Source of the DNA: a virus
Direction: 5' to 3' (one strand)
Length of the DNA stretch: 43,692 nucleotides
Virus record (IMG/VR): IMGVR_UViG_3300017946_000042
Location: 1-43,692 of that record
Positions 1-43,692 of this stretch are shown in pieces; position 1 is the stretch's first letter, and each line of letters starts with the position of its first letter. Position numbers and translations under genes: made by a program. The notes beneath the pieces were generated by a model that was given only the letters and a program-made list of their open reading frames with translations, did no database searches and had not been told where the DNA came from.

Positions 1-77
1 AGCTCCTCGTCGGGCGGCGCGTATTGGGCGAAGGCGGGGGTGGCGAGGAGGAGCAGGGCAAAAGCTAAGGATTTCAT
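1..77 (-). CDS. Secreted small protein, cut by the window edge
   Basis: This is the first 25 codons of a minus-strand gene that runs off the left end of the window. The N-terminus MKSLAFALLLLATPAFA followed by Q is a clear Sec-type signal peptide: a Lys, a hydrophobic core and an A-F-A cleavage motif. The mature part visible is short and acidic (QYAPPDEE). The start is an ATG with AGGA upstream, in the sequence ATCAGGATGTGA that also precedes the gene at 108-1055. It sits 30 nt downstream of that gene's stop and probably belongs to the same transcript. If the window ends were joined as a circle, the frame would stay open for 12 more codons and end at 37 residues. The function is unknown; a periplasmic or lysis-related role is possible but unsupported. 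Confidence 0.6.
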   Translation of the reverse strand, partial: MKSLAFALLLLATPAFAQYAPPDEE

Positions 78-107
78 TGTCACATCCTGATAGTAGTCGT
101 ATTGGGC

Positions 108-1055
108 TTATGTTATCGGCTCGACTGCAACACGGCGCTCGATCGTGTTGTCAACATAGCACGTATTCCAGACCGCGACGCCATCGAATGCCATGCCGGC
201 GGTGTCCTTGCCGGCCTGGAGGACATCGATCACCCGGCCGCCATCGGCGCCCATCTTGATGAGGTTGTTGCCGTTGGCGTTGGCGATCCACAGCGTGTCA
301 TGCACGCGCACCAGGTCGTGTGGCGACCCGCTGACCCCGGTAAAGCTCGATGTGTATTGGCATGCCCCGCTCGGCAGGAAGCAGTTCACAGCGCCGCCGC
401 CGTTGAAGCAGGTCACGTGGATGAACGGGATCCCGCAGAGGATGCCCCACGGGCCCGAGTTGGTCGGGCTGTTCCACGTGACGGCCGGCGGCGCGGCCAG
501 CGTGTCGATCTGCGCCAGCGTGTTGCCGGTTCCGCACCCGACGTAGAGGAACCGCACGCCATCGAAATCCATCCGATACGGTTGGCCCGCAAGCGGCAGC
601 GTGTGATCGATCGCCCATGTCGTCCGGCTGATGTGCGAGACCGTGTTGGCCGTGCTCTCCGTCACCCACACGCCCGTCGCGTCCGATTTCACGTCCCGCG
701 GTCCGGCGCCGCACGGCACGACCTGCTGGATGGTCCAGGTCGCCGGGTTGATGAGCACGACGGCGTTGCCGCCGAAATCGGCGAGCGCCCATAGCCCGGA
801 CACCGCATCGAAGCAGATGCCGAGCGGGTTGCTGCCCGGCACTCCCGATGTCGAAACGCTGGCGACCAGCGCGCCAGTCGTCAGCGAGAAGAACTGCGCG
901 CCCGGCATATTGGAGCACGACACGCCGATGATGCCCGCCGCACCATCGATGCACAGCGAGTGCGGTGCCGCGCCGGTCGGAATGCTGAACGGCAGCACGG
1001 GATCGAGCGCATAGCCGAGCTCACGGGCATATCGTGGGATGCTGGTGCCGGTCAT
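108..1055 (-). CDS. Beta-propeller-like repeat protein (tail appendage region)
   Basis: This 315-residue protein begins MTGTSIPRYAREL. It contains five to six blade-like repeats of about 40-50 residues with the pattern G-hydrophobic-D-x-x-G-x-W-[AV]-x-x-x-x-[GA]-N-x-[VL], for example DAVSGLWALADFGGNAVV, DATGVWVTESTANTVS and VHDTLWIANANGNNLI. This pattern resembles NHL/YVTN-type beta-propellers. Several Cys residues are scattered through it. The ATG is two bases past the TGA of the fibre gene, with AGGA in the fibre's last codons serving as ribosome site. The frame stays open far upstream (to about 3635), but that part has the Arg/His-rich composition of an out-of-frame shadow of the fibre gene. 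The position next to the fibre suggests a receptor-binding or tail-tip role. That role is inferred; no enzyme motif is seen. Confidence 0.75.
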   Translation of the reverse strand: MTGTSIPRYARELGYALDPVLPFSIPTGAAPHSLCIDGAAGIIGVSCSNMPGAQFFSLTTGALVASVSTSGVPGSNPLGICFDAVSGLWALADFGGNAVVLINPATWTIQQVVPCGAGPRDVKSDATGVWVTESTANTVSHISRTTWAIDHTLPLAGQPYRMDFDGVRFLYVGCGTGNTLAQIDTLAAPPAVTWNSPTNSGPWGILCGIPFIHVTCFNGGGAVNCFLPSGACQYTSSFTGVSGSPHDLVRVHDTLWIANANGNNLIKMGADGGRVIDVLQAGKDTAGMAFDGVAVWNTCYVDNTIERRVAVEPIT

Positions 1056-1057
1056 GC

Positions 1058-3733
1058 TCACATCCTGATGGAGGCAACCAAGGCATTGAGCGATTGACCG
1101 TCGAATGTCGGCGCGGCTCCAGATAGGTTTTCTTCGTTTGCGCTCAGCGTGTGCAGCCCTACTCCGACGTTCCAGATGCCGGTGCTCGACGCACCAAGAA
1201 TCGCCAGCGCGCTGCCTGCTCCATTGACCGGCTGGATTCCAAACGTAGTCGTCGAGTCGAATCCAGGTCCGAACACAGGCTCGCCGGTCCCTCCTGAATT
1301 TTGAATGACGGCACCCATGTAGGCGAACTGCACGGCATCTTCTTGCACCCCGAGGACGAACTGTATCTGGTTGCCGGCCGACGCGCGGGCCTGCCGTACC
1401 GTCGCCGTGCCATAGGTGTACGATGTGCCGTTGTCGGTTACCGTCGTGCCGACCGAAACTCGATTGTAGTAGTTCCACACCCCGAGCAAGCCCGCTGTGC
1501 CTCCCGAGGCCGACGCGCCTAAAGTCCAGCTCACCTGCCCCGCCCCCGATGTGTATATCGTGCCGAGATAGGTCGCCTGGTTCGCCGAGATCGACCCGTA
1601 ATTGGTCGCACCATTGTAACAATTGGTGAGCGCGTTGGCGTTGGTGATGTAGGGCCGGGTGGTGGTGTCGAGTTGCGAGTACCCGGTGCCGCGCGCCTGA
1701 TTGCTCGGACTGCCGGTGTCCGCCGACCACCCGCCGCCCGAGCCGTTGGTGGCGACGCAGATGTTGTGGTTGCTCGACCACCACACGTCGAACACGTTGG
1801 CGCTGCTGAGCACCCCGGTCGAACTCGACTGCATGGCGGTGGACACCTGGCAGGACGAGATCGTGTCCTGCACGTCGGCGGTGCCGTTGTAGTAGAAGAC
1901 TTGGTTGCCGCCGTTGTAGCAGTCGTAATAGAGCGTGGTCTGTGCGCCCGCGGTTGCCTTCATGACCGGCGTGTGGGACGTGAGCGTCAGGCGCCCCTGC
2001 GGCCCGGTGTAGAGAATGATCGCGCCCGTCAGGGTATTGACCGAGCCCACCGACCCCGCGCTCGCGATCGATGACACGGTCGCGTACTTGAGTGCCCCCG
2101 ACGCCGACTGGTCCGAGAGCATGATGTAGTCGCTGGACGAGGGGGACGCCTTCTGCGTCAGGCTGCCGATCGCGAACGCCGAGATGTTGCCGGTGGTGCC
2201 TGCCACGTTGCCGAGCAATGTGTAGGCGTTCTGCTGAGCGAACTTGCCGACGGTCACGGCGTTGTTGGCGATGGTGAAGGAGCCTGCGGCCGAGATGGTG
2301 GCAATGTCGCCGCCCGCCGTCTCCCACGCCGGGGCCGCGCTGGTCTGGCCGACGAAAATCTGCCCGTTGGTGCCGGCCGCGGTTGAAGTCGGAGTCGCGC
2401 CTGAACCCCCGCCGATCACGACGCCGTTGAGGGTCAGAAGCGCACTCGACGCTACCGTGGTGGTGCCGGTGAAGCCCAGGATGCCGCCGCTCGTGCCGTT
2501 GGCGAGGTTCGTGCCGCCGTTGGCGACGGGGATGGGGTTGGAGAGCGCGTAGGTGCCGGCCCCGGTGCGCTGCACGAAGCCGGTCGAGGCGAATCCCGTG
2601 ATGTTGTCGAGGCAGGTGCCCGACGCGGACGAGCAGTTCGTGCCGCCGCCGAAGATCCCAAGCGTACCGTAAGTCTGGGCGGCGCCGACGCCACCACCCG
2701 AGATCAGCGGCTGCCCGCTCGAGCCCGCGCTGGTCGGCAGGTTGAAATTGTAGGTGCCGGCGGCCGCCTGCGGCTGGATCGTCACGGCGCCGCTGGTGGT
2801 GCCCGCGAGCGCGAGCTGGCCGGTGGCCGACGAGGCGGCGCCGATTGTCAGCGCCGGGCTCACCCATGTCAGGTTGGCGCTGCCGGCGAGCGAGGTGGAC
2901 GAGTTGTACTGGATCTGGGTGTTGCTGCCACCCGCCGATCCCGATCCGCTCGCGCACGCGCCCCACACGGGGTCGCTGTTGGTGCCCTGTGAGAGCAGGC
3001 ATTGTCCGACGTTGCTGGTGGTAAGCGAGGTGAACTGATTGATGCCCTCGCCGAGCAGTACGCCGTGCACCGTGAACGAGAACGGGAACGGGATGCCGTT
3101 GACGCGCGCGAGCGTGAGTGCGCCGGCCGCCGAGACGCTCGACACGTCGCCCGAAAGCGTCGACCAGATCGGTGCTGCGCCGGTCTGGGCGAGGAACACC
3201 TGCCCGTTGGTCCCGGCGCCCGTGGAGGCGGTGGTCGCGGCCGTCGAGAAATACTGAATGCCCCATTGGGTGCCGGGACCCATGGTGACGCCGCAGTCCT
3301 TGAGGACGCCGTTGGTGGTGCTGGCGCACACCACGTCGTTGATCACCAGGGGCGCGATGATGGTGGGGATCGAGGAGCCGCCGCCCGTCGGGATCGTGAT
3401 CGCGGTGCCGTTGATGACGAGCTGGAGGTTCTGCGCAGTTGCGCCGCCGTAGTTCTGTAGGGTGATCTGGCCTGCGCCCGAGGTGCTGGCCGAGAGGCAG
3501 AGCGCGTTGTAGGGGCCGGTGATCGGTGCGCTGTTGACACAGATGCCCGGCCCGCCGTTGTTCGTCACGCCGAAGGAAGTGGCGAGCCCCGAGGAAGCGG
3601 TCCCGCCATCTCCAAGGACGCCATTCGTGACCCACACCGGAACATGATTCGGCGTGACGCTGCCGGACTGCTGCACCGATTGCGCGTGGGCCGCCCCGGC
3701 GAGGAGCAGGAGGAGCAGAAGGAGCTTTTTCAC
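1058..3733 (-). CDS. Tail fibre-like protein with N-terminal signal peptide
   Basis: This 891-residue protein begins with MKKLLLLLLLLAGAAHA then Q, a textbook Sec signal peptide, which is unusual for a virion component. Residues of about 20-500 are Gly/Ser/Thr/Ala-rich beta repeats. Two copies of a module start GTNGQ[VI]F[LV][AG]QT and run on to W-x-T-x-x-GD[VI]. The C-terminal third (from GRLTLTSHTPVM, through YYDCYNGGNQVFYYNG, VFDVWW, GTGYSQLDTTTRPY and TYLGTIY) matches, from memory, a domain that recurs at the ends of tail proteins of proteobacterial phages. It is probably the receptor-binding fibre or its C-terminal cap. Its ATG overlaps the stop of 3730-4392 (ATGA), so the two are translationally coupled. 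The longer frame from 3635 to 108 in another phase is a shadow. Confidence 0.8.
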   Translation of the reverse strand: MKKLLLLLLLLAGAAHAQSVQQSGSVTPNHVPVWVTNGVLGDGGTASSGLATSFGVTNNGGPGICVNSAPITGPYNALCLSASTSGAGQITLQNYGGATAQNLQLVINGTAITIPTGGGSSIPTIIAPLVINDVVCASTTNGVLKDCGVTMGPGTQWGIQYFSTAATTASTGAGTNGQVFLAQTGAAPIWSTLSGDVSSVSAAGALTLARVNGIPFPFSFTVHGVLLGEGINQFTSLTTSNVGQCLLSQGTNSDPVWGACASGSGSAGGSNTQIQYNSSTSLAGSANLTWVSPALTIGAASSATGQLALAGTTSGAVTIQPQAAAGTYNFNLPTSAGSSGQPLISGGGVGAAQTYGTLGIFGGGTNCSSASGTCLDNITGFASTGFVQRTGAGTYALSNPIPVANGGTNLANGTSGGILGFTGTTTVASSALLTLNGVVIGGGSGATPTSTAAGTNGQIFVGQTSAAPAWETAGGDIATISAAGSFTIANNAVTVGKFAQQNAYTLLGNVAGTTGNISAFAIGSLTQKASPSSSDYIMLSDQSASGALKYATVSSIASAGSVGSVNTLTGAIILYTGPQGRLTLTSHTPVMKATAGAQTTLYYDCYNGGNQVFYYNGTADVQDTISSCQVSTAMQSSSTGVLSSANVFDVWWSSNHNICVATNGSGGGWSADTGSPSNQARGTGYSQLDTTTRPYITNANALTNCYNGATNYGSISANQATYLGTIYTSGAGQVSWTLGASASGGTAGLLGVWNYYNRVSVGTTVTDNGTSYTYGTATVRQARASAGNQIQFVLGVQEDAVQFAYMGAVIQNSGGTGEPVFGPGFDSTTTFGIQPVNGAGSALAILGASSTGIWNVGVGLHTLSANEENLSGAAPTFDGQSLNALVASIRM

Positions 3734-4392
3734 GAGGGCCTCCAGACGCGGAACGTGTAGGTGGGCGACACGAAGGATCCGGTCTCGTAGAACAGGGTCC
3801 AGTCCCCCGCGAGGCTCAATTCACCCATGAGGGCCGAGTATAGCACGTACTCGGAACCCCTGACAAAGGCCCTATACGTTGACAGGACTTCATATTTCGT
3901 CCCGTCGGGCCGGGTGATCACGAGCTCGGGCGACCCGGCCGGCGTGCCGACGCTCACGGGGAGGAGCAGGGTGGCTGGCTCGCCGACGTAGACCCGGGTG
4001 AGCGACTGCACCGCGACGATGGGTCGCAGCCCGAGGCTCTCGGGCGATACGTAGACGAACAGGGTCTTCTCGAGCCCCGTCCGAACGGGTGGGATCGGGG
4101 GGATTGGCGGGATGGGGGGTATGGGAGGAAGCTTGCCGGCGAACGGTCCCCAGGGCGGGCGCGGATAGCCGCCAGGACCAAAAACCGTGAAAACCTGCGT
4201 GAAGGATTTGCCGCCGCCACCCGACTTCCCCGCAAAGATCCCCCATGGCGGTCTCGGGTAGCCCCCAGGCCCCAGGACCGTGAACGGTTGTGTATAGCTT
4301 TTGCTGGCCGTCGACGCTGCGGGTTTACCGGCAAACGAACCCCACGGGGGGCGCGAATAACCGCCCGGCCCGAGAACGGTCACCGTCATCAC
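3730..4392 (-). CDS. Triple GPGGYPRPPWG repeat protein with proline linker
   Basis: This 220-residue protein has three near-identical 20-residue repeats at residues 4-23, 37-56 and 68-87. They share the core GPGGY[PS]RPPWGxFAGK and are joined by short Ser/Gly/Lys-rich spacers ending in FTQ or YTQ. A rigid [PPI]n linker follows (about 88-102). The C-terminal domain of about 115 residues looks like a beta-sandwich of the type that reads PAGSPELVITRPDGTKYEV and ends in YETGSFVSPTYTFRVWRPS. This last part resembles accessory tail or baseplate beta domains. The gene overlaps both neighbours by ATGA. I do not recognise the repeat; the exposed aromatic/proline surface suggests binding to a polymer or to a partner protein. 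It is most likely a virion appendage. Confidence 0.7.
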   Translation of the reverse strand: MMTVTVLGPGGYSRPPWGSFAGKPAASTASKSYTQPFTVLGPGGYPRPPWGIFAGKSGGGGKSFTQVFTVFGPGGYPRPPWGPFAGKLPPIPPIPPIPPIPPVRTGLEKTLFVYVSPESLGLRPIVAVQSLTRVYVGEPATLLLPVSVGTPAGSPELVITRPDGTKYEVLSTYRAFVRGSEYVLYSALMGELSLAGDWTLFYETGSFVSPTYTFRVWRPS

Positions 4393-5771
4393 ACCACCGA
4401 GAAGGTGTCACCATTCGCAGGCGCGCTCGTGAGTGCCGTGAAGGTCAGCGTGGGCGTCGCGCCGGTCGTGCTGTTGGTGATGTTGCTCGCTTGCGACTGC
4501 AGCGCCGCGCTCGCCGTGTTGGCATCAAACAGGATCGTCCGCCCGATCAGTTGCCCGGTCGCCGTAAGCGAGGAGGGTGACGTCATGGAGGACACCACCG
4601 CGGTCGTGAGCGTGCCTCCCGAGCAGGTGCCGCGAACCACCGCCTGCATGGTGTGCTGGATATTCTGGGGTGCAGTAACGTTGCCGTTAATCGCCTCGAT
4701 GTCGACCTTCGGCAAGTTGTTGGCGTCGGTTGCGGCCGTCTGCGTGTTGTACTGAACGACATTGACACCGATTTGCGCGCTGGTGGTCGAGACGACCGAA
4801 CCGGCGATGTCGCGGACGTCTGCAGGCACCATGCCGGATGCGTGGGTTGAAAGCGCCGAGCCCCCCACGTTGACCAGATTGACACCCAGTTGTGCCGAGC
4901 CTGTCGCGACCGCAGCGCCCGCAATGTCGACAAGGTCAACTTGGAGCAAATTATTGCCGTCGAGCGTCGCTGTCGATCCTGCGATATTAACCACGTTGAC
5001 GCCGAGCTGCGCTGAGCTCGCCGAAACTGCGGAACCAGCGATGTCGACGATGTCGACCTTGGGAAGCCCGTTCGCATCAGTCTGCGTGACCTGGGCGTTG
5101 TATTGCACCGCGTTCACGCCGAGCTGTGCCGTCGTGGTTGACACCGCAACGCCCACGATATCGCGCACGTCCGCCGGGATCATGCCAGCCGCATGGGTCG
5201 AGAGCACCGATCCGCCCACGTCCTCGATGTCGACCTTCGGCAGGCTGTTGGCATCGGTCTGCGCGACCACGTTGTTGTAATTCTTCACGTTGATGTCGGG
5301 TATGCCGGCAGTCGCCGGTGTTGCGACAACTGTGCCCTTCCAGTCCTGGACATTCACCTCCAGAAGATTGTTCGCGTCCAAGGTCACCGCGGAGCCGCCG
5401 ATGTTGACCACATTGACGCCGAGTTGCGCTGTTCCGGTTGCGACGGCCGAGCCAGCGATGTCGACCAGATCGACCTTGATGAAGCCGTTGCCGTCAACCT
5501 GGTCGGTGTGGAAATCGAGATTGCAGGGAACGCATCCGGTCGCCGTAAAGAAGAAGCCGACGTCGGTCGCGTTGGTCTCGGCCTGCGTGGGAGCGTAGTT
5601 GTATTGCCCGTTGCCCTGGCTGGTGACCGTGCCGCCTGTGCCCGCCTGCGCGCCGCCATCCTTGCTCACGTAGCCGGTGACGGTTGCGCCTGCAACGCCG
5701 AGGCCGGTGCTGGTGCTGACAAGGCAGAACGTGAAGTTCTGGCTGGCGACGTTTTTCTGCAGCGAACTCAC
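4389..5771 (-). CDS. Repetitive tail-associated protein (VDIAGSAV repeats)
   Basis: This protein has 460 residues. After an N-terminal domain (about 1-90) that resembles an immunoglobulin or carboxypeptidase-regulatory-like fold (LGVAGATVTGYVSKDGG, GNGQYNYAPTQAETNA, then GFFFTATGCVPCNLDFHTD), residues of about 95-385 are a tandem array. The repeats are of the type [VI]D[IL]-x-GSAV-x-T-x-[ST]AQLGVNVVNI, alternating with DANNLP[KQ]VDIE. The C-terminal 75 residues form a separate domain with a Cys (GTCSGG) and the stretch GRTILFDANTASAALQ. Repeats of this kind occur in phage tail or baseplate proteins and are expected to form an elongated beta structure. It is coupled to both neighbours by ATGA overlaps. 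No enzymatic motif is seen. A structural role is inferred from context and repeats. Confidence 0.7.
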   Translation of the reverse strand: MSSLQKNVASQNFTFCLVSTSTGLGVAGATVTGYVSKDGGAQAGTGGTVTSQGNGQYNYAPTQAETNATDVGFFFTATGCVPCNLDFHTDQVDGNGFIKVDLVDIAGSAVATGTAQLGVNVVNIGGSAVTLDANNLLEVNVQDWKGTVVATPATAGIPDINVKNYNNVVAQTDANSLPKVDIEDVGGSVLSTHAAGMIPADVRDIVGVAVSTTTAQLGVNAVQYNAQVTQTDANGLPKVDIVDIAGSAVSASSAQLGVNVVNIAGSTATLDGNNLLQVDLVDIAGAAVATGSAQLGVNLVNVGGSALSTHASGMVPADVRDIAGSVVSTTSAQIGVNVVQYNTQTAATDANNLPKVDIEAINGNVTAPQNIQHTMQAVVRGTCSGGTLTTAVVSSMTSPSSLTATGQLIGRTILFDANTASAALQSQASNITNSTTGATPTLTFTALTSAPANGDTFSVV

Positions 5772-6619
5772 GAGGCGACGCCCTCGACGACGGTGTTGCG
5801 GCCGATGGTCCAGCCGGGATTGAATCCGGGCTTGAGCGCCATCAATGGCATTCCGATCGACGGCCAGTAAGCTTGCCCACGCAAACCGGCGGAATAGAGT
5901 TGGAGGACTTCGCCTTGATCGAGGGCGCGGTTGTAGATGCGGGCGTCATCGATGTAGCCGGCAAAGAAGCCGGTGAATACTGGTCTATTACCTATGAACA
6001 CATCTTGCGCGGTGACGTTCATAGGGCCAAAGAAATTTGCGGCTGAATTGATCTGAGCCCCATCGACGTACAGTTTCGCTACAGATGTACCGTTAGTGAC
6101 GAATAGGTAAGTGGCTAAAACATGATGCCACTTGCTGTCGTTGTATGTAGGAACACTAGACACTGTCGAATTGCTGCCTCCACCGAATATCTGTAAATTG
6201 ACTGTTCCTGACGTAACGTACAGGCAGAACGAGCGAAGCGTTCCGTTGTCTTTGCACACCACGAAAGCGGTTCCGGCAGACGAGAATTTCACCCAAGCCG
6301 AAACCGCCAGGCCATTTGCCGGGCTTAAAGCTGCGCTCGACGGTATATCAATGTCAGACGTTGAACCGTTGAAATTCAGAGCCTGCCCAATCTGGCCCTG
6401 GACGGCGCTTGACGCCGAAAGACCAGCTAGTGCTCCTACTCCGCCATTGCCGCTTCGATCGACCACCGTCCCCGCGGCGAAATTCACATCCTCCACATCC
6501 ATCGTCCACCAGCCGACGAGGCCGGCGGGAACGACGGCGTCATTGGGCGCTGCGGCGTGCGAGCGCGGGAACAGCCCTCCGTAAGGAGCATAGGCTTGCG
6601 GACGGAGGATGGCATTCAT
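5768..6619 (-). CDS. LamG / concanavalin A-like lectin-domain tail protein
   Basis: This protein has 283 residues. Residues of about 30-250 form a laminin-G-like jelly-roll: LVGWWTMDVEDVN, VDRSGNGGVGALAG, GQALNFNGSTSDIDIPSS, LAVSAWVKF, WHHVLATY, AKLYVDGAQI and the end motif FAGYIDDARIYNRALDQGEVLQLYSAG. These are the canonical landmarks of the LamG-like fold used for carbohydrate binding. The protein is probably a tail appendage binding host surface glycans. It starts with ATG sharing one base with the previous TAA (TAATG) and no obvious ribosome site, so translation is probably coupled. Bases of about 5,960-6,400 are visibly poorer in GC than the flanks, suggesting that the lectin core was acquired by recombination. 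Confidence 0.85.
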   Translation of the reverse strand: MNAILRPQAYAPYGGLFPRSHAAAPNDAVVPAGLVGWWTMDVEDVNFAAGTVVDRSGNGGVGALAGLSASSAVQGQIGQALNFNGSTSDIDIPSSAALSPANGLAVSAWVKFSSAGTAFVVCKDNGTLRSFCLYVTSGTVNLQIFGGGSNSTVSSVPTYNDSKWHHVLATYLFVTNGTSVAKLYVDGAQINSAANFFGPMNVTAQDVFIGNRPVFTGFFAGYIDDARIYNRALDQGEVLQLYSAGLRGQAYWPSIGMPLMALKPGFNPGWTIGRNTVVEGVAS

Positions 6620-7089
6620 TACGCGACCGCGCGGTTATATGTGCGGTATTTGCAAGTGTTGGAAGACGGCAGCGCGACGCCCGCGTTGTTCATCAACACG
6701 AACAAGAACGTCCCCGGTGGGATGATGATGCCGGTCACGACGCCTGCGATGGCGGTTGAAGCTGCCGCCGCGAACCCAATTGAGCCGACAAAGTAGTTGC
6801 TTGGGGGTGGTCCGGCCGCGGCCGAGCCGAAACGGCCGTCGCCGTAGGTCGAGCCGTCCTCATTGAGCGGGTAGAGATAGAACGCGAGGTTGGCAGGCGC
6901 CGCCGTCGTGACGGTCGCGCCGGCAACGAAGGAAATGTCGGCGAAGATGTCGAGCGCAGTGCCGTTGGTGATCCCCGAGATGCCGGACAGCACGGCGTTG
7001 CCCGAGCCGAGAGAGTTGATCTCGGTCGAGAACGCCGAGCCCCAGCTGAGGCCCTGCCCGGAGCCCGCAATCCACTTTTCGGTGGTCAC
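6619..7089 (-). CDS. Conserved phage virion-type protein, unknown function
   Basis: This 156-residue protein begins MTTEKWIAGSGQGLSWGSAFSTEINSL with a GTG start four bases past the previous stop. It is rich in Ala, Gly, Ser and Thr with alternating hydrophobics (LAFYLYPLNEDGSTYGDGRFG, FVLMNNAGVALPSS), typical of a beta-rich phage structural protein. There is no signal peptide. It lies between a short helical protein and the LamG protein in the tail-appendage operon, which supports a role in the tail or in attaching appendages. I do not recognise a named family. The coding call is firm from the composition and the tight one-base overlap with the next gene. Confidence 0.7.
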   Translation of the reverse strand: MTTEKWIAGSGQGLSWGSAFSTEINSLGSGNAVLSGISGITNGTALDIFADISFVAGATVTTAAPANLAFYLYPLNEDGSTYGDGRFGSAAAGPPPSNYFVGSIGFAAAASTAIAGVVTGIIIPPGTFLFVLMNNAGVALPSSNTCKYRTYNRAVA

Positions 7090-7092
7090 TGA

Positions 7093-7473
7093 TCATGACC
7101 CCACGAATACATCGAGGATGGCCGGCGTGCTGGCGGCAGCCGTGACCGCCTGGCCCTTGACAGCCGCGGAAACATTCAGTAGCGCCCCGAGCCCCTGCGC
7201 CACCTGCAACGCGGTCACGGCCCGGTTGAGGCCGTATCCCGGCGGCGTGTTGGTGCTGATCGGATGTGCCGCGTTCGGCGAACCATCGTTGACGCCCGGG
7301 AGGCCATCAGCGCCCTGCGCCATCGTTGTCAGCTGGCTCGTCAGCGTTCCCCATGACTGCAACGAATATTGCGCATTCAGGGCATCGATCGCCTGCTGCA
7401 GCGCGACCGCCTGCACCGCAAGGCTCCCGATCTGGTTGATTGCACCGATGAGTTGCGTGTTGGGATTAGCCAT
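7093..7473 (-). CDS. Small helical virion-associated protein
   Basis: This 126-residue protein has an N-terminal half that is a long amphipathic helix (NQIGSLAVQAVALQQAIDALNAQY) able to form a coiled coil. It is followed by an Ala-rich second helical part (ALQVAQGLGALLNVSAAVKGQAVTA). The ATG at 7473 follows the previous stop by nine bases, with AGG a few bases upstream. It sits in the tail-appendage operon, so a trimeric linker or assembly helper is plausible, but function is unknown. Confidence 0.65.
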   Translation of the reverse strand: MANPNTQLIGAINQIGSLAVQAVALQQAIDALNAQYSLQSWGTLTSQLTTMAQGADGLPGVNDGSPNAAHPISTNTPPGYGLNRAVTALQVAQGLGALLNVSAAVKGQAVTAAASTPAILDVFVGS

Positions 7474-7482
7474 TCAGCACAC

Positions 7483-7944
7483 CTATTGGTTATAGCCGTA
7501 GGAATTGACTGCAACTCCCGAGGCGGTGCCGTCCGCCGTGGTGGTGATCGTAATGTTGGTGTTGGGGGCGCTCGCCGGGATGCACGGCGTGAAGGTGCGG
7601 CCGAGCGTGTTACCCGAGGTTGAGCTTGCCAGCTGATAGGTCAGCGATGCCGTGATCGTGCCGGCAATCGTGACCGGCCCCACCGCCGCGGTGCCGCCGA
7701 TCGCCGACACGTCGAATCCGCAGATGTAGGTCGTTTTGCCCGCAACTGCCGTCAGCGTGCCTACCACCGCCCCCGTCGTGCCGGTCGCGTTGCCGGTGAT
7801 GAACGTCGCACCTGCGGGAGCGCCGTTGCACGGCGCCCAGCCCGTGCTGCCGTAGCAGTTGATATTGACGTTCTGCGCGTCCGCCGGCAGGCACGCGGCG
7901 AGGAACGCCAGGATCGTGAGAATGACGAGGGCGATCGCCTTCAT
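7483..7944 (-). CDS. Secreted or exported small beta protein
   Basis: This 153-residue protein has a Sec signal peptide, MKAIALVILTILAFLAACLPADA, with likely cleavage after ADA, although a lipoprotein-like Cys lies at residue 19 of the hydrophobic region. The mature part is Thr/Gly/Ala-rich (NVNINCYGSTGWAPCNG, TTYICGFDVSAIGG) with four Cys residues that could form two disulfides in the periplasm. The ATG at 7944 overlaps the upstream stop (ATGA); the longer open frame to 8040 is a shadow of the upstream gene. It is the second signal-peptide protein in the tail region. The role is unknown. Confidence 0.7.
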   Translation of the reverse strand: MKAIALVILTILAFLAACLPADAQNVNINCYGSTGWAPCNGAPAGATFITGNATGTTGAVVGTLTAVAGKTTYICGFDVSAIGGTAAVGPVTIAGTITASLTYQLASSTSGNTLGRTFTPCIPASAPNTNITITTTADGTASGVAVNSYGYNQ

Positions 7945-8225
7945 CGCCGCCTCACGATCACGCACGCCGCGAGCGCGAACGCCGCGTAGAGACCGAGCCA
8001 GATGAGCTGGTGGGTGTCGGGTTGCGGGACCTGGAGCCACAGGTGCCAGCCGAGCAGCAGGGCGAACAGGCAGAACAGGTCGGCGAGCGCGGTGACGAAG
8101 CGCTGGGAGAGGGCCTTGAGCCCGAGGGTGAGCATCGAGATCGCGATGGCCTGCTCCTTGGGGGGAGCAGGCGGATCATCAGGGACCGGCTCGAACCCCG
8201 GCTTCACCAGCGTCGGCGTCGTCAT
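7941..8225 (-). CDS. Two-helix membrane protein, possible holin
   Basis: This 94-residue protein has a Pro-rich soluble N-terminus (GFEPVPDDPPAPPKEQAI), an amphipathic stretch (LTLGLKALSQRF), then two transmembrane helices (LADLFCLFALLLGWHLWLQV and LIWLGLYAAFALAACVIV) and a terminal Arg run. Size, two membrane spans and a charged tail fit a class II holin, but there is no endolysin beside it, so this is only a suggestion. The alternative is a membrane-anchored virion or injection factor, because similar short proteins lie next to internal virion genes in other short-tailed phages. The ATG at 8225 has GAGAGG upstream and starts inside the previous gene. Confidence 0.7.
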   Translation of the reverse strand: MTTPTLVKPGFEPVPDDPPAPPKEQAIAISMLTLGLKALSQRFVTALADLFCLFALLLGWHLWLQVPQPDTHQLIWLGLYAAFALAACVIVRRR

Positions 8226-8436
8226 CCGGGGCCTCTCTTTGTGCCATGATGGTCGCGATGGCGGCGAAACCGTTCGCCGCGGGGAGCGGATCGGACGGCT
8301 TCGCGCGCTGTATGGCCGAAAGGTAGCCCGTGAGCACTTTGAGCGCATCTAAGCGTTCTTGTGCGCTATTACTCTCTTCTAGCGCCTCTTGGGCGACCAT
8401 GAGGGCGAGGCGATCACAGGTTTCGCGGAAGGTCAT
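8179..8436 (-). CDS. Small helical phage protein
   Basis: This 85-residue protein begins MTFRETCDRLALMVAQEALEE. It is acidic and helical in its first 50 residues, with a disordered Ala/Asp/Gly-rich C-terminus. It overlaps the end of the large internal protein gene by ATGA. Its own 3' end runs 47 bases into the membrane protein gene at 7941-8225, one of the longest same-strand overlaps in the window. The function is unknown. The coupling suggests it is made together with the large virion protein. Confidence 0.6.
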   Translation of the reverse strand: MTFRETCDRLALMVAQEALEESNSAQERLDALKVLTGYLSAIQRAKPSDPLPAANGFAAIATIMAQREAPDDDADAGEAGVRAGP

Positions 8437-11435
8437 TGTCGCGGCCGCTGCTCCATCGCCTCACCCGCGCCTGCTCCCATGGCGGCCCCGTAGCGCTGCA
8501 GGAAGGTGCGCGCCGCGGCCTTCTGCTCGGGATCGCCGGTCAGGCCGCGCTCCAGCCAGCGCAGGGTGGCGGGCGACGTCGCGAGCTTGCGAATCAGGGC
8601 GTAGTATTCGCCCAGGATGAAGCGGCCGGCCGCCCCGCTGCCCGGGATGATATTGATCGGGGCCGCGATGATCTTGCCGATGGTGCCGCCGCGCCCGGCG
8701 ATGTGTGCCCACGGGTTTTCGACCTTCGCCATGGCGCTCATGCCCTGCGCCGTGCCCTTCATGCCGTAGCGGTTCGCCATCAGGAAGTCCATTTCGCGCG
8801 CCAGCAGGTGCGCCTGCTCGAGCGTGACCCCCGGGAACATGATGCGCTGCACTTCGGCCGAGGTCTTGGCGAGCCGCTCGCCGGGCTGCAGGGTGCCTTG
8901 GAGCAGCCGCTGCGCCCAGGTCTGCCGCAGCATGTTGAACTCGGGCGAGCCCTCGCCGAACTTGGCCGCCGACGCCAGGATCAGGTCCTCGCTCTTGAGG
9001 ATACGGTCGACCGCCTCGGCGGCGCCCGTGGTCGGCTCGTAGAGGAAACCCAGCGGCTCGGCGCGGCGCGCCCCGCGCGCGGCGGCCGCTTCGCGCTTGC
9101 CCTCCACCTCGATCTGACGCATTTCGCGGTTCAGCGTCGCCAGCGGGTCCTGCTTGGCGGCCGCCTTGGCTTCCTGCGCGGCGCGCTGCGCACGATCGAT
9201 CGCCTGCGTGAGGGTGTCGCCGGGGCGCACCGCCACCGGCAGCCGCCCCTCCAGCATGGCGACGTCCTGCGCCTGGCGCAGCAGTCGCGCCGTGACGTCG
9301 GGGCCGTGCACCGACTGCAGGATACCCGAGCGGTAGCGCTCCAGCACCTCGCGGGTGAACGCGCGGCCGTCCACCTGCCCCGGCACCAGGGAGCGGCTGG
9401 CGTCCATGATCTCCTGCACGTCGGCGGCGCGCACGCCGGCCCACAGGTTCGGCCCCACCATCTCGCGGATGCGGTTGGTGAGATCGGTGTGCCCCTCCTT
9501 CACCACCGCCCGATACAGCACCTTGGGGTCGGCGGGCTCACCCGCCTCCAGGCCCTTCATGATCGTCTTGATCTGCTGGGCCTCGAAGATCGGCATGTTC
9601 TCGCGGTAGAAGGCGTCGGCGCGGTCGAGCTGTTCGGCCGCGGCGCGCAGCTCGGGGACCGCCTGCGGGTCGTGCAGTACCTCGTCGACGCGGCGCGCGA
9701 AGAACTTGAACGTACCGTTCTTGATGTCCGAGTTGAGCCGGTAGAAATCCGTGCTCTGCCGGATCTGGGAGCGCAGGTTGTGCAGTTGCCCGAAGGTCGG
9801 CGCCGACGGCGGGCGGATCACCTCGCCGGTCTCGGGGTTGCGCTCACCCGCCATCTGCCGCAGCTGGCGCACGATCGCCGGCTGGTTGCGCTGGAACTCC
9901 TCGGGAAGCTCGTCGGCGAATCGCTGCGCGATCTCGGGCAAGCCCTCGACGTTGGGCAGATGCCCGGCCGCGAGCTCGTCGGCCTGCCCGTACATCGTGC
10001 TGGCACGCTCCTGGATGCCGCGCCGCACCGCGCGCAGCTGCTCGCCGATCGACTGCCAGAGCTCTCCGGTGCCGTGACCGGCGCGCGCGACCTGCATGGC
10101 GGTGTCGACGCCGCGCTGGATCTCCTGATAGCCGGCATCCACCAGCGCCTGGGCCTGCGTGCGCGCGTTCTCGGCGGCCTTCTGGAGCGCCTCGCGCTGC
10201 GCGGTCGCCGCCTCGGGCGGCGCAGCCCCGGCTTTCCTTGCGTCCAGCACGCGCCGCATCTCGGCGTCGGCCGCCTGCGACTCAGCGAGCGTGCGACGCA
10301 GCAGCGCCTCACCCGTCGCCTGCGTCGCCACCGCCTCGCTGGGCTTGACCAGCTGCCCCGGCTCGGTCTTGACGCCCAGGCCCTCCAGGAGTTCGCCCGC
10401 GGAGCGCTCGTAGTGCCCGGTAGCGGACTGGAGGAGGGGGTCCTGGGTGTGAAAGGCCGGCTCGAACACCTCCACGATGTTCTGGATGTGCGGCGCCTCC
10501 TTGGCCCATGAGGAGGGTGGAGCCAGAACGTCGGTGTCCGTATTTCCGACAAGCCGGCGGATAGCAGCGATAGGACCATGCCCCTCAGCGGGTTTTTCGC
10601 CTTGCTCGGCCAGCCGGCGTGCCATCGACAGGTCTTCGGGTGTCGTGCCCAGGAAATGCCGCCCCATCGCGGGGGCCACTCCACCGGCCGCTTTAGCCGC
10701 GCCCTTGAGCGCCGGCGCTATTGCTCCGATCCCGCGCCCCACGCCCGCTCCTGCGCCGCCCGAGGCGGCCGCGAGCCCAAGCTGCGTCAATTCCTCACCC
10801 GGCGTGCGGTCAAGGACGCCCGCCAGCTGCAGGATCACGTCGTTGAAGCCCTGCCCGAGCAACGAGCCGCCGACGCCGCCCGCGACCGCGCCCGCCACCG
10901 CGCCAGGCCCGGTCGGCGCGGCCGCAGCGCCACCGCCCACCGCGCCCACGACGGCGCCGGCGGTCGGCAGCGCCATGGAGGCGAGGCCCGCCGGCACCGG
11001 GGACATGCCGTGGCCGGGCTTGAGCATCTGCCCGTCGTCATCGACGTAGAGCTCGCCCGTGTGCTCGTCGGCCTTCACCTTGCCCGGATAGGAGCGCTCC
11101 AGCGCCTTGCGCCGCTCCTTGTCGGTCACCGCCATGTCGTAGAGGGTCTGTGCCGTGAACCCAATGCCGCCGAAGCTCGGCTTCTGCCGCGTCTGCCCCT
11201 CGGGATCGGTGAATTGCGCGCCCTCGGGGACCGACGAGAAGTCGGCGTCGGTCTTCACCTCGTAAGGCTTGACGCGCTGCTTGCCCTCGGGATCGATGAA
11301 CTTCGTGCCCGGCTTGAGCTTGGCGAAATCCTCGTCGCCCGCGATGGTGGGGACCTTCTCGGTCGCGGTGCCGGCCTCGGCCTCCAGCATGGAGGTGCCG
11401 GCCTTGGAGAGGAAATCGACAACGCCGCCCATCAT
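8433..11435 (-). CDS. Large internal virion / DNA-ejection-type protein
   Basis: The protein has 1,000 residues from the ATG at 11435, which overlaps the previous TGA (ATGA). An in-frame open stretch continues to 12839 but is Arg/Gly-rich shadow of the next gene. Landmarks are paired repeats FIDPEGKQR and FTDPEGQTR (about 45-80), a Gly/Ala-rich hydrophobic segment (about 145-245, GAVVGAVGGGAAAAPTGPG), and long helical/coiled-coil regions from about 270 to 760, ending in Gln/Arg/Pro. With the two proteins before it (351 and 543 residues) it forms a size ladder like the internal core proteins of T7 (gp14-gp15-gp16). I infer a component that crosses the envelope during DNA delivery. No lytic transglycosylase motif was recognised. 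Confidence 0.75.
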   Translation of the reverse strand: MMGGVVDFLSKAGTSMLEAEAGTATEKVPTIAGDEDFAKLKPGTKFIDPEGKQRVKPYEVKTDADFSSVPEGAQFTDPEGQTRQKPSFGGIGFTAQTLYDMAVTDKERRKALERSYPGKVKADEHTGELYVDDDGQMLKPGHGMSPVPAGLASMALPTAGAVVGAVGGGAAAAPTGPGAVAGAVAGGVGGSLLGQGFNDVILQLAGVLDRTPGEELTQLGLAAASGGAGAGVGRGIGAIAPALKGAAKAAGGVAPAMGRHFLGTTPEDLSMARRLAEQGEKPAEGHGPIAAIRRLVGNTDTDVLAPPSSWAKEAPHIQNIVEVFEPAFHTQDPLLQSATGHYERSAGELLEGLGVKTEPGQLVKPSEAVATQATGEALLRRTLAESQAADAEMRRVLDARKAGAAPPEAATAQREALQKAAENARTQAQALVDAGYQEIQRGVDTAMQVARAGHGTGELWQSIGEQLRAVRRGIQERASTMYGQADELAAGHLPNVEGLPEIAQRFADELPEEFQRNQPAIVRQLRQMAGERNPETGEVIRPPSAPTFGQLHNLRSQIRQSTDFYRLNSDIKNGTFKFFARRVDEVLHDPQAVPELRAAAEQLDRADAFYRENMPIFEAQQIKTIMKGLEAGEPADPKVLYRAVVKEGHTDLTNRIREMVGPNLWAGVRAADVQEIMDASRSLVPGQVDGRAFTREVLERYRSGILQSVHGPDVTARLLRQAQDVAMLEGRLPVAVRPGDTLTQAIDRAQRAAQEAKAAAKQDPLATLNREMRQIEVEGKREAAAARGARRAEPLGFLYEPTTGAAEAVDRILKSEDLILASAAKFGEGSPEFNMLRQTWAQRLLQGTLQPGERLAKTSAEVQRIMFPGVTLEQAHLLAREMDFLMANRYGMKGTAQGMSAMAKVENPWAHIAGRGGTIGKIIAAPINIIPGSGAAGRFILGEYYALIRKLATSPATLRWLERGLTGDPEQKAAARTFLQRYGAAMGAGAGEAMEQRPRQ

Positions 11436-13063
11436 TGCACCAGCGGCGCGGAGCGCCAGGACCCGCCGGAGGCAGGCGGCGGGGCCGTCGGATGATCGGG
11501 ACCGGGCGTCCAGGTGCCGCCGAGGCGCTTGGTGTTGTCCTCCCGCATCTTGGCGTACAGGCGCTTCACCTCCTCGAGCGAGCGGATGGTGTTCGCCGTG
11601 GTGTCGCCGAGCGACAGGCCCCCGATGATGTCGCTGATCGAGCCGGCCTCGCTGCTGAGCGGCCGCCCGTGGCGATCGGTGAGCAGCTGCGGCGCCAGGG
11701 TCTGCAGGTACTTGATGTCGCGCATGAACTGCTCGCGATCGGTGTCGCTGGACCCGAAGATGTTGCCGACGCGCTCCCCCATCCGGGTCACCCGGCCCGC
11801 CAAGCCGGCCGAGAGCACGTGCTTGTTGAGCGTTTCGAGCGCCGCGTCGATCTTGGTGGTGGAATTGTCGAACAGGTCGATGCGCGAGCGGATGTCGTCG
11901 GCCTTGTTGCCGGTGATGGTGGCAGCGCTGCGCTTCACCTCGGCGATCGCGTCGGTGCGCTTCATGCCGGGGTTGGCGCGAAGAAGCTCCTCGACGGCGA
12001 GCGCCTCCTCCTTGCCCATGCCGGGCTGGCCCGCCGACGCGGGCTTCGCCGACGCCTGGGTGACGCGCCGGATTGCCTCCTCGCGCGGAACGCCCTGCTC
12101 GACCAGATCGTCCACCGCCTGGAACTGCTGCGCCGACAAGGTCTGCGGCTGCCGGACGAACGTGTCCTTGTAGTAATCGGCCGCCTCCTCGGCGGTGCCC
12201 TCGGGGTGCTCGAAGAACCAGCGCCCCATCAGCTCCTGCTGCGGCGTCTCCTTCACGGCAAAGGCCCGGTTGAACGCCTCCAGGCGGCGCACCGCCACCA
12301 GCCGCGGATCGACCGGGGGCTTGGACGGGTCCTCTTCCTTCCCGACGTTCCAGCCCGGGTCGGTCTCCAGCACCTTGCGGCGCAGCGAGTCCTGGGTGAT
12401 CTCCCCGTTGAGCCGGATGTTCTCCTCGCCCAGCTTGGCGCGACTGTCCTGGAGCTCGTACCACTCCTTCACCATGCCGTTGTCGAGCAGCAGCTTGGCC
12501 TTCTGGTCGCCGAAGCGCAGGGCGTTGAGCGAGGCGAGCCGCGTGCCCGCCGCCAGGTCCCGGTCCATCAGGGTGGCGGCGTCGGTGAAGTGCTGACGCT
12601 CCATCTCGAAGCGCTTCACCGCAAGGTCGTTGTTGGCCTTCCAGGCGTCGAAGTTCTTCTTGAACTCGTCTTCCTTGCCGGCGCGCACCGCCTCCATGGC
12701 GGCGGCGCTGGCGTTGAGCGCGTTCGCCATCGGTGCGTGGGTGAACGCGGAGGCGAGGATGCCGAAGACACTGCCGATCGAGCCGAACGCCTCGATGGGA
12801 TCGTAGGCGGTCTTGCGCGCCTCCTCCTTGGCGTCCCACGGCTTGAGGGCGGTGGCAGCCTCGAAGCCGGTCTGCTCGAAGGCGCGCTGCATCTGCTGGC
12901 GGTCGGCCGCGGCACGGCGCTCGGTGGCGGCCGAGATGGCGTCGTCGGTCTCGATCTTGCGCTCGTAGAGATCGCCCAAGCCCTTGGTGAGAGCCTCCGG
13001 GGGCTTGGGCAGCAGCGAATCGATGCTGCCGGACGTGAAATCGATCGCGGGGGCGTCGGCCAT
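11432..13063 (-). CDS. Internal virion protein (helical, ejection-type)
   Basis: This protein of 543 residues is strongly helical and charged, with long heptad-like stretches (about 35-75, 120-175 and 330-420). It has one small Gly/Ala hydrophobic patch (FGSIGSVFGILASAFTHAPMANALNASAAAM, about 93-122 in pieces) that could insert in a membrane. The C-terminus is Pro/Gly-rich. It begins directly after the previous TAG (TAG-ATG) and is coupled to the 1,000-residue protein by ATGA. Position between adaptor/nozzle genes and appendage genes, and its companions, point to the internal core that is injected with DNA. No catalytic motif was seen. Confidence 0.75.
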   Translation of the reverse strand: MADAPAIDFTSGSIDSLLPKPPEALTKGLGDLYERKIETDDAISAATERRAAADRQQMQRAFEQTGFEAATALKPWDAKEEARKTAYDPIEAFGSIGSVFGILASAFTHAPMANALNASAAAMEAVRAGKEDEFKKNFDAWKANNDLAVKRFEMERQHFTDAATLMDRDLAAGTRLASLNALRFGDQKAKLLLDNGMVKEWYELQDSRAKLGEENIRLNGEITQDSLRRKVLETDPGWNVGKEEDPSKPPVDPRLVAVRRLEAFNRAFAVKETPQQELMGRWFFEHPEGTAEEAADYYKDTFVRQPQTLSAQQFQAVDDLVEQGVPREEAIRRVTQASAKPASAGQPGMGKEEALAVEELLRANPGMKRTDAIAEVKRSAATITGNKADDIRSRIDLFDNSTTKIDAALETLNKHVLSAGLAGRVTRMGERVGNIFGSSDTDREQFMRDIKYLQTLAPQLLTDRHGRPLSSEAGSISDIIGGLSLGDTTANTIRSLEEVKRLYAKMREDNTKRLGGTWTPGPDHPTAPPPASGGSWRSAPLVQ

Positions 13064-14119
13064 CTACGTCGTCGCGCCGCTGCCGATGTTGATCTTGAGG
13101 TTGCCGCTCAGCGCCGCCGCCATGCGCGCGATCGCGGCGCCGATCGCCGTCGTGTTGCTCTGATCGATCTGCTGGAGTTGCGTGTAGAGGGCGTTCGCCA
13201 TCCCGCTTTCCTGGATCCCGGCGTTGACCAGCTGCTGCCCGGCCTGGAAATCCTGGCCCTCCAGCGTGCCCTTGGCGGCGAGCGCGCGCTCGTCGACCGC
13301 GTTGAGGTCCTGGGCGAGCGCGGTGTTCTTGGCAGGATCGGACGGCAGGCCCTGCGAGGCGTAGGACTGCACGATCTTGGCCTTCTCGGCGCGCGTCGCC
13401 TGCTCGAGCTGGGCCTGCTGGCCGGGCGGCAGGGCACCCTGCGGCAGGTAGGACTGCATCGTCTGTCCGGCGGTCGTGAACGAGCCGCTCTGCGCCAGAT
13501 CGGTCGCAGCCAGGGTCTCCAGCTGCTGCACCGATCCCGGCTTGGTGTTGGCGTTGGCGAGCGAGTAGGCGAGGCCGCCCGCGCCGGCCGCCAAGCCCAG
13601 CGGGTTCTTGCCGATCTGGCTGGTGAGCGCCGAGAGAGGGTCGCCCGGTCCGGCCGCCGCCGTGGTGCCCGCACCGCCGAGATCGTAGGGCGCGCTTGCG
13701 ATGTTGCCGATGGTCTCGCCGGTGGAGATGCCGCCCCCGGCACCGCCGGCCGCAGTGTCGAAGATGCCCCCGCCTGCGGCGGGTGAAGCCCCACCGAAAT
13801 TCAGGCCGCCGGTGAGATCGCCGACCGGGTTGGCGCCTGAGGTGCCGAAGATGCCGGCGCCCATGCCGGCGGTGTCGCCGACGGGCGCGCCGCCCGCGGA
13901 GCCCAGAAATCCGGCCGATGGGGCGCCTGAAAAGCCGCCCGGCGCCGCCGAGGCGCCGAGGAAGTCGAGCGGGCCGGAGCCGGCGGTGGCGTCGAACGCG
14001 AGCGGGGCGGCGGCGCCGGCCGCATCGGCGCCCGCGGCCGCGCCCCCACCGAACAAGCCCGCCAGAAGGTCCCCGCCGCCGAGGGCGGCCGCGGTTTCAC
14101 CGATTCCAAAGTCGGGCAT
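13064..14119 (-). CDS. Gly/Ala-rich internal virion protein
   Basis: The protein has 351 residues. The first 190 are a low-complexity Gly/Ala/Pro-rich segment (LLAGLFGGGAAAGADAAG and similar). The rest is helical with repeated Gln/Ala runs (QLETLAATDLAQSG, QQAQLEQATRAEKAKIVQSYASQGL) and ends SGNLKINIGSGATT. The ATG has a perfect AGGAGG five bases upstream after a 97-bp gap, so this gene begins a strongly translated block with the two larger internal proteins. It is likely the smallest component of the DNA-ejection apparatus (position like T7 gp14). An inverted repeat CCCGCC-TGC-GGCGGG lies inside the gene at 13769-13783. Confidence 0.75.
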   Translation of the reverse strand: MPDFGIGETAAALGGGDLLAGLFGGGAAAGADAAGAAAPLAFDATAGSGPLDFLGASAAPGGFSGAPSAGFLGSAGGAPVGDTAGMGAGIFGTSGANPVGDLTGGLNFGGASPAAGGGIFDTAAGGAGGGISTGETIGNIASAPYDLGGAGTTAAAGPGDPLSALTSQIGKNPLGLAAGAGGLAYSLANANTKPGSVQQLETLAATDLAQSGSFTTAGQTMQSYLPQGALPPGQQAQLEQATRAEKAKIVQSYASQGLPSDPAKNTALAQDLNAVDERALAAKGTLEGQDFQAGQQLVNAGIQESGMANALYTQLQQIDQSNTTAIGAAIARMAAALSGNLKINIGSGATT

Positions 14120-14216
14120 GCTAGCCTCCTGCGCCGAGCGGCTATCCGATATTCAGTCGGGCTCCCCAGCGGTCGGCTTGACTGGAACTGGGCGCACCTC
14201 GGACCCCGTTGGTGGG

Positions 14217-14672
14217 TTAGACCGTATCACCGCTCGGCAGGCTGACGGTATAGGAAATCTTCGTCTCGCGGAAGCCCATCGCAGCGAGCAGCCGGGCCGC
14301 CGAGTGCCCGGCCTCGGTGTCGACCGTCACCCGGGCTACCTCCAGGGTAGCGAGATGAGCCAGGGCGGCGCGGAGCAGGCCGCGCAAGACGAAGGCGCGG
14401 CCGGGGCACGGCTCCACCCAGTAGGTCGAGATGGTGGCAACGCGGGCATGGGCGTTGATGTGGCGGTGGATAGCGGCCGCGAGGTAGCCGGCGAACCAGC
14501 CGTCACGACGCGCGATGAGAAGGAAACCGCCACGACGTTCGAGTTCCTCGTAGACCGACCAGAGGGGGGAGGGGTCAAGGCCCTGCTCGCCGGTCTCTCG
14601 CCACTGGCGCTCGAGGATCGCCTCGATGTCGGGGCGCGCGGCGGCGAGGGGCTCGATCGCGTAGGTGATCAC
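14217..14672 (-). CDS. GNAT-family acetyltransferase-like protein
   Basis: The protein has 151 residues. The order of elements fits a GNAT fold: an N-terminal beta-helix-helix (MITYAIEPLAAARPDIEAIL), a central strand pair (GGFLLIARRDGWFAGYLAAAI), the acetyl-CoA region (STYWVEPCPGRAFVLRGLLRAAL, written here as the STYWVEP strand followed by the P-G-R-A-F-V-L-R-G loop and helix), then RVTVDTEAGHSAARLLAAMGF with the usual NxxAxxLYxxxGF-like ending. The pyrophosphate loop is degenerate, so activity is uncertain. It overlaps the upstream gene by ATGA. Similar proteins sit among tail genes of other short-tailed phages. The target could be a virion protein or a host factor. Confidence 0.7.
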   Translation of the reverse strand: MITYAIEPLAAARPDIEAILERQWRETGEQGLDPSPLWSVYEELERRGGFLLIARRDGWFAGYLAAAIHRHINAHARVATISTYWVEPCPGRAFVLRGLLRAALAHLATLEVARVTVDTEAGHSAARLLAAMGFRETKISYTVSLPSGDTV

Positions 14673-15118
14673 ACCTTCGCAAACTTTTGCTGCCGGACGA
14701 ACACCCTCCCGAGCTTCGCCGTCACCAGCTCATGCGGCACGTCCGTCATCTCCTCGACCAGCATGGTGGCGACCTGCTGGGAGGCAGCCCACTTGTGAAA
14801 CTCGACGTAGAACTCGGCGGCCTCGGCCTCGTGGCCCTTCTTCGCGAAGACGAAGCGCTCCACCACGATCGGCTCGCCGGTGAGCATGAAGTAGCGCACC
14901 GTCTCGGCGAGCGCCACCGCGTGCGGCTGGTAGAGGAACAGGCAGGTGTTGAGGTCGATGAGGCCGCGCAGGTAGGTGGCCATCGAGCGCTCGTTGTGCA
15001 GCGGGTACGCCTTGAGCAGTCGCTCCATGATCCAGCCGCCGTGCTCGCTCAGGTCGGGCATCTGGAAGCGGCGGATGTGGACGCGCTCCGCTACCCTATC
15101 CCCAATATCTGCGCCCAT
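14669..15118 (-). CDS. Possible second GNAT-like phage protein
   Basis: This 149-residue protein starts from the ATG at 15118, which has GGGAG nine bases upstream. A GTG at 15151 would add 11 residues. The sequence HIRRFQMPDLSEHGGWIMERLLKAYP looks like the first strand and helices of a GNAT protein. The end EEMTDVPHELVTAKLGRVFVRQQKF resembles the C-terminal part of the fold, but the acetyl-CoA loop is not obvious. It is coupled to the GNAT-like gene downstream and overlaps the upstream gene by 28 bases. It could equally be a conserved tail-assembly protein. Family assignment is weak, coding status is firm. Confidence 0.6.
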   Translation of the reverse strand: MGADIGDRVAERVHIRRFQMPDLSEHGGWIMERLLKAYPLHNERSMATYLRGLIDLNTCLFLYQPHAVALAETVRYFMLTGEPIVVERFVFAKKGHEAEAAEFYVEFHKWAASQQVATMLVEEMTDVPHELVTAKLGRVFVRQQKFAKV

Positions 15119-15426
15119 TGCTTGTGCTCCCATCCATGCTGGTGGATCCACACGTTCACGGCCTCCTCATCGGTCGGGTCGAGCCCCTCCAGCGGGAAGG
15201 ACTGGACGCCGAGCACCGCGTCGGTCGCGACGTGCATCACCTGATTGGCGGTCAGCCACGCCTCCAGCTCGCCCGGCGGGTCGAGCGGGTATTCGGGCAA
15301 TATCACACCGAGGCGCTGGAGTACAACCCTATTGACATCCCTGTGATGGGCAGCGTGCACGAAGCTCCAACGCTCCCATGCGTCGCGCGAGCGGGGAATG
15401 ACGTAAATGCCAGCGATGCCGCTCAT
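15091..15426 (-). CDS. Conserved phage protein, unknown function
   Basis: This protein has 111 residues. The C-terminal 60 have the pattern AWLTANQVMHVATDAVLG, then FPLEGLDPTDEEAVNVWI and HQHGWEHKQWAQILGI. I recall the same spacing of Trp, His and Leu (W-x3-HQ-x-MH, then L-x-G, then D-x2-D-x5-W-x2-HxxEH) from small proteins in tail gene clusters of short-tailed phages. The several His and Trp residues might bind metal, but this is untested. The ATG overlaps the nozzle gene stop (ATGA). Confidence 0.65.
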   Translation of the reverse strand: MSGIAGIYVIPRSRDAWERWSFVHAAHHRDVNRVVLQRLGVILPEYPLDPPGELEAWLTANQVMHVATDAVLGVQSFPLEGLDPTDEEAVNVWIHQHGWEHKQWAQILGIG

Positions 15427-17729
15427 GCGAGGTACTGCACGATCTCGTCGAGCATCTTGAACGCCACGAGCGTGATGTCGGCCGCATTGGTCTGTATCGT
15501 CAGCCCGGTGAGCACGCCCTGCTGGCCGACGGCGGTCGGCGGGATGTTATAGTGCCCGGTGGCGGCTGGCGTGTAGGTATAGGTGTTGCTCGCGCTCCCG
15601 GCACTGTCGACGTTCACGGTGAACGTCGCGTCGGTCGTGCTGCCGACATTGAGCAAGCCCCACAGGTTTACCGAGGTCTTTACGTACTCGATTCCGCCCG
15701 GCGCGTCCCAGAACTTCGACCGCACGGTCTTCTGAAACGCCGTCGAGGGGGTGTTGAACAGCGGATAGATGTGCGTCCCGTCCGTCCCATAGCACACGAA
15801 GTTGGAATTGATCTCCTGGGTGCGCACCATCGTGATCGTCACGTCCTGCAAGGACGCGAACCAGATGTTGCCGTGGCGGATGAGCAGCTTGTTCTGGGTC
15901 GCCTGCGATACCGGGTCGATGATGGTGAGCAGGAGCACCGTCACCTTCTTGTCGAAGACGATCGCCTTGGCCATGCTCGGCTGGACGCTGGTGTTGAGCA
16001 GGTTGCCGAAAGCATTGAACCCGGTGCCATACACGCCGTCGAGCATCTCGCTCGTCTTCTGCGCCGAGGAGCCCAGAAGTTCCTGCGCGCCCCACGAGTT
16101 GGCGAACGCGATACCCTGTCCGACTGCAATCACGGTCGCGGCGAACGGCGTGCCAGTCTCGGGGTCGGCGTTCTGTAGGGTGAACGTCGTGGTCGGCGGC
16201 GAGCCCGCCGTCTGGACACCCGAGATGTAGTCGACCGACGAGTCGCCCACCAGGTAGAGGAACCCGTTGTCGCTGATGACCTTGGTGTAGCCGGCCTTGA
16301 GCACGCTCGAGTTCGAGGTCAAGGCGCCACCGCCGTCCGACGTGGCAAAGTCGCTCACGCTGCCGGGCGCGGTCCACTGGATGAGCGGGCCGTTCACCAC
16401 CCACACGTGGCCCGAATAGGTGTCGACCGTCGTGCCTTGCACGCCGAACGGCATGAGCTGCACGGTCGCGGCCGCGTTGGTCACCGAGTCGACCGCCGCG
16501 ATGGACGGAGCAGGGCTCGGTCCCCGATAGATGCCGCCGTTGGTGACGTTCACGCTGGTGATCGCACCGGCTACGATCACGGGCGTGAGCGTTGCCTGCG
16601 CGATCGGCGAATCGCCACCCGCGACCGTCAAGACGGTCGAACCGCTGTAGCCCGAGCCCGTCGCGTTGACGGTCACTGAAGAAATGTACCATTGCCCAGC
16701 ATCAGTGGCGAGAACTAGGACATTCGGAGTGACGGTATCGTAGAACACGCCACCACCAACAACTATGACGTTGGTAATCACCCCGCCGACGATGACGGGC
16801 GCCAACGTGGGTTGCGAATGCACTGTGAAACCAGACCCGGAAATGCTCAAAGTAGTAAATTGCGAGTAGTTGGAACCGCCAGCATTAATAGTTACAGAAG
16901 CAATTGTGTATGAGTTTATCCCATGGCCTACAGCCCCAATCAACTGCATATTAGCCGTAAAGGACGCTCCTGAACCTACCAAATCGTTCATGTTAGCGGT
17001 GAACGTCGCGCCTGAACCCGCCGAGTTCCCACCCGTGAACGTCAAAGTGACGATATCGCCCGCCTGATAGCCCGAACCGGGGCTCACCACCGTCACGTTG
17101 GTGACCAAGCCGCCACCAATCGTCGCCACGAATGTCGCGCCCGATCCGAAGCCGCCCGAGGCCGTCACCGACGGCGCCGTCTTGTACGCCGAGCCCGTGT
17201 CGGTGAGCACCACCGTCGGGCTGAGCGTGCCGGCGGCGTACACGTTGGTGCCGTCCCACAGCCAATAGCCGTTGGTCTGATTAGCGACGATGATCAAGTA
17301 CTGCTGGCCGTACTGGTTGAATTGCAGCTGCCCGACCGTTGCGTTCTGGATCGTGCCCGCGGACAGGATCGTCGTCACGGCGAGCGTCGCAACGTTCACC
17401 TGCACGACCGAGCCGTCGCTCAGCAGCACGGCCGCGTACTCGACCGTCGGGACCGTGACCGAGCCGAGATTGTAGAACTCGTAATAAACGATCGTCAGGA
17501 TGCCGGGCGCCGTGTAGATGGCACTGCCGATGCCGGGCATCGCGCGAAGCTTGCGCGGCGCGAGCGGGAAGAAGCCGTCGATCCAGTACGCCTGCTGGTC
17601 GGGCACGCCCGCGCGGTCGGTGTTGGTGTTGACGCCCTGCCATTGCTCGAAGACGAGCGGCCCCTGCGGGGCGGGGGGCGCGTAGGGGGACGCCTTCTCG
17701 CTGACGGGGGGAGGGGGTTTACCGAGCAT
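15423..17729 (-). CDS. Tail nozzle-like structural protein with inserted beta repeats
   Basis: This is 768 residues from the ATG at 17729, which shares a base with the previous TGA (TGATG). Residues 28-72 read QWQGVNTNTDRAGVPDQQAYWI..GFFPLAPRKLRAMPGIGSAIY (shown in pieces). This N-terminal signature of [VI]NT-x-x-R-x-[GA][IV]-x-D and PLAPRKLR resembles nozzle/tail tubular B-like proteins of short-tailed phages. Residues of about 170-425 are an array of Gly/Ser/Thr beta modules with the core GSGYxxGDxVTLTFTGG. The C-terminal part is a conserved beta domain (DNGFLYLVGDSSVDYISGVQ, SWGAQELLGSSAQK). Bases 16680-17010 have a lower GC content than the flanks, coinciding with one module. It is probably the hexameric tail tip that docks on the adaptor. 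Confidence 0.75.
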   Translation of the reverse strand: MLGKPPPPVSEKASPYAPPAPQGPLVFEQWQGVNTNTDRAGVPDQQAYWIDGFFPLAPRKLRAMPGIGSAIYTAPGILTIVYYEFYNLGSVTVPTVEYAAVLLSDGSVVQVNVATLAVTTILSAGTIQNATVGQLQFNQYGQQYLIIVANQTNGYWLWDGTNVYAAGTLSPTVVLTDTGSAYKTAPSVTASGGFGSGATFVATIGGGLVTNVTVVSPGSGYQAGDIVTLTFTGGNSAGSGATFTANMNDLVGSGASFTANMQLIGAVGHGINSYTIASVTINAGGSNYSQFTTLSISGSGFTVHSQPTLAPVIVGGVITNVIVVGGGVFYDTVTPNVLVLATDAGQWYISSVTVNATGSGYSGSTVLTVAGGDSPIAQATLTPVIVAGAITSVNVTNGGIYRGPSPAPSIAAVDSVTNAAATVQLMPFGVQGTTVDTYSGHVWVVNGPLIQWTAPGSVSDFATSDGGGALTSNSSVLKAGYTKVISDNGFLYLVGDSSVDYISGVQTAGSPPTTTFTLQNADPETGTPFAATVIAVGQGIAFANSWGAQELLGSSAQKTSEMLDGVYGTGFNAFGNLLNTSVQPSMAKAIVFDKKVTVLLLTIIDPVSQATQNKLLIRHGNIWFASLQDVTITMVRTQEINSNFVCYGTDGTHIYPLFNTPSTAFQKTVRSKFWDAPGGIEYVKTSVNLWGLLNVGSTTDATFTVNVDSAGSASNTYTYTPAATGHYNIPPTAVGQQGVLTGLTIQTNAADITLVAFKMLDEIVQYLA

Positions 17730-18652
17730 CACCAGCGGCCGTAGGGATTGGTCGCGCGGCCGGGGCGCGCGTACTGCGACTTGCGCAGCGTCATCTTGTC
17801 GTAGAGATCGAGGTAGTAGCGAGCCGCGTTCCAATTCTGCAGCTCGCCATACGCGAGTGAAGCGGCGAAGTATTTGACCACATCATCCCAAGGACGAGGG
17901 ATGACGTCGACGCTCAGATCGTCAATCAAATCGGCAGGCGTACAGAAACAGTCGGCCTCGTATTGATAAATCTGACTGGGCAACGGGTACATATATAACG
18001 AACCTTGATCACCTTGGCCTAGTTGAGAAAAGAAGGCCGGCACATATTGATACTGAAATGGGTATTGTCTGATCATTGCTTGATAGGTACTGAAAGAGTA
18101 GGAAGGCAAAGAATAGCGGTAATTTGAATAAATCAGGCTGACCGATTTTATGGAGTGGATCGAAAGCACCCCCGGAAAAGCACCCAAATAAATACTGGAA
18201 AAGTTATAAACTTCCTGCCCCGGGTTCAACTGGTTGATCGGCGATATCTGCAACGTGATCGTCGCACCCGTCCCGGTCGGGTCCGCGATGGTGGCGATCG
18301 GCTCGAAGTAGCCGGACCCGCCGTTCTGGATGTTCACCGCCACGATCTGCCCGCCCAGCACCTCGGCGAGCGCAGTCGCCTGCTGCCCAAGCGGCGTGGG
18401 CGCCTGCCCGCTCGGGAAGTCCGGCGCCGTGATGGTGACGATCGGCGCGGTGTAGCCGTGGCCCTGCGCCGTCACGATCGCCGAGACGACGGACCCGCTG
18501 ATGGGGGTAAGGCGCCGCACGCATTGCGTCCGCTGCGCGGTCTCGCGGCGGCCCTCGTTGACGTACTCGATCAGGTCCTCGGGCATCAACATGTCCTGCT
18601 TCTGCTCGCGGAGCAGGCGCTGGACGCCCTGGAGGTACTTATTGAGCGCCAT
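17729..18652 (-). CDS. Head-tail adaptor-like protein, long paralogue
   Basis: This 307-residue protein begins MALNKYLQGVQRLLREQ. A GTG two codons upstream is possible, but the ATG has a G-rich site (GGGGGG) before it. The N-terminal helices (EDLIEYVNEGRRETAQRTQCVRR), the VYNFSSIYLG strand and the C-terminal helix pair (AASLAYGELQNWNAARYYLDLY) align with the next gene at 18639-19412, so the two are paralogues. Residues of about 53-141 are an insertion of two GxGY beta modules absent from the paralogue. Bases of about 17880-18230 are AT-richer. The position between capsid and nozzle genes fits the adaptor ring (T7 gp11-like role). Confidence 0.75.
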   Translation of the reverse strand: MALNKYLQGVQRLLREQKQDMLMPEDLIEYVNEGRRETAQRTQCVRRLTPISGSVVSAIVTAQGHGYTAPIVTITAPDFPSGQAPTPLGQQATALAEVLGGQIVAVNIQNGGSGYFEPIATIADPTGTGATITLQISPINQLNPGQEVYNFSSIYLGAFPGVLSIHSIKSVSLIYSNYRYSLPSYSFSTYQAMIRQYPFQYQYVPAFFSQLGQGDQGSLYMYPLPSQIYQYEADCFCTPADLIDDLSVDVIPRPWDDVVKYFAASLAYGELQNWNAARYYLDLYDKMTLRKSQYARPGRATNPYGRW

Positions 18653-19412
18653 TGCCACCCCCCAGCTTCAAGCCAATCTTGGCGGCCTGCGCGGGATCCT
18701 GCGTCTGCGCGTAGGCGAAGCGATTCACGTTCGGGTTCGAGAACCGCCGGGCGCGCTCAAGGAAGGTCTGGTAGAAACCGAATTGCGCCTCGGCCTCCCC
18801 GCGCCGCGCGCTCGTCTGCGAGGATAGTAACGCAAAATAACTTGCGAAGAAGGGCACGCAGTCGGTCCAAAGGTATGGGAGTGCCTCCGGGTCACCGTCG
18901 GCCGCGAGCTGCAGGGGGAAGCACACGCAGTCGCAGCTCAAGGTGTAGGCGATGTCCGGCACCGGGTCGACGTAAAAGCTGCCGCCAGCCGCGGTCGCCT
19001 GGTCGGTCGCAGCGCCCGGCGCCCCGCCCTGCTGGTACTGCGACCACCGGACGGGCGCGCCCTGTTGCGGCACCGGCGTGTTCAAGCTGTACTCCTCGAA
19101 CCATTCCCACGCCCGCACGTTGAGCCGCTTCTGCCCGCTGCCGACCGCGTAGAAGATGCTGCGGATATGGATCGCCCCCTGCACGCCCGTGACGCTCGGC
19201 GTGCCCAGCGCGAGGCTCGAGAAGTTGTAGGGGCCGGCCGAGCCGGGAGTGAGCGAGATCGTCGCTTGGCGACGAATCGATTCGCTTTCGGCCGCGATCT
19301 GGCCGCGCGCCACGTTGATGTAGCCGGTGAGCAGGGCCGTCGAGTAGAGGGCGGTGGGCGCGGCCGGGTTCTGGAGCAGCTGCTGGGTCTGCGCGAGATA
19401 GTTATTGAGCAC
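18639..19412 (-). CDS. Head-tail adaptor-like protein, short paralogue
   Basis: This 257-residue protein starts at GTG 19412 with GGAGG seven bases upstream. The N-terminus MLNNYLAQTQQLLQNPAAP, helix STALLTGYINVARGQIAAESESIRR, strand PYNFSSLALG and C-terminal AEAQFGFYQTFLERARRFSNPN parallel the neighbouring longer protein. The segment SCDCVCFP contains three Cys. Its stop lies 14 bases inside the next gene. Two adaptor-like proteins in tandem could build two stacked rings or a mixed ring between portal and nozzle. Confidence 0.75.
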   Translation of the reverse strand: MLNNYLAQTQQLLQNPAAPTALYSTALLTGYINVARGQIAAESESIRRQATISLTPGSAGPYNFSSLALGTPSVTGVQGAIHIRSIFYAVGSGQKRLNVRAWEWFEEYSLNTPVPQQGAPVRWSQYQQGGAPGAATDQATAAGGSFYVDPVPDIAYTLSCDCVCFPLQLAADGDPEALPYLWTDCVPFFASYFALLSSQTSARRGEAEAQFGFYQTFLERARRFSNPNVNRFAYAQTQDPAQAAKIGLKLGGGNGAQ

Positions 19413-19433
19413 CGCACCGCCTCCAGGCGGCGC

Positions 19434-19655
19434 TTACAATCGCCGCAGTACCAGATTGCCCGGGGTCGAGCGCTCCGCATCGATCTGGTGCAGCCGCTGC
19501 TGCCCGTCCGGCCCCTTGCACAAGAACGCGGTGCCGTGCGCCATCGCGTTCCGCTGCGCCCCGACGGTGCCGGCCGACACGTCGTCGACCGTCAGGTTCG
19601 CCACCGCGAAACGCTGTTCGGCGCTGACCCCCGAGATGCTGAGGCTGTAGGTCAT
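19434..19655 (-). CDS. Small conserved virion-region protein
   Basis: This 73-residue protein begins MTYSLSISGVSAEQRFAVANL. It is mixed alpha/beta, with a single Cys (AFLCKGPDGQQRL) and an Arg-rich end. The ATG overlaps the stop of the decoration-like gene (ATGA); the longer frame to 19751 is shadow. No family is recognised. It lies between a capsid-associated protein and the adaptors, so a role in capsid or connector completion is plausible. Confidence 0.65.
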   Translation of the reverse strand: MTYSLSISGVSAEQRFAVANLTVDDVSAGTVGAQRNAMAHGTAFLCKGPDGQQRLHQIDAERSTPGNLVLRRL

Positions 19656-20824
19656 GCGGCCGGCTGGATCACAGCGATGTCGGGCACCGAGCCCAAAGTC
19701 AGCGCAACCGTTCCGATCGAGACGGTCGCACCAGGAGCCGGGAACAGCCAAGCCGTCGGAGCGCCAAGGAACAACCCGCCATCATAGACCGTTCCGGCCG
19801 AGTTGGCGGTCACGGACGTTCCGATGTTCGGCTGCCGCGGGCGCCACGCAAGACCGAGAGCTTCCGGCGATGCGGATGACGCGGGCGACGTGCTCGGCAC
19901 GCCGCCAACCGTCAGCACCGGGAGAAGTCCCGTGCCGACACCTGCACCCGTGATGGAAGTCGACACAATCGTCTGCAGAACGTTCGCCACCACCGAGGCG
20001 CCGGTGCCGGCGCCGCCGATCGACAGCGTGATCGACGACATCGAGCCGTTGCCGAGCGGGCCGCCCGGGTTCGTGCACAGCACGCCGGCGATGCCGCCGT
20101 TGGTGTTCAGGCTCGACAGCGAGAAGTAGACGGTGGCGTTGGTGATGCCGGTCGCGAGATTCGGGTCGGTCGGGTTCGGCTGGCACACGATCGTGAAGCC
20201 ACTGCCGTAGCCGGCGCCCTGGTTGACGAACGAGACCGTCGACACCGTGCCGTTGGCGATCACCGCATAGGCGCTGGCCTGGATGCCGCCGACGCCGTTG
20301 GAGTTGCTCGCCGCGGGGGCCGGCGGCGGAATGAAGATGAGCGGTGGCACGCCGTAGCCGGCGCCGGCCTGCGAGGTCGTGACCGACGCGCCTGAAAACA
20401 CCAGCTGGCCGCCGACGATCGGCGCCCAGGTGCCGACCACCTTGGCGCTGGTGCTGATCTGCGTCACCGTCGTGGTGCCCTGCACGTAGCTCGTGCCGTA
20501 CTGGATGACGGTGGCGCTGACCGGGCAGCCGAGGCGGTTGGCGACGCGCAGGTTGAAGCCGTCGGACGTGGCGTGGATCATGCCGGACGTCCAGCCGGCC
20601 GCGGCCGCCATCGTCCAGATGTTGTTCACCGGATCGAGATACTCGAGGACGAGGTAGCTGCCGAGGCCGATGTACCAGTCGCCCGCCGCGATCGGGAGCT
20701 CCTGGCCGGGCGCCAGGCACACGCGGTTGGACGGGTTGTCGAGCGGGGCGTTGCCCAGCGCGGTCGGGTAGAGGTTCTGCGGCAGCGCGAGGCCGAGGCC
20801 AGGACCGGAGAGAAACGGGGGCAT
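19652..20824 (-). CDS. Capsid-associated (decoration-like) protein with GxGY modules
   Basis: This 390-residue protein is immediately downstream of the major capsid gene (10-base gap, GAGGAG site). The N-terminal domain (FLSGPGLGLALPQNLYPTALGNAPLDNP, pieces; then LPIAAGDWYIGLGSYLVLEYLDP) seems conserved in related short-tailed phages. Residues of about 150-290 hold two copies of the GAGYG-type beta module (TTSQAGAGYGVPPLIF and STVSFVNQGAGYGSGFTI). The C-terminus is another beta domain (WLFPAPGATVSIGTVALTLGS). It is likely a surface or head-fibre protein. The same module occurs in the adaptor and nozzle proteins of this phage. Confidence 0.7.
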   Translation of the reverse strand: MPPFLSGPGLGLALPQNLYPTALGNAPLDNPSNRVCLAPGQELPIAAGDWYIGLGSYLVLEYLDPVNNIWTMAAAAGWTSGMIHATSDGFNLRVANRLGCPVSATVIQYGTSYVQGTTTVTQISTSAKVVGTWAPIVGGQLVFSGASVTTSQAGAGYGVPPLIFIPPPAPAASNSNGVGGIQASAYAVIANGTVSTVSFVNQGAGYGSGFTIVCQPNPTDPNLATGITNATVYFSLSSLNTNGGIAGVLCTNPGGPLGNGSMSSITLSIGGAGTGASVVANVLQTIVSTSITGAGVGTGLLPVLTVGGVPSTSPASSASPEALGLAWRPRQPNIGTSVTANSAGTVYDGGLFLGAPTAWLFPAPGATVSIGTVALTLGSVPDIAVIQPAA

Positions 20825-20834
20825 GTGCTGCTCC

Positions 20835-21887
20835 TCAGAAGGCGTTGCCGGCGATGTTGTAGACCCAGGCCCCGCTCGACGACTTGGCGCTCAGGATATC
20901 GTAGCCGACGACCACCACACCCTGCTGGCCGATCTGCCCGAGCGGCACCAGCGAGTAGAAGCCCGAGAAGTCGAACGCGGCGTCCTCCGACAGGTACATC
21001 GCCGTGTACTTGACGTTGGCGAAGAACATATTGCCCTGCGGCAGGAAGTGATCGAGGAAGATCGGCACGCCGCTGACGTTCAGGTTCGGGAAGCTCGACC
21101 GCACCGACGTGTCCATCGAGTAGGTGGAGCCCGGCGGGTGGTAGATGTTCTCAATCCCGATGAAGTCGTTGTTGAGCGTCTGGAAATCGCCCGGCGCCAT
21201 GACGCCGAAGGTCGGGGCCTCGCCGCCGGCCGCGTCCGTGATCTTGGTGATCAGGGTCGACATGCTCTTGCGGGTGAAGCCGACGGTCGCCGGACTGGTG
21301 GTGGCGCCCGCCGTGATCGTGTTCGCGTTGATGTACTGGCCCTGGAACGCGCTGTTGCCGGCCACGTTGCGGTTGATGCCGCCGTAGGTCGCGAAGTTGG
21401 TGCCGTTGTCGAAGGCGTTCTGGAAGCTGTCGGGGAACAGCGGGTTCGCCGAGTTGTTGGTGAAGATCAGCCGCGCCATGTTCTGGCGGGTCACGGCGTA
21501 CACGTCGTTCATGCGCGCCTTGAGCAGACTGATCTCGCGGTCGGTCGCCTGCAGCACGGTCTCGCCGAAGGGGAGCGGAACGGGGACCACCCAGTAGGCG
21601 AGCGCGAATTGGGCGTTTTGAATCCCGGGCGTGATGACGGGGCTGTTGAATCCACCGCCGTAGCCGGTGAATTGGCCTTGGACCATCGACTGACCCTGCA
21701 ACGGGATCGTTACCTGGTTGAGGCCGCCGGCGGCGCGCTGCGCATTCCCGGTAAGGTAGAAAAGAGTCGGTGACCCATAGTAAATTTGTACAAATAATCG
21801 AGGGACGAAAGCCCTGCGTGTGACGGCCGACAACTCCTGGTAGAGTGACCCAGCGGGAGGGACCGCACCGATACCTGGAAGGGGCAC
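20835..21887 (-). CDS. Major capsid protein
   Basis: The protein has 350 residues. The start is taken as GTG 21887 because AGGAGG lies seven bases upstream; the TTG at 21893 would abut the ribosome site. It follows the scaffold-like gene in the packaging-to-tail order and has the size of a T7/HK97-fold capsid subunit. Landmarks are QIYYGSPTLFYLTGN, FALAYWVVPVPLPFGETVLQ, a spine-helix-like TDREISLLKARMNDVYAVTRQNMARLIF, GRDF-type loop APGDFQTLNNDFIGIENIYHPP, and a C-terminal beta region ending VVVVGYDILSAKSSSGAWVYNIAG. No protease or delta domain is fused. Confidence rests on position, length and composition rather than a diagnostic motif. Confidence 0.8.
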   Translation of the reverse strand: MPLPGIGAVPPAGSLYQELSAVTRRAFVPRLFVQIYYGSPTLFYLTGNAQRAAGGLNQVTIPLQGQSMVQGQFTGYGGGFNSPVITPGIQNAQFALAYWVVPVPLPFGETVLQATDREISLLKARMNDVYAVTRQNMARLIFTNNSANPLFPDSFQNAFDNGTNFATYGGINRNVAGNSAFQGQYINANTITAGATTSPATVGFTRKSMSTLITKITDAAGGEAPTFGVMAPGDFQTLNNDFIGIENIYHPPGSTYSMDTSVRSSFPNLNVSGVPIFLDHFLPQGNMFFANVKYTAMYLSEDAAFDFSGFYSLVPLGQIGQQGVVVVGYDILSAKSSSGAWVYNIAGNAF

Positions 21888-21894
21888 GTTCAAA

Positions 21895-21900
21895 CCTCCT
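21895..21900 (-). promoter_or_regulatory. Ribosome binding site of the capsid gene
   Basis: This is a perfect AGGAGG on the minus strand, seven bases before GTG 21887. It decides the start of the major capsid gene and predicts very strong translation. The plus-strand copy of these bases runs into TTGACA (21900-21905), which might be the -35 of the oppositely oriented HNH gene, but no good -10 follows at 16-18 bp. Confidence 0.75.
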
Positions 21901-21958
21901 TGACAATGCCGAGCGACATGGTCAAGCTACCCTCGTTGCCACACAAAGGAGCCCAACC

Positions 21959-22804
21959 ATGCCGATCGAAAAGAACTGTGAGAACTGCGGTGCAACGTTT
22001 GCCAGCTACCCAAGCGCCAACCAGCGCTTCTGTAGCCTTGCGTGCCGAAGCGCGTTTCGCTTCGACAAGTCGATTCCAGCACCGGGCCGTGAAGTCGTGA
22101 ACTTCACGTGCAAGGAGTGCGGGAAACCCTTCGGAATGATGCGGGCGTACCTCAATGCGCACATCAAGAAGTACGGACGAGGCCCGCTGTACTGCTCCCG
22201 ACCCTGTTCCGACATCGGTCGAACAAAGGACGCCACTGCCCGCAACACCTTCACGTGCATCAGTTGCGGCGAGACGCTGACACGCAGTCGCAAACCGGGC
22301 GGCCGGATATACCGAGAGCAAAAATACTGCAGTCAAGCGTGCAAAGCCGCGCACCAGCGCGATGTTGCTCTTGCCCGCTTCAACGCTGGCAACTTCAGCC
22401 GGCACATCAAGCGCCACGGCTACGTGTGGATCTCGGTGCCATCCCTCGTGACCGGCAAGAAGCACGCCGTCATGGAGCACCGATACGTGATGTCCCAGCA
22501 CCTCGGGCGCGAACTCTACCCCGAGGAGACCGTCCATCACCGGGACGGAAACCGGCAGCACAACGATCTCAGCAACCTGGAGCTTTTCTCCAGCCGTCAC
22601 GGTCCCGGCCAGCGCGTCGTCGACAAGGTGACGTTCGCAATCGACATGCTGCGGCTCTACCCGGAATTTGCCCGGGCGGCCGGCGTCGAATTGCGAGACG
22701 TCGCGCATCCTACCGCCTCTGATTCCGCACGTCCGCCAGCGCCGCCATCGCCATCTTGTCGGCCAGCGGCTCCGAACGGCCCTGCGTCTCCAGCAGCTTC
22801 TTGA
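21959..22804 (+). CDS. HNH homing-type endonuclease with three zinc knuckles
   Basis: The protein has 281 residues. The start is ATG 21959 with AAGGAG six bases upstream. Three Cys4 knuckles precede the catalytic domain: C7/C10/C25/C29, C51/C54/C79/C83 and C100/C103/C124/C128. The HNH_3-like nuclease core runs about 172-212 (MEHRYVMSQHLGREL then VHHRDGNRQHNDLSNLEL), with H174, the HH193-194 pair, N198 and N206 as candidate catalytic or metal residues. The gene lies on the strand opposite to the capsid operon, between scaffold and capsid genes. Its last 95 bases overlap the 3' end of the scaffold gene tail to tail. This is typical of free-standing homing endonucleases that invade capsid gene blocks. 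The Pro/Ser-rich last 30 residues are antisense to the scaffold gene. Confidence 0.9.
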   Translation: MPIEKNCENCGATFASYPSANQRFCSLACRSAFRFDKSIPAPGREVVNFTCKECGKPFGMMRAYLNAHIKKYGRGPLYCSRPCSDIGRTKDATARNTFTCISCGETLTRSRKPGGRIYREQKYCSQACKAAHQRDVALARFNAGNFSRHIKRHGYVWISVPSLVTGKKHAVMEHRYVMSQHLGRELYPEETVHHRDGNRQHNDLSNLELFSSRHGPGQRVVDKVTFAIDMLRLYPEFARAAGVELRDVAHPTASDSARPPAPPSPSCRPAAPNGPASPAAS

Positions 22805-23294
22805 CGTCGTCGCTGCCGTCGGACGTGTCGGTGAAGTTCCACGAGCCGATCGCGCCGACCGGGGTCACCACGGTCGGCGGCGGGTGCAGCTTCTCCCAGT
22901 AGGCCGCGGCGATGAGCGGATCGAGAATGCCCTTCTCGTCCATGATCTTGCGAACCTCGTCGAGGCCCGGCTGCATGTAGCCTTCGCTGCGGAGCTTCGC
23001 GAACCCGGCCTCGACCTGCCCGTCGAGCGCGCGCAACTTGTCGTTCCGCTCACGCTCGGCCTTCTCGTCCTCTCGCGCCTTGCGCTCCGCGGCGAGCTCC
23101 TTGCGCAGCTCGTCGATCGGCTCCTGCACGGCGCGCTGCGAGTCGAGCTCGGGGGTCACGTAGTTGGGGTCGTGCTCCTTGACGGCTTCCTGGAGCTTGA
23201 GCTTGGCCTTCGGGTTCTTCATCATCGCGTTGACGAGCGTCGTCAACCTGCGCGATGCAACCAGCTCGTCCTCGTCGACCTCGACCTTGGGCAC
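22710..23294 (-). CDS. Scaffolding-like protein
   Basis: This 194-residue protein starts with GTG directly after the TAA of the previous gene. It is highly charged, with a coiled coil at about 45-105 (EPIDELRKELAAERKAREDE, KAERERNDKLRALDGQV), a Pro-rich turn (LHPPPTVVTPVG) and an Arg-rich C-terminus (DVRNQRR). Position directly before the capsid gene, size and coiled-coil content all match short-tailed phage scaffolds. The 3' end is overlapped in antisense by the HNH gene. No protease signature is present. Confidence 0.7.
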   Translation of the reverse strand: MPKVEVDEDELVASRRLTTLVNAMMKNPKAKLKLQEAVKEHDPNYVTPELDSQRAVQEPIDELRKELAAERKAREDEKAERERNDKLRALDGQVEAGFAKLRSEGYMQPGLDEVRKIMDEKGILDPLIAAAYWEKLHPPPTVVTPVGAIGSWNFTDTSDGSDDVKKLLETQGRSEPLADKMAMAALADVRNQRR

Positions 23295-23480
23295 TTACTT
23301 CGCGCCCCCGACGTTCGAGCCGGCGTTCGGCACGTGGCTCAGGCCCATCGACTCGGACTTCATCTGCGCCGGCAGATGCGACTTGCGGCCGCCGATATCG
23401 ATCTGCTCCATGTCGACGCGCACGATCTGAGCGTCGCTGGTCGGGATCGACTTGGCGTTGTTCTGGAAGATGTTCGTCAT
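23295..23480 (-). CDS. Small virion-region protein (61 residues)
   Basis: MTNIFQNNAKSIPTSDAQIV begins a 61-residue protein with AGGAG seven bases before the ATG; the longer frame to 23843 is a shadow. It is polar, with the motif VRVDMEQIDIGGRKSHLPAQMKS (read in two parts). It ends one codon before the scaffold GTG, so they are coupled. Function unknown; possibly a small capsid-assembly factor. Confidence 0.65.
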   Translation of the reverse strand: MTNIFQNNAKSIPTSDAQIVRVDMEQIDIGGRKSHLPAQMKSESMGLSHVPNAGSNVGGAK

Positions 23481-23491
23481 GGTCTCTCTCC

Positions 23492-23707
23492 TCAGTAGCC
23501 GTGGCCGCGGCGCATCGGCGCCAGGTTGCGCACGTCGCCCCAGCCGTGACGGGGGTAGTTCGACGCGGCGACGAGCCGCTGCTGGTCGGGGGTCTGGATG
23601 GTGCGCACCGCGAACGGTGCGTTGCCGGCGGGAGCGGCCGCGATCCCGTAGTCGGACGGGCCGGCCGCATCGGGCAGCATCTCGGTCTTGTCCTGATGAA
23701 TGTTCAT
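23492..23707 (-). CDS. Small Arg/Pro-rich virion-region protein (71 residues)
   Basis: This 71-residue protein starts at ATG 23707, overlapping the previous stop (ATGA). It begins MNIHQDKTEMLPDAAG and ends NLAPMRRGHGY, with a central FAVRTIQTPDQQRLVAASNYPRHGW part. It has no membrane helix and no recognised family. It belongs to the pre-scaffold cluster, so an assembly role is inferred only from neighbours. Confidence 0.6.
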   Translation of the reverse strand: MNIHQDKTEMLPDAAGPSDYGIAAAPAGNAPFAVRTIQTPDQQRLVAASNYPRHGWGDVRNLAPMRRGHGY

Positions 23708-24105
23708 GCGGCCATACCCGGGGGTTTCTGCTGCTGGGCGCCGCCCGGAGGCTGCTGCCGCAGCGCCTGCATCTGCTGGCTCTGCTGGGCGTTCTGCAAC
23801 GCCAGGTTCTCGACGTGGTTCTTGGTCCCCGCCGGTGAAGCACTGCCCGGCGGCACGAGCTTCGTGAGCTTCTGAAGCACGTCGACGATGATCTTGCCGT
23901 TCGGTGATGTGCTCCCCAGCATCGGCACCAGCTTCTCGATCTGCTGGACGATGACCGCCAGGCTCTGCATCGCGGCCGCCTCGTAGCCGCGGTTCGGCAC
24001 GGCCGTCGTGGCGCCGCCGGTCTGACCGAACGGTGCTTGGCCCTGGCCCCCCGGGGCTTGGCCGCCGGGGGGTGCAGGGGTTTGAGGAGTCATTCCTTCG
24101 GGCAC
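23704..24105 (-). CDS. Gln/Pro-rich small virion-region protein
   Basis: The protein has 133 residues from GTG 24105. An ATG at 24093 has AAGGA directly against it, so the GTG is preferred, with TAAGG ten bases upstream. It has low-complexity ends (PPGGQAPGGQGQAPFGQ and QQPPGGAQQQKPPGMAA) and a helical centre (AAAMQSLAVIVQQIEKLVPMLG, NGKIIVDVLQKLTKLVPPGS). This helical core with disordered tails would suit a portal- or scaffold-associated assembly helper. It is the first minus-strand gene after the plus-strand island, so it may need its own promoter, which I could not find. Confidence 0.6.
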   Translation of the reverse strand: MPEGMTPQTPAPPGGQAPGGQGQAPFGQTGGATTAVPNRGYEAAAMQSLAVIVQQIEKLVPMLGSTSPNGKIIVDVLQKLTKLVPPGSASPAGTKNHVENLALQNAQQSQQMQALRQQPPGGAQQQKPPGMAA

Positions 24106-24117
24106 TGACGAAGTGCC

Positions 24118-24267
24118 TTACTTCCGACCGTGACGCCGGCCGCGCCGATGCTTGACGGGCATGGGGTGCTTCTCCAGTTCGTCGACCCATCGGGTGACGG
24201 GTTGGCCGCCCGAGGGCAGCCGATTGCGACGCTCTGGAAAATCCCTTGTTTTTTCAATCGGCGCCAG
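24118..24267 (-). CDS. Possible short basic protein with non-standard start
   Basis: This 49-codon frame begins at CTG 24267, six bases after AGGA, and ends at TAA 24118. The first ATG in the frame would give only 14 residues (MPVKHRRGRRHGRK). The translated sequence DFPERRNRLPSGGQPVTRW then DELEKHPMPVK is plausible coding, and its C-terminus is strongly basic. It would fill most of the gap between the 133-residue protein and the plus-strand island. CTG starts are rare, and the frame could be a decayed remnant. Treat it as a candidate. Confidence 0.3.
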   Translation of the reverse strand: MAPIEKTRDFPERRNRLPSGGQPVTRWVDELEKHPMPVKHRRGRRHGRK

Positions 24268-24286
24268 CTACGGTCCTGCGCGCAAC

Positions 24287-24316
24287 TAGGCGTTCTTAGG
24301 CGCAGATAGGCACAGA
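24287..24316 (+). promoter_or_regulatory. Three 10-bp direct repeats at the start of the excisionase-like gene
   Basis: Three consecutive repeats, TAGGCGTTCT, TAGGCGCAGA and TAGGCACAGA, start at 24287, 24297 and 24307 and run into the ATG at 24316. They recur once per helical turn, so a protein could bind the same DNA face three times. This is the arrangement used by Xis/MerR-like winged-helix proteins. The gene they precede encodes such a protein, so autoregulation is a reasonable inference. TTGTTT at 24246-24251 and TACGGT 17 bases later could be the promoter. Confidence 0.5.
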
Positions 24317-24564
24317 TGAGCGGGTTGGACGTCTCCGACAAGGAGTTCCTCACCGTGAAGGAGGCCGCCCGATATCTTCGGGTGTCCGTTTGCACGGTCT
24401 ACCGATTGTGCCAGATCCCGGCACGCAAGGGCGGGCCGCCCCTCCATCGGATCCCCGGCATCCCCAAGAAGAACACCCGCAAGCCCGGCACATCCTGCCG
24501 CATCCGCATCCCCACCCAGGACTTCATCCGGTGGGCCAAACAAGGAAACAACGAACGTGCATAG
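24316..24564 (+). CDS. Excisionase/MerR-like helix-turn-helix protein
   Basis: This protein has 82 residues. Residues 11-33, FLTVKEAARYLRVSVCTVYRL, written in the order LTVKEAA..L.VS..TVYRL, match the N-terminal winged helix-turn-helix of excisionase-family proteins very closely. The rest is basic (KKNTRKPGTSCRIRIP) and ends with PTQDFIRWAKQ. It would bind DNA as a regulator or recombination directionality factor. A serine recombinase is encoded at 31799-32518, about 7 kb away. It is the first gene of a three-gene plus-strand operon, and its stop is overlapped by the next GTG. Confidence 0.85.
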   Translation: MSGLDVSDKEFLTVKEAARYLRVSVCTVYRLCQIPARKGGPPLHRIPGIPKKNTRKPGTSCRIRIPTQDFIRWAKQGNNERA

Positions 24565-24904
24565 CCTCTCGGTTATCGTCGGCCCCGCGATCTGGACCCT
24601 GATGTTCAGGACGGAGGAGAAGGCAGGCGCATCCTACCATTTTCTGACGAATGACGCGGACTCGTCGACACGAGTGAACGTCTCCGACGATTTCGGCCAG
24701 ACGGTATCACTCCGACGCGACTCGATTCACGGCCTCCTCCTCGAGGACCTCGATGTGAGCAAGGAAGCGGTGATCGAGCGCATGATCCACAACGCCAAGG
24801 TCCAGGCCGAGGCACAGGCGAAGGCGTCGCGGGACAGCAGCCTGCGGCACGCCGCGCACGGGCCGGCGGTGCTGTCGCCTGGGATGATGCCGAGGTTCTC
24901 ATGA
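24557..24904 (+). CDS. Unknown protein of the plus-strand island
   Basis: This 115-residue protein starts at GTG 24557 inside the last codons of the excisionase-like gene, with AAGGA ten bases upstream. The N-terminal half looks like alternating beta strands (LSVIVGPAIWTLMFRTEEKAGASYHFLTNDADS, in pieces). The middle is acidic, and the C-terminus is an amphipathic helix (KEAVIERMIHNAKVQAEAQAK) followed by a disordered tail. It has no signal peptide. The tight overlaps on both sides show it is expressed with its neighbours. No family is recognised. Confidence 0.65.
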   Translation: MHSLSVIVGPAIWTLMFRTEEKAGASYHFLTNDADSSTRVNVSDDFGQTVSLRRDSIHGLLLEDLDVSKEAVIERMIHNAKVQAEAQAKASRDSSLRHAAHGPAVLSPGMMPRFS

Positions 24905-25179
24905 AACGCCGAGACCTGCTCAAACTGCTCGGACTCGGCGCGGCTACCGCGGTTGTGAAACCGGATGCCGCGCTGCCCGCAGCATCCGAGACGACCGTCG
25001 AATCCATTCCGCTGAGAGCGGGAGGAATGCGATACGTAGGCTACGGCGGTGGATTCACCGCTCCGTTTGTTGAAACCTACGAGGATTTCGTTCGCGAGGC
25101 ACTTCTGAAATACCCACCGGGGCGCTCCCTTCGCCCGCCTTGCGACGACGAGGAGTCAATGTTTGCCGCCACCCCCTAG
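24901..25179 (+). CDS. Small Tat-signal exported protein
   Basis: This protein has 92 residues. The N-terminus MKRRDLLKLLGLGAATAVV has the twin-arginine pattern RRxLLK followed by a weakly hydrophobic core and a likely cleavage near ALPAA. The mature part of about 60 residues is Gly/Tyr-rich (GGMRYVGYGGGFTAPFVE) with a C-terminal CDDEES. Twin-arginine signals mark proteins exported folded, which is rare for phage-encoded proteins. The ATG overlaps the upstream stop (ATGA), and its 3' end overlaps the portal gene end by 24 bases in antisense. It could be a lysogeny-expressed envelope protein such as a superinfection exclusion factor. That role is inference. Confidence 0.7.
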   Translation: MKRRDLLKLLGLGAATAVVKPDAALPAASETTVESIPLRAGGMRYVGYGGGFTAPFVETYEDFVREALLKYPPGRSLRPPCDDEESMFAATP

Positions 25180-26889
25180 CTGCTTCGCCAGCACCTTCTC
25201 GGCCGCCTCGGGGAACTTCTGCAGGAGCATCTGCATCTCCTGCGCCTTGTTCTTCTCGCGCTCGCGTAGCGCGATCTTGGCGGCTTCCTTGTTGGGGATG
25301 GGCAGGTTGTCGATCACATACTCGCCGGTGACGTCGCCGGTGCGGCGCAGGGCGAAGATCATTTGCTGGTTTTCGTCGGCGAAGATCGGGGACGACGAAT
25401 GCGAGTCGACCCCGACCCGCCAATCGTCGGGCAAATCGGTGAGCGCAAAGCTCGTCTCCTCGACGTCCTCCAGGGTCTCGGCTTTCGTCCAATAGCGCTT
25501 GTCCTCCTTGGCTTCCTTGATGCACAGGGTCTTGTCGGCGGCGACCGCGCACTGCCGCTCGACCAGGAGCGAGCGATCGCGCGTCGACGGCGAGCCGGTC
25601 TTGAGCAGGGTGTTGGCGTGCACCCCGGCCCGCACGCCCGAGTCGCCCTGCCCCTGCATGATCGGCGGGAAGCCGCCGAGGATCTTGATCGTCTCGATGA
25701 GCCACTTGATCATCGGCAGCAGCTCAGGTGGGAACTTGGGGGTGAGGTCCTCGACGCTCGCGCCCTGCGAGAGGTTCATGTAGCCGCTGCGGCGGAAGTC
25801 GTCGTACTTCTCGTCGGTGATGCCGTTCTCGCCGATGAACGCGATGATCTTGTCGATCTGCAGGCCCATGAGGCGCCGCGCATCGTCGCACCATTGCGAC
25901 AGCAGGCCCTGCGGCTCGATCAGGTCGACCAGATCGCTGCGCCCCCAGAACCACCCGGCCGTCTGGTTCGGTTGGATCAGCGAATAGGGGTGCATCTGGC
26001 TGTCCTTGATGAACAGGTTCTGCTTCTTGAACTTGGGCGCCAGAAGAAGCTGGTCCTCGATCACCTGGATGGTCGTGTAGTCGTTCTCGTCCTTGACCCA
26101 CAGCTCGTGCATCTGCACGGTCGGCGCCGCCACGACCGGCCCCATGATCGGGTAGTTCGGATCGCCCGACAGCGAAACGATCCCACCCGGCTGCGGCGTC
26201 AAGGCGCCCGAAAGCCCGGTGTTGAGCTGGCTGGTCGAGAGCAGCTGGTGGAAGAAGCTCAAGGGGTTGGCCTGCGCCTCGCCGGTCCTGGCGTGCACCA
26301 TGATCTTCTCGTGCAGCTTCCTGGCGTTCGGCATGTGGTAGATGCGCTGCCACACCTCCGGGCCGGTCAGCGTCACCGTCTCGCACAAGCACTCCTGGGC
26401 GTCGAGCTCGCACAGGTCCTCGCGGTAGACGCCGAAGCTCCATGGCGGCACGAGCTTCGCATGCACGGTGAGCTTGCGGGCGTCCTCGGATCCGCTCTCC
26501 TCCGGCCATTGCTTGAGGATACCGCACCCGAGCTTGAGGGATTCGAACACGCCCTGCCCGAACAGCATGTCGGTCGACGTGCGCTCCCACGCGCGCGTGA
26601 GCGTGTTGCCCACCACGCGGCCGCGCTCGACGATGTTCTTGGGGTACTCGTGCTCGAAGTCGACGATGAATTTGAGTTCGACCGGCGAGAAGATGTGCGC
26701 CGCCGTGTCGGTCAGGTGCTTCTGCATCATGTTGAGCAGGGACTTCGAGCCGTCGTACCGACCGGTCTCGGCGATCGTGCTCATCAGGCGGTAGTAGGTC
26801 GAGCGCGCCCCCACGCTCACGCGGCACTTCTCGATCAGGTCCTGAGCGAGCGCCAGGATGTCGCGCTCGTCGGACGGGACTGGGATCAC
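25156..26889 (-). CDS. Portal protein
   Basis: This 577-residue protein starts at GTG 26889 with AGGAGG five bases upstream and a GTGA overlap with the zinc-ribbon gene. The order terminase, zinc ribbon, portal, scaffold, capsid supports the call. The sequence has portal-like features: an N-terminal helical crown/wing region, the segment GTKLVPPW-like LTVHAKLVPPWSFGVYRE, the pair GWFWGRSDLVDLIEPQGLLSQWCDDARRLMGLQ (read in two parts) leading to the long stem helix, and a helical C-terminus (REREKNKAQEMQMLLQKFPEAAEKVL). It would form the dodecameric vertex through which terminase pumps DNA. No frameshift was seen. Confidence 0.85.
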   Translation of the reverse strand: MIPVPSDERDILALAQDLIEKCRVSVGARSTYYRLMSTIAETGRYDGSKSLLNMMQKHLTDTAAHIFSPVELKFIVDFEHEYPKNIVERGRVVGNTLTRAWERTSTDMLFGQGVFESLKLGCGILKQWPEESGSEDARKLTVHAKLVPPWSFGVYREDLCELDAQECLCETVTLTGPEVWQRIYHMPNARKLHEKIMVHARTGEAQANPLSFFHQLLSTSQLNTGLSGALTPQPGGIVSLSGDPNYPIMGPVVAAPTVQMHELWVKDENDYTTIQVIEDQLLLAPKFKKQNLFIKDSQMHPYSLIQPNQTAGWFWGRSDLVDLIEPQGLLSQWCDDARRLMGLQIDKIIAFIGENGITDEKYDDFRRSGYMNLSQGASVEDLTPKFPPELLPMIKWLIETIKILGGFPPIMQGQGDSGVRAGVHANTLLKTGSPSTRDRSLLVERQCAVAADKTLCIKEAKEDKRYWTKAETLEDVEETSFALTDLPDDWRVGVDSHSSSPIFADENQQMIFALRRTGDVTGEYVIDNLPIPNKEAAKIALREREKNKAQEMQMLLQKFPEAAEKVLAKQLGGGGKH

Positions 26890-27425
26890 GCACGCCTCCT
26901 GTACCCGGGCTGCATCACCTCGACGGCCGGGTTATCGCCGACCGCCGTGTAATTGGTGACCTTCCCGTGATGCTCGCGCAGCGCCGACTGGAAGTGGGCG
27001 CCGGCGTTGGGGTAGGGGCCGGACTGCACCATCGGGGATGCGGCCGCGCCCTGCGCGTTGGCGCCGAAGCCCGTGGGCAGTCCGCGCGCCTCCATCTCGG
27101 CCATCCGCTGGCTGACCGGGTTGGCGGGCAGGGTGAGCGGCTCCGCGCCCTTGCCGGTCTGCATGTTGGTGATCTTGAGCCCCGCCATGTCGGAGGCGTC
27201 GCAGCCGGCCGCCTCCGCGGCGAGCCGCACGCGCTCCTCGCTCCCGGCCTCGACCTGGCGGTAGAGGGTGTCCTCGTTCTTGGCGCGCGGGGAGAGGAAC
27301 GCCGGAAGCTGAATCTCGTCCCGCTCGGGCACCGAGGTGTCGTAGCCGCACAGCGGACAGGAATCGAGGATGGCGCCGCCAGGCATGGGAAATAGGCCGC
27401 GGCAATCCGGGCAACGGTAACGCAT
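26886..27425 (-). CDS. Zinc-ribbon protein between terminase and portal
   Basis: The protein has 179 residues. Cys pairs at 5/8 (CPDC) and 23/26 (CPLC) form a classic zinc ribbon at the N-terminus; the rest is polar and partly disordered. The start is fixed by AGGAGG, which lies inside the last codons of the terminase gene (Arg-Arg-Tyr-stop), with one base between that stop and the ATG. Proteins with this arrangement occur between the large terminase and the portal in related short-tailed phages. A DNA- or protein-binding role in packaging is plausible. Confidence 0.8.
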   Translation of the reverse strand: MRYRCPDCRGLFPMPGGAILDSCPLCGYDTSVPERDEIQLPAFLSPRAKNEDTLYRQVEAGSEERVRLAAEAAGCDASDMAGLKITNMQTGKGAEPLTLPANPVSQRMAEMEARGLPTGFGANAQGAAASPMVQSGPYPNAGAHFQSALREHHGKVTNYTAVGDNPAVEVMQPGYRRRA

Positions 27426-27426
27426 C

Positions 27427-29340
27427 CTAATACCTCCTAGCGCCCGACCGCCAGTTCCGCGCGGCCTGCGCCTGCTGCCGCCGGACCGTCTGCTTCCGCG
27501 CCATGAAATCAGACATCATCGACTGTTGAAAGAGGTAAACCTGATCGGTGATGCTCAGGCGCTTCTTGGCGGCCTCGGCCTCCCGCGTGCGCCGGCCCGA
27601 AATCAGGGCCTGGCGAATTGCATTTTTCCAATAATAGCATGACAGCCCGAGGCTGAACACCCGGTCATCGTGCATGCTACCCTGAGCACCGATCGAATCG
27701 CCGTCCCGCGACACGTTCTTCATCTCCTCAATCGCGGAGAGCGAGCGCACGCGAAGGAGCCCGTTGGAGACGAAGTTACGCAAGTCCTCCATCAACGGGA
27801 CCTTGTTCTGCACTTGAGTCTTCCAATGAAAATTATGCCCGGGGCCGAACGAATCAGGCCGCGAATAGACGAAAGTGCGCACGTTCGCAAATATGTTCTG
27901 CAACCCCTTCTCGGCTACCTCGGCACGCCGATACCCAGCGTCGATACGCTGTCGCAACGTGCGCAATTCAGTGTAGACCGAAGTACCAGGGCCGTTCAGC
28001 TCTAGAATGTAGCGAATCTCGGACCCCTCCGACGCATACCACCCCATGGTGGCAGCAATCACCCAAGCATACTGCTGGGTAGTAATCAAGGGCCAATTGT
28101 ACTCGGCTACTTGATCTATACCGTCTGCAAAGCAACGCAACACTTGAAAGCTTGACGAGTCGTTTTTGTCATTCTCGCCATAGGCGGTATCTATACCCAT
28201 GACATAAACGGCACCGCGTTCTGGAGGCTCCCACACCTTTAACTCTACGCTCTTATGATTGCCGGCGTGAGCAACTATGAGACTATCGAACTCATCGGCG
28301 ATGTTAAATACGTACCCCGTCCATTTGTGCGAGACGTTGTTGTTGGTCTGCTCGGTGAGTCGAGGTGCACTAAAGAAGATCGATCCAGTTTGCTGAAACG
28401 CTTCATCCTCAGTCCACGGCTGCTCTTGAATGCGAAGCGGATTACCCTCGTAATCGATGTCGTCGACTCCAGTAGACTGGAGCGACGGATCCATGTGCTT
28501 CCTGATCCAAGAAAGTTGCTCGATCGTTATATCGTGATTGTACTTTTCCTTGACAGCCCTAATCTTTTCCAACTCGCGCTCAGACACATCATAAACGCCG
28601 TACTTCTGAAAATCCCGATCTGTCTTGGCGATCGCCTGAGACTGCTTGCACCACCACCCAAGAAATATGCAGCAATTGTGATCCGGGTCGAGCCGCGCAT
28701 CATCCCACATCTGCTTCCACCGATTTGGTCCGCGAGCGGTGGACTCGTAGATGTAGAGCCGGTTCTCATGCACCTCCGAAAGCGAATTGCGAAATGCTTC
28801 CAATCCCTCGTCGTTATCGTAGGAACAGAGCTCCGACAGGTGGGCGATCGTGATGCCGACCGAGCGGCCGAGGGTGCCGCTGCCCTTGGTCTTCTTCACG
28901 CCGGCCGACATGAACAGAAGCTTCGAGTCGTTCGCCAGCGTGGTGCCGAGGCGCACGTTGTCGCGCTTGATCGCCGGGAAGCCGAGAGTCGGCGGCAGGT
29001 CGCCGATCATCGTCACCATCTCGGCGTGGGCTTCAGCCTTGTTCGGGTCGGTGTCGAAGACGATCGCGCCCTTGAGGCCGTGGTGAACGCCGAGAAGGAA
29101 GATGACGAGCGCCCGGATGATGGTGGAGATGCCGAGCTGCCGAGATTTCAGAATCCAGATGTTGCGGATGTCGGCCTCGAGCGCGTCGAAAATCTGCGTG
29201 ATGACGCGGCGCTGCCCCTCGTAGAGGTGCTCCCCGAGGTTGATCGGGCCGAGATCCTTGGAATTGATGACGCAGGCGTCGAGATAGAGGTAGAATGCCC
29301 TCTCGACTTTCAGCCGCTTCTGCCGTGACCAGCCTGCCAT
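27427..29340 (-). CDS. terL: Terminase large subunit
   Basis: This is the 637-residue motor and nuclease that packages DNA. The ATPase Walker A is the variant KSRQLGIST at residues 65-73, typical of phage terminases. The Walker B-like strand is ITIAHLSE with Glu170. The nuclease domain shows GIDTAYGEND (Asp383), YILELNGPG (Glu446) and MHDDRVFSLGLSCYYW near residue 572. Length is normal for the family. The ATG has no Shine-Dalgarno sequence and is preceded by a hairpin. Bases of about 27630-28830 are lower in GC than the flanks. No small-terminase gene is obvious; the short proteins upstream are candidates. Confidence 0.95.
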   Translation of the reverse strand: MAGWSRQKRLKVERAFYLYLDACVINSKDLGPINLGEHLYEGQRRVITQIFDALEADIRNIWILKSRQLGISTIIRALVIFLLGVHHGLKGAIVFDTDPNKAEAHAEMVTMIGDLPPTLGFPAIKRDNVRLGTTLANDSKLLFMSAGVKKTKGSGTLGRSVGITIAHLSELCSYDNDEGLEAFRNSLSEVHENRLYIYESTARGPNRWKQMWDDARLDPDHNCCIFLGWWCKQSQAIAKTDRDFQKYGVYDVSERELEKIRAVKEKYNHDITIEQLSWIRKHMDPSLQSTGVDDIDYEGNPLRIQEQPWTEDEAFQQTGSIFFSAPRLTEQTNNNVSHKWTGYVFNIADEFDSLIVAHAGNHKSVELKVWEPPERGAVYVMGIDTAYGENDKNDSSSFQVLRCFADGIDQVAEYNWPLITTQQYAWVIAATMGWYASEGSEIRYILELNGPGTSVYTELRTLRQRIDAGYRRAEVAEKGLQNIFANVRTFVYSRPDSFGPGHNFHWKTQVQNKVPLMEDLRNFVSNGLLRVRSLSAIEEMKNVSRDGDSIGAQGSMHDDRVFSLGLSCYYWKNAIRQALISGRRTREAEAAKKRLSITDQVYLFQQSMMSDFMARKQTVRRQQAQAARNWRSGARRY

Positions 29341-29348
29341 GGGGGCAG

Positions 29349-29367
29349 GGTAGGACTAAAGCCTACC
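29349..29367 (-). other. Hairpin just upstream of the terminase start
   Basis: A perfect inverted repeat GGTAGG / CCTACC with a 7-base loop spans the stop of the upstream gene and ends nine bases before the terminase ATG. No ribosome binding site lies between hairpin and ATG (the leader is C-rich). It may modulate terminase translation. Confidence 0.45.
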
Positions 29368-29635
29368 GCCGTCCACCCCACCCTCCCTGCCGCTCCTTCT
29401 CGGCCAGCGCCTCCAGCACCGCGGTGATCTTGGTGCGCACCGTCGACCAGAACAGCGCGGCATCGGCCGCCTGGTCGAGGAACAGGATCTCGATCGGCTC
29501 GCCGCCGCCGTCCGGCGGCACGATCACGACGGCGCCGCCGAAGCGGGCGCCCTCGGTGTTGTGGGTGATCCGGGTCGCCATCTTGGTGAACGGGTCGGCC
29601 GGGTCGTTGGCAGCGGGGCGTTCGATGAAGGTCAT
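29363..29635 (-). CDS. Small phage protein upstream of terminase
   Basis: This 90-residue protein starts at ATG 29635 (ATGA overlap with the upstream stop; the longer frame to 29689 is shadow). It has a beta-hairpin-like centre (GARFGGAVVIVPPDGGGEPIEILFLD) and a C-terminal helix (ADAALFWSTVRTKITAVLEALAEKER) with a basic tail. Its place directly before terL makes it a candidate small terminase or accessory packaging factor, but no DNA-binding motif is visible. Confidence 0.6.
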   Translation of the reverse strand: MTFIERPAANDPADPFTKMATRITHNTEGARFGGAVVIVPPDGGGEPIEILFLDQAADAALFWSTVRTKITAVLEALAEKERQGGWGGRR

Positions 29636-29853
29636 CTTGGGTACTTTCCAGGCGGATACCAAATCCACAGCTTCATCGAGCCATTCCAAACATACAGGCC
29701 CGTGTAGAGCATCAAAGTGTCAGGCGGCGCCATCGATGCGTACTTGCATACGGCGAGAGACTCGGGAATCGTAACTTGGACGTACCGACGATCCGACGAG
29801 TACATCCGGTCATGCCAAGGCCCGTCGTAGCATCGTCCTTCAAACTTCATCAT
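29632..29853 (-). CDS. Small aromatic-rich phage protein
   Basis: This 73-residue protein begins MMKFEGRCYDGPWHDRMY and ends LWIWYPPGKYPR. It is rich in Tyr and Trp, with a single beta-sheet-like body. It is coupled to both neighbours by ATGA overlaps. No family is recognised; it is too polar for a membrane protein. Confidence 0.6.
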   Translation of the reverse strand: MMKFEGRCYDGPWHDRMYSSDRRYVQVTIPESLAVCKYASMAPPDTLMLYTGLYVWNGSMKLWIWYPPGKYPR

Positions 29854-30068
29854 TGCTTCCTGAACTGATACCGCCCCTTAATCTCGGACAAGAACCATTG
29901 CCCGACCGACGGCGCGCGTGAACCCTGGTCCGCCACATCCTCGGGCACGCCCTCGTAGACGTAGGTGCCGCCCTTGGCGAACACGATCGTCATCTCGGGG
30001 GACTCCTCGTCCTCATTGTGCCCGACGGACTGGATCATCGTCGAGAAGACGTCGCGGCTCCACGCCAT
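29850..30068 (-). CDS. KTSC-domain protein
   Basis: The protein has 72 residues. The segment IVFAKGGTYVYEGVPEDVAD followed by SVGQWFLSEIKGRYQFRK has the order of a KTSC domain (F-x-x-G-x-x-Y-x-Y-x-x-VP, then S-x-G-x-[FY]-x2-x-I-[KR]-x-x-Y), a short beta domain common in phages and named after the lysyl-tRNA-synthetase C-terminal region. Its function in phages is not settled. It starts 56 bases inside the upstream gene and is coupled downstream. Confidence 0.75.
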   Translation of the reverse strand: MAWSRDVFSTMIQSVGHNEDEESPEMTIVFAKGGTYVYEGVPEDVADQGSRAPSVGQWFLSEIKGRYQFRKQ

Positions 30069-30249
30069 TGGATGCCCTCCTGATGTCGGCCGGCGTGATC
30101 GTGCCGTCGTCGAGCAGGCGAAGCATGACCACGGCGAGCTTCGGGAATCCGTAGTAGCCCATGTTCCTGTTGTGCCCGAAGAGCGCGCACATCTGCTGCT
30201 GCGTCATGCGCTGGGACTTGCAGATGCGCTTGAACTCATCCTTGGTCAT
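30013..30249 (-). CDS. Cro/phage-type helix-turn-helix protein
   Basis: This 78-residue protein starts from ATG 30249 with GAGGA six bases upstream. The pattern MTKDEFKRICKSQRMTQQQMCALFG then a Gly/Pro loop and LAVVMLRLLDDGTITPADI is like short DNA-binding regulators in which the helix-turn-helix MTQQQMCALFG is followed by a dimer helix. It overlaps genes on both sides. It could be a local regulator or a small terminase-like DNA binder before terL. Confidence 0.6.
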   Translation of the reverse strand: MTKDEFKRICKSQRMTQQQMCALFGHNRNMGYYGFPKLAVVMLRLLDDGTITPADIRRASNGVEPRRLLDDDPVRRAQ

Positions 30250-30415
30250 CGGGCTTCCTCTGGAAGCTCGGGCAGCGGAACCGCGAATCGGTGACGAGGC
30301 CGTATTCGAGGGAGGCAGCGTTGCCGCAGGTGCCGACGTGCTCATCCGTTCGCTTCCACGGACCGACGCAGGTCTCGCAGCAGTTGGGGGGCCAGCGCTC
30401 CCATGAGGGTTTCAC
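30236..30415 (-). CDS. Small Cys-rich (putative zinc-binding) protein
   Basis: This 59-residue protein starts with GTG 30415, overlapping the TPR-glycosyltransferase stop (GTGA), with GGAG eight bases upstream. It reads MKPSWERWPPNCCETC and later CGNAASLEYGLVTDSRFRCPSF. Five Cys residues (CCxxC, C, C) could hold a zinc ion. It is otherwise unrecognised. Confidence 0.55.
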   Translation of the reverse strand: MKPSWERWPPNCCETCVGPWKRTDEHVGTCGNAASLEYGLVTDSRFRCPSFQRKPDDQG

Positions 30416-31806
30416 TTCGCGCGCTCCCTCAAAAGCTCGACGATGCTCTCGAACGCGCGGTCCCACCGCATGGACGGCCCCTGGGGGATGATCTTGTGCT
30501 GCGGCGTCCACAGCCGGTCGGTCCCGTCGAGACCGATGCGATGGTCGCGTCCGAGGTAGGAGTAAGGCACCCAGCACTCGTGGTTGACGGCGGCCGCGAT
30601 GTGCCCCAGCGCCGACTCGCACGTGATGACGAGGTCGAGATCGCGCAGCAGGCCCCACGTGTCGCACACGTCCCTGATATACCCCGACAGGTCGCGCACC
30701 AACCCGGCGCCGCCGGCCTCGTGCAGCATGGCCTTCTTGCTGTCGACCTGGAGGCTGTAGAGTTGCACGCCGGGCACGCGCAGCAGCTCGAAGAAGAACT
30801 CGACCGGGATGTTGCGGTGCTTGTCGATCAGGTTCTTGGGACTGCCCGCCCACGCGATACCGACGTGGAGCTTGCGATCGGGGACCATCCAGCCGGGCGG
30901 GGTGTGGCTGCGCCGCATCAGGTTGGACGCCACCTCGATGTTGGGGGCGTTCCTGATCTGCTCGTCGGTCAGGCCCAACGCGAAGGGCAGGGAGACGAAC
31001 GTCGTCCACGCATCAGCGGGCGGAAAGGGGCTCGGACTCGGGGAGAGCGTCAGGTTCGGGATCTTGCGAAAGGCGTGCTGGAACGCCCGCATCAGCTCGC
31101 CCTGCACGAAGGCGTGGACATGACCGGCGCGCGCGCACGCCGCCGGCACGAAGCGGGCGAAGGACAGCGTGTCGCCCAGGCCCTGGTCGGCGACCAGGAA
31201 CACGCTCATGCCCTTCTCGCCCTGCCAGCGCGGGTAGTGATAGTGGTAATACTGCCGAAGCTCCTGGTAGAACCGCACCTCGAAGTGCTTGAGGCCGGCG
31301 GCGAAGTTGTGGTTGAACAGGAGCGCGAAGGCGAGCGCGAGCTCGACCGTCGGCTCGGCCGGCGAGAGGGCAAAGGCGCGCTGCCCCGCCGCCACGCCCT
31401 CGGCGGGCCGCCCGAGGGTGCCGCAAATCTGCGACAGGTTGACCCACGCATAGACGAGCTCGGGGTCGATGTCGATCGCCTGGCGGCTGGCGTTGTAAGC
31501 TTCCTCGGTCTGCCCCACCTGGTGCAGCCGCCAGCCGAGATTGCACAGCACCTTGGCGCGGTCGCGCGCGTCGGGGATGTCGCACGCTAGCGCCTGCCGA
31601 TAGTGAGCGATCGCCGCCGGGTAGCAGCCGCGGTCGCCCTCGTGATTGCCCTGGTGGTAAAAGGCGTTCCACCACGTCGGGTCGGCGAAGCAGGCCGAGC
31701 AGCACGACGCGAAGGCGTGGTCGACCAGCGCCTGCGAGCGATTCGGATCGGCCATCGCCTCGCGCGCGGAGGCGTGGAGCTGCTCGGCGTGTGCGCGGTT
31801 ACCCAT
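30412..31806 (-). CDS. TPR-repeat glycosyltransferase (GT9/GT41-like)
   Basis: The protein has 464 residues. The start is ATG 31806 with GGGAG six bases upstream; the open frame beyond is antisense shadow of the recombinase. Residues 40-175 are TPR-like helix pairs (AIAHYRQALACDIPDARDRA, NLGWRLHQVGQTEEAYNASR, AWVNLSQICGTLGRPAEGVA). Residues 200-464 are a GT-B-type transferase: VFLVADQGLGDTLSFARFVP, then VGIAWAGSPKNLIDKHRNIP, VRDLSGYIRD, LDLVITCESALGHIAAAVNHECWVPYS (pieces). These are landmarks of bacterial TPR-glycosyltransferases related to heptosyltransferase and O-GlcNAc transferase families. The usual Asp in SVDTA is Glu here (TCESA). A donor sugar cannot be predicted. The target could be host surface glycan, a virion protein or phage DNA. 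Confidence 0.85.
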   Translation of the reverse strand: MGNRAHAEQLHASAREAMADPNRSQALVDHAFASCCSACFADPTWWNAFYHQGNHEGDRGCYPAAIAHYRQALACDIPDARDRAKVLCNLGWRLHQVGQTEEAYNASRQAIDIDPELVYAWVNLSQICGTLGRPAEGVAAGQRAFALSPAEPTVELALAFALLFNHNFAAGLKHFEVRFYQELRQYYHYHYPRWQGEKGMSVFLVADQGLGDTLSFARFVPAACARAGHVHAFVQGELMRAFQHAFRKIPNLTLSPSPSPFPPADAWTTFVSLPFALGLTDEQIRNAPNIEVASNLMRRSHTPPGWMVPDRKLHVGIAWAGSPKNLIDKHRNIPVEFFFELLRVPGVQLYSLQVDSKKAMLHEAGGAGLVRDLSGYIRDVCDTWGLLRDLDLVITCESALGHIAAAVNHECWVPYSYLGRDHRIGLDGTDRLWTPQHKIIPQGPSMRWDRAFESIVELLRERAK

Positions 31807-32518
31807 GCGTCGCTCCCACACTCGCATCGTGCACGGCACGCCGCATGATGCGCTGAACCTGCGCGCAGTGAAAGGGCTTACCGTTGCGCGTGCGGTAGCC
31901 CTTGCGATTGAGGGTCTTGGCGGCGCGGTGGGGCGAGCGGCCCTGGCGGGCGAACACGCGGCACTCGTCGAGCACCACCTGCTCGTCGGGCACGGGCTCG
32001 AGTATCGCCTCCTTACCCTCGCCGACGACGCGGAAGCCGAACGGGGCGTCGCCGCCGAGGTGGCCGCCCTTGCGGCGCTTGGCGGCGCGCCCATCGGACA
32101 TTCGTTCGTTGATGCGCTCGCGCTCCAGCTGGGCGAACGCGGCCGCCATTGCAAAAAAGCACGCCGCCATTCCGCCCTCGGTGACCGGGGTCGAGCCCAT
32201 GTCGAGGAGCACCAGCCTGATCCCCTTGCGCTTGAAATCCTCGGCAACCTGCAAGGCGTCGAGCGCGGAGCGGAACATGCGATCGAGCTTGGAGGCGACG
32301 ACCGTGTCGCCGCGGTGGACGTTGAGCAGCAGGTCCTTACCCGCGGGACGCTGGTCGAGCGGGGTGGCGCCGCTCACGGCCGGGTCGGCGAAGATGAGAA
32401 CGGAGTATTGGTCGGCGCCCTGCATCATCGCGTAGCCGCGGATCGTGCGCTCCTGGTCCTCGGGGGAGGTGCCGCTCACCTGCTCTTGCGTTGAGACCCT
32501 GACATAACCGAGGATCAT
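31799..32518 (-). CDS. Serine recombinase (resolvase/invertase family)
   Basis: The protein has 239 residues. The catalytic domain has YVRVSTQEQ with nucleophile Ser9, the SKLDRMFRS arginine motif at about 76-84, and GIRLVLLDMGSTPVTEGGMAACFFAMAAAFAQLERERINERMSDG (pieces), which leads to the long E helix. After it comes a short recombinase domain with RRKGGHLGGDAPFGFRV and RAAKTLNRKGYRTRNGKPFHCAQVQRIMRRA (pieces). It is longer than a minimal invertase and much shorter than a large serine integrase. It could act in integration, inversion or resolution. Its ATG overlaps the 63-residue gene upstream (ATGA), and the pair has its own promoter. Confidence 0.9.
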   Translation of the reverse strand: MILGYVRVSTQEQVSGTSPEDQERTIRGYAMMQGADQYSVLIFADPAVSGATPLDQRPAGKDLLLNVHRGDTVVASKLDRMFRSALDALQVAEDFKRKGIRLVLLDMGSTPVTEGGMAACFFAMAAAFAQLERERINERMSDGRAAKRRKGGHLGGDAPFGFRVVGEGKEAILEPVPDEQVVLDECRVFARQGRSPHRAAKTLNRKGYRTRNGKPFHCAQVQRIMRRAVHDASVGATHG

Positions 32519-32706
32519 CGGGCGAGTTCCTTGATGCTGATGCGGCGCACGTCCGCGTAGTGCTTCTTGGCCTCACGGCGAGAAACATAAACGGCCGGGA
32601 CAGCCCTACCAGCATCACCGCTATGCCCGAAACGGAGATCGAGGCGTCCGTTGAGAAAACCTCCCCACAGGTGTCGCTGGTACCGCTTAACCAAGTTGCG
32701 CTTCAT
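32515..32706 (-). CDS. Small basic protein upstream of the recombinase
   Basis: This 63-residue protein starts MKRNLVKRYQRHLWGGFLNG with a perfect AGGAGG five bases before the ATG. It is Arg/Lys-rich (RREAKKHYADVRRISIKELAR), so nucleic acid binding is plausible. It is translationally coupled to the serine recombinase and could be its accessory or directionality factor. No named domain is recognised. Confidence 0.6.
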   Translation of the reverse strand: MKRNLVKRYQRHLWGGFLNGRLDLRFGHSGDAGRAVPAVYVSRREAKKHYADVRRISIKELAR

Positions 32707-32730
32707 GATCCCCTCCTGCGATGTAGCGCA

Positions 32731-32759
32731 CTTGTAGCACGCTCAGCGGCGTTGCGCAA
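32731..32759 (-). promoter_or_regulatory. Promoter TTGCGC-17-TACAAG for the recombinase operon
   Basis: On the minus strand, TTGCGC (32754-32759) is followed after exactly 17 bases by TACAAG (32731-32736), preceded by TGC. It overlaps the 3' end of the epimerase gene and would start transcription about 18-20 bases before the 63-residue gene. It shares its form with three other sites in this window. Confidence 0.6.
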
Positions 32760-33759
32760 GCACCTGTCGCTGCACCCAGTCGTAGGTGGAGACGAGGCCG
32801 TCGCAGAACGGCACGCTCGGGGTCCACCCGAGCTTTTCCTTCGCGAGGGTGCCGTCGCACAAGCGCACCCGGGCGCCGACGGGACCGGGCGATGGGACGA
32901 TCCGCAGGGGTTTGCCTGCGATCGCGCCGAGCACCTTGGCAAGGTTCATGACGTCCACCGCCTCCTCCGACCCCAGGTTCACCGGCCCGATCACCTCGCT
33001 GCGCATGAGGCGCACGATCCCCTCCACCGCGTCGGTGATGTAGGTGAGCGAGCGCTGCTGGCTGCCGTCACCCCAGATGGGGACCTCCCCGCCTTCGGCG
33101 GGCAATTCGGCGATTTTGCGGCACAGGGAGGCGACGACCTTGGCGCGCGGCTCGCGCCACTCGGCCCTGGGGCCGTACACCTGATGCAGCCGACCGATGC
33201 GCACGGGGAGCGGGTAGGTGCGGCTGTAGGCGTCGTAGATGCGCTCGCAGTAGAGCTTGCTCCAGCCGAACTCGTTCTGCGGGTTTGCGGGGTAGGCATC
33301 GGTCTCGGCGTAGCGTCCGAAATCCTTCTCCACTACGCTGCCATCCCTCATGTAGAGGGTTGCGGCATGAAAATGCACGCCATCGGGCTCGTAGAGCGCC
33401 GGATACACGCACGCCGACGAGGCGAAGAACACGCGGCCGACGCGCGCGCTCACGCACGCCTCGAGCACGTTGAGATTGATCAGGGTGTTGGCGGTTAAAA
33501 TCTTGAGATCGTTGCTCCGGTCCTGGATGTAGCCGAGACCGCCCACCTCGGCGGCCAGCTGATAGACCTCGTCGATATCCTCGAAGTGACGCGGCGGGGC
33601 ATCGAAGCGCAGGTCGGCGCGGTTGTACTCGTCGGCGTCGGACAGGTGCCGGGCCGAGCCGCGGCCGACGGCACGCACGAAAGCGCCCTCGGCCTTGAGG
33701 TGGTTGACGAGGGCGACGCTCAGATGGCCGTTGGCGCCGAGGACGAGGCAACGTCGCAT
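32743..33759 (-). CDS. GDP-mannose 3,5-epimerase-like sugar-nucleotide enzyme with Phe in place of the catalytic Tyr
   Basis: This is a 338-residue protein of the extended short-chain dehydrogenase/reductase fold. The segments QLAAEVGGLGYIQDRSND, FFASSACVYPALYEP, PVRIGRLHQVYGP, IWGDGSQQRSLTYITDAVEGI, VNLGSEEAVDVMNLAK and AKEKLGWTPSVPF line up closely with plant-type GDP-mannose 3,5-epimerase as I remember it. The catalytic Cys (C117) and Lys candidates (K168, K207) are kept. Position 164 in NEFGWSK is Phe (codon TTC) instead of the Tyr of YxxxK, and the nucleotide loop reads GANGHLS instead of GxxGxxG. Either the chemistry is altered or it no longer oxidises its substrate. It follows the 429-residue glycosyltransferase by one base, with GGAGGA before the ATG. 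Confidence 0.85.
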   Translation of the reverse strand: MRRCLVLGANGHLSVALVNHLKAEGAFVRAVGRGSARHLSDADEYNRADLRFDAPPRHFEDIDEVYQLAAEVGGLGYIQDRSNDLKILTANTLINLNVLEACVSARVGRVFFASSACVYPALYEPDGVHFHAATLYMRDGSVVEKDFGRYAETDAYPANPQNEFGWSKLYCERIYDAYSRTYPLPVRIGRLHQVYGPRAEWREPRAKVVASLCRKIAELPAEGGEVPIWGDGSQQRSLTYITDAVEGIVRLMRSEVIGPVNLGSEEAVDVMNLAKVLGAIAGKPLRIVPSPGPVGARVRLCDGTLAKEKLGWTPSVPFCDGLVSTYDWVQRQVLAQRR

Positions 33760-33760
33760 G

Positions 33761-35050
33761 TCACTCCTCCCCGCCTGCGGCGGGTAAAGCGTTCCAATCG
33801 AAGCTCCACCCGGGGATGGAGGGTTGGGGCTCGCGCACCACGATGCCGTGCACCGTCACCCCGGCGTCGAGCGCCGTGAGCATCACGGGGCGGCACGACA
33901 CGGCGGCGGGGAGCAGGACGCTGGCGATGTCGCCCTCTGGCAGGTCGGGCTTGGTCTCGTAGCCGGCTTGCGTGATAGCGGCGCGGCCGGGGCCTGAGAG
34001 CAGGAAGACGATGGGGCCGCAGAGCTCGACCTGCAGGGTAGCCTCGGGCTCGGCGGCGCGCCACGAGAACGGGCCGGGACCACGAGCGAGTCGCCAGCTG
34101 TCGCTCCACTCGGCACCCAGGCCGGCGAGCTGATGGGCGAAGATCACGGTGGTGCCGTCGGGCTGGGGCTGGTGCAGGTCGGCGCCGCCGGGGCGCCACG
34201 TCCCCGCCACCTGCCTTCCATCCAGCATCTCGACACATGCGCGGATGCGCGCGGTACGGATCCCGAAACGCCGAACGATCGGCTCGGGACCGTACATGAT
34301 GTCGTGATGCACGGGGCCGGTGGCGAGCACGAGGCCCTGCTCATCGAGCGGCGGGTCCTGGCCGATCATGCGGCAGCGCGCAGGGGTCAGGGCGAGGCAC
34401 GCGAGGCCGTGGGCGGCGAGCACCGTGCCGACGTGCCAGTCGCTCACGAGGCCGCACTGCTGGGCGCCGAACGCCCAGAACGACGCGATGTCGACGCCGG
34501 CGAGCTGGGCGAACATGCGGCGGTTCTCGATCGCCTGGCAGGTGCGGAAATGACGCAGCCAGAGTTGAGCCGCTTGGCGCGTGGCGATGAACATGCCGTA
34601 GCCGAGGTTGTGCATCAGGGCGAAGGTATCGTCGACCTGAGCGAGCACGCGGTCCTCGTAAGCGCGAGCGCTCACCATGCCGGCCTCGAGGCCGAAGTCG
34701 CGGGCGCGCTCGAACAAAGAGAAGGTGTCGGGGAACCAGTTGGGGTCAAGGAGGACGTCGTTCTCCACGATGCCGACGTAGTCATAGCCTACGCCGTTGC
34801 CCTTGCCGTCCCAACTCTGCGCGAGCATCTCGGTCAAAGCGTAGCAGACAGCGGCATCAGGACCGCCGCGGATGTTGCTGCGCACCGCGCGCACCACCGG
34901 GTACATCAGGGGCAGCTTCTGCCCCGCCACGGTATCGCTGCCGTCGATCCACCAGCTGTCCACGCCGGGGATGTCGAGAAGGGGCTCGATCGACTGGACC
35001 GAGAGGTCGACTTTATCCTTGGTGAGGAACGCGAGGGCGATGCGGTTCAT
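33761..35050 (-). CDS. GT-A-like glycosyltransferase
   Basis: This 429-residue protein starts at ATG 35050 (ATGA overlap). The N-terminal domain has RIALAFLTKDKVDLSVQSI, DSWWIDGSDT, NIRGGPDAAVCYALTEML and YDYVGIVENDVLLDPNWF. This is the strand-helix pattern of family-2-like transferases, with END at 96-98 in the place of the metal-binding DxD. The rest has a conserved HNLGYGMFIATR stretch and a C-terminal beta domain of about 170 residues that could bind carbohydrate. It lies between a second transferase and the epimerase, so the genes probably make or attach one sugar structure. Acceptor and donor are unknown. Confidence 0.75.
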   Translation of the reverse strand: MNRIALAFLTKDKVDLSVQSIEPLLDIPGVDSWWIDGSDTVAGQKLPLMYPVVRAVRSNIRGGPDAAVCYALTEMLAQSWDGKGNGVGYDYVGIVENDVLLDPNWFPDTFSLFERARDFGLEAGMVSARAYEDRVLAQVDDTFALMHNLGYGMFIATRQAAQLWLRHFRTCQAIENRRMFAQLAGVDIASFWAFGAQQCGLVSDWHVGTVLAAHGLACLALTPARCRMIGQDPPLDEQGLVLATGPVHHDIMYGPEPIVRRFGIRTARIRACVEMLDGRQVAGTWRPGGADLHQPQPDGTTVIFAHQLAGLGAEWSDSWRLARGPGPFSWRAAEPEATLQVELCGPIVFLLSGPGRAAITQAGYETKPDLPEGDIASVLLPAAVSCRPVMLTALDAGVTVHGIVVREPQPSIPGWSFDWNALPAAGGEE

Positions 35051-35229
35051 TTCTTCAAGTCCTCGAGCACGGCCATGAACTTCTCGCCGTCGAAATCCCC
35101 GGCCAGCAGCACCAACCACGCGGCGAGTTCGATCGCATCATCATGAGAGATGATGCCGCGTGGCGGGTTGAGAATCCGCAAGCCGTCACCCTGCGAACCA
35201 ACAAAGAACTTGTTCAGCCTGTCGCTCAT
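35047..35229 (-). CDS. Small conserved phage protein in the glycan cluster
   Basis: This protein has 60 residues. The C-terminal part PRGIISHDDAIELAAWLVLLAGD then FMAVLEDLKK resembles short phage proteins that pair an N-terminal strand with a single LAAWLV helix. The ATG at 35229 overlaps the upstream glycosyltransferase stop (ATGA); the longer frame to 35382 is shadow. Function unknown. Confidence 0.65.
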   Translation of the reverse strand: MSDRLNKFFVGSQGDGLRILNPPRGIISHDDAIELAAWLVLLAGDFDGEKFMAVLEDLKK

Positions 35230-36308
35230 AGGACCTTCTCCACGTCGTCGCACCACGCGAGGCCCGCCTCGCGGACCTGCGGGGGCATCCACGGCAGATC
35301 GCGCATCGCCGCGTAAATGTCGCTCAGGATCTGCACGACCGACGCGGTGGGCCAGCCGGAACATGACAACCCGTCCAGCCACGCTGCAAAGTCGAGCGTG
35401 TGGCGCATGCCGAAGGTCTCGGCGGCGAGATCGTCGTGCAGGTCGTGGGGGTTTCGCTCCTGGTAAACCAGCGGCAGGCCAAAGTGCGTGACGTAGCCCA
35501 ACTCGCGCATCACGCGCTGGGTGATCAGGCTCGCCCAGATGTCCTCGTGGCGCCCGACGCCGGGGAGCATCATCATGGCGGGGGCGAGCTCGCGCACGAA
35601 CGCGGTGTTCTGGCTGTTGAACACCGTCCAGGTTTGCTTGGGGTCCACCACCACGCCTGCTCGGGCAATCTCGGCGATGCCGTGAACGCGAGGGGCACCG
35701 GCAATGCGGTCGCAGGCATCGATATCAGGATCTCCGAGCCATAGACCCGCCGCAACACCCACCTTCGCGCCCGTGACTGGGCGCAGTACGGATGGCACGT
35801 CACAAGGGGGGCTATCGCCACGTACCCGGTACGCATGGGGGAACCCGCGGTGGTGGACGGGGGGAAGGGTGAGGGAGCCGGGATCGAACCAGGGGCCGGT
35901 GGCTTGGAGGCCGTGCCATGGGCGATGGGTATCAGGGCGGTCCCACCGCTGAAACAGCGTCTCGAAGTTGATGAAGTAGTCCGAGTCGATCGCCAAATTA
36001 TCGTCGTCCCACAGCACGATGACATCAGCGGCCCACTTGAGCGCAGCGAGCAGGGCGATGTTGCGGCGGCACGATGAGAAGTATGGGGCGTAGGGACGCG
36101 CTGTCAGATCGCGTATGCTGGTCATGTCGGATAGCTTCGTCGGGCCATGATACTCGGCATTGCCGATCTCACGACACAGCGCCTCGATCTCGGCATGCGG
36201 GCTATTGCGGTCACCGGCAACGAAGAAGCGAACAGCCGGGGCGCAGGCCGCCAGCGCGCGCATCGCCACGGGGACTCGGATCGTTGTGGTGGCTACGGCG
36301 ATTTTCAT
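35226..36308 (-). CDS. GT-A-like glycosyltransferase with DDDN motif
   Basis: This 360-residue protein starts at ATG 36308 with GGAG five bases upstream and an ATGA overlap with the preceding gene. The order MKIAVATTTIRVP, FFVAGDRNSP, SSCRRNIALLAALKWAADVIVLWDDDNLAID gives the expected nucleotide-binding fold with DDDN (101-104) as the metal site. Acidic triplets like this occur in reversibly glycosylated polypeptide/STELLO-like transferases, which is the nearest resemblance I can name. The rest is alpha/beta with an HED motif (VGRHEDIWASLI), often part of the acceptor site. It is the first enzyme gene after the RHH regulator and the 70-residue protein. Confidence 0.75.
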   Translation of the reverse strand: MKIAVATTTIRVPVAMRALAACAPAVRFFVAGDRNSPHAEIEALCREIGNAEYHGPTKLSDMTSIRDLTARPYAPYFSSCRRNIALLAALKWAADVIVLWDDDNLAIDSDYFINFETLFQRWDRPDTHRPWHGLQATGPWFDPGSLTLPPVHHRGFPHAYRVRGDSPPCDVPSVLRPVTGAKVGVAAGLWLGDPDIDACDRIAGAPRVHGIAEIARAGVVVDPKQTWTVFNSQNTAFVRELAPAMMMLPGVGRHEDIWASLITQRVMRELGYVTHFGLPLVYQERNPHDLHDDLAAETFGMRHTLDFAAWLDGLSCSGWPTASVVQILSDIYAAMRDLPWMPPQVREAGLAWCDDVEKVL

Positions 36309-36517
36309 TTGCACTCCGAGACGTGCCCGGTGCTGTCGAAGCAAAGCAAAGATCCTGAATAGCTCGACGCGAACCCTGAGACACCCGGCGCTTCCACGCA
36401 CTTGGCGTTGCCGACCTTCTCGCGCACGATCGCGGCGCGGCCTTCGCACGCCTCCTTGCTGTCGTGCAGAGAGGCGATGAGAGAGTTCATCAGAATTGCG
36501 ATCATCACGTACTTCAT
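36305..36517 (-). CDS. Small exported-type protein
   Basis: This 70-residue protein starts with AAGGAG six bases before the ATG. The N-terminus MKYVMIAILMNSLIASLHD is hydrophobic and could be a short signal or anchor. The remainder has four Cys residues (EACEG, AKCVE, LLCFD, SECK), compatible with two disulfides in the periplasm. It is coupled to the glycosyltransferase downstream. Unrecognised. Confidence 0.55.
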   Translation of the reverse strand: MKYVMIAILMNSLIASLHDSKEACEGRAAIVREKVGNAKCVEAPGVSGFASSYSGSLLCFDSTGHVSECK

Positions 36518-36527
36518 GGTGGGCTCC

Positions 36528-36701
36528 TTATGGCTTCCCTATCTCGATCCGCTTCTTCTGCCGTTTCCTCGCAGCCAGCCAATAGCGTATGATCTCGCGA
36601 ATCAAATACGCTTGCGCCACGCGCTGCTCGCTCGCCGCCTCCTTCAAGCCCTGCTTGATGTCGGCTGGGAGGCGGAAGGAGGTCGGGCGGTCCTTGGGCA
36701 A
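36528..36701 (-). CDS. Ribbon-helix-helix regulator of the glycan operon
   Basis: The protein has 57 residues. The chosen start is TTG 36701, six bases after GAGGAG. The frame continues to 36848 but only through hairpins and Arg/Pro-rich shadow. RPTSFRLPADIKQGLKEAASE has the N-terminal strand and first helix, and QAYLIREIIRYWLAAR the second helix, of an Arc/CopG-type DNA-binding protein. Such proteins bind inverted or direct repeats as dimers. Being first in its operon and behind a structured leader, it is a likely autorepressor of the following glycosyltransferase genes. Confidence 0.7.
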   Translation of the reverse strand: MPKDRPTSFRLPADIKQGLKEAASEQRVAQAYLIREIIRYWLAARKRQKKRIEIGKP

Positions 36702-36716
36702 CGTTCGCTCCTCGAT

Positions 36717-36781
36717 GCGCCCCGGCGGGTGGGGGGTTAGGTGAGGGACCTCCGCCGGGGCGCTGCCCGCCGAAGGCGGGC
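36717..36781 (-). promoter_or_regulatory. Folded leader RNA upstream of the RHH gene
   Basis: There are two perfect inverted repeats. The 12-bp stem GCGCCCCGGCGG / CCGCCGGGGCGC (36717-36728 with 36752-36763) has a 23-base loop that can itself fold (AGGT-CCCTC-ACCT). The 7-bp stem GCCCGCC / GGCGGGC (36765-36771 with 36775-36781) has a 3-base loop. On the transcript the big stem ends four bases before the ribosome site GAGGAG. No U-run follows, so it is not a simple terminator. It could control access to the ribosome site or bind the RHH protein as DNA. Confidence 0.55.
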
Positions 36782-36819
36782 GCTGCTCGCGACAGGGGGG
36801 AACAACGCGAGCGAGTGTG

Positions 36820-36848
36820 GATGTAGCACTAGGTAGTGCGGGGGGCAA
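36820..36848 (-). promoter_or_regulatory. Promoter TTGCCC-17-TACATC for the RHH/glycosyltransferase operon
   Basis: On the minus strand, TTGCCC (36843-36848) is followed by 17 bases and TACATC (36820-36825), with TGC directly before the -10. Transcription would begin near 36813, giving a leader of about 110 bases that contains both hairpins. This makes the RHH-glycosyltransferase-epimerase genes a separately controlled unit. Confidence 0.6.
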
Positions 36849-36856
36849 GAACTATT

Positions 36857-37201
36857 TTAGATGAGGCTCGCATTCTGCTCCTTCGCCGCGTTCCTCATGA
36901 TCTCGGAAAGGATGGGGAGCAGGGTGGCGTCGTCGTCCTCCACGCTCTCATCGGCGAACAGCAGGAAGGGGATGCGCATCATGTGGTCGGGGTGCGTGGG
37001 GTGATTGTGAGGCACGCGCCACACCAGGATGCGCCGGCGGTTACGGTCGTGCGGGCCGAGCCGCCGGAAATCGAGCTCGCACTCGTGGGTGACGGAGGTG
37101 TGGTGGGTGCGCTTGTCGGTAGTGATGAGACCCTCGGGCAGGCGGATGCGCGCCTGGCGGTCGGGGTGCTGGGCGAAGAATTGGGCGTCGGTCAGCGTCA
37201 T
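36857..37201 (-). CDS. Conserved phage protein, unknown function
   Basis: This protein of 114 residues begins MTLTDAQFFAQHPDRQARIRLP. It has a beta-rich centre with many His/Arg residues (THHTSVTHECELDFRRLGPHDRNRRRILVWRVP, in pieces) and acidic helices at the end. Short proteins with an N-terminal [FY]F-x-x-[HN]PDRx[AHF]RIR pattern are common in phages and plasmids, function unsettled. It is coupled by ATGA to the winged-helix-like gene upstream. Confidence 0.65.
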   Translation of the reverse strand: MTLTDAQFFAQHPDRQARIRLPEGLITTDKRTHHTSVTHECELDFRRLGPHDRNRRRILVWRVPHNHPTHPDHMMRIPFLLFADESVEDDDATLLPILSEIMRNAAKEQNASLI

Positions 37202-37431
37202 AGCTTCACCAGCCTCCGCTTGGCGCCCGAGCCGCCGTGCTCAGCGGCGATCTGCCAGCCGAGAGGGCGCAGGTAGCGCTTGTTGAGATAGTGGGTGAGA
37301 ACCTCGATGGACTGCGTGGCGCCTAAAGGACCGCCGTCGGCGTCGGTGTAGACGAGGTTCGCCAGCTCATGACAGGTGAGGCCGTGGCGGTGGGTGAAGC
37401 AAGCGTGGAAGATGCGTTCGATTTTCGTCAT
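37198..37431 (-). CDS. Small winged-helix-like protein
   Basis: The protein has 77 residues from ATG 37431. IERIFHACFTHRHGLTCHELANLVYTD resembles a helix-turn-helix, followed by ATQSIEVLTHYLNKRYLRPLGWQI and a basic tail GAKRRLVKL. This looks like a wing and recognition helix. It is coupled to a 22-residue peptide gene upstream (ATGA). It may regulate early genes; no named family. Confidence 0.6.
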   Translation of the reverse strand: MTKIERIFHACFTHRHGLTCHELANLVYTDADGGPLGATQSIEVLTHYLNKRYLRPLGWQIAAEHGGSGAKRRLVKL

Positions 37432-37496
37432 CGCCGCCCCAGCCACTGCTTGACGGCCTGGAGGATGAGCCACAGGGCGTCGCGGAGACGAGTCAT
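37428..37496 (-). CDS. 22-residue amphipathic mini-protein
   Basis: This short frame has an ATG overlapping the upstream stop (ATGA) and a stop overlapping the downstream start (ATGA), so it exactly bridges two coupled genes. The peptide starts MTRLRDALWLILQAV and continues with KQWLGRR. It has basic ends around a Trp/Leu/Ile-rich amphipathic helix that could lie on a membrane. If it were not coding, the conserved spacing would be unexplained. It is too short for usual gene calling. Confidence 0.55.
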   Translation of the reverse strand: MTRLRDALWLILQAVKQWLGRR

Positions 37497-37726
37497 GCGC
37501 CGTGAGTCTCGGCGAGCACGGACTCCGCAAACTGATTTGCTGTGCGCACAGGATCGTCGCGTAAACCGGCCGGCATCTTGTGCGGCGCGCACGGGTCGTC
37601 CGATTCGGCGAGCAGGCGCTCCACACCATCGACGGCCCAGTATTGCGTGATGCGGCGCAGGGGATCGGCGTTGGTGCCTTTGCCGCGGACGATCTCGGTT
37701 TCGATCACCAGGGTGAGTCGGGCCAT
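37493..37726 (-). CDS. Small conserved phage protein (VRGxGT-DP type)
   Basis: This 77-residue protein starts with GGAG eight bases before ATG 37726. ETEIVRGKGTNADPLRRITQYW and the following DGVERLLAESDDP give a strand-turn-strand with the pattern VRG-x-GT-x3-DP-x-R-x2-QYW-x3-DG. I recall this pattern from many small phage proteins; its biochemical role is unknown. It has its own promoter overlapping the methyltransferase stop. Confidence 0.65.
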   Translation of the reverse strand: MARLTLVIETEIVRGKGTNADPLRRITQYWAVDGVERLLAESDDPCAPHKMPAGLRDDPVRTANQFAESVLAETHGA

Positions 37727-37753
37727 GCGCGTTGCTCCTCTAAGGGGTAGTCG

Positions 37754-37782
37754 GTTGTAGCGCATCAGGGTGGGGGCGTCAA
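37754..37782 (-). promoter_or_regulatory. Promoter TTGACG-17-TACAAC
   Basis: On the minus strand, TTGACG (37777-37782) is followed by 17 bases and TACAAC (37754-37759). The -35 overlaps the last codons of the methyltransferase. The transcript would start about 20 bases before ATG 37726. The sequence TGCGCTACAA-CGACTAC here is nearly repeated at the methyltransferase promoter. Confidence 0.65.
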
Positions 37783-38720
37783 CGAGCCAGTCGGCGCTCG
37801 GCCATCTCGACGTAGGCGGGGTTGAGCTCCATCGTAATCGAGCGGCGGCCGAGGCGGGTCGCCACGAGGGCGGTGGTGCCGGCGCCGCCAAAGGGGTCGA
37901 GGACGACGCCACCGGGTGGGCAGCCAGCGAGGATCGCGGGCTCGATGAGGGCGGGCGGGAAGGTGGCAAAGTGAGCTTCACGGAAGGGAGCCGAGCCGAC
38001 GGTCCAGACGCTGCGCTTGTTGCGCTTGCCATCCGATTTTCGCTCCCCAATCGGGTGCGTGCGCGTCCCCGGGCCAGCTGCTTCCTCTGCGGTTAGCTGT
38101 TCGGATTTAGCACCGCCAAAAGCGTAATTATAACGAGCAGCGCTAGCGGGCGCGGCATCTTCCTTTACCGCCTGCGCATCATAGTAATACTTCTCGCTCT
38201 TGCTTAGCAAGAACAAATACTCGTGCGCCTTGGTGCAGCGATCCATGACGCTCTCAGGCATGGGATTGGGTTTGTGCCAGATGATGTCCTGCCGCAAATA
38301 CCACCCGTCGGCCTGGAGGGCGAACGCGACGCGCCAGGGGATGCCGCAGAGGTCTTTGGGTTTTAATTCGGGCGTTAACTGCACGCGATCTCGCACAGTT
38401 AGTGATCCCTCGTTAATTTTTTGCTTGATATGCTCCGAGTGCCCAGGGTTGCCACCTTTAGCGCTTCCCGCGTAGCTGTCTCCAAGATTTAGCCAGAGCG
38501 TCCCATCAGGGCGCAAGGCGCGTCGCGCTTCGCGGAAGATGGCGGTTAGTTGGGCAACATAGTCGTCGGGCTTGGCTTCGAGCCCGATCTGGCCGGCGAC
38601 GCCGTAATCGCGCAAGCCCCAATAAGGTGGGCTCGTGACGATGCAATTTATGCACTCGGGCGCCATGCGTGGGAGCAAGGCGCGACAGTCGCCGGTGGCG
38701 ATCAGGTACGGGGTGGGCAT
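37779..38720 (-). CDS. Orphan DNA methyltransferase (beta-class, N4-cytosine or N6-adenine type)
   Basis: The protein has 313 residues from ATG 38720; upstream ATGs are in or above the promoter. Catalytic motif IV is TSPPYWGLRDYG (29-40), and the cofactor motif I, DPFGGAGTT, comes last (275-283), the permuted order of beta-class enzymes. TSPPYW favours N4-methylcytosine. The middle, AGSAKGGNPGHSEH to SVWTVGSAPF, holds the target recognition region and is poorer in GC (about 38080-38490). No restriction endonuclease is next to it, so it is probably an orphan that protects phage DNA or tunes expression. Recognition sequence unknown. Confidence 0.92.
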   Translation of the reverse strand: MPTPYLIATGDCRALLPRMAPECINCIVTSPPYWGLRDYGVAGQIGLEAKPDDYVAQLTAIFREARRALRPDGTLWLNLGDSYAGSAKGGNPGHSEHIKQKINEGSLTVRDRVQLTPELKPKDLCGIPWRVAFALQADGWYLRQDIIWHKPNPMPESVMDRCTKAHEYLFLLSKSEKYYYDAQAVKEDAAPASAARYNYAFGGAKSEQLTAEEAAGPGTRTHPIGERKSDGKRNKRSVWTVGSAPFREAHFATFPPALIEPAILAGCPPGGVVLDPFGGAGTTALVATRLGRRSITMELNPAYVEMAERRLAR

Positions 38721-38727
38721 GTAGTCG

Positions 38728-38756
38728 CTTGTAGCGCACATGGGGCGGGGAGGCAA
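38728..38756 (-). promoter_or_regulatory. Promoter TTGCCT-17-TACAAG, apparently leaderless
   Basis: On the minus strand, TTGCCT (38751-38756) is followed by 17 bases and TACAAG (38728-38733). The first A of the methyltransferase ATG is 38720, seven to eight bases after the -10, exactly where transcription should begin. No ribosome site is present. A leaderless mRNA is therefore likely. Confidence 0.6.
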
Positions 38757-39148
38757 GCGTAGCGGGATACCTATCAAAAAGAAAATTTCCGGGGAGGGGA
38801 TACACGTTGGGGTGCCTTCATACGCACTTGCGCGTGGGCCGATCGGTGCGGGCTTTACGCTGCGGCATGCACCCTTAGCCTGTGTACAGAACGGTAGGTC
38901 ACAGGCGCGATTCGGTCGAACGGTTTTGCCCCTCCGAGCCTCGATCGAAAGCGCACCAGGCGCGTCGCGCGCCGCTAACCGCTTGACGCAGCTAAGGTCT
39001 TTGCGCCTGGGAGCTCGAAACCAAGGTACAGCGCTTTAAGGGCGTACCGTGCGCTGGCGCGGTGTCTATCACAATAATTTGATCTGAAAAGCGCCGCGGC
39101 GCGGTGCACAGGCTAGCGCGCCTCGATCGCGGGAGTAGGCTCGGCGCC
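38757..39148. other. Intergenic control region between divergent genes
   Basis: About 390 bases with no convincing gene lie between the leftward methyltransferase promoter and the rightward helix-turn-helix gene. The region holds an inverted repeat GCCTGTG / CACAGGC (38878-38884 with 38900-38906, 15-bp gap) and a second imperfect dyad around GGTAC...GTACC near 39005-39028. An AT-richer patch, TATCACAATAATTTGATC, at about 39067-39084 could hold the -10 of the rightward gene. This is the only long non-coding stretch in the window and a natural place for operators, an attachment site or an origin. Confidence 0.5.
38878..38906. promoter_or_regulatory. Inverted repeat, candidate operator
   Basis: Perfect 7-bp arms GCCTGTG and CACAGGC are separated by 15 bases in the non-coding region between divergent genes. 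The centre-to-centre distance of 22 bp (two helical turns) suits a dimeric regulator, for example the HTH protein encoded at 39149-39496. Confidence 0.4.
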
Positions 39149-39496
39149 ATGTTCGAGCTCGACAGCGCGCCTAGTGTGGAGCACGCACCAATCGGGCACC
39201 CTGATTTGGGTCATGGGCGCGTCGTGAGACCGTCAATCTGGCATATCGCCGTGCGCCTATGGCCTCGAGCGCCGGCCGGCGGCAGGCGCGAAGCGGAAAG
39301 CTACCTCGGACGGCACGCCAGCGTCCTAGCCGTGCTCGGCGATCGCGTGAGCTGGTCTAGCGTCACGGCCTGGACGCTTGGCGATCGGGTTCCGCCGAGC
39401 TGGGCTAACGAGCTCATGGCGAATCACCTCGAGCAGAAAGCGCGACACATGCTGTGGATTGCCTCGGAGCTGCGCAAAGAAAAACCGGCCCGCTAG
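39149..39496 (+). CDS. Putative helix-turn-helix regulator on the opposite strand
   Basis: This 115-residue protein starts from ATG 39149. The segment SYLGRHASVLAVLGDRVSWSSVTAWTLGDRVPPSWANELM (pieces) has the arrangement of a Cro/YdaS-like DNA-binding domain, in which helix two is VLGDRVS, helix three WSSVTAWTLG, and RVPP-W starts the next helix. The C-terminus is a long helix with EQKARHMLWIASELRKE. It is the only early gene on the plus strand and divergent from the methyltransferase, so it is a good candidate for the genetic-switch regulator. Its TAG stop sits in the loop of a terminator hairpin. Confidence 0.6.
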   Translation: MFELDSAPSVEHAPIGHPDLGHGRVVRPSIWHIAVRLWPRAPAGGRREAESYLGRHASVLAVLGDRVSWSSVTAWTLGDRVPPSWANELMANHLEQKARHMLWIASELRKEKPAR

Positions 39497-39504
39497 GGCC
39501 GGTT
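39475..39504 (-). terminator. Hairpin terminator
   Basis: Arms AACCGGCCC / GGGCCGGTT (9 bp, 4-base loop) are followed on the minus strand by TTTTTCTTT. It ends the two-gene transcript 39915-39515. The plus-strand helix-turn-helix gene converges on it, and its stop codon lies in the loop. On the plus strand the U-run is poor, so it is mainly a minus-strand terminator. A near-identical copy lies at 40033-40063. Confidence 0.75.
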
Positions 39505-39514
39505 CGCTTGTCGC

Positions 39515-39715
39515 CTACCTCCGCTTAGGCGACAAGGGGTTCGAAACTCTCAGTTTAGCTACGGCTTTGCGCTCGATCTCGTACCGATCGACCGCTTGTC
39601 GCGCTGCAACCAACCGGGCTTTGTTTTGCTCGGTTGGCGGCAACGTTTCGACGAACGCCAGAAACCGCTTGTCAGCGGCTAGGCGTTCGCCCCAAGTACC
39701 CTTGCGCCATTTCAT
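39515..39715 (-). CDS. Small helical phage protein
   Basis: This 66-residue protein begins MKWRKGTWGERLAADKRFLA and is strongly basic and helical (QNKARLVAARQAVDRYEIERK). Its ATG shares a base with the upstream stop (TGATG), so it is the second gene of a short operon that ends 11 bases later at a terminator. Function unknown; nucleic acid or membrane contact is possible from its charge. Confidence 0.6.
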   Translation of the reverse strand: MKWRKGTWGERLAADKRFLAFVETLPPTEQNKARLVAARQAVDRYEIERKAVAKLRVSNPLSPKRR

Positions 39716-39915
39716 CAAGCAATCTCCGTTTCGACGTGAACGCGCTTGCCGCGAAGCGTGGTCAAGATGTATTGCTTGAACATCTCGGCGACTACGCCAG
39801 TGTGACAATCGCTTTCGACGTAGTGCAGCGTGCGCCCCGCTTGGTTTTGCAGGTCCCCGACGTAGCGGCCGTCGACCAGCTTGCGAGACGTGATAGTGAG
39901 TTGTGAGACGTGCAT
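39715..39915 (-). CDS. Small beta-rich phage protein
   Basis: This 66-residue protein starts MHVSQLTITSRKLVDGRYVG with AGGGGA five bases before the ATG, a ribosome site shared in form with several early genes here. Alternating strands (YVGDLQNQAGRTLHYVE) suggest a compact beta domain. It is the first gene of the operon; the frame upstream to 40023 has low coding character. Function unknown. Confidence 0.6.
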   Translation of the reverse strand: MHVSQLTITSRKLVDGRYVGDLQNQAGRTLHYVESDCHTGVVAEMFKQYILTTLRGKRVHVETEIA

Positions 39916-40032
39916 GGCTTTCCCCTTGTCTGCTCGCCGGTAATATCCCGGCCTCGTCTTGAGACATTCCCAGATCAGATTGTGATGATATGAAGCGCCT
40001 ACATTTGGCAATTGTATAATCACGAATTGTTA

Positions 40033-40063
40033 CAAAGAAAAACCGGCCCCGTTAGGGCCGGTT
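40033..40063 (-). terminator. Hairpin terminator, second copy
   Basis: Arms AACCGGCCC / GGGCCGGTT with a 5-base loop are followed on the minus strand by TTTTTCTTTG. It lies 13 bases after the 65-residue gene. The AT-rich stretch just beyond (to about 39930) includes TATACA and may hold the promoter for the next small operon. Confidence 0.75.
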
Positions 40064-40076
40064 CAAGTTGGCTCGA

Positions 40077-40274
40077 TCACCCCGGCACCTTGCCATAGGT
40101 CTGCATGTGGCAGCCTTCCCATGCCGCTTTCATCGCGGGGTTGGCTGCGTGCAGGGTGCAGCGGTGCTGATCCGCGAGTCGATGGTACAGGGCGATGTTC
40201 TTCGGCTTTTCGCGGAGGGCGGCGACCATAGCCTTGCGGATACGGGACAGTTCGGCGAGGATTTCCGGGGTCAT
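40077..40274 (-). CDS. Small phage protein (65 residues)
   Basis: MTPEILAELSRIRKAMVAAL begins a helical, basic protein with an AGAGGA site before the ATG. The C-terminal half, QHRCTLHAANPAMKAAWEGCHMQTYGK, has two Cys and three His residues that could bind a metal. It lies between the 151-residue protein and its terminator, 18 bases after the upstream stop. No family is recognised. Confidence 0.6.
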   Translation of the reverse strand: MTPEILAELSRIRKAMVAALREKPKNIALYHRLADQHRCTLHAANPAMKAAWEGCHMQTYGKVPG

Positions 40275-40292
40275 GTCAGTCGTTCCTCTGCT

Positions 40293-40748
40293 TCAGACGC
40301 AAGCCCAAATGACCGAGCCGTCACCACCGTAAATCGTCACGTTGCCATGATCGTTCACGAATCGGCAATCCTCGCCGAGTGCCTTCGCTTCGTCGCCATC
40401 CTCGACTTGCGGCAGCTCCTCAATCGCATCCCACGCCGGCCAGTAACCGAAATCCGCGCCGTCACCTTCATGAGCGCCGAAATACGTATAGGGCGGTGCG
40501 AACTCGCCGAGTGCGTCCTGCAACTCCTCGAGCACGGCGTCGGCCAAATCGCCTTCGTCTTCGATGCTGCCATCGCGGGTTTCGGTAACGAGCGCCAGCA
40601 ACTCGTCGCGCCGCTTGCGCCCACGTCGGGAACACCACTCCTCGGCGTTGCGCTGCACGTGATGCTCAAGTTCATCCGCGAACGCGACCAGCAAGTCCTC
40701 GGTTCGCAACGTTCCCGAGCTGATCGAACCAAGCGATGCGTATTTCAT
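40293..40748 (-). CDS. Conserved acidic phage/plasmid-type protein
   Basis: This 151-residue protein starts with AGGGGA six bases before ATG 40748 and its own near-consensus promoter upstream. The motif SGTLRTEDLLVAFADELE, a basic turn RRGRKRRDELLALV and the acidic aromatic half APPYTYFGAHEGDGADFGYW resemble a widespread family of small proteins in phages and plasmids whose role is unknown. High net negative charge could mean DNA mimicry, as in anti-restriction proteins. That is speculative. Confidence 0.65.
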   Translation of the reverse strand: MKYASLGSISSGTLRTEDLLVAFADELEHHVQRNAEEWCSRRGRKRRDELLALVTETRDGSIEDEGDLADAVLEELQDALGEFAPPYTYFGAHEGDGADFGYWPAWDAIEELPQVEDGDEAKALGEDCRFVNDHGNVTIYGGDGSVIWACV

Positions 40749-40780
40749 GTCACTTCCCCTTGTTTGCTCTCAACGCCCCA

Positions 40781-40810
40781 AATGTAACGCCTTCATTTAG
40801 GCGTTGTCAA
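40781..40810 (-). promoter_or_regulatory. Promoter TTGACA-18-TACATT with dyad in the spacer
   Basis: On the minus strand, the perfect TTGACA (40805-40810) is followed by 18 bases and TACATT (40781-40786). The spacer carries AACGCC / GGCGTT, a 6-bp inverted repeat that could be an operator. It drives the 151-residue gene and is very similar to the promoter at 43630-43659. Confidence 0.75.
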
Positions 40811-40825
40811 CCCGCCGCAGGCGGG

Positions 40826-40999
40826 TCAACCGAAAACGGTGCGCGACTCGCCGAGCAGTCCGTCGTCCTCGGGATGCGCCGCGCGCCATGCACTCGTCGG
40901 GTAGCAGTAGACAGCGGCGGTGCCGCCTACCCGCGTGTTGTAGTGCGAGCCGCAACGCTCGCACGTCTCGCCGAACTCTGAGCCGTTCTGGAATGTCAC
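40826..40999 (-). CDS. Small zinc-binding-like phage protein
   Basis: This 57-residue protein starts with GTG 40999, overlapping the upstream stop (GTGA). TCERCGSHYNTRVGG followed by VYCYPTSAWRAAHPEDDG has a CxxC pair and a later Cys/His set typical of a small zinc finger. Codon third positions are GC-rich as in neighbouring genes, unlike the overlapping 172-residue frame. It is followed by a CCCGCC-GCA-GGCGGG hairpin. An in-frame CF..V stretch upstream suggests that it may once have been fused to the preceding gene. Confidence 0.6.
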   Translation of the reverse strand: MTFQNGSEFGETCERCGSHYNTRVGGTAAVYCYPTSAWRAAHPEDDGLLGESRTVFG

Positions 41000-41198
41000 C
41001 TTGAAACACGTGGCGCGAGCTCGGCCGATTGTTCCACGCCTCGCGCCTTGGCTTGCTCGGCCGCTCCGGATGACAGGAATCCGCCGGTCTCGGAGAACGA
41101 ATCGCCGAAAAGATCCCGGGTGAGCGAGTCACCCGGTTTGCGTGCGTGGTGGCGGCGGAATGTACTGCGCCGAAATCCACAAAATCGCTATTGCGCAT
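40996..41198 (-). pseudogene. Small gene with an apparent frameshift
   Basis: A good start lies at ATG 41198 (AGGGAG nine bases upstream) and opens MRNSDFVDFGAVHSAATT, but the coding signal then moves to the -1 frame, which reads GDSLTRDLFGDSFSETGG, GAAEQAKARGVEQSAEL, and stops at 40996 overlapping the next GTG. The distance is 203 bases, not a multiple of three. Staying in the first frame gives an Arg/Pro-rich 130-residue product that looks non-coding. An indel (real or from sequencing) or programmed slippage would explain this. No clear slippery heptamer was found. Confidence 0.5.
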
Positions 41199-41211
41199 GG
41201 CCGTTGACTCC

Positions 41212-41583
41212 CTATTCGGTTTCGGTTTCCGGTATGCCAGCAATCGGAGTCCCTTGCGATACCACCCGACATAGGACGCCATAGGGATGATTCGGGTTAT
41301 TCCGCGCCGCTGCAAGCCGTTTCATGGTCCGGTCTCGGCGCAATTCGGCCCTAAAGCTTTTCACAAACGACGCGTTGAACGTCCGGAGCTTGCCGAAAGC
41401 GGTATCGTACTGCAGTTTTGCCGCCCGATATTCCGGACTCGCCTTGACATGGTCCGGAGTCAAGCCGTTGGGGAGTCGCGGAAAGATTGCCAGTGCGGCG
41501 CTGGCACGGGACACCGCGGACTCCAATTGCGCCTGAACGGCTAGCGCTTGCTCATAGTCCCGTTGCGGGTGGATCCGATTCAT
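41212..41583 (-). CDS. Helical phage protein of unknown function
   Basis: This 123-residue protein starts at ATG 41583 (ATGA overlap with the upstream stop). It is mostly helical and basic (YEQALAVQAQLESAVSRASAAL and FVKSFRAELRRDRTMKRLAAAR, in pieces), ending NHPYGVLCRVVSQGTPIAG. A coiled-coil, possibly DNA-binding protein. It is the second gene of an operon that begins at the TTGACA promoter near 41980. Confidence 0.6.
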   Translation of the reverse strand: MNRIHPQRDYEQALAVQAQLESAVSRASAALAIFPRLPNGLTPDHVKASPEYRAAKLQYDTAFGKLRTFNASFVKSFRAELRRDRTMKRLAAARNNPNHPYGVLCRVVSQGTPIAGIPETETE

Positions 41584-41915
41584 TGTCGGTACGCCCCCTC
41601 GACTTCCGAGCACGAAAACGAGACTTTGTGGCAGCCGAACGGGCACGCCCACGCGTTAAACCCGCCGTTGTCGCACGTCTGCTGCTCGGACATTTTCTCC
41701 CAGATCATATCGGCGAGCACGTCCGCCGACTGTTGCGTGCACCACGCGAGATTCTTTTCCCAGCGCGCGAGGCGCAAGTGGCGTTGTCCATACTGCCCGG
41801 GCTTCGACGCTTGCCACTCGGCGAGACATTCGGCGAGCCAAGCGTGCGGCTGATCGTGCAGATTATCATAAGCGTCGCTGTAAGCTTCCGGCGAGTGCGA
41901 CCAGGACCAAGCCAT
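41580..41915 (-). CDS. Conserved phage protein with C-terminal Cys residues
   Basis: This 111-residue protein starts with AGGAG eight bases before ATG 41915. It opens with Trp-rich MAWSWSHSPEAYSDAY, continues LAECLAEWQASKPGQYGQR, and ends with four Cys (TCDNG, WACPFGCHKVSFSC). The beginning, [WY]-S-x-S-P-E-A-Y, is recalled from a family of small phage/plasmid proteins with no known function. It is the first gene of its operon. Confidence 0.65.
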   Translation of the reverse strand: MAWSWSHSPEAYSDAYDNLHDQPHAWLAECLAEWQASKPGQYGQRHLRLARWEKNLAWCTQQSADVLADMIWEKMSEQQTCDNGGFNAWACPFGCHKVSFSCSEVEGAYRQ

Positions 41916-41950
41916 GTCACGGCTCCTATGGTTTGCGTTGCTACGCTCTA

Positions 41951-41980
41951 AATGTAACCCCTACACTCGCCCCATGTCAA
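41951..41980 (-). promoter_or_regulatory. Promoter TTGACA-18-TACATT
   Basis: On the minus strand, TTGACA (41975-41980) is followed by 18 bases and TACATT (41951-41956). It overlaps the end of the gene at 41961-42179 and gives a leader of about 30 bases for ATG 41915. The boxes are identical to those at 40781-40810 and 43630-43659. Confidence 0.75.
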
Positions 41981-42179
41981 CATGCGCCCCACGCATAGCA
42001 CGCATGCGCAAATAGCGTTGCACGCCCTCGCTACGCCTCGCGAGCGCTCCGCACATGACGGCTTGCCACGCGTGCACGTTCTTGCGCGCCCACGGCGCGT
42101 CGACCAAGCCGGCGCGCGTTGCGATTGCTTCCGCCCCGCGCGCGACGCGCTTCGTCCGCAGCTGGTCACGCCATGCCAT
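41961..42179 (-). CDS. Small basic helical protein
   Basis: This 72-residue protein starts at ATG 42179 inside the end of the upstream gene, with GGGG six bases upstream. The sequence MAWRDQLRTKRVARGAEAIA, HAWQAVMCGALARRSEGVQRYLRMRAM (pieces) is very basic and helical. DNA binding is possible. A promoter for the following operon lies in its last codons. Unrecognised. Confidence 0.6.
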   Translation of the reverse strand: MAWRDQLRTKRVARGAEAIATRAGLVDAPWARKNVHAWQAVMCGALARRSEGVQRYLRMRAMRGAHVDMGRV

Positions 42180-42378
42180 CGCCAACCCCGTTTTTCTGCC
42201 CGCTGATGCGTCCCAGGACCTGGGACAGGTTCCCGGCGGTCGCGACCGCTACGACGCACTGGCGGCCCGCTAACGCGCGCATGGAGCTCGCCAGCGCGTC
42301 GATCGACGCCGACAGGCCCTCGAGCGTGGTGTCGCGCCGGTACAGCTCGGCGCGACCCACGAAGATCCGCAGCGTCAC
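42166..42378 (-). CDS. Small phage protein (70 residues)
   Basis: The start is GTG 42378, overlapping the stop of a 32-residue membrane peptide (GTGA). MTLRIFVGRAELYRRDTTLEG and the helix LSASIDALASSMRALAGRQ are followed by a strand CVVAVATAG. Amphipathic but without a membrane segment. The open frame to 42609 is a shadow of upstream genes. Function unknown. Confidence 0.6.
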   Translation of the reverse strand: MTLRIFVGRAELYRRDTTLEGLSASIDALASSMRALAGRQCVVAVATAGNLSQVLGRISGQKNGVGDGMA

Positions 42379-42473
42379 CACGTCAGCCACACGAAGATGC
42401 CGACGAGGAGCCAGTACGTGCCCATGAGGCCGGCGCACGCGAACGCGGCGCGGTAGAGGATGATCCTGGTCAT
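42375..42473 (-). CDS. 32-residue membrane peptide
   Basis: This is a coupled micro-gene: ATG 42473 overlaps the stop of the 164-residue gene (ATGA), and its TGA overlaps the next GTG (GTGA). The peptide starts MTRIILYRAAFACAG and ends in a membrane helix WLLVGIFVWLTW, with basic residues at the N-terminal side. Its length and topology resemble small phage membrane proteins such as superinfection or lysis modulators. Confidence 0.6.
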   Translation of the reverse strand: MTRIILYRAAFACAGLMGTYWLLVGIFVWLTW

Positions 42474-42964
42474 CGGTACACCGCAATGCCGCGCGAGTAG
42501 TAGCAGCTCGGATCCTCGCCGGCGGGCACGTCACCGGGCCGCAGCACGTAGAGCGCCGCACCGCGCGGTATGCAATTCCTGCATACCTGCCATGCGCTTG
42601 ACAGCACATGACGACTGTCGCCCTGAACGTAGAAGCTCAGCGGCGCGTAACGATCCATGATCCGCGCAAGACGCTTCAACGCACCCCGCTCGCGATCGGG
42701 AAGCAGCGCATGGCTGACGGTATCCTCGCCAGCGCCGTGCCGATAGTGATGGTGCTCGAGGTAGGGCCGCCCGTCGTCATCGTGGACGAAACGCCCCTTC
42801 GAATCCTTGCGGCCGCGCACGATCGCCCAGGAGCCGTGCGCATTGCCGTCGCCGCATTCGAGCTCGTGCCAGCGATGCAGCGTCATCGAAATGCGCCGCA
42901 GCGCCGCCGCGTCGTCCTGGGCGATCCCCAATCGACCCAAAGCCGCAAGACAATCGTACCTCAT
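42470..42964 (-). CDS. Conserved phage protein (164 residues)
   Basis: The start is ATG 42964 with GAGGGGA five bases upstream. It opens MRYDCLAALGRLGIAQDDAAALRRIS, a helix, then TLHRWHELECGDGNAHGSWAIVRG, the aromatic PYLEHHHYRHG and GALKRLARIMDRYAPLSFYVQGD, closing with Cys pairs (CRNCIPRGAALYVLRPGD). I recall this order (TLHRWHELECG...N..I.RD, then IYLYEQ-like QGDPRG) from a small-protein family in phages and plasmids. Function unknown. Confidence 0.7.
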   Translation of the reverse strand: MRYDCLAALGRLGIAQDDAAALRRISMTLHRWHELECGDGNAHGSWAIVRGRKDSKGRFVHDDDGRPYLEHHHYRHGAGEDTVSHALLPDRERGALKRLARIMDRYAPLSFYVQGDSRHVLSSAWQVCRNCIPRGAALYVLRPGDVPAGEDPSCYYSRGIAVYR

Positions 42965-42965
42965 G

Positions 42966-43115
42966 TCATTCCCCTCTCGTTATCGATATGCAATCCCTAC
43001 ACCTCTTAGCGCGCCGTGTCAAGCGCCATGCGAGGTAGGGCAGGAGCAGGAGCGAGCTGCCGGGCACCACGAGCCATGCGGCGCCGAGCAGGATCAGGCG
43101 TAGGGTGCGAGTCAC
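42966..43115 (-). CDS. Small membrane protein (49 residues)
   Basis: GTG 43115 overlaps the stop of the upstream gene (GTGA). The peptide has a basic start MTRTLRLILLGAAW, a long hydrophobic stretch (LVVPGSSLLLLPYLAW) and a Cys/Arg-rich cytoplasmic tail (RRAKRCRDC). One or two membrane spans. It stops one base before the next ATG and carries that gene's promoter in its 3' part. Role unknown; a holin-like or membrane-signalling role is possible. Confidence 0.6.
   Translation of the reverse strand: MTRTLRLILLGAAWLVVPGSSLLLLPYLAWRLTRRAKRCRDCISITRGE
42994..43022 (-). promoter_or_regulatory. Candidate promoter TTGACA-17-TAGGGA inside a gene
   Basis: On the minus strand, TTGACA (43017-43022) lies in the coding sequence of the small membrane protein and is followed after 17 bases by TAGGGA (42994-42999). 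The surrounding GTGTAGGG[AG]TT is shared with the promoter near 41960, but here the -10 is degenerate. Weak internal promoter for the 164-residue gene. Confidence 0.4.
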
Positions 43116-43510
43116 TCGACGCACTCCTCGACGGGCTCGGCTGGCTGCCAATCCAGGTTCTCGACGCGGATCGGCACCTCGGACACGCCGTCACGAAACA
43201 CCACCAGGACCGACGCTTGCGGCGCGTCGAAGCCCGAATAATCGAAGTTGTGCGAGGCTTCCCACGCGCTGAGATCGTAGGGCAGGACGCCACGCTTGCG
43301 CCCGAGCTCGGCCGCATAGAGCACGATCGCGCGCGACGCGCGATTCGCTTTCATCCGCGACCTTCGCTCCGGCTCGTTCTCGAAAACGCTCCCCGGCTTT
43401 TGAGAGAACTTCGGCTGGTCCGCACTGTTCACCGCATGCCAAGCATTGCGCTTGCGCGTTGTTTCCGCCAATTCCGAGCGAGTAATCGACTTAAAAGCTT
43501 TGCGTTTCAC
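43112..43510 (-). CDS. Conserved phage protein, first gene of the early block
   Basis: This 132-residue protein starts from GTG 43510, with GGAGG five bases upstream. ATG 43522, with its own GAGG, would add four residues and cannot be excluded. It begins MKRKAFKSITRSELAETTRK, is basic and helical, then mixed (RASRAIVLYAAELGRKRG) and acidic at the end (QPAEPVEECVE). No family is recognised. It is transcribed from the TTGACA promoter at 43630-43659. Confidence 0.6.
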   Translation of the reverse strand: MKRKAFKSITRSELAETTRKRNAWHAVNSADQPKFSQKPGSVFENEPERRSRMKANRASRAIVLYAAELGRKRGVLPYDLSAWEASHNFDYSGFDAPQASVLVVFRDGVSEVPIRVENLDWQPAEPVEECVE

Positions 43511-43629
43511 GTTCCCCTCCATTTACCGCCTCTGTCACGCCGCACCAGGATTGTTCTGGCGCCGCAGCGCCGCATCGAACGCCTTGCGGTGCGCCGGCTG
43601 GATTCGCGCGTAGTCTGGCGGGCTCACGC

Positions 43630-43659
43630 AATGTAGGCACTCCACTTAGGGGTTGTCAA
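43630..43659 (-). promoter_or_regulatory. Promoter TTGACA-18-TACATT at the right end
   Basis: On the minus strand, TTGACA (43654-43659) is followed by 18 bases and TACATT (43630-43635). Transcription would start near 43623, leaving a leader of about 110 bases before the first gene. The stretch TTGACAACCCCTAAGTGG is nearly the same as in the promoter at 40781-40810. Bases 43523-43692 hold no convincing gene. If the ends were joined, the truncated left-end gene would stop inside this -35 box. Confidence 0.75.
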
Positions 43660-43692
43660 GCGCCTTTTGTGTTCCACTCGGTTCCGCTTGTG

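Follow-up and report, generated by a model that had tools for sequence, protein, structure and literature searches.

The genes at positions 30412 to 36701 of the window, by which we mean the whole stretch of 43,692 nucleotides analysed here (IMG/VR virus record IMGVR_UViG_3300017946_000042), are a core set of an uncultured lineage of soil and freshwater phages with records of ca 60–68 kb. We propose that this block is a conserved operon that makes an unusual GDP-furanose donor and attaches the sugar to a protein that most likely belongs to the virion, and we put the probability of this reading at roughly 0.45.

The named genes of the block are all intact open frames on the minus strand, running from about 36.7 to 30.4 kb (Table 1), and the packing is tight, with gene overlaps of 4–8 nt at most junctions. 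The block is flanked by the packaging genes on one side and by a DNA methyltransferase gene (37779–38777) on the other, and it continues into the KTSC, TerL and portal genes on the same single strand. This confirms the glycan block originally noted next to the packaging genes, together with both motifs (END and DDDN) and the GME-like SDR. An RHH regulator had also been placed at the head of the block; the match is there, but it is weak, and some relatives (L030, L042, L051 and L053) have small RHH-like proteins, again with weak matches, upstream of their mutase. The KTSC gene is present in most related loci, while the 60-aa ORF has relatives only as near-identical copies among the related loci compared. 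Scans for tRNAs and Rfam families gave no matches, the promoter and terminator scan gave a signal near the shuffle level, and a nucleotide search of INPHARED gave no match.

Table 1. Features of the block and of the adjoining packaging genes, in the order in which they are read.
Feature	Position	Strand	Length and evidence
RHH (CopG-like) protein	36528–36701	−	57 aa, TTG start; PF01402 E=2e-4, phrog_7325 E=2e-4 (weak)
70-aa ORF	36305–36517	−	hydrophobic N-terminus; 4-nt overlap with mutase start; no Pfam/PHROG family match
GT75/MtdL-like mutase, predicted ("DDDN" protein)	35226–36308	−	360 aa; PF03214, PDB 7yua
60-aa ORF	35047–35229	−	between mutase and END, overlaps both
Putative "END" transferase	33761–35050	−	429 aa; GT-A domain and C-terminal beta-rich part
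GME homologue (extended SDR)	32743–33759	−	338 aa; PDB 8sg0/2c5a, phrog_540
63-aa ORF	32515–32706	−	4-nt overlap with recombinase start
Small serine recombinase	31799–32518	−	239 aa; PF00239 E=1e-30, PF07508 E=0.0015, phrog_95/125
TPR + GT-B protein	30412–31806	−	464 aa; TPR Pfam matches
KTSC-domain protein	29850–30068	−	PF13619 E=1e-12; between TPR gene and terminase
Terminase large subunit (TerL)	27427–29340	−	phrog_2 E=8e-16

The lineage is defined by the neighbouring TerL (alignment A9), which has at least 599 pattern matches in IMG/VR. Upstream of the terminase the gene order is mutase, END, GME or another SDR, recombinase and TPR, and the neighbourhood search that had been suggested for the same enzymes in other phages recovers the identical order in tens of divergent IMG/VR contigs, which means that the block is not a chance assembly. 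At 32 loci selected by their terminase, the TPR gene occurs in 30, END in 28, the mutase in 25 and the recombinase in 24; END and TPR are found together in 27, and the complete five-gene order in 20. The mutase is present in 27 of 28 records. Some relatives (L017 and L050) are without a complete SDR, and the GME/SDR gene adjoins GT75 also in phages that have no END, e.g. L180, L181, L203, L208 and L212. Within this lineage, the pairing of a GME with a TPR transferase, first taken to be unusual, is the norm. A wholly decayed cluster is ruled out by the long open frames and by the catalytic residues kept across divergent phages. Neither two or more non-transferases among the presumed transferases nor general decay of the active sites was found, but one catalytic site is changed, namely that of the GME, where a Tyr has become Phe.

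We now turn to the individual enzymes. The "DDDN" protein matches PF03214 with 28.5 bits (cut-off 23.8) and aligns with MtdL (PDB: 7yua) over nearly its full length, with E=4e-26 for the single sequence and E=1e-44 for a profile of the A8 alignment. There is thus strong family and residue evidence for a GT75/reversibly-glycosylated-polypeptide homologue, predicted to be a GDP-sugar pyranose/furanose mutase with a GT-A core. Being MtdL-like, it would be a mutase and not a sugar-attaching enzyme, and the proposed set of three glycosyltransferases is therefore reduced to two, END and the TPR protein (TPR-GT). The window mutase keeps the MtdL residues D40, N42, S86, R90, D109–D111 (the DDD motif), N112, R159, D195, S228, Q229, R257, D260, R289 and H292, of which the equivalents of the catalytic residues R159, the glycosylated Arg, and D260, as well as of D195 and R257, are found without exception across the aligned phage mutases. 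The guanine-type pocket of MtdL (Thr13, Asn42, Ser86) is matched by T8, N35 and a Ser at the S86 position; Thr8 is invariant among the aligned phage mutases, and position 86 is never Asp, unlike Asp86 of the UDP-type RGPs. Two residues differ from MtdL, D87 being Ser and H287 being Gln. The position of the Mn ligand His287 is occupied by Gln in most phage mutases as well, and that of Asp87, a residue characteristic of the GDP-sugar members of GT75, by Ile or Leu in most of them, while some SDR2-linked phage mutases have His and Asp at these two positions. In MtdL itself, the D87S variant is inactive (PMC9937993).

The SDR of the window matches the plant GME (PDB: 8sg0/2c5a) with E~1e-60, and also phrog_540. 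It keeps the Cys145/Lys217 epimerisation pair and Arg306, but the catalytic Tyr of the YxxxK motif (Tyr174) is Phe, as it is in 17 relatives; these Phe-type enzymes form one clade of 18 phages on the tree (SH-aLRT 87). At the end of beta2, the NAD-binding Asp58 is replaced in 18/18 members of this clade by Ala, Gly or Ser followed by Arg ("GR" in the window), whereas it is Asp in all 16 GMEs of the Tyr group. This replacement points to an NADP-type pocket, and together with the loss of the Tyr it means that the product of the window enzyme cannot be named. Since the mutase also deviates from MtdL at Asp87 and His287, the exact reaction is assured for neither enzyme. The Phe-type enzyme might, for example, carry out a 3,5-epimerisation or a reduction of a 4-keto GDP-sugar; in one relative (L023) a GDP-mannose 4,6-dehydratase gene lies just upstream of the Phe-type GME and would provide such a 4-keto substrate. 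The more specific scenario, that the lineage glycosylates virion proteins with a self-made L-furanose and that the GME-derived enzyme of the Phe clade, with its NADP-type pocket, has evolved a different reaction, we consider rather doubtful.

For END, no match is obtained in Pfam, PHROG or NCBIfam, nor in a profile search of the PDB, and the protein, which has a C-terminal beta-rich part, represents a new sequence family. Its AF2 model (pLDDT 88.8) resembles GT-A enzymes in Foldseek, namely SpsA, GnTI, LH3, mannosylglycerate synthase and WrtF, with E down to 1e-7, and the metal motif ExD (E96, D98) is invariant in an alignment of 29 sequences; END is accordingly predicted, on the basis of the model, to have a GT-A fold with an acidic metal motif. 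A collagen-like acceptor, considered because of the Foldseek likeness to collagen glycosyltransferases, was rejected, as GXY repeats are absent from the minus-strand frames and no tandem repeats are found.

The best start of the TPR gene is the ATG at 31806, overlapping the end of the recombinase gene. The AF2 model of TPR-GT (pLDDT 91.9) consists of a TPR superhelix and a GT-B fold, and the top Foldseek matches are all SPY/OGT proteins, with SPINDLY as the best and XcOGT among them (E 4e-11 to 8e-10), although the whole-chain TM-scores are low (0.36). The catalytic domain gives no GT41 match in Pfam, and PF01075 (GT9) matches weakly in 2 of 36 members. The predicted fold is closest to that of the SPINDLY/OGT (GT41) protein O-glycosyltransferases. 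SPY uses GDP-fucose (PMC9715652), and in the flagellin transferase FlmG the TPRs bind the acceptor protein (PMC7591256).

The small serine recombinase, whose gene lies inside the block between the epimerase and TPR genes, had been overlooked. It has a Resolvase N-terminal domain and a short C-terminal piece resembling the start of the large-serine-recombinase domain, and it keeps the catalytic RVST motif. An invertible switch operated by the recombinase was considered and rejected: the window, L015 and L023 have inverted repeats, but these are short or imperfect and are not found at corresponding positions.

On the proposed reading, the pathway would proceed in three steps. As suggested by its family, the GME-type SDR, or the other SDR in related phages, would act on a host GDP-hexose, e.g. 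GDP-mannose or the 4-keto form derived from it, and convert it to a GDP-L-hexose or a related sugar. Next, as family and residues indicate, the GT75 mutase would turn the pyranose ring of that sugar into a furanose; in antibiotic producers this step yields GDP-L-galactofuranose or GDP-L-fucofuranose. Finally, going by the folds, the two soluble transferases would consume the GDP-furanose donor. TPR-GT, which is SPINDLY/OGT/FlmG-like, would use its TPR coil to hold a protein and begin a glycan on Ser/Thr, and END would lengthen the glycan or act on another site. As the genes lie head to tail in the packaging/head cluster, the presumed acceptor is most likely a virion protein produced simultaneously, and its sugar would protect the particle or adjust binding to the host. 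The conservation of the sugar-forming SDR, the GDP-sugar mutase and the two transferases as a set supports, in general terms, the original idea that a specific sugar is made and then transferred to a host or virion target.

Serotype conversion and DNA-base modification, two of the targets originally suggested, become less likely. The former belongs to a scenario in which the enzymes alter the LPS or capsule of an infected or lysogenic cell, leading to serotype conversion or superinfection exclusion; we regard it as unlikely, yet the strongest competitor. Galactofuranose and fucofuranose do occur in bacterial surface glycans, and in cyanophages GME and GT75 form part of large glycan loci that also contain heptose and fucosyltransferase genes. 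However, the GtrA flippase family is found in 0/28 records with a positive control, no gene of the block matches transmembrane transferases in Pfam, PHROG or NCBIfam, and the genes are located in the packaging cluster. There is also little sign of prophages, as only one of 84,980 genomes, a 42.6-kb contig with the title "loop", has an END relative in a pattern scan, and no tyrosine integrase is found above the cut-off in the 28 records (one match lies below it).

Still less likely is that an OGT-like effector modifies a cytoplasmic host protein, for takeover or counter-defence, instead of the virion. OGT/SPY enzymes do work on intracellular proteins (PMC9715652), and the RHH protein could time expression, but the genes sit in the packaging/head cluster and not among early genes, and supplying the donor through several genes is expensive for an effector that acts early. 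Glycosylation of hydroxymethylated bases against restriction is improbable. Some phages have GT-A base transferases, and Foldseek gives a match to the TET-associated transferase of phage phiRSL1; on the other hand, the architecture of TPR-GT suggests a protein acceptor, and thymidylate synthase, the type to which such hydroxymethylases belong, is found in 0/28 records (control positive), with the proviso that the window record is a fragment and that DNA-modification genes may lie beyond its ends. A Tet_JBP search gave no match, but its control was also silent and the result is hence uninformative. That the genes merely feed cell-wall or carbon metabolism of the host, in line with soil-phage GT75 and GT2 genes having been called, as cited in PMC12016548, auxiliary genes tied to cell-membrane components and carbon sequestration, is very improbable, because the strict order, the packing against the terminase and the presence in nearly all members indicate a core function and not optional metabolism.

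Glycosylation of a virion protein by a phage-made furanose donor would be a new combination of known kinds of enzyme, with a target that we infer. Characterised bacterial GT75 mutases have so far come from antibiotic pathways only (PMC9937993), and the literature searched yielded no report on phage GDP-L-galactose or galactofuranose. Here, a predicted GT75 mutase belongs to the core operon of a large phage lineage without cultured members, together with a SPINDLY/OGT-like transferase and a new GT-A family. This combination suggests a dedicated phage system for protein furanosylation and offers a concrete way, other than "carbon sequestration", of interpreting GT75 genes in phages; the Tyr-less GME clade poses a sharp, testable biochemical question.

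It is instructive to compare the block with known systems. Like the gtrABC serotype-conversion cassettes of temperate phages, it is a phage-borne glycosyltransferase operon, but it has no GtrA flippase, identified membrane transferase or clear tyrosine integrase. With SPINDLY/OGT (GT41) and Caulobacter FlmG it shares an N-terminal TPR superhelix followed by a C-terminal GT-B domain (PMC9715652, PMC7591256). The phage TPR region is, however, short, and the identity is about 15% or less, with no GT41 sequence match. The Synechococcus phages S-T4 and Sf-CH8 have both GME and GT75 homologues within about 8 kb, the latter annotated only as a hypothetical or membrane protein. Their loci differ in being large, with heptose genes, in giving no match to END, the recombinase or TPR-GT, and in a GME that retains the catalytic Tyr. 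A parallel to the donor pathway is the sugar pathway of the antibiotic A201A in Marinactinospora, in which MtdM is reportedly the GME. There, a GME-type epimerase followed by the GT75 mutase MtdL provides a GDP-L-furanose donor (MtdL: PMC9937993). The phage block has this same pair, which is behind GDP-L-galactofuranose in A201A biosynthesis, but accompanies it with END and the TPR transferase; and with an epimerase that has lost its catalytic Tyr and a mutase with Ser at Asp87 and Gln at His287, the phage product may be another sugar.

The window is an IMG/VR record, and near-identical contigs come from other datasets, namely 3300041417_000036 (99.99% identity across 19 kb) and 3300017948_000051 (99.97% across 6.4 kb). 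From 36.7 to 30.4 kb, the minus strand encodes an RHH protein, a 70 aa protein, the mutase, a 60 aa protein, END, the GME homologue, a 63 aa protein, a serine recombinase and the TPR transferase, followed by small genes (including that of a KTSC protein), the terminase, a 179-aa protein and a probable portal. At most junctions in the block, neighbouring genes share 4 to 8 nt, and every listed frame is intact; co-transcription of the sugar block with the packaging genes is therefore probable. Scans for promoters and terminators gave results near shuffle level.

Features of the window and of loci in related phages (L-numbers)
Feature	Coordinates	Remarks
Mutase ('DDDN' protein)	window 35226..36308 (-)	360 aa
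END	window 33761..35050 (-)	429 aa
GME homologue	window 32743..33759 (-)	338 aa
Serine recombinase	window 31799..32518 (-)	239 aa
TPR transferase	window 30412..31806 (-)	464 aa
TerL	window 27427..29340 (-)	
Concanavalin-A/laminin-G-like lectin protein	window 5768-6619	PF13385 E=4e-26; structural region
GDP-mannose 4,6-dehydratase-like gene	L023:4139-6160	split by intein-like insertion (Intein_splicing, LAGLIDADG_3)
Short SDR-like ORF	L050:8484-8963	160 aa, PF01370 E=5e-5; full SDR in relatives at that place; perhaps a remnant
Family-less proteins adjoining END	L040:468-1316; L042:5679-6461; L051:6052-6831; L053:6195-6932	
NDP-sugar-type C-methyltransferase (PF08421/PF08484) and GT2-like protein	L130:5601-9684	at TPR site
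Methyltransferase-TPR-GT9 fusion	L122:138-4888	at site of related phage
Cyanophage GT75 mutases	L009:11998-12906 (S-T4); L010:12049-12906 (Sf-CH8)	annotated hypothetical or putative membrane protein

The 'DDDN' protein, taken for a GT-A-like transferase in the original prediction, matches Pfam RGP above the family cut-off. Its only convincing PDB match is MtdL (E=4e-26), against which a profile of 25 phage mutases scores E=1e-44. MtdL is the GT75 mutase that provides GDP-L-galactofuranose for the antibiotic A201A, and it also interconverts GDP-L-fucopyranose and GDP-L-fucofuranose (PMC9937993). D109, R159, D195, Q229, R257 and D260, which were shown to be essential in MtdL (PMC9937993), are all retained in the window mutase; R159, D195, R257 and D260 are invariant among the phage homologues aligned, and the window pocket, with Thr8, Asn35 and a Ser matching S86, is of the guanine type. 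Two positions differ: Ser (Ile or Leu in most relatives) stands at Asp87, which contacts the sugar in MtdL, and Gln replaces His287, a Mn ligand. The assignment to GT75 and to a guanine nucleotide is thus firm, whereas that of the sugar is not.

The GME homologue has the plant GDP-mannose 3,5-epimerases as its best PDB matches (E about 1e-60) and retains the equivalents of Cys145, Lys178, Lys217 and Arg306, with Phe at the position of the catalytic Tyr174. Such Phe-type GMEs, from 18 phages, form one group in a tree of 35 homologues (SH-aLRT 87, branch not starred), in which the Arabidopsis reference chain is, as the 8sg0 sequence indicates, itself a Phe mutant. In the same 18 proteins the Asp ending beta2 is replaced by Ala, Gly or Ser and then Arg, as is typical of NADP pockets; the Tyr-type relatives retain this Asp (16/16). 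Together these replacements suggest a shift in chemistry that has been conserved, rather than decay. A different SDR occupies the GME slot in some members of the lineage, and mapping slot type (GME, other SDR or none) on the terminase tree requires six changes. In L023, the dehydratase-like gene sits upstream of a Phe-type GME, within that phage's version of the module.

The window END has no Pfam, PHROG or NCBIfam match, and single relatives give weak matches to GT2 models. Its AlphaFold2 model (pLDDT 88.8) matches GT-A enzymes in Foldseek, among them SpsA, GnTI, LH3, mannosylglycerate synthase and WrtF, a GDP-fucose enzyme, and E96 and D98 are invariant across 29 homologues. Since further Foldseek matches are carbohydrate-active enzymes bearing beta-rich accessory domains, and the C-terminal 130 residues are rich in strands, this region of the model is possibly a carbohydrate-binding part. 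No END match was found in INPHARED. The END-adjoining proteins of several relatives have the motif 'P..P.EDAGIRAGE...YR.W' in common, and the one tested gave no Pfam match.

The best 50 structural matches of the TPR protein model (pLDDT 91.9) are SPINDLY and bacterial or human OGT. SPINDLY, a GT41 enzyme, O-fucosylates proteins with GDP-fucose as donor (PMC9715652), and the flagellins that are glycosylated in Caulobacter are bound by the TPR domain of FlmG, which is fused to a GT-B domain (PMC7591256). The C-domain sequence matches GT9 weakly in 2 of 36 members and gives no clear GT41 match; we therefore suggest that the protein works like a GT41 enzyme, and do not claim membership.

With the families established, a route can be proposed in which the SDR would make a GDP-sugar, the GT75 mutase would contract its ring to give a GDP-furanose, and the two soluble transferases would transfer it, the TPR enzyme picking the protein acceptor. 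We infer both the donor and the acceptor, and prefer a virion protein as the latter because the genes occupy the packaging/head cluster, because GtrA flippase and the thymidylate-synthase family (each 0/28 records, with the controls responding) and a tyrosine integrase above cut-off were not found in 28 records, and because a pattern scan met an END relative in just 1 of 84,980 genomes of bacteria and archaea. The lectin-like protein of the window may be a part of the virion that binds the host or a glycan.

Loci were gathered by scans with single proteins and alignments (50 via the TPR protein, the best 80 via the terminase). For 32 of the terminase-selected loci, 9 kb or more of upstream sequence is available; of these, 30 have TPR, 28 END, 25 the mutase, 12 GME and 13 another SDR, and 20 hold the full five-gene set. 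Since the terminase alignment was made from module-bearing phages and its 80 best matches were used, these fractions are valid for this lineage only. The serine recombinase, present in 24, is tied into the sugar operon by gene overlaps. Of 28 whole records, between 41 and 68 kb long, 27 have the mutase; as these records were picked for carrying the module, the figure shows just that it is contained in the linear fragments. In some outer members, L130 among them, the TPR protein keeps its position and different sugar genes accompany it, and the site therefore appears to be a glycan-modification locus with the TPR transferase as its constant part.

Each kind of enzyme in the block is already known, and GT75 has been mentioned before as an auxiliary gene of soil phages (cited in PMC12016548). 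In the literature searched, we found neither a core phage operon with this combination, nor the END family, nor a GME clade with Tyr replaced by Phe and an NADP-type pocket. Other phage contigs have GT75 adjoining GME or another SDR, without END, and two cyanophage types carry both GT75 and GME; the GT75 mutases of cyanophages S-T4 and Sf-CH8 have gone unrecognised under their present annotations.
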